Shown: in pieces, positions 1-5,586 of the stretch
Numbering within the stretch: the first letter of the stretch is position 1
Layout: each line of letters begins with the position of its first letter
Assembly (NCBI GenBank): GCA_003452655.1
Contig: DMNR01000192.1
Coordinates: forward strand, 14,295 to 19,880
Length of the DNA stretch: 5,586 nt
Reading direction: 5' to 3'
DNA from: Actinomycetota bacterium
GTDB lineage: Bacteria; Actinomycetota; Actinomycetes; S36-B12; UBA10799
Position numbers and translations under genes: made by a program
Notes under the pieces: generated by a model
Told to the model about the DNA's origin: nothing
The model's input: only the letters and a program-made list of their open reading frames with translations
Databases searched by the model: none

Positions 1-2
1 AG

Positions 3-46
3 CATTCGGTGAGATTGGCGCCTCAGATAGCCAAATCCACCGAATG
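3..46 (-). repeat. 44-nt palindromic repeat, copy A, at the 3' end of dedA
   Basis: The outer arms are a perfect 9-bp inverted repeat, CATTCGGTG at 3-11 and CACCGAATG at 38-46. Read on the minus strand (the dedA sense), the stem continues inward with GATT/AATC and GGC/GCC, with one bulged T on each arm (positions 33 and 12), giving about 16 bp around a 10-nt loop. The element starts four bases after the dedA stop. A diverged copy lies at 5268-5311, in the same orientation relative to its upstream gene when judged by the core. All stem differences between the copies are compensated. It may be a transcription terminator or 3'-end processing hairpin, or a REP-like dispersed repeat. No clear T-tract follows on the minus strand, but only two bases remain before the window edge. 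The repeat and structure are seen directly; the role is inferred. Confidence 0.85.
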
Positions 47-50
47 TTGC

Positions 51-734
51 TCACGAACCGTCTTCGACGATCTCGTCGATCGCTTGCTCCGGTGACTCTC
101 GCCGATGCTTGATGTACTCGATGATGATCGGAATGATGCTGATCAACACCACCAGAATCAGCACGATCTCGATGTTGTCCTTGATGATCGTGAAGTTCCC
201 CAGGAAGTAGCCGGCGAGGGTGATGATTCCCGCCCACAGCACCCCGCCAATAGTTGAGTAGATCGCGTACTTGCGGAAGTCCATCTGGGCAACGCCGGCA
301 ATCGCCGTGATGAAGGTCCGGACGATCGGTACGAACCTCGCCAGGATGATTGCCCGAGCTCCGTACTTTTCGAAGAACACGTGCGTCTTGTCGACGTACT
401 CCTTCTTGAAGAAGCGCGAATCTGGCTTGTCAAAGAGTTTCGGGCCGACGGCTCTACCGATCCAATAGCCGCACAGGTTCCCGACCACAGCCATGACCAC
501 CAGGACGATGGTCACTAGCCAAATCGGCTCCTTGATGAAGTTCTGCGCAACGAAGAGTCCGGTCAAGAAGAGCAGGGAGTCACCGGGAAGAAAGAACCCA
601 ATCAGCAATCCACATTCAGCAAAGATGATGAACGCGACACCGACGAGCGCCCACGGACCCAGCCAATTGAGGATGTTCTCAGGCTTCAGGAAGTCCAGCA
701 GAGCCAGCTGTTGGACGAATTGGCTGAAGTGCAT
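51..734 (-). CDS. DedA family (VTT domain) integral membrane protein
   Basis: 227-residue inner-membrane protein of the DedA/SNARE-associated (VTT) family. Members are thought to be proton-coupled transporters or scramblases that recycle lipid carriers such as undecaprenyl phosphate and maintain envelope homeostasis. Visible family features are the acidic residue E40 followed by a glycine-rich stretch and the P50-G51-D52 turn, the GNLCGYWIGR segment (85-94), FFEKYGARAII (120-130), and the ARFVPIVR re-entrant motif (132-139) with its two conserved arginines. Hydrophobic segments lie near 28-50, 70-93, 163-180 and 186-208. The tail is charged and ends in DEIVEDGS. Length is normal. The ATG shares one base with the pyrE TGA (TGATG) and has no strong ribosome site of its own, so expression probably depends on coupling to pyrE. 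Base composition is lower in GC than the aminotransferase, largely because of its Ile/Phe/Met-rich membrane segments. The substrate cannot be told from sequence. Confidence 0.95.
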   Translation of the reverse strand: MHFSQFVQQLALLDFLKPENILNWLGPWALVGVAFIIFAECGLLIGFFLPGDSLLFLTGLFVAQNFIKEPIWLVTIVLVVMAVVGNLCGYWIGRAVGPKLFDKPDSRFFKKEYVDKTHVFFEKYGARAIILARFVPIVRTFITAIAGVAQMDFRKYAIYSTIGGVLWAGIITLAGYFLGNFTIIKDNIEIVLILVVLISIIPIIIEYIKHRRESPEQAIDEIVEDGS

Positions 735-1285
735 CAGGCGAGATCCAGGTCTTCGAGTTCGAACACAGTGATGTAGGGAATTCCCGCTTCGGTGACCTTA
801 GGCCGAGCACCTCGTTCAACAATGACGGCGACTGCCACCACCTCTGCACCCGCTTCACGCAGCGCCTCGACGGCGGTGAGGACTGATCCTCCGGTTGTCG
901 AAGTGTCTTCCACCGCGAGCACCCTGCGCCCGGCGACATCTGGACCTTCGATCCGGCGCTGCAGCCCGTGAGCCTTTCCTTCTTTACGCACGACGAAGGC
1001 GTCGAGCGTGCGGCCACGCTGCGCGGCCACATGCATCATCGCGGTTGCCACGGGGTCTGCACCGAGGGTCAGACCGCCGACCGCGTCGTAGTCGAGGTCA
1101 GCCGTCGCGTCGAGCAAAGCGGCACCGACAAGGGGTGCGGCCTGGGCATCAAGCGTCACGCGGCGCAGGTCCACGTAGTAGTCGGCCTCCCTGCCGCTGG
1201 AAAGGATCACCTTGCCAAAAACGACGGCCTTGGTCAGGATCTGCTGGCGGAGGGCTTCTTTGGTTGCTACACCGGATTCGGACAT
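734..1285 (-). CDS. pyrE: Orotate phosphoribosyltransferase
   Basis: Cytoplasmic enzyme of de novo pyrimidine synthesis: orotate + PRPP gives orotidine 5'-monophosphate + diphosphate. The chosen ATG gives 183 residues, the short form typical of actinobacteria. Visible motifs are GREADYYVDLRR (31-42), GGLTLGADPVA (70-80), FVVRKEGKAHG (97-107) with the catalytic-loop basic residues R100, K101, K104 and H106, and the PRPP-binding loop VLAVEDTSTTGGS (122-134) with the acidic pair E126-D127. An upstream GTG at 1363 would add 26 residues without family character and run into the divergent gene, so it was not used. The ATG has no Shine-Dalgarno but has TACGCT exactly seven bases upstream, suggesting a leaderless mRNA. 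It is first gene of a two-gene operon with the DedA gene. A perfect inverted repeat at 1302-1331 lies just upstream of the putative -10 box and could be an operator. Confidence 0.96.
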   Translation of the reverse strand: MSESGVATKEALRQQILTKAVVFGKVILSSGREADYYVDLRRVTLDAQAAPLVGAALLDATADLDYDAVGGLTLGADPVATAMMHVAAQRGRTLDAFVVRKEGKAHGLQRRIEGPDVAGRRVLAVEDTSTTGGSVLTAVEALREAGAEVVAVAVIVERGARPKVTEAGIPYITVFELEDLDLA

Positions 1286-1292
1286 GGGCGTA

Positions 1293-1298
1293 AGCGTA
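1293..1298 (-). promoter_or_regulatory. Putative pyrE -10 box (leaderless promoter)
   Basis: On the minus strand TACGCT fits the actinobacterial -10 form TANNNT. Its last T is separated from the pyrE ATG by exactly seven bases (TACGCCC), which would place the transcription start at or next to the A of the ATG. No convincing -35 is seen 16-18 bases upstream, which is common in this group. There is no Shine-Dalgarno before the ATG, in agreement with leaderless translation. Inferred from spacing only. Confidence 0.45.
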
Positions 1299-1301
1299 GT
1301 A

Positions 1302-1331
1302 AGCGTGGTGCGAACCTTTTGACACCACGCT
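1302..1331. promoter_or_regulatory. Perfect 9-bp inverted repeat in the pyrE divergent promoter region
   Basis: AGCGTGGTG (1302-1310) and CACCACGCT (1323-1331) are perfect inverted arms separated by 12 bp. Arm centres are 21 bp apart, about two helical turns, so both face the same side of DNA, as expected for a dimeric regulator. A related half-site, AGCGTAGT, precedes at 1293-1300 and forms with the first arm a direct repeat of nine-base period (TAAGCGTAG, TAAGCGTGG). The element covers a plus-strand TTGACA (1319-1324), a possible -35 for the gene at 1350, and starts four bases upstream of the putative pyrE -10. It could also fold as a hairpin if transcribed. The regulator is unknown. Confidence 0.5.
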
Positions 1332-1349
1332 GCGGCAGAGTGTGCGTTC

Positions 1350-1868
1350 GTGACGATTGGCACAGTGGTTCTCCTTCCGCGCGCGGACCTTCCCGACGAT
1401 GCTTCCGGCGCCGAATCCGGCGACCCGACGATTGAACGACGCGAGATTGCCGCGGACTTGCTGGCTCACGGCATCAAGGTCTACGTCGTCCCCGATGCGC
1501 CGGAATCCGAGGGTGACGACCTCCGGCACGCGACCGCTCATTGGGTCGCGCACAACGCGATGACATTGACAGCGGCCCAGCCGGAGAAGCCGATCATGCT
1601 TGTTGCTTTTGGTGCCGCTGGGCAACTATTGGCGGCGCTCGGCTTCTCGCAGAAGGCTTCTCGACGGCCCGTTGCGAGCTACGTGGTCGTGGATGGATCG
1701 ATTCCTAAGCCCGGTGCCGCAGACTGGCCCGACGCACCGGTGACGTACATCGCCACCAAACATTCCGTCGACGGGAAGTCCGCGCGGCAGGCCGAACTTC
1801 GCGGCTGGACTGTTGAGAACGCCACGGACGTTGCCGCCACCTTGCGCGCAGTCATCGCCGACTCGTAA
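1350..1868 (+). CDS. Small alpha/beta-hydrolase-like protein lacking the catalytic serine
   Basis: 172-residue probably cytoplasmic protein of unknown function. The order of predicted strands resembles a compact alpha/beta hydrolase: IGTVVLLP (3-10), KVYVVPD (43-49), PIMLVAFGAAG (81-91), VASYVVVDGSIP (108-119) and PVTYIATKHS (130-139), followed by a C-terminal helix. In related hydrolases the third of these strands runs into the nucleophile elbow G-x-S-x-G. Here the segment reads A-F-G-A-A-G (86-91), so serine is replaced by glycine, and no clear catalytic histidine appears near the C-terminus (RGWTVENATD). It is therefore probably not an active esterase. Start is GTG, with IGTVVLLP as the first strand; the ribosome site is weak (GGCAGAG, somewhat distant). 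It is divergent from pyrE and convergent with the SDR gene 23 bp away. The coding call is firm; the fold assignment is moderate and rests on pattern recognition. Confidence 0.7.
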   Translation: MTIGTVVLLPRADLPDDASGAESGDPTIERREIAADLLAHGIKVYVVPDAPESEGDDLRHATAHWVAHNAMTLTAAQPEKPIMLVAFGAAGQLLAALGFSQKASRRPVASYVVVDGSIPKPGAADWPDAPVTYIATKHSVDGKSARQAELRGWTVENATDVAATLRAVIADS

Positions 1869-1888
1869 GAATTCCTCTCCCTGCGCGC
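1844..1888. terminator. Inverted repeat spanning the convergent gene ends
   Basis: GCGCGCAG (1844-1851) and CTGCGCGC (1881-1888) are perfect 8-bp inverted arms, extendable to ten with one wobble pair. They enclose a 29-nt loop that contains the TAA of the hydrolase-like gene. The SDR stop lies just outside. Its position between convergent genes suits a bidirectional terminator, but the loop is long and no T-tract follows on either strand. Alternating GC also makes chance matches more likely here. Confidence 0.25.
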
Positions 1889-1891
1889 GAA

Positions 1892-2665
1892 CTAAGACTT
1901 GTCAGGCTCGATTGAACCCATCGCCGAGAGCCTGCGAACGAGCGCACGCGGCGAGAGTCGCAGCATCGGCGCCATCGCTTGGTACTGCATGCCGGGAACA
2001 CTCAGGACATTCCCCTTTTCGCAGTCCTTGATTGCCTTCGACACGACGTCGGCCGGGTTCAGCCACATCTGCTTCGGAATGCCCGCAACATCCATGTCCG
2101 CGCGTTCGTGAAATTCAGTGCGAACGAAGCCTGGACACAGCGCCGTCGCGTGGACATCTGTGTCGGACAGCTCAGTTGCGAGGCCCTCGACGAAGACAGT
2201 CGCCCAGGCCTTCGCTGCCGAGTAGGTCCCGCTGGTAACCCAGCTCGCGAAACTCGAAACCACGATCACACGACCAAAACCACGGTCGAGCATGCCCGGC
2301 AGCGCTGCGTGGGTCAATCGCATGGGCGCAGTCACAAGCACATCCAGTAGGCGCTGCTCATCTTCAACACCGCTGGCAAGGAAGGGCTCAACCAGGCCGA
2401 ATCCCGCATTGTTCACGAGCCAATCGATCGGTCGGTTCGTGTCGGCGACTCTCTTCTCAATGGTCCGAAGCGCACTGCGGTCAGATAGGTCCGTCGGCAG
2501 GATTTCGCAGGTAGTCCCATAACTTTCGTTCAGCTCAAGATCGAGTTCCGTCAGCCGCGTCTCATCACGAGACACGAGCACGAGGTCGTGACCAGCGGCC
2601 GCGAGCTGGATCGCGAATTGTCGGCCGAGTCCGGAGGTCGGGCCAGTTACCAATGCAGTTGTCAT
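1892..2665 (-). CDS. SDR family NAD(P)-dependent oxidoreductase
   Basis: 257-residue classical short-chain dehydrogenase/reductase, cytoplasmic, interconverting an alcohol and a carbonyl on an unknown substrate. Visible features are the Rossmann loop TGPTSGLG (7-14), a basic S-R pair after the second strand (S32-R33) that suggests NADP(H), D59 of the DL motif, NNAG (85-88), the active-site serine region VVSSFAS (135-141), YSAAK (148-152) with catalytic Y148 and K152, and LCPGFVRTEF (177-186). The Ser-Tyr interval is a few residues shorter than in many SDRs. The usual fourth-residue Asn seems replaced by L110 in LLDVLVTAP. ATG at 2665 is chosen because the Rossmann strand begins at once and GGTGGTGGGA lies upstream. 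An open frame continues to 2824 but overlaps the next gene and has no family character. It probably follows the acyl-CoA dehydrogenase-like gene, 100 bp upstream, in transcription. Confidence 0.95.
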   Translation of the reverse strand: MTTALVTGPTSGLGRQFAIQLAAAGHDLVLVSRDETRLTELDLELNESYGTTCEILPTDLSDRSALRTIEKRVADTNRPIDWLVNNAGFGLVEPFLASGVEDEQRLLDVLVTAPMRLTHAALPGMLDRGFGRVIVVSSFASWVTSGTYSAAKAWATVFVEGLATELSDTDVHATALCPGFVRTEFHERADMDVAGIPKQMWLNPADVVSKAIKDCEKGNVLSVPGMQYQAMAPMLRLSPRALVRRLSAMGSIEPDKS

Positions 2666-2681
2666 GTGTGGATCCCACCAC

Positions 2682-2703
2682 CGTTGCTGGGTGGCCCGCA
2701 ACG
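2682..2703 (-). promoter_or_regulatory. Leader hairpin just upstream of the SDR ribosome site
   Basis: On the minus strand CGTTGC pairs with GCAACG (six perfect pairs) and the interior continues with GGG/CCC after one bulged A, closing a three-base loop CCA. The hairpin ends 16 bases before the SDR ATG and abuts the purine-rich GGTGGTGGGA ribosome site. The CCACC inside the hairpin is also complementary to GGTGG of that site, so an alternative fold could mask ribosome binding. Pairing is seen directly; the regulatory use is a guess. Confidence 0.35.
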
Positions 2704-2724
2704 CCCTCTCGTGCAGATGGGGGA

Positions 2725-2757
2725 ACCGCCGACTTCGGCAACAGGCCGAAGCGCGGT
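2725..2757 (-). terminator. Hairpin after the acyl-CoA dehydrogenase-like gene
   Basis: CTTCGGC (2733-2739) and GCCGAAG (2745-2751) form seven perfect pairs with a five-base loop. The stem extends through an internal loop to ACCGC/GCGGT (2725-2729 with 2753-2757), twelve pairs in all. It starts eight bases after the minus-strand TAA at 2766. No T-tract follows (GGTTCCCCC on the minus strand), so it may be a weak or partial terminator or an mRNA-stabilising intercistronic hairpin that sets different levels for the two genes. Confidence 0.45.
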
Positions 2758-2765
2758 ACAAGCAG

Positions 2766-3929
2766 TTACTCGACGAGGTAGCCCAGGGAGGCTTGGCGCA
2801 GGTCTGCCGTCTGACCTTGCACAAGCAGGAACAGCGCCTCGCGAGCCCGACGCTGCGCGTTTGAGGAAAGCATCATCGCTGCGCCACCGGAGGCCGTGAT
2901 GAGTGCAGTCGCCGCGCGCAGGTTCAGGTCGAGCGCTGCCGCTCGCACCGCGGTCCGATCGCCGATTGTGGCGGCCGCCATGGTCGGATCTTCGGTCGCA
3001 ACATCCGCATCCGCGTAAGCGCGTGATCTCAACTCAATGAGCTGCGCGCGCAGACCCTCCGCAACCTCAGCGACCTGTGGCTGATCTGTTGAAGCTGCCA
3101 ACGCGGTCAACTCGTTGATCGAGGCCCGAGCCATTCCGAAGCTCGCGGGATTGGCATCAGCGGAGATGAGTGAATTGGCGTGCAGCCAATTCTCGGCGGG
3201 CAGGCGCCCGACGAGCTGCTCTGCCGAAACCTGAAAGTCGACAAAACTGACGGGCCAGGTTTGAGTTCCACCCATCGCGGCTAACGACAGGGATGGTCCG
3301 GCCTGGATGTCGTCTCGGTCGAGTTGGTTCGAATGGACGAGGTCGAGCTTCGGTGGTTCGACCAGGAGGCTGATGATTTCGTCTCGCTGTTCGCCCGATG
3401 AACTTTTGAGGTAGCCCTCGACGAGCACAACATCGGCCAGCGGCCAATTCGTGACCCAATCCAACGAACCGTTGAGCACGAAACGGTCACCTTCGTCGCG
3501 AATCCAAAACCGCTGCGTCGGTCGCCGCAGGTGAGCGAACGCAATTGCCGCCAGAGCATTGCCGCTGACGAGCCGCGCGGCCCATCGGTCATGTAGCAAG
3601 GCGTTGTCTGATGCCAGGACCGCCTTCGTGGGGCTTCGATGTTGGGCGGCACAGAACCACGTTGTCCCGCAGGCTCCGGCAATTAGTTCCGTTGCTTCGC
3701 GCACGATTCCGGCTGGTGCGTCCGATCCCCCTAGCGCAGTCGGAAATGGCAAACCCAATGCACCCGTGGCTGCGAGTTCATCTAGGTGTGGCCGACGAAT
3801 CCCACGTTGATCAATTCGGTTTGCGTGAGGAACCAACGTGTCCGCAGCGAAACCCGCGATCACGGCGATCTCATGGGATTGGGACGCTTGCGGATCGGCG
3901 GGCCCGATCACATCTGCTACTGAACTCAC
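2766..3929 (-). CDS. Acyl-CoA dehydrogenase-like flavoprotein
   Basis: 387-residue cytoplasmic protein with the acyl-CoA dehydrogenase fold. An alpha-helical N-terminal domain includes LGLPFPTALGGSDAP (58-72). The middle beta domain has DRFVLNGSLDWVTNWPLADVVLVEG (148-172 with the family's G-x-W-V-T-N core) and AAMGGTQTWPVSFVDFQVSAEQLVG (217-241). The C-terminal helical domain ends in a segment with AQRRAREALFLLVQGQT (358-374). The usual T-E-P-x-S-D segment is replaced by AFAHLRRPT (130-138), and I see no glutamate at the usual catalytic base position near ASGGAAMMLS (346-355). It may be a member of an actinobacterial branch with unknown substrate, possibly not a true dehydrogenase; the DszC/HsaA-type flavin monooxygenases share this fold. 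GTG at 3929 is chosen because GTAGGTG lies five bases upstream and the length is normal; a TTG at 4007 would add 26 atypical residues. Upstream partner of the SDR and divergent from the aminotransferase. Confidence 0.88.
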   Translation of the reverse strand: MSSVADVIGPADPQASQSHEIAVIAGFAADTLVPHANRIDQRGIRRPHLDELAATGALGLPFPTALGGSDAPAGIVREATELIAGACGTTWFCAAQHRSPTKAVLASDNALLHDRWAARLVSGNALAAIAFAHLRRPTQRFWIRDEGDRFVLNGSLDWVTNWPLADVVLVEGYLKSSSGEQRDEIISLLVEPPKLDLVHSNQLDRDDIQAGPSLSLAAMGGTQTWPVSFVDFQVSAEQLVGRLPAENWLHANSLISADANPASFGMARASINELTALAASTDQPQVAEVAEGLRAQLIELRSRAYADADVATEDPTMAAATIGDRTAVRAAALDLNLRAATALITASGGAAMMLSSNAQRRAREALFLLVQGQTADLRQASLGYLVE

Positions 3930-3934
3930 GCGTA

Positions 3935-3941
3935 CACCTAC
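3935..3941 (-). promoter_or_regulatory. Ribosome binding site deciding the GTG start at 3929
   Basis: GTAGGTG on the minus strand, five bases before the GTG, is the best Shine-Dalgarno match near this gene. It supports GTG at 3929 over the in-frame TTG at 4007, which has no comparable site. Confidence 0.6.
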
Positions 3942-4079
3942 ATCAATCTTTCGTTGCGGGTGCGGCGATGGCACGTAGGGCCTCGCTCGAACCGCTCGCG
4001 CTAACAAGCGTGGCAGAACTTCACGATTGATGCCTCAACCAGAAGCACCCGTGGCCCCGCGTGGGCCCAGTCGCGCGGA

Positions 4080-4085
4080 TACCGT
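4080..4085 (+). promoter_or_regulatory. Putative aminotransferase -10 box (leaderless promoter)
   Basis: TACCGT fits TANNNT and ends exactly seven bases (TGCCCGC) before the ATG at 4093, the same geometry as before pyrE. There is no Shine-Dalgarno near this ATG, so a leaderless mRNA is plausible. It also supports 4093 as the start over the in-frame TTG/ATG at 4027/4030. No -35 of note is present. Confidence 0.4.
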
Positions 4086-4092
4086 TGCCCGC

Positions 4093-5277
4093 ATGCCTGA
4101 CCTGTCACGTCTCGTTCCGCGGATGAGGCCGTATGCAACGACAATCTTCGGGCAGATGTCCGCCCTCGCGACCGAGGTGGGGGCGGTTAACTTAGGGCAG
4201 GGATTCCCCGACGTGGATGGCCCGCAGGCGCTCAAGGACATCGCGGTGGCGGCCATCGTCGACGGCAGCGGAAACCAATACCCGCCCGCACATGGTCTGC
4301 TCGACTTGCGGCAGGCAATCTCGGAACACCAGCAGCACCACTACTGCATTTCGGTCTCGGCGCAGACCGATGTTGTGGTGACGACCGGCGCGAGTGAAGC
4401 GCTTGCGGCGGCGGTGCTGGCGCTCGTTGGAACGGGCGATGAAGTCATCGTGCTTGAGCCATACTTCGATCTCTACGCCGCGATCATTGCGCTGGCCGGT
4501 GCCAAGCGAGTGGCGGTGCCTCTTGCCGTACCGGAACCGGGCTCTGGCGAGGGGTTCCGGCTGGACGCGCAGGCGCTCTGGGACGCCGTGACTCCTCGCA
4601 CGCGGATGATCATCGTCAACTCGCCGCACAATCCGACTGGGATGGTGCTGACCGAAGCGGAGCTAGCGGCGATCGCCACGATCGCGCGTGACCGTGACCT
4701 GCTCGTGCTGAGCGACGAAGCTTATGAGCATCTCGTCTTCGGGCCGGCCAAACACATCCCCATCGCGACTTTGCCTGGGATGTTCGAGCGGACAGTGACG
4801 GTGGGTTCCGGCGGAAAGTCGTTCTCCTTCACCGGCTGGAAGGTCGGATGGGCGAGCGGGCCAACGGACCTGATCGCTGCCGTCAGGGTCGTCCGCCAGC
4901 ACCTTTCATACGTATCCGCGGGCCCGTTTCAGCGCGCGATCGCAGCCGGGCTGCGGTTCCCGGATTCCTACTTCGCTGACTTTGCAGCTGACCTAGAGCA
5001 GCGCCGGGACCTGCTGGGTGACGGGCTGCGCGAACTCGGGTTCGACGTCGTGCCGTCGGACGGGACCTACTTCCTCACGTCCAACATCCGGCCGCTCGGA
5101 CACGTCGACGGTCGAGCGTTCTGCGATTGGCTCGTGCGCGATGTCGGTGTTGCGGCGATCCCGATCGAAGCTCTCGCGGATGACGAGGCGACGTTCGCCC
5201 CCTACGTCCGGTGGACGTTCTGCAAGCGACCCGAGGTCTTGGGTCAGGCACTCGACCGACTCGCAAGCATTCGGTGA
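4093..5277 (+). CDS. PLP-dependent class I/II aminotransferase (DapC / kynurenine aminotransferase-like)
   Basis: 394-residue cytoplasmic fold-type I aminotransferase. It closely resembles, from memory, mycobacterial Rv0858c, annotated as N-succinyldiaminopimelate aminotransferase DapC of lysine/peptidoglycan synthesis; the same subgroup includes kynurenine and methionine aminotransferases (YbdL type), so the substrate is not settled. Visible features are LRPYATT-like MRPYATTIFGQMSALA (11-26), VNLGQGFPD (32-40), NQYPP (61-65), the phosphate-binding TTGASEA (97-103), NSPHNPTG (176-183) with N180, SDEAYEHLVF (207-216) with D208 and Y211, SGGKSFSFTGWKVGW (239-253) with the PLP-binding K242, and VRWTFCKR (372-379) with the carboxylate-binding R373. 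ATG at 4093 gives a family-sized protein; earlier starts add a Pro/Ala-rich leader. The last codons and the TGA lie inside palindrome copy B, whose left arm encodes Ile-Arg-stop. Convergent with the permease gene. Confidence 0.93.
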   Translation: MPDLSRLVPRMRPYATTIFGQMSALATEVGAVNLGQGFPDVDGPQALKDIAVAAIVDGSGNQYPPAHGLLDLRQAISEHQQHHYCISVSAQTDVVVTTGASEALAAAVLALVGTGDEVIVLEPYFDLYAAIIALAGAKRVAVPLAVPEPGSGEGFRLDAQALWDAVTPRTRMIIVNSPHNPTGMVLTEAELAAIATIARDRDLLVLSDEAYEHLVFGPAKHIPIATLPGMFERTVTVGSGGKSFSFTGWKVGWASGPTDLIAAVRVVRQHLSYVSAGPFQRAIAAGLRFPDSYFADFAADLEQRRDLLGDGLRELGFDVVPSDGTYFLTSNIRPLGHVDGRAFCDWLVRDVGVAAIPIEALADDEATFAPYVRWTFCKRPEVLGQALDRLASIR

Positions 5278-5311
5278 ATCTGGCTACTAGAGGCGCCGAT
5301 TTCACCGAATG
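5268..5311 (+). repeat. 44-nt palindromic repeat, copy B, between convergent genes
   Basis: Arms CATTCGGTG (5268-5276) and CACCGAATG (5303-5311). Inside, AATC/GATT and GGC/GCC continue the stem, with bulged T at 5281 and 5302 and the conserved loop part GAGGC (5290-5294). It matches copy A, read in the sense of the preceding gene, at 37 of 44 positions. The aminotransferase TGA (5275-5277) is inside the left arm, and the permease stop is six bases beyond the right arm, so the hairpin would end transcripts from both sides. TTTC follows on the plus strand, too short for a classic T-tract. The presence of the repeat is direct; terminator or REP-like identity is inferred. Confidence 0.85.
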
Positions 5312-5317
5312 TTTCAG

Positions 5318-5586
5318 CTAGACGGACAACTGCACGATTGATCGCACCACCGCAACAACTCCAACGATCACCACGACGAGTTCGCATACTTTCAATGCGT
5401 TCTCGGCCGAAACGAACCTCCGTGCGGCGAGACCGATCCCCACACCGACGGGAAGGAGCACAACCGCGCCGAGCAGCTGCCACCGTGTGACATCCGGTAA
5501 CCCAAGGAGCGGGATGCTCGCCAAGTTCATCACTGCGAAGATGAGCTGCTGAGTGCGCAAATAGTCGTCACGCTTCCAGCCCTGCC
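5318..5586 (-). CDS. TauE/SafE-type permease, C-terminal part (cut by window edge)
   Basis: Only the last 88 codons are in the window; the frame is open through the right edge, so the start is missing. The visible part begins QGWKRDDYLRTQQ, followed by a membrane segment FAVMNLASIPLLGL, a short loop DVTRW, a segment with the glycine pattern LLPVGVGIGLAARRF, and a final segment VCELVVVIVGVVAVV before a short tail RSIVQLSV. Three hydrophobic segments with a G-x-G-x-G-like helix and a last helix close to the C-terminus are what the C-terminal half of sulfite/organosulfonate exporters of the TauE/SafE (DUF81) family looks like. An in-frame TTG at 5560 is internal and not taken as a start. The substrate is unknown. 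Convergent with the aminotransferase across repeat copy B. Confidence 0.7.
   Translation of the reverse strand, partial: QGWKRDDYLRTQQLIFAVMNLASIPLLGLPDVTRWQLLGAVVLLPVGVGIGLAARRFVSAENALKVCELVVVIVGVVAVVRSIVQLSV

Follow-up and report, generated by a model that had tools for sequence, protein, structure and literature searches.

A dispersed two-half-site palindrome, mostly at gene 3′ ends in two sister actinomycete species, is conserved in sequence rather than in fold

Palindromic repeats at the ends of bacterial genes are usually interpreted either as mobile DNA or as hairpins in RNA. Inverted repeats with a fixed spacer that are conserved as DNA are represented by CIRCE, the HrcA operator, a 9-bp inverted repeat with a 9-bp spacer situated in promoters; the 44-nt element described here is likewise a fixed-spacer inverted repeat conserved as DNA, whereas its place is at gene ends and its spacer is 26 bp long. 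The DNA uptake sequences of Neisseriaceae and Pasteurellaceae are fixed words, sometimes set as inverted pairs at gene ends, and are far more numerous than the 44-nt element, with hundreds to thousands of copies according to the portion of the source consulted (PMC2346458). REP and REPIN sequences, accompanied by RAYT in Pseudomonas and enterobacteria, consist of two conserved ends in inverted orientation that enclose a spacer of diverse sequence but constant length, lie outside genes, downstream of them and in tandem or convergent gaps, in some cases supply a stop codon, and have stem compensation described as common, as far as the cited extracts go (PMC3116915, PMC8049555, PMC3733652). Inverted ends, a diverse spacer, extragenic location and gene-end placement are features that the 44-nt element shares with these repeats, as the same extracts depict them.

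The window (the whole stretch of DNA analysed, 5,586 nt) comes from contig C145 of G000, an assembly of 3.21 Mb in 466 contigs (71% complete) from an uncultivated species, and an N gap adjoins the window's first base directly on the left (G000 C145:14294). Copy A of the element occupies positions 3–46 on the minus strand and begins 4 nt past the stop of a gene for a VTT-domain membrane protein (51–734, minus strand; PF09335), whose product is presumably of the DedA type; its two outer arms, ATTCGGTG (4–11) and CACCGAAT (38–45) as read on the plus strand, are near-unchanged among orthologs, and an orthologous copy is located at C82:9830 of G003, the 83% complete genome of a likewise uncultivated sister species in the same genus. 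Copy B, identified by pattern match at 5268–5311 on the plus strand with outer arms ATTCGGTG (5269–5276, the 5′ arm) and CACCGAAT (5303–5310, the 3′ arm), stands at the 3′ end of a class I/II aminotransferase gene (4027–5277, plus strand, start codon uncertain; PF00155), the stop codon of which, TGA (5275–5277), falls inside the element and takes its TG from the 5′ arm. Convergent with this gene runs an 88-aa open frame lacking a Pfam match (5318–5584, minus strand), open at the window end, the stop of which is 6 nt from copy B. A neighbouring gene's stop supplied by the element (ATT CGG TGA), as in copy B, was also observed for a DUF559 gene in G003 (C73; L091 near 2205).

Read in the sense orientation, the two copies differ at seven of 44 positions (A/B: 10 G/A, 13 T/C, 20–22 TCT/CTA, 31 A/G, 34 C/T), as the initial annotation had stated, and both base-pair swaps that it had described from A to B, G-C to A-T at pair 10/34 and T-A to C-G at pair 13/31, are correct as written. 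Both copies fold better than every one of 200 dinucleotide-shuffled sequences, with z −4.4 for copy A and −5.3 for copy B; their minimum-energy folds carry 2 × 2 internal loops, and the bulged-T form is the centroid of copy A only. Three weak Rfam matches were returned for the window, all below the gathering score, in line with the initial annotation, which had not recognised the element as a named family, and among the entries listed by a literature search that included the two 9-mers no title or description matched it.

The two copies belong to a dispersed family, as had been proposed from them. Searching G000 (3.2 Mb) for ATTCGGTG-N26-CACCGAAT gave 23 exact copies, two with one mismatch, none with two and 16 with three; the last, in which the family consensus is absent by eye, were excluded, and a reversed-pattern control gave none at ≤1 mismatch and three at ≤3. 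G003 holds 29 copies at ≤1 mismatch, and at that threshold no copy was found in G001 or G002, which represent two other species and are the only further members of the genus among the 60 genomes searched. Five of these 60 genomes, the window's own included, gave a match: 25 in G000, 29 in G003 and one each in G010, G039 and G043. The G039 and G043 hits each carry one mismatch and lack the inner consensus, and the copy in G010, a genome of the same family, lies on a 4.1-kb contig (C90; L083) that matches G003 with 98% identity along 2479 nt and is probably misplaced. Matches in genome_contigs comprised 27 stretches, of which 19 come from the G003 assembly, one is the G010 contig and seven are single hits in other taxa with inner sequence unlike that of the family; five outer-arm hits in other taxa (L042, L045, L046, L055, L060) have mutually conserved surroundings, coding by their look, and no inner consensus. 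A typed 52-nt consensus had no match among phages and plasmids, and viral_contigs gave no exact match. When the same layout with another word was sought in 400 kb of the 2.7 Mb of G001, no 8+8 dyad occurred in more than two copies; contig C11 of that genome has a stretch of tandem repeats with a period of about 123 nt in what looks like a coding region (L134:15600–16400).

Copies with flanks were fetched in 55 cases and 54 were used (25 from G000, 29 from G003), the G010 copy being left out. Collection was at ≤1 mismatch in the outer 16 bases, with G000 alone searched to three mismatches, so that decayed G003 copies could be missed. Assembly gaps or contig ends fall in or beside copies at G000 C145:14294, C372:33290, C414:1 and C448:11296, and the copy counts are therefore lower bounds; one further G000 copy, interrupted by an N gap (C372:33265), has its partner on G003 C22.

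Each half-site approximates ATTCGGTGRRWTYGGC, extended outwards by a weaker GCARC, and the whole reads approximately as ATTCGGTG-RRWTYGGC, a 10-nt centre and the inverted half, an arm-centre-arm layout of 16-10-16 ending in CATTCGGTG and CACCGAATG. The spacing is a constant 26 nt in all fetched copies, and the length of the 42-nt core is the same throughout the 54 copies and within each of 18 ortholog pairs, which were built from neighbour protein matches and by manual selection of one partner wherever a doublet presented two. The outer 8+8 bases are uniform over the 54 copies except for one base each in C237 and C36, a uniformity that is weak alone since copies were collected by those very bases; conservation of the arms is concluded instead from the lack of two-mismatch hits in G000 together with the changes counted between orthologs. 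Across the 18 pairs, these amount to 1/288 in the outer arms, 1/36 at C1/G44, 5/108 in GGC/GCC, 23/180 in the inner arms, 47/180 in the centre and 203/640 in the flanks, the last inflated by indels because the flanks were aligned ungapped, which makes the centre the safer yardstick. Within the centre, the 5′ half carries 5–10 changes per position and the 3′ half 1–4, an asymmetry not accounted for by a plain symmetric dimer site. All copies descend from a recent common ancestor sequence, and part of the consensus thus reflects descent. Unpaired half-sites number 6 in G000, 6 in G003, 10 in G001 and 8 in G002, which is background level, so that the pair is the unit; solo transposon ends were considered as a candidate and rejected on the same count.

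The two compensated swaps had been taken to point to selection for folding into a hairpin and not for the sequence itself, a claim on which the 54 copies bear directly. In a half-swap test, the 5′ half of one copy was joined to the 3′ half of another and the resulting folds were compared with those of the true copies. On the two strands, z values were +0.96 (p 0.83) and −0.31 (p 0.37) for the 25 copies of G000 and +0.92 (p 0.82) and +0.42 (p 0.66) for the 29 of G003, and the inner stem only, pooled, gave z −0.58 (p 0.28); swapped halves fold as well as true ones, and the halves accordingly show no covariation. Among 26 inner pairs changed in the symmetric register over the 18 loci, one is a double change from Watson-Crick to Watson-Crick and in 17 a single change creates or abolishes a pair, while in the register of the initial annotation none of 19 changed inner pairs is compensated. 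Pair 10/34 lends the earlier interpretation a mild association: it is Watson-Crick in 26 of 36 loci where 18.2 would be expected (nominal p 0.006), but it ranks first among 64 pairs tested, and no ortholog pair has a Watson-Crick to Watson-Crick double change at that place. In the 44-nt family it is the sequence that is kept, and not the fold: what was seen in two copies was right, and the conclusion on folding drawn from them is not borne out by the family, with its near-invariant outer arms and uncompensated inner pairs. Half-sites at a fixed spacing, each conserved independently of the other, as expected of a protein-bound DNA dyad, are what was found.

The sensitivity of the half-swap test can be gauged from a second palindrome family dispersed in G000 and G003, 71 nt long with arms of 21 nt and a centre of 29 nt (L182:1053–1123, L170–L189, L012, L015, L073). 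Its half-site occurs with ≤1 mismatch at 15 places in G000 and five in G003, with weaker matches at four and two further places respectively, and as one three-mismatch half-site each in G001 and G002; 18 intact copies were extracted. Here the half-swap test (17 copies) gave z −3.9 (p 0.0004), and thus can detect compensation, serving as a positive control; over four ortholog pairs, 13/168 arm positions changed and three of 10 changed arm pairs were fully compensated. No bacterial family in Rfam matched it at the gathering score. The 71-nt family shares with the 44-nt family its long inverted ends, fixed spacing, dispersal and common orthologous places, and differs in its unrelated sequence, its covarying stem and the more frequent changes in its arms; it behaves as the initial annotation had expected of the 44-nt family.

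With genes called by a home-made codon-usage gene caller, 51 of the 54 copies lie outside predicted ORFs; 48 are classifiable by gap (16 convergent, 24 tandem, 8 divergent), and the other six comprise three within predicted ORFs and three at contig edges. A stop codon is found within 40 nt of 36 of the 48 copies, compared with 22.7% of points placed at random in those gaps of the same loci that lack the element (binomial p 2e-14, with orthologs counted twice; 18 of 22 for G000 alone), which confirms the bias to gene 3′ ends that had been predicted. An absence of that bias, together with uncompensated stem changes in further copies, had been named as what would speak against the initial annotation; such stem changes are present, and so is the bias, leaving a dispersed gene-end family standing and the selected fold not. 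In tandem gaps, 19 of 24 copies are closer to the end of the upstream gene, and the 18 tandem copies with clear orientation are not consistently oriented to transcription, 5 running with it and 13 against it. Ten proteins encoded beside or between copies were scanned and gave aminotransferase, DUF3052, HAD hydrolase, PhnA, GCS2, transglycosylase-like, WhiB, VapB-like, DUF559 and, just below the cut-off, cupredoxin-like matches; orthologs of the neighbour genes fall on at least 8 of the 10 contigs of G001, with no obvious chromosomal clustering.

G000 and G003 have the element in common at 18 places where it is intact and one where it is gapped, with flanking proteins 61–99% identical (mostly >80%) and, at most of these loci, the same neighbours on both sides. 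Turnover is also seen. In G003 the end of the orthologous gene lacks copy B, and both the sequence and the gene that follow are different as well; the G003 copy at C82:10574 is absent from G000; and the VTT gene end in G001 has a short gap and no element. The neighbours of the G000 copies on C115, C75, C439 and C36 were sought in G003 and not found, and that on C17 gave a 44% paralog only; for the remaining G003 copies without a counterpart among those collected from G000, the G000 search met with no neighbour, a paralog or the end of a contig. In G003 (C73; L091:2200–3271), a 308-aa DUF559 gene lies between two identical direct copies, the counterpart in G000 (C95; L074) being a single identical copy without that gene, and in G000 (C47; L019:2996–3325) a 74-aa frame lies between two direct copies where G003 (C148; L106) has one.

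The reading tentatively preferred here, at a little under an even chance, is that the palindrome is a dispersed element, sited mostly at gene 3′ ends, whose two half-sites keep a fixed spacing and which is likely bound as double-stranded DNA by a putative protein rather than acting as a hairpin. Near-unchanging arms, rigid spacing, a freer centre and the lack of compensation are as predicted for a protein-bound DNA dyad, and the predictions of a selected RNA hairpin, a T-tract terminator, an uptake word and a decaying repeat are not matched.

A REPIN-like nonautonomous repeat, whose inverted ends and spacer a transposase would copy and whose conservation would come solely from fresh copies taking the place of decayed ones, is an unlikely but by no means negligible account of the element. 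The doublet of conserved inverted ends enclosing a diverse spacer, the gene-end placement, the occasional supply of stop codons and the few copies that differ between G000 and G003 all fit it. The Y1_Tnp (RAYT) domain, however, was found in none of the four genomes of the genus (G000, G003, G001, G002; the first two 71% and 83% complete) and in five of 14 control genomes; the arms carry no GTAG or CGTC tag; decaying remnants in the form of excess unpaired half-sites are missing; and the compensatory stem changes of REPINs were sought and not found. REP/REPIN families exceed 100 copies in the extracts consulted, whereas the 44-nt element has tens, with its arms intact at 18 common orthologous places, a pattern not given by fresh copies replacing old ones elsewhere.

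An RNA hairpin at the transcript 3′ end, whether an intrinsic terminator or a 3′-end protecting structure, would account for the strong folds, the location just past stops and the preference for convergent and tandem gaps, but is improbable given halves that do not covary and a stem whose sequence rather than pairing is kept. A T run sought in the flanks of the element was not found, and the terminator scan of the window marked two terminator-like sites, neither of them at copy A or B. Element-free gene ends, moreover, seldom have strong hairpins (about 8% of 89 at the G000 and G003 loci; for part of G001, 13% of the 69 convergent, 5% of the 122 tandem and 2% of the 46 divergent controls), so that terminator hairpins are no general habit here and the element is not a mere substitute for a common one.

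It is highly doubtful that the element is a site-specific recombination site of arm, spacer and arm serving small gene cassettes: the 16-10-16 layout and the doublets around the DUF559 gene and the 74-aa frame suggest it, but these are two cases only, ordinary direct-repeat recombination would give the same outcome, and neighbours are unchanged on both sides at most common loci. A DNA uptake word, imported with bias and set in inverted pairs at gene ends, can be practically dismissed, as the fixed, strongly conserved paired word that recalls it is contradicted by unpaired words at background and by copies in the tens rather than in the hundreds to thousands of the source excerpt.

Under the preferred reading of a protein-bound DNA dyad, a putative protein would bind both half-sites as double-stranded DNA and, one step further, the bound protein may mark the boundary of a transcription unit, either as a two-sided roadblock that terminates transcription or as a boundary to supercoiling. 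Such a boundary role at gene ends would be the likeliest function of the element. The family was probably disseminated in the manner of a REPIN in the ancestor that the two species share, after which selection would have kept it at most places. A bolder and rather unlikely reading holds that a captured REPIN-like repeat, its arms held near letter for letter at some twenty chromosomal gene ends, may form a two-sided boundary operated by a dedicated putative protein, where other bacteria use hairpin terminators. The 18 orthologous places allow readings of palindromic gene-end repeats to be separated, in that the sequence is kept and the fold is not; if a protein does read these sites, it would constitute a dedicated gene-end marker, and one 52-nt probe would suffice to seek it.
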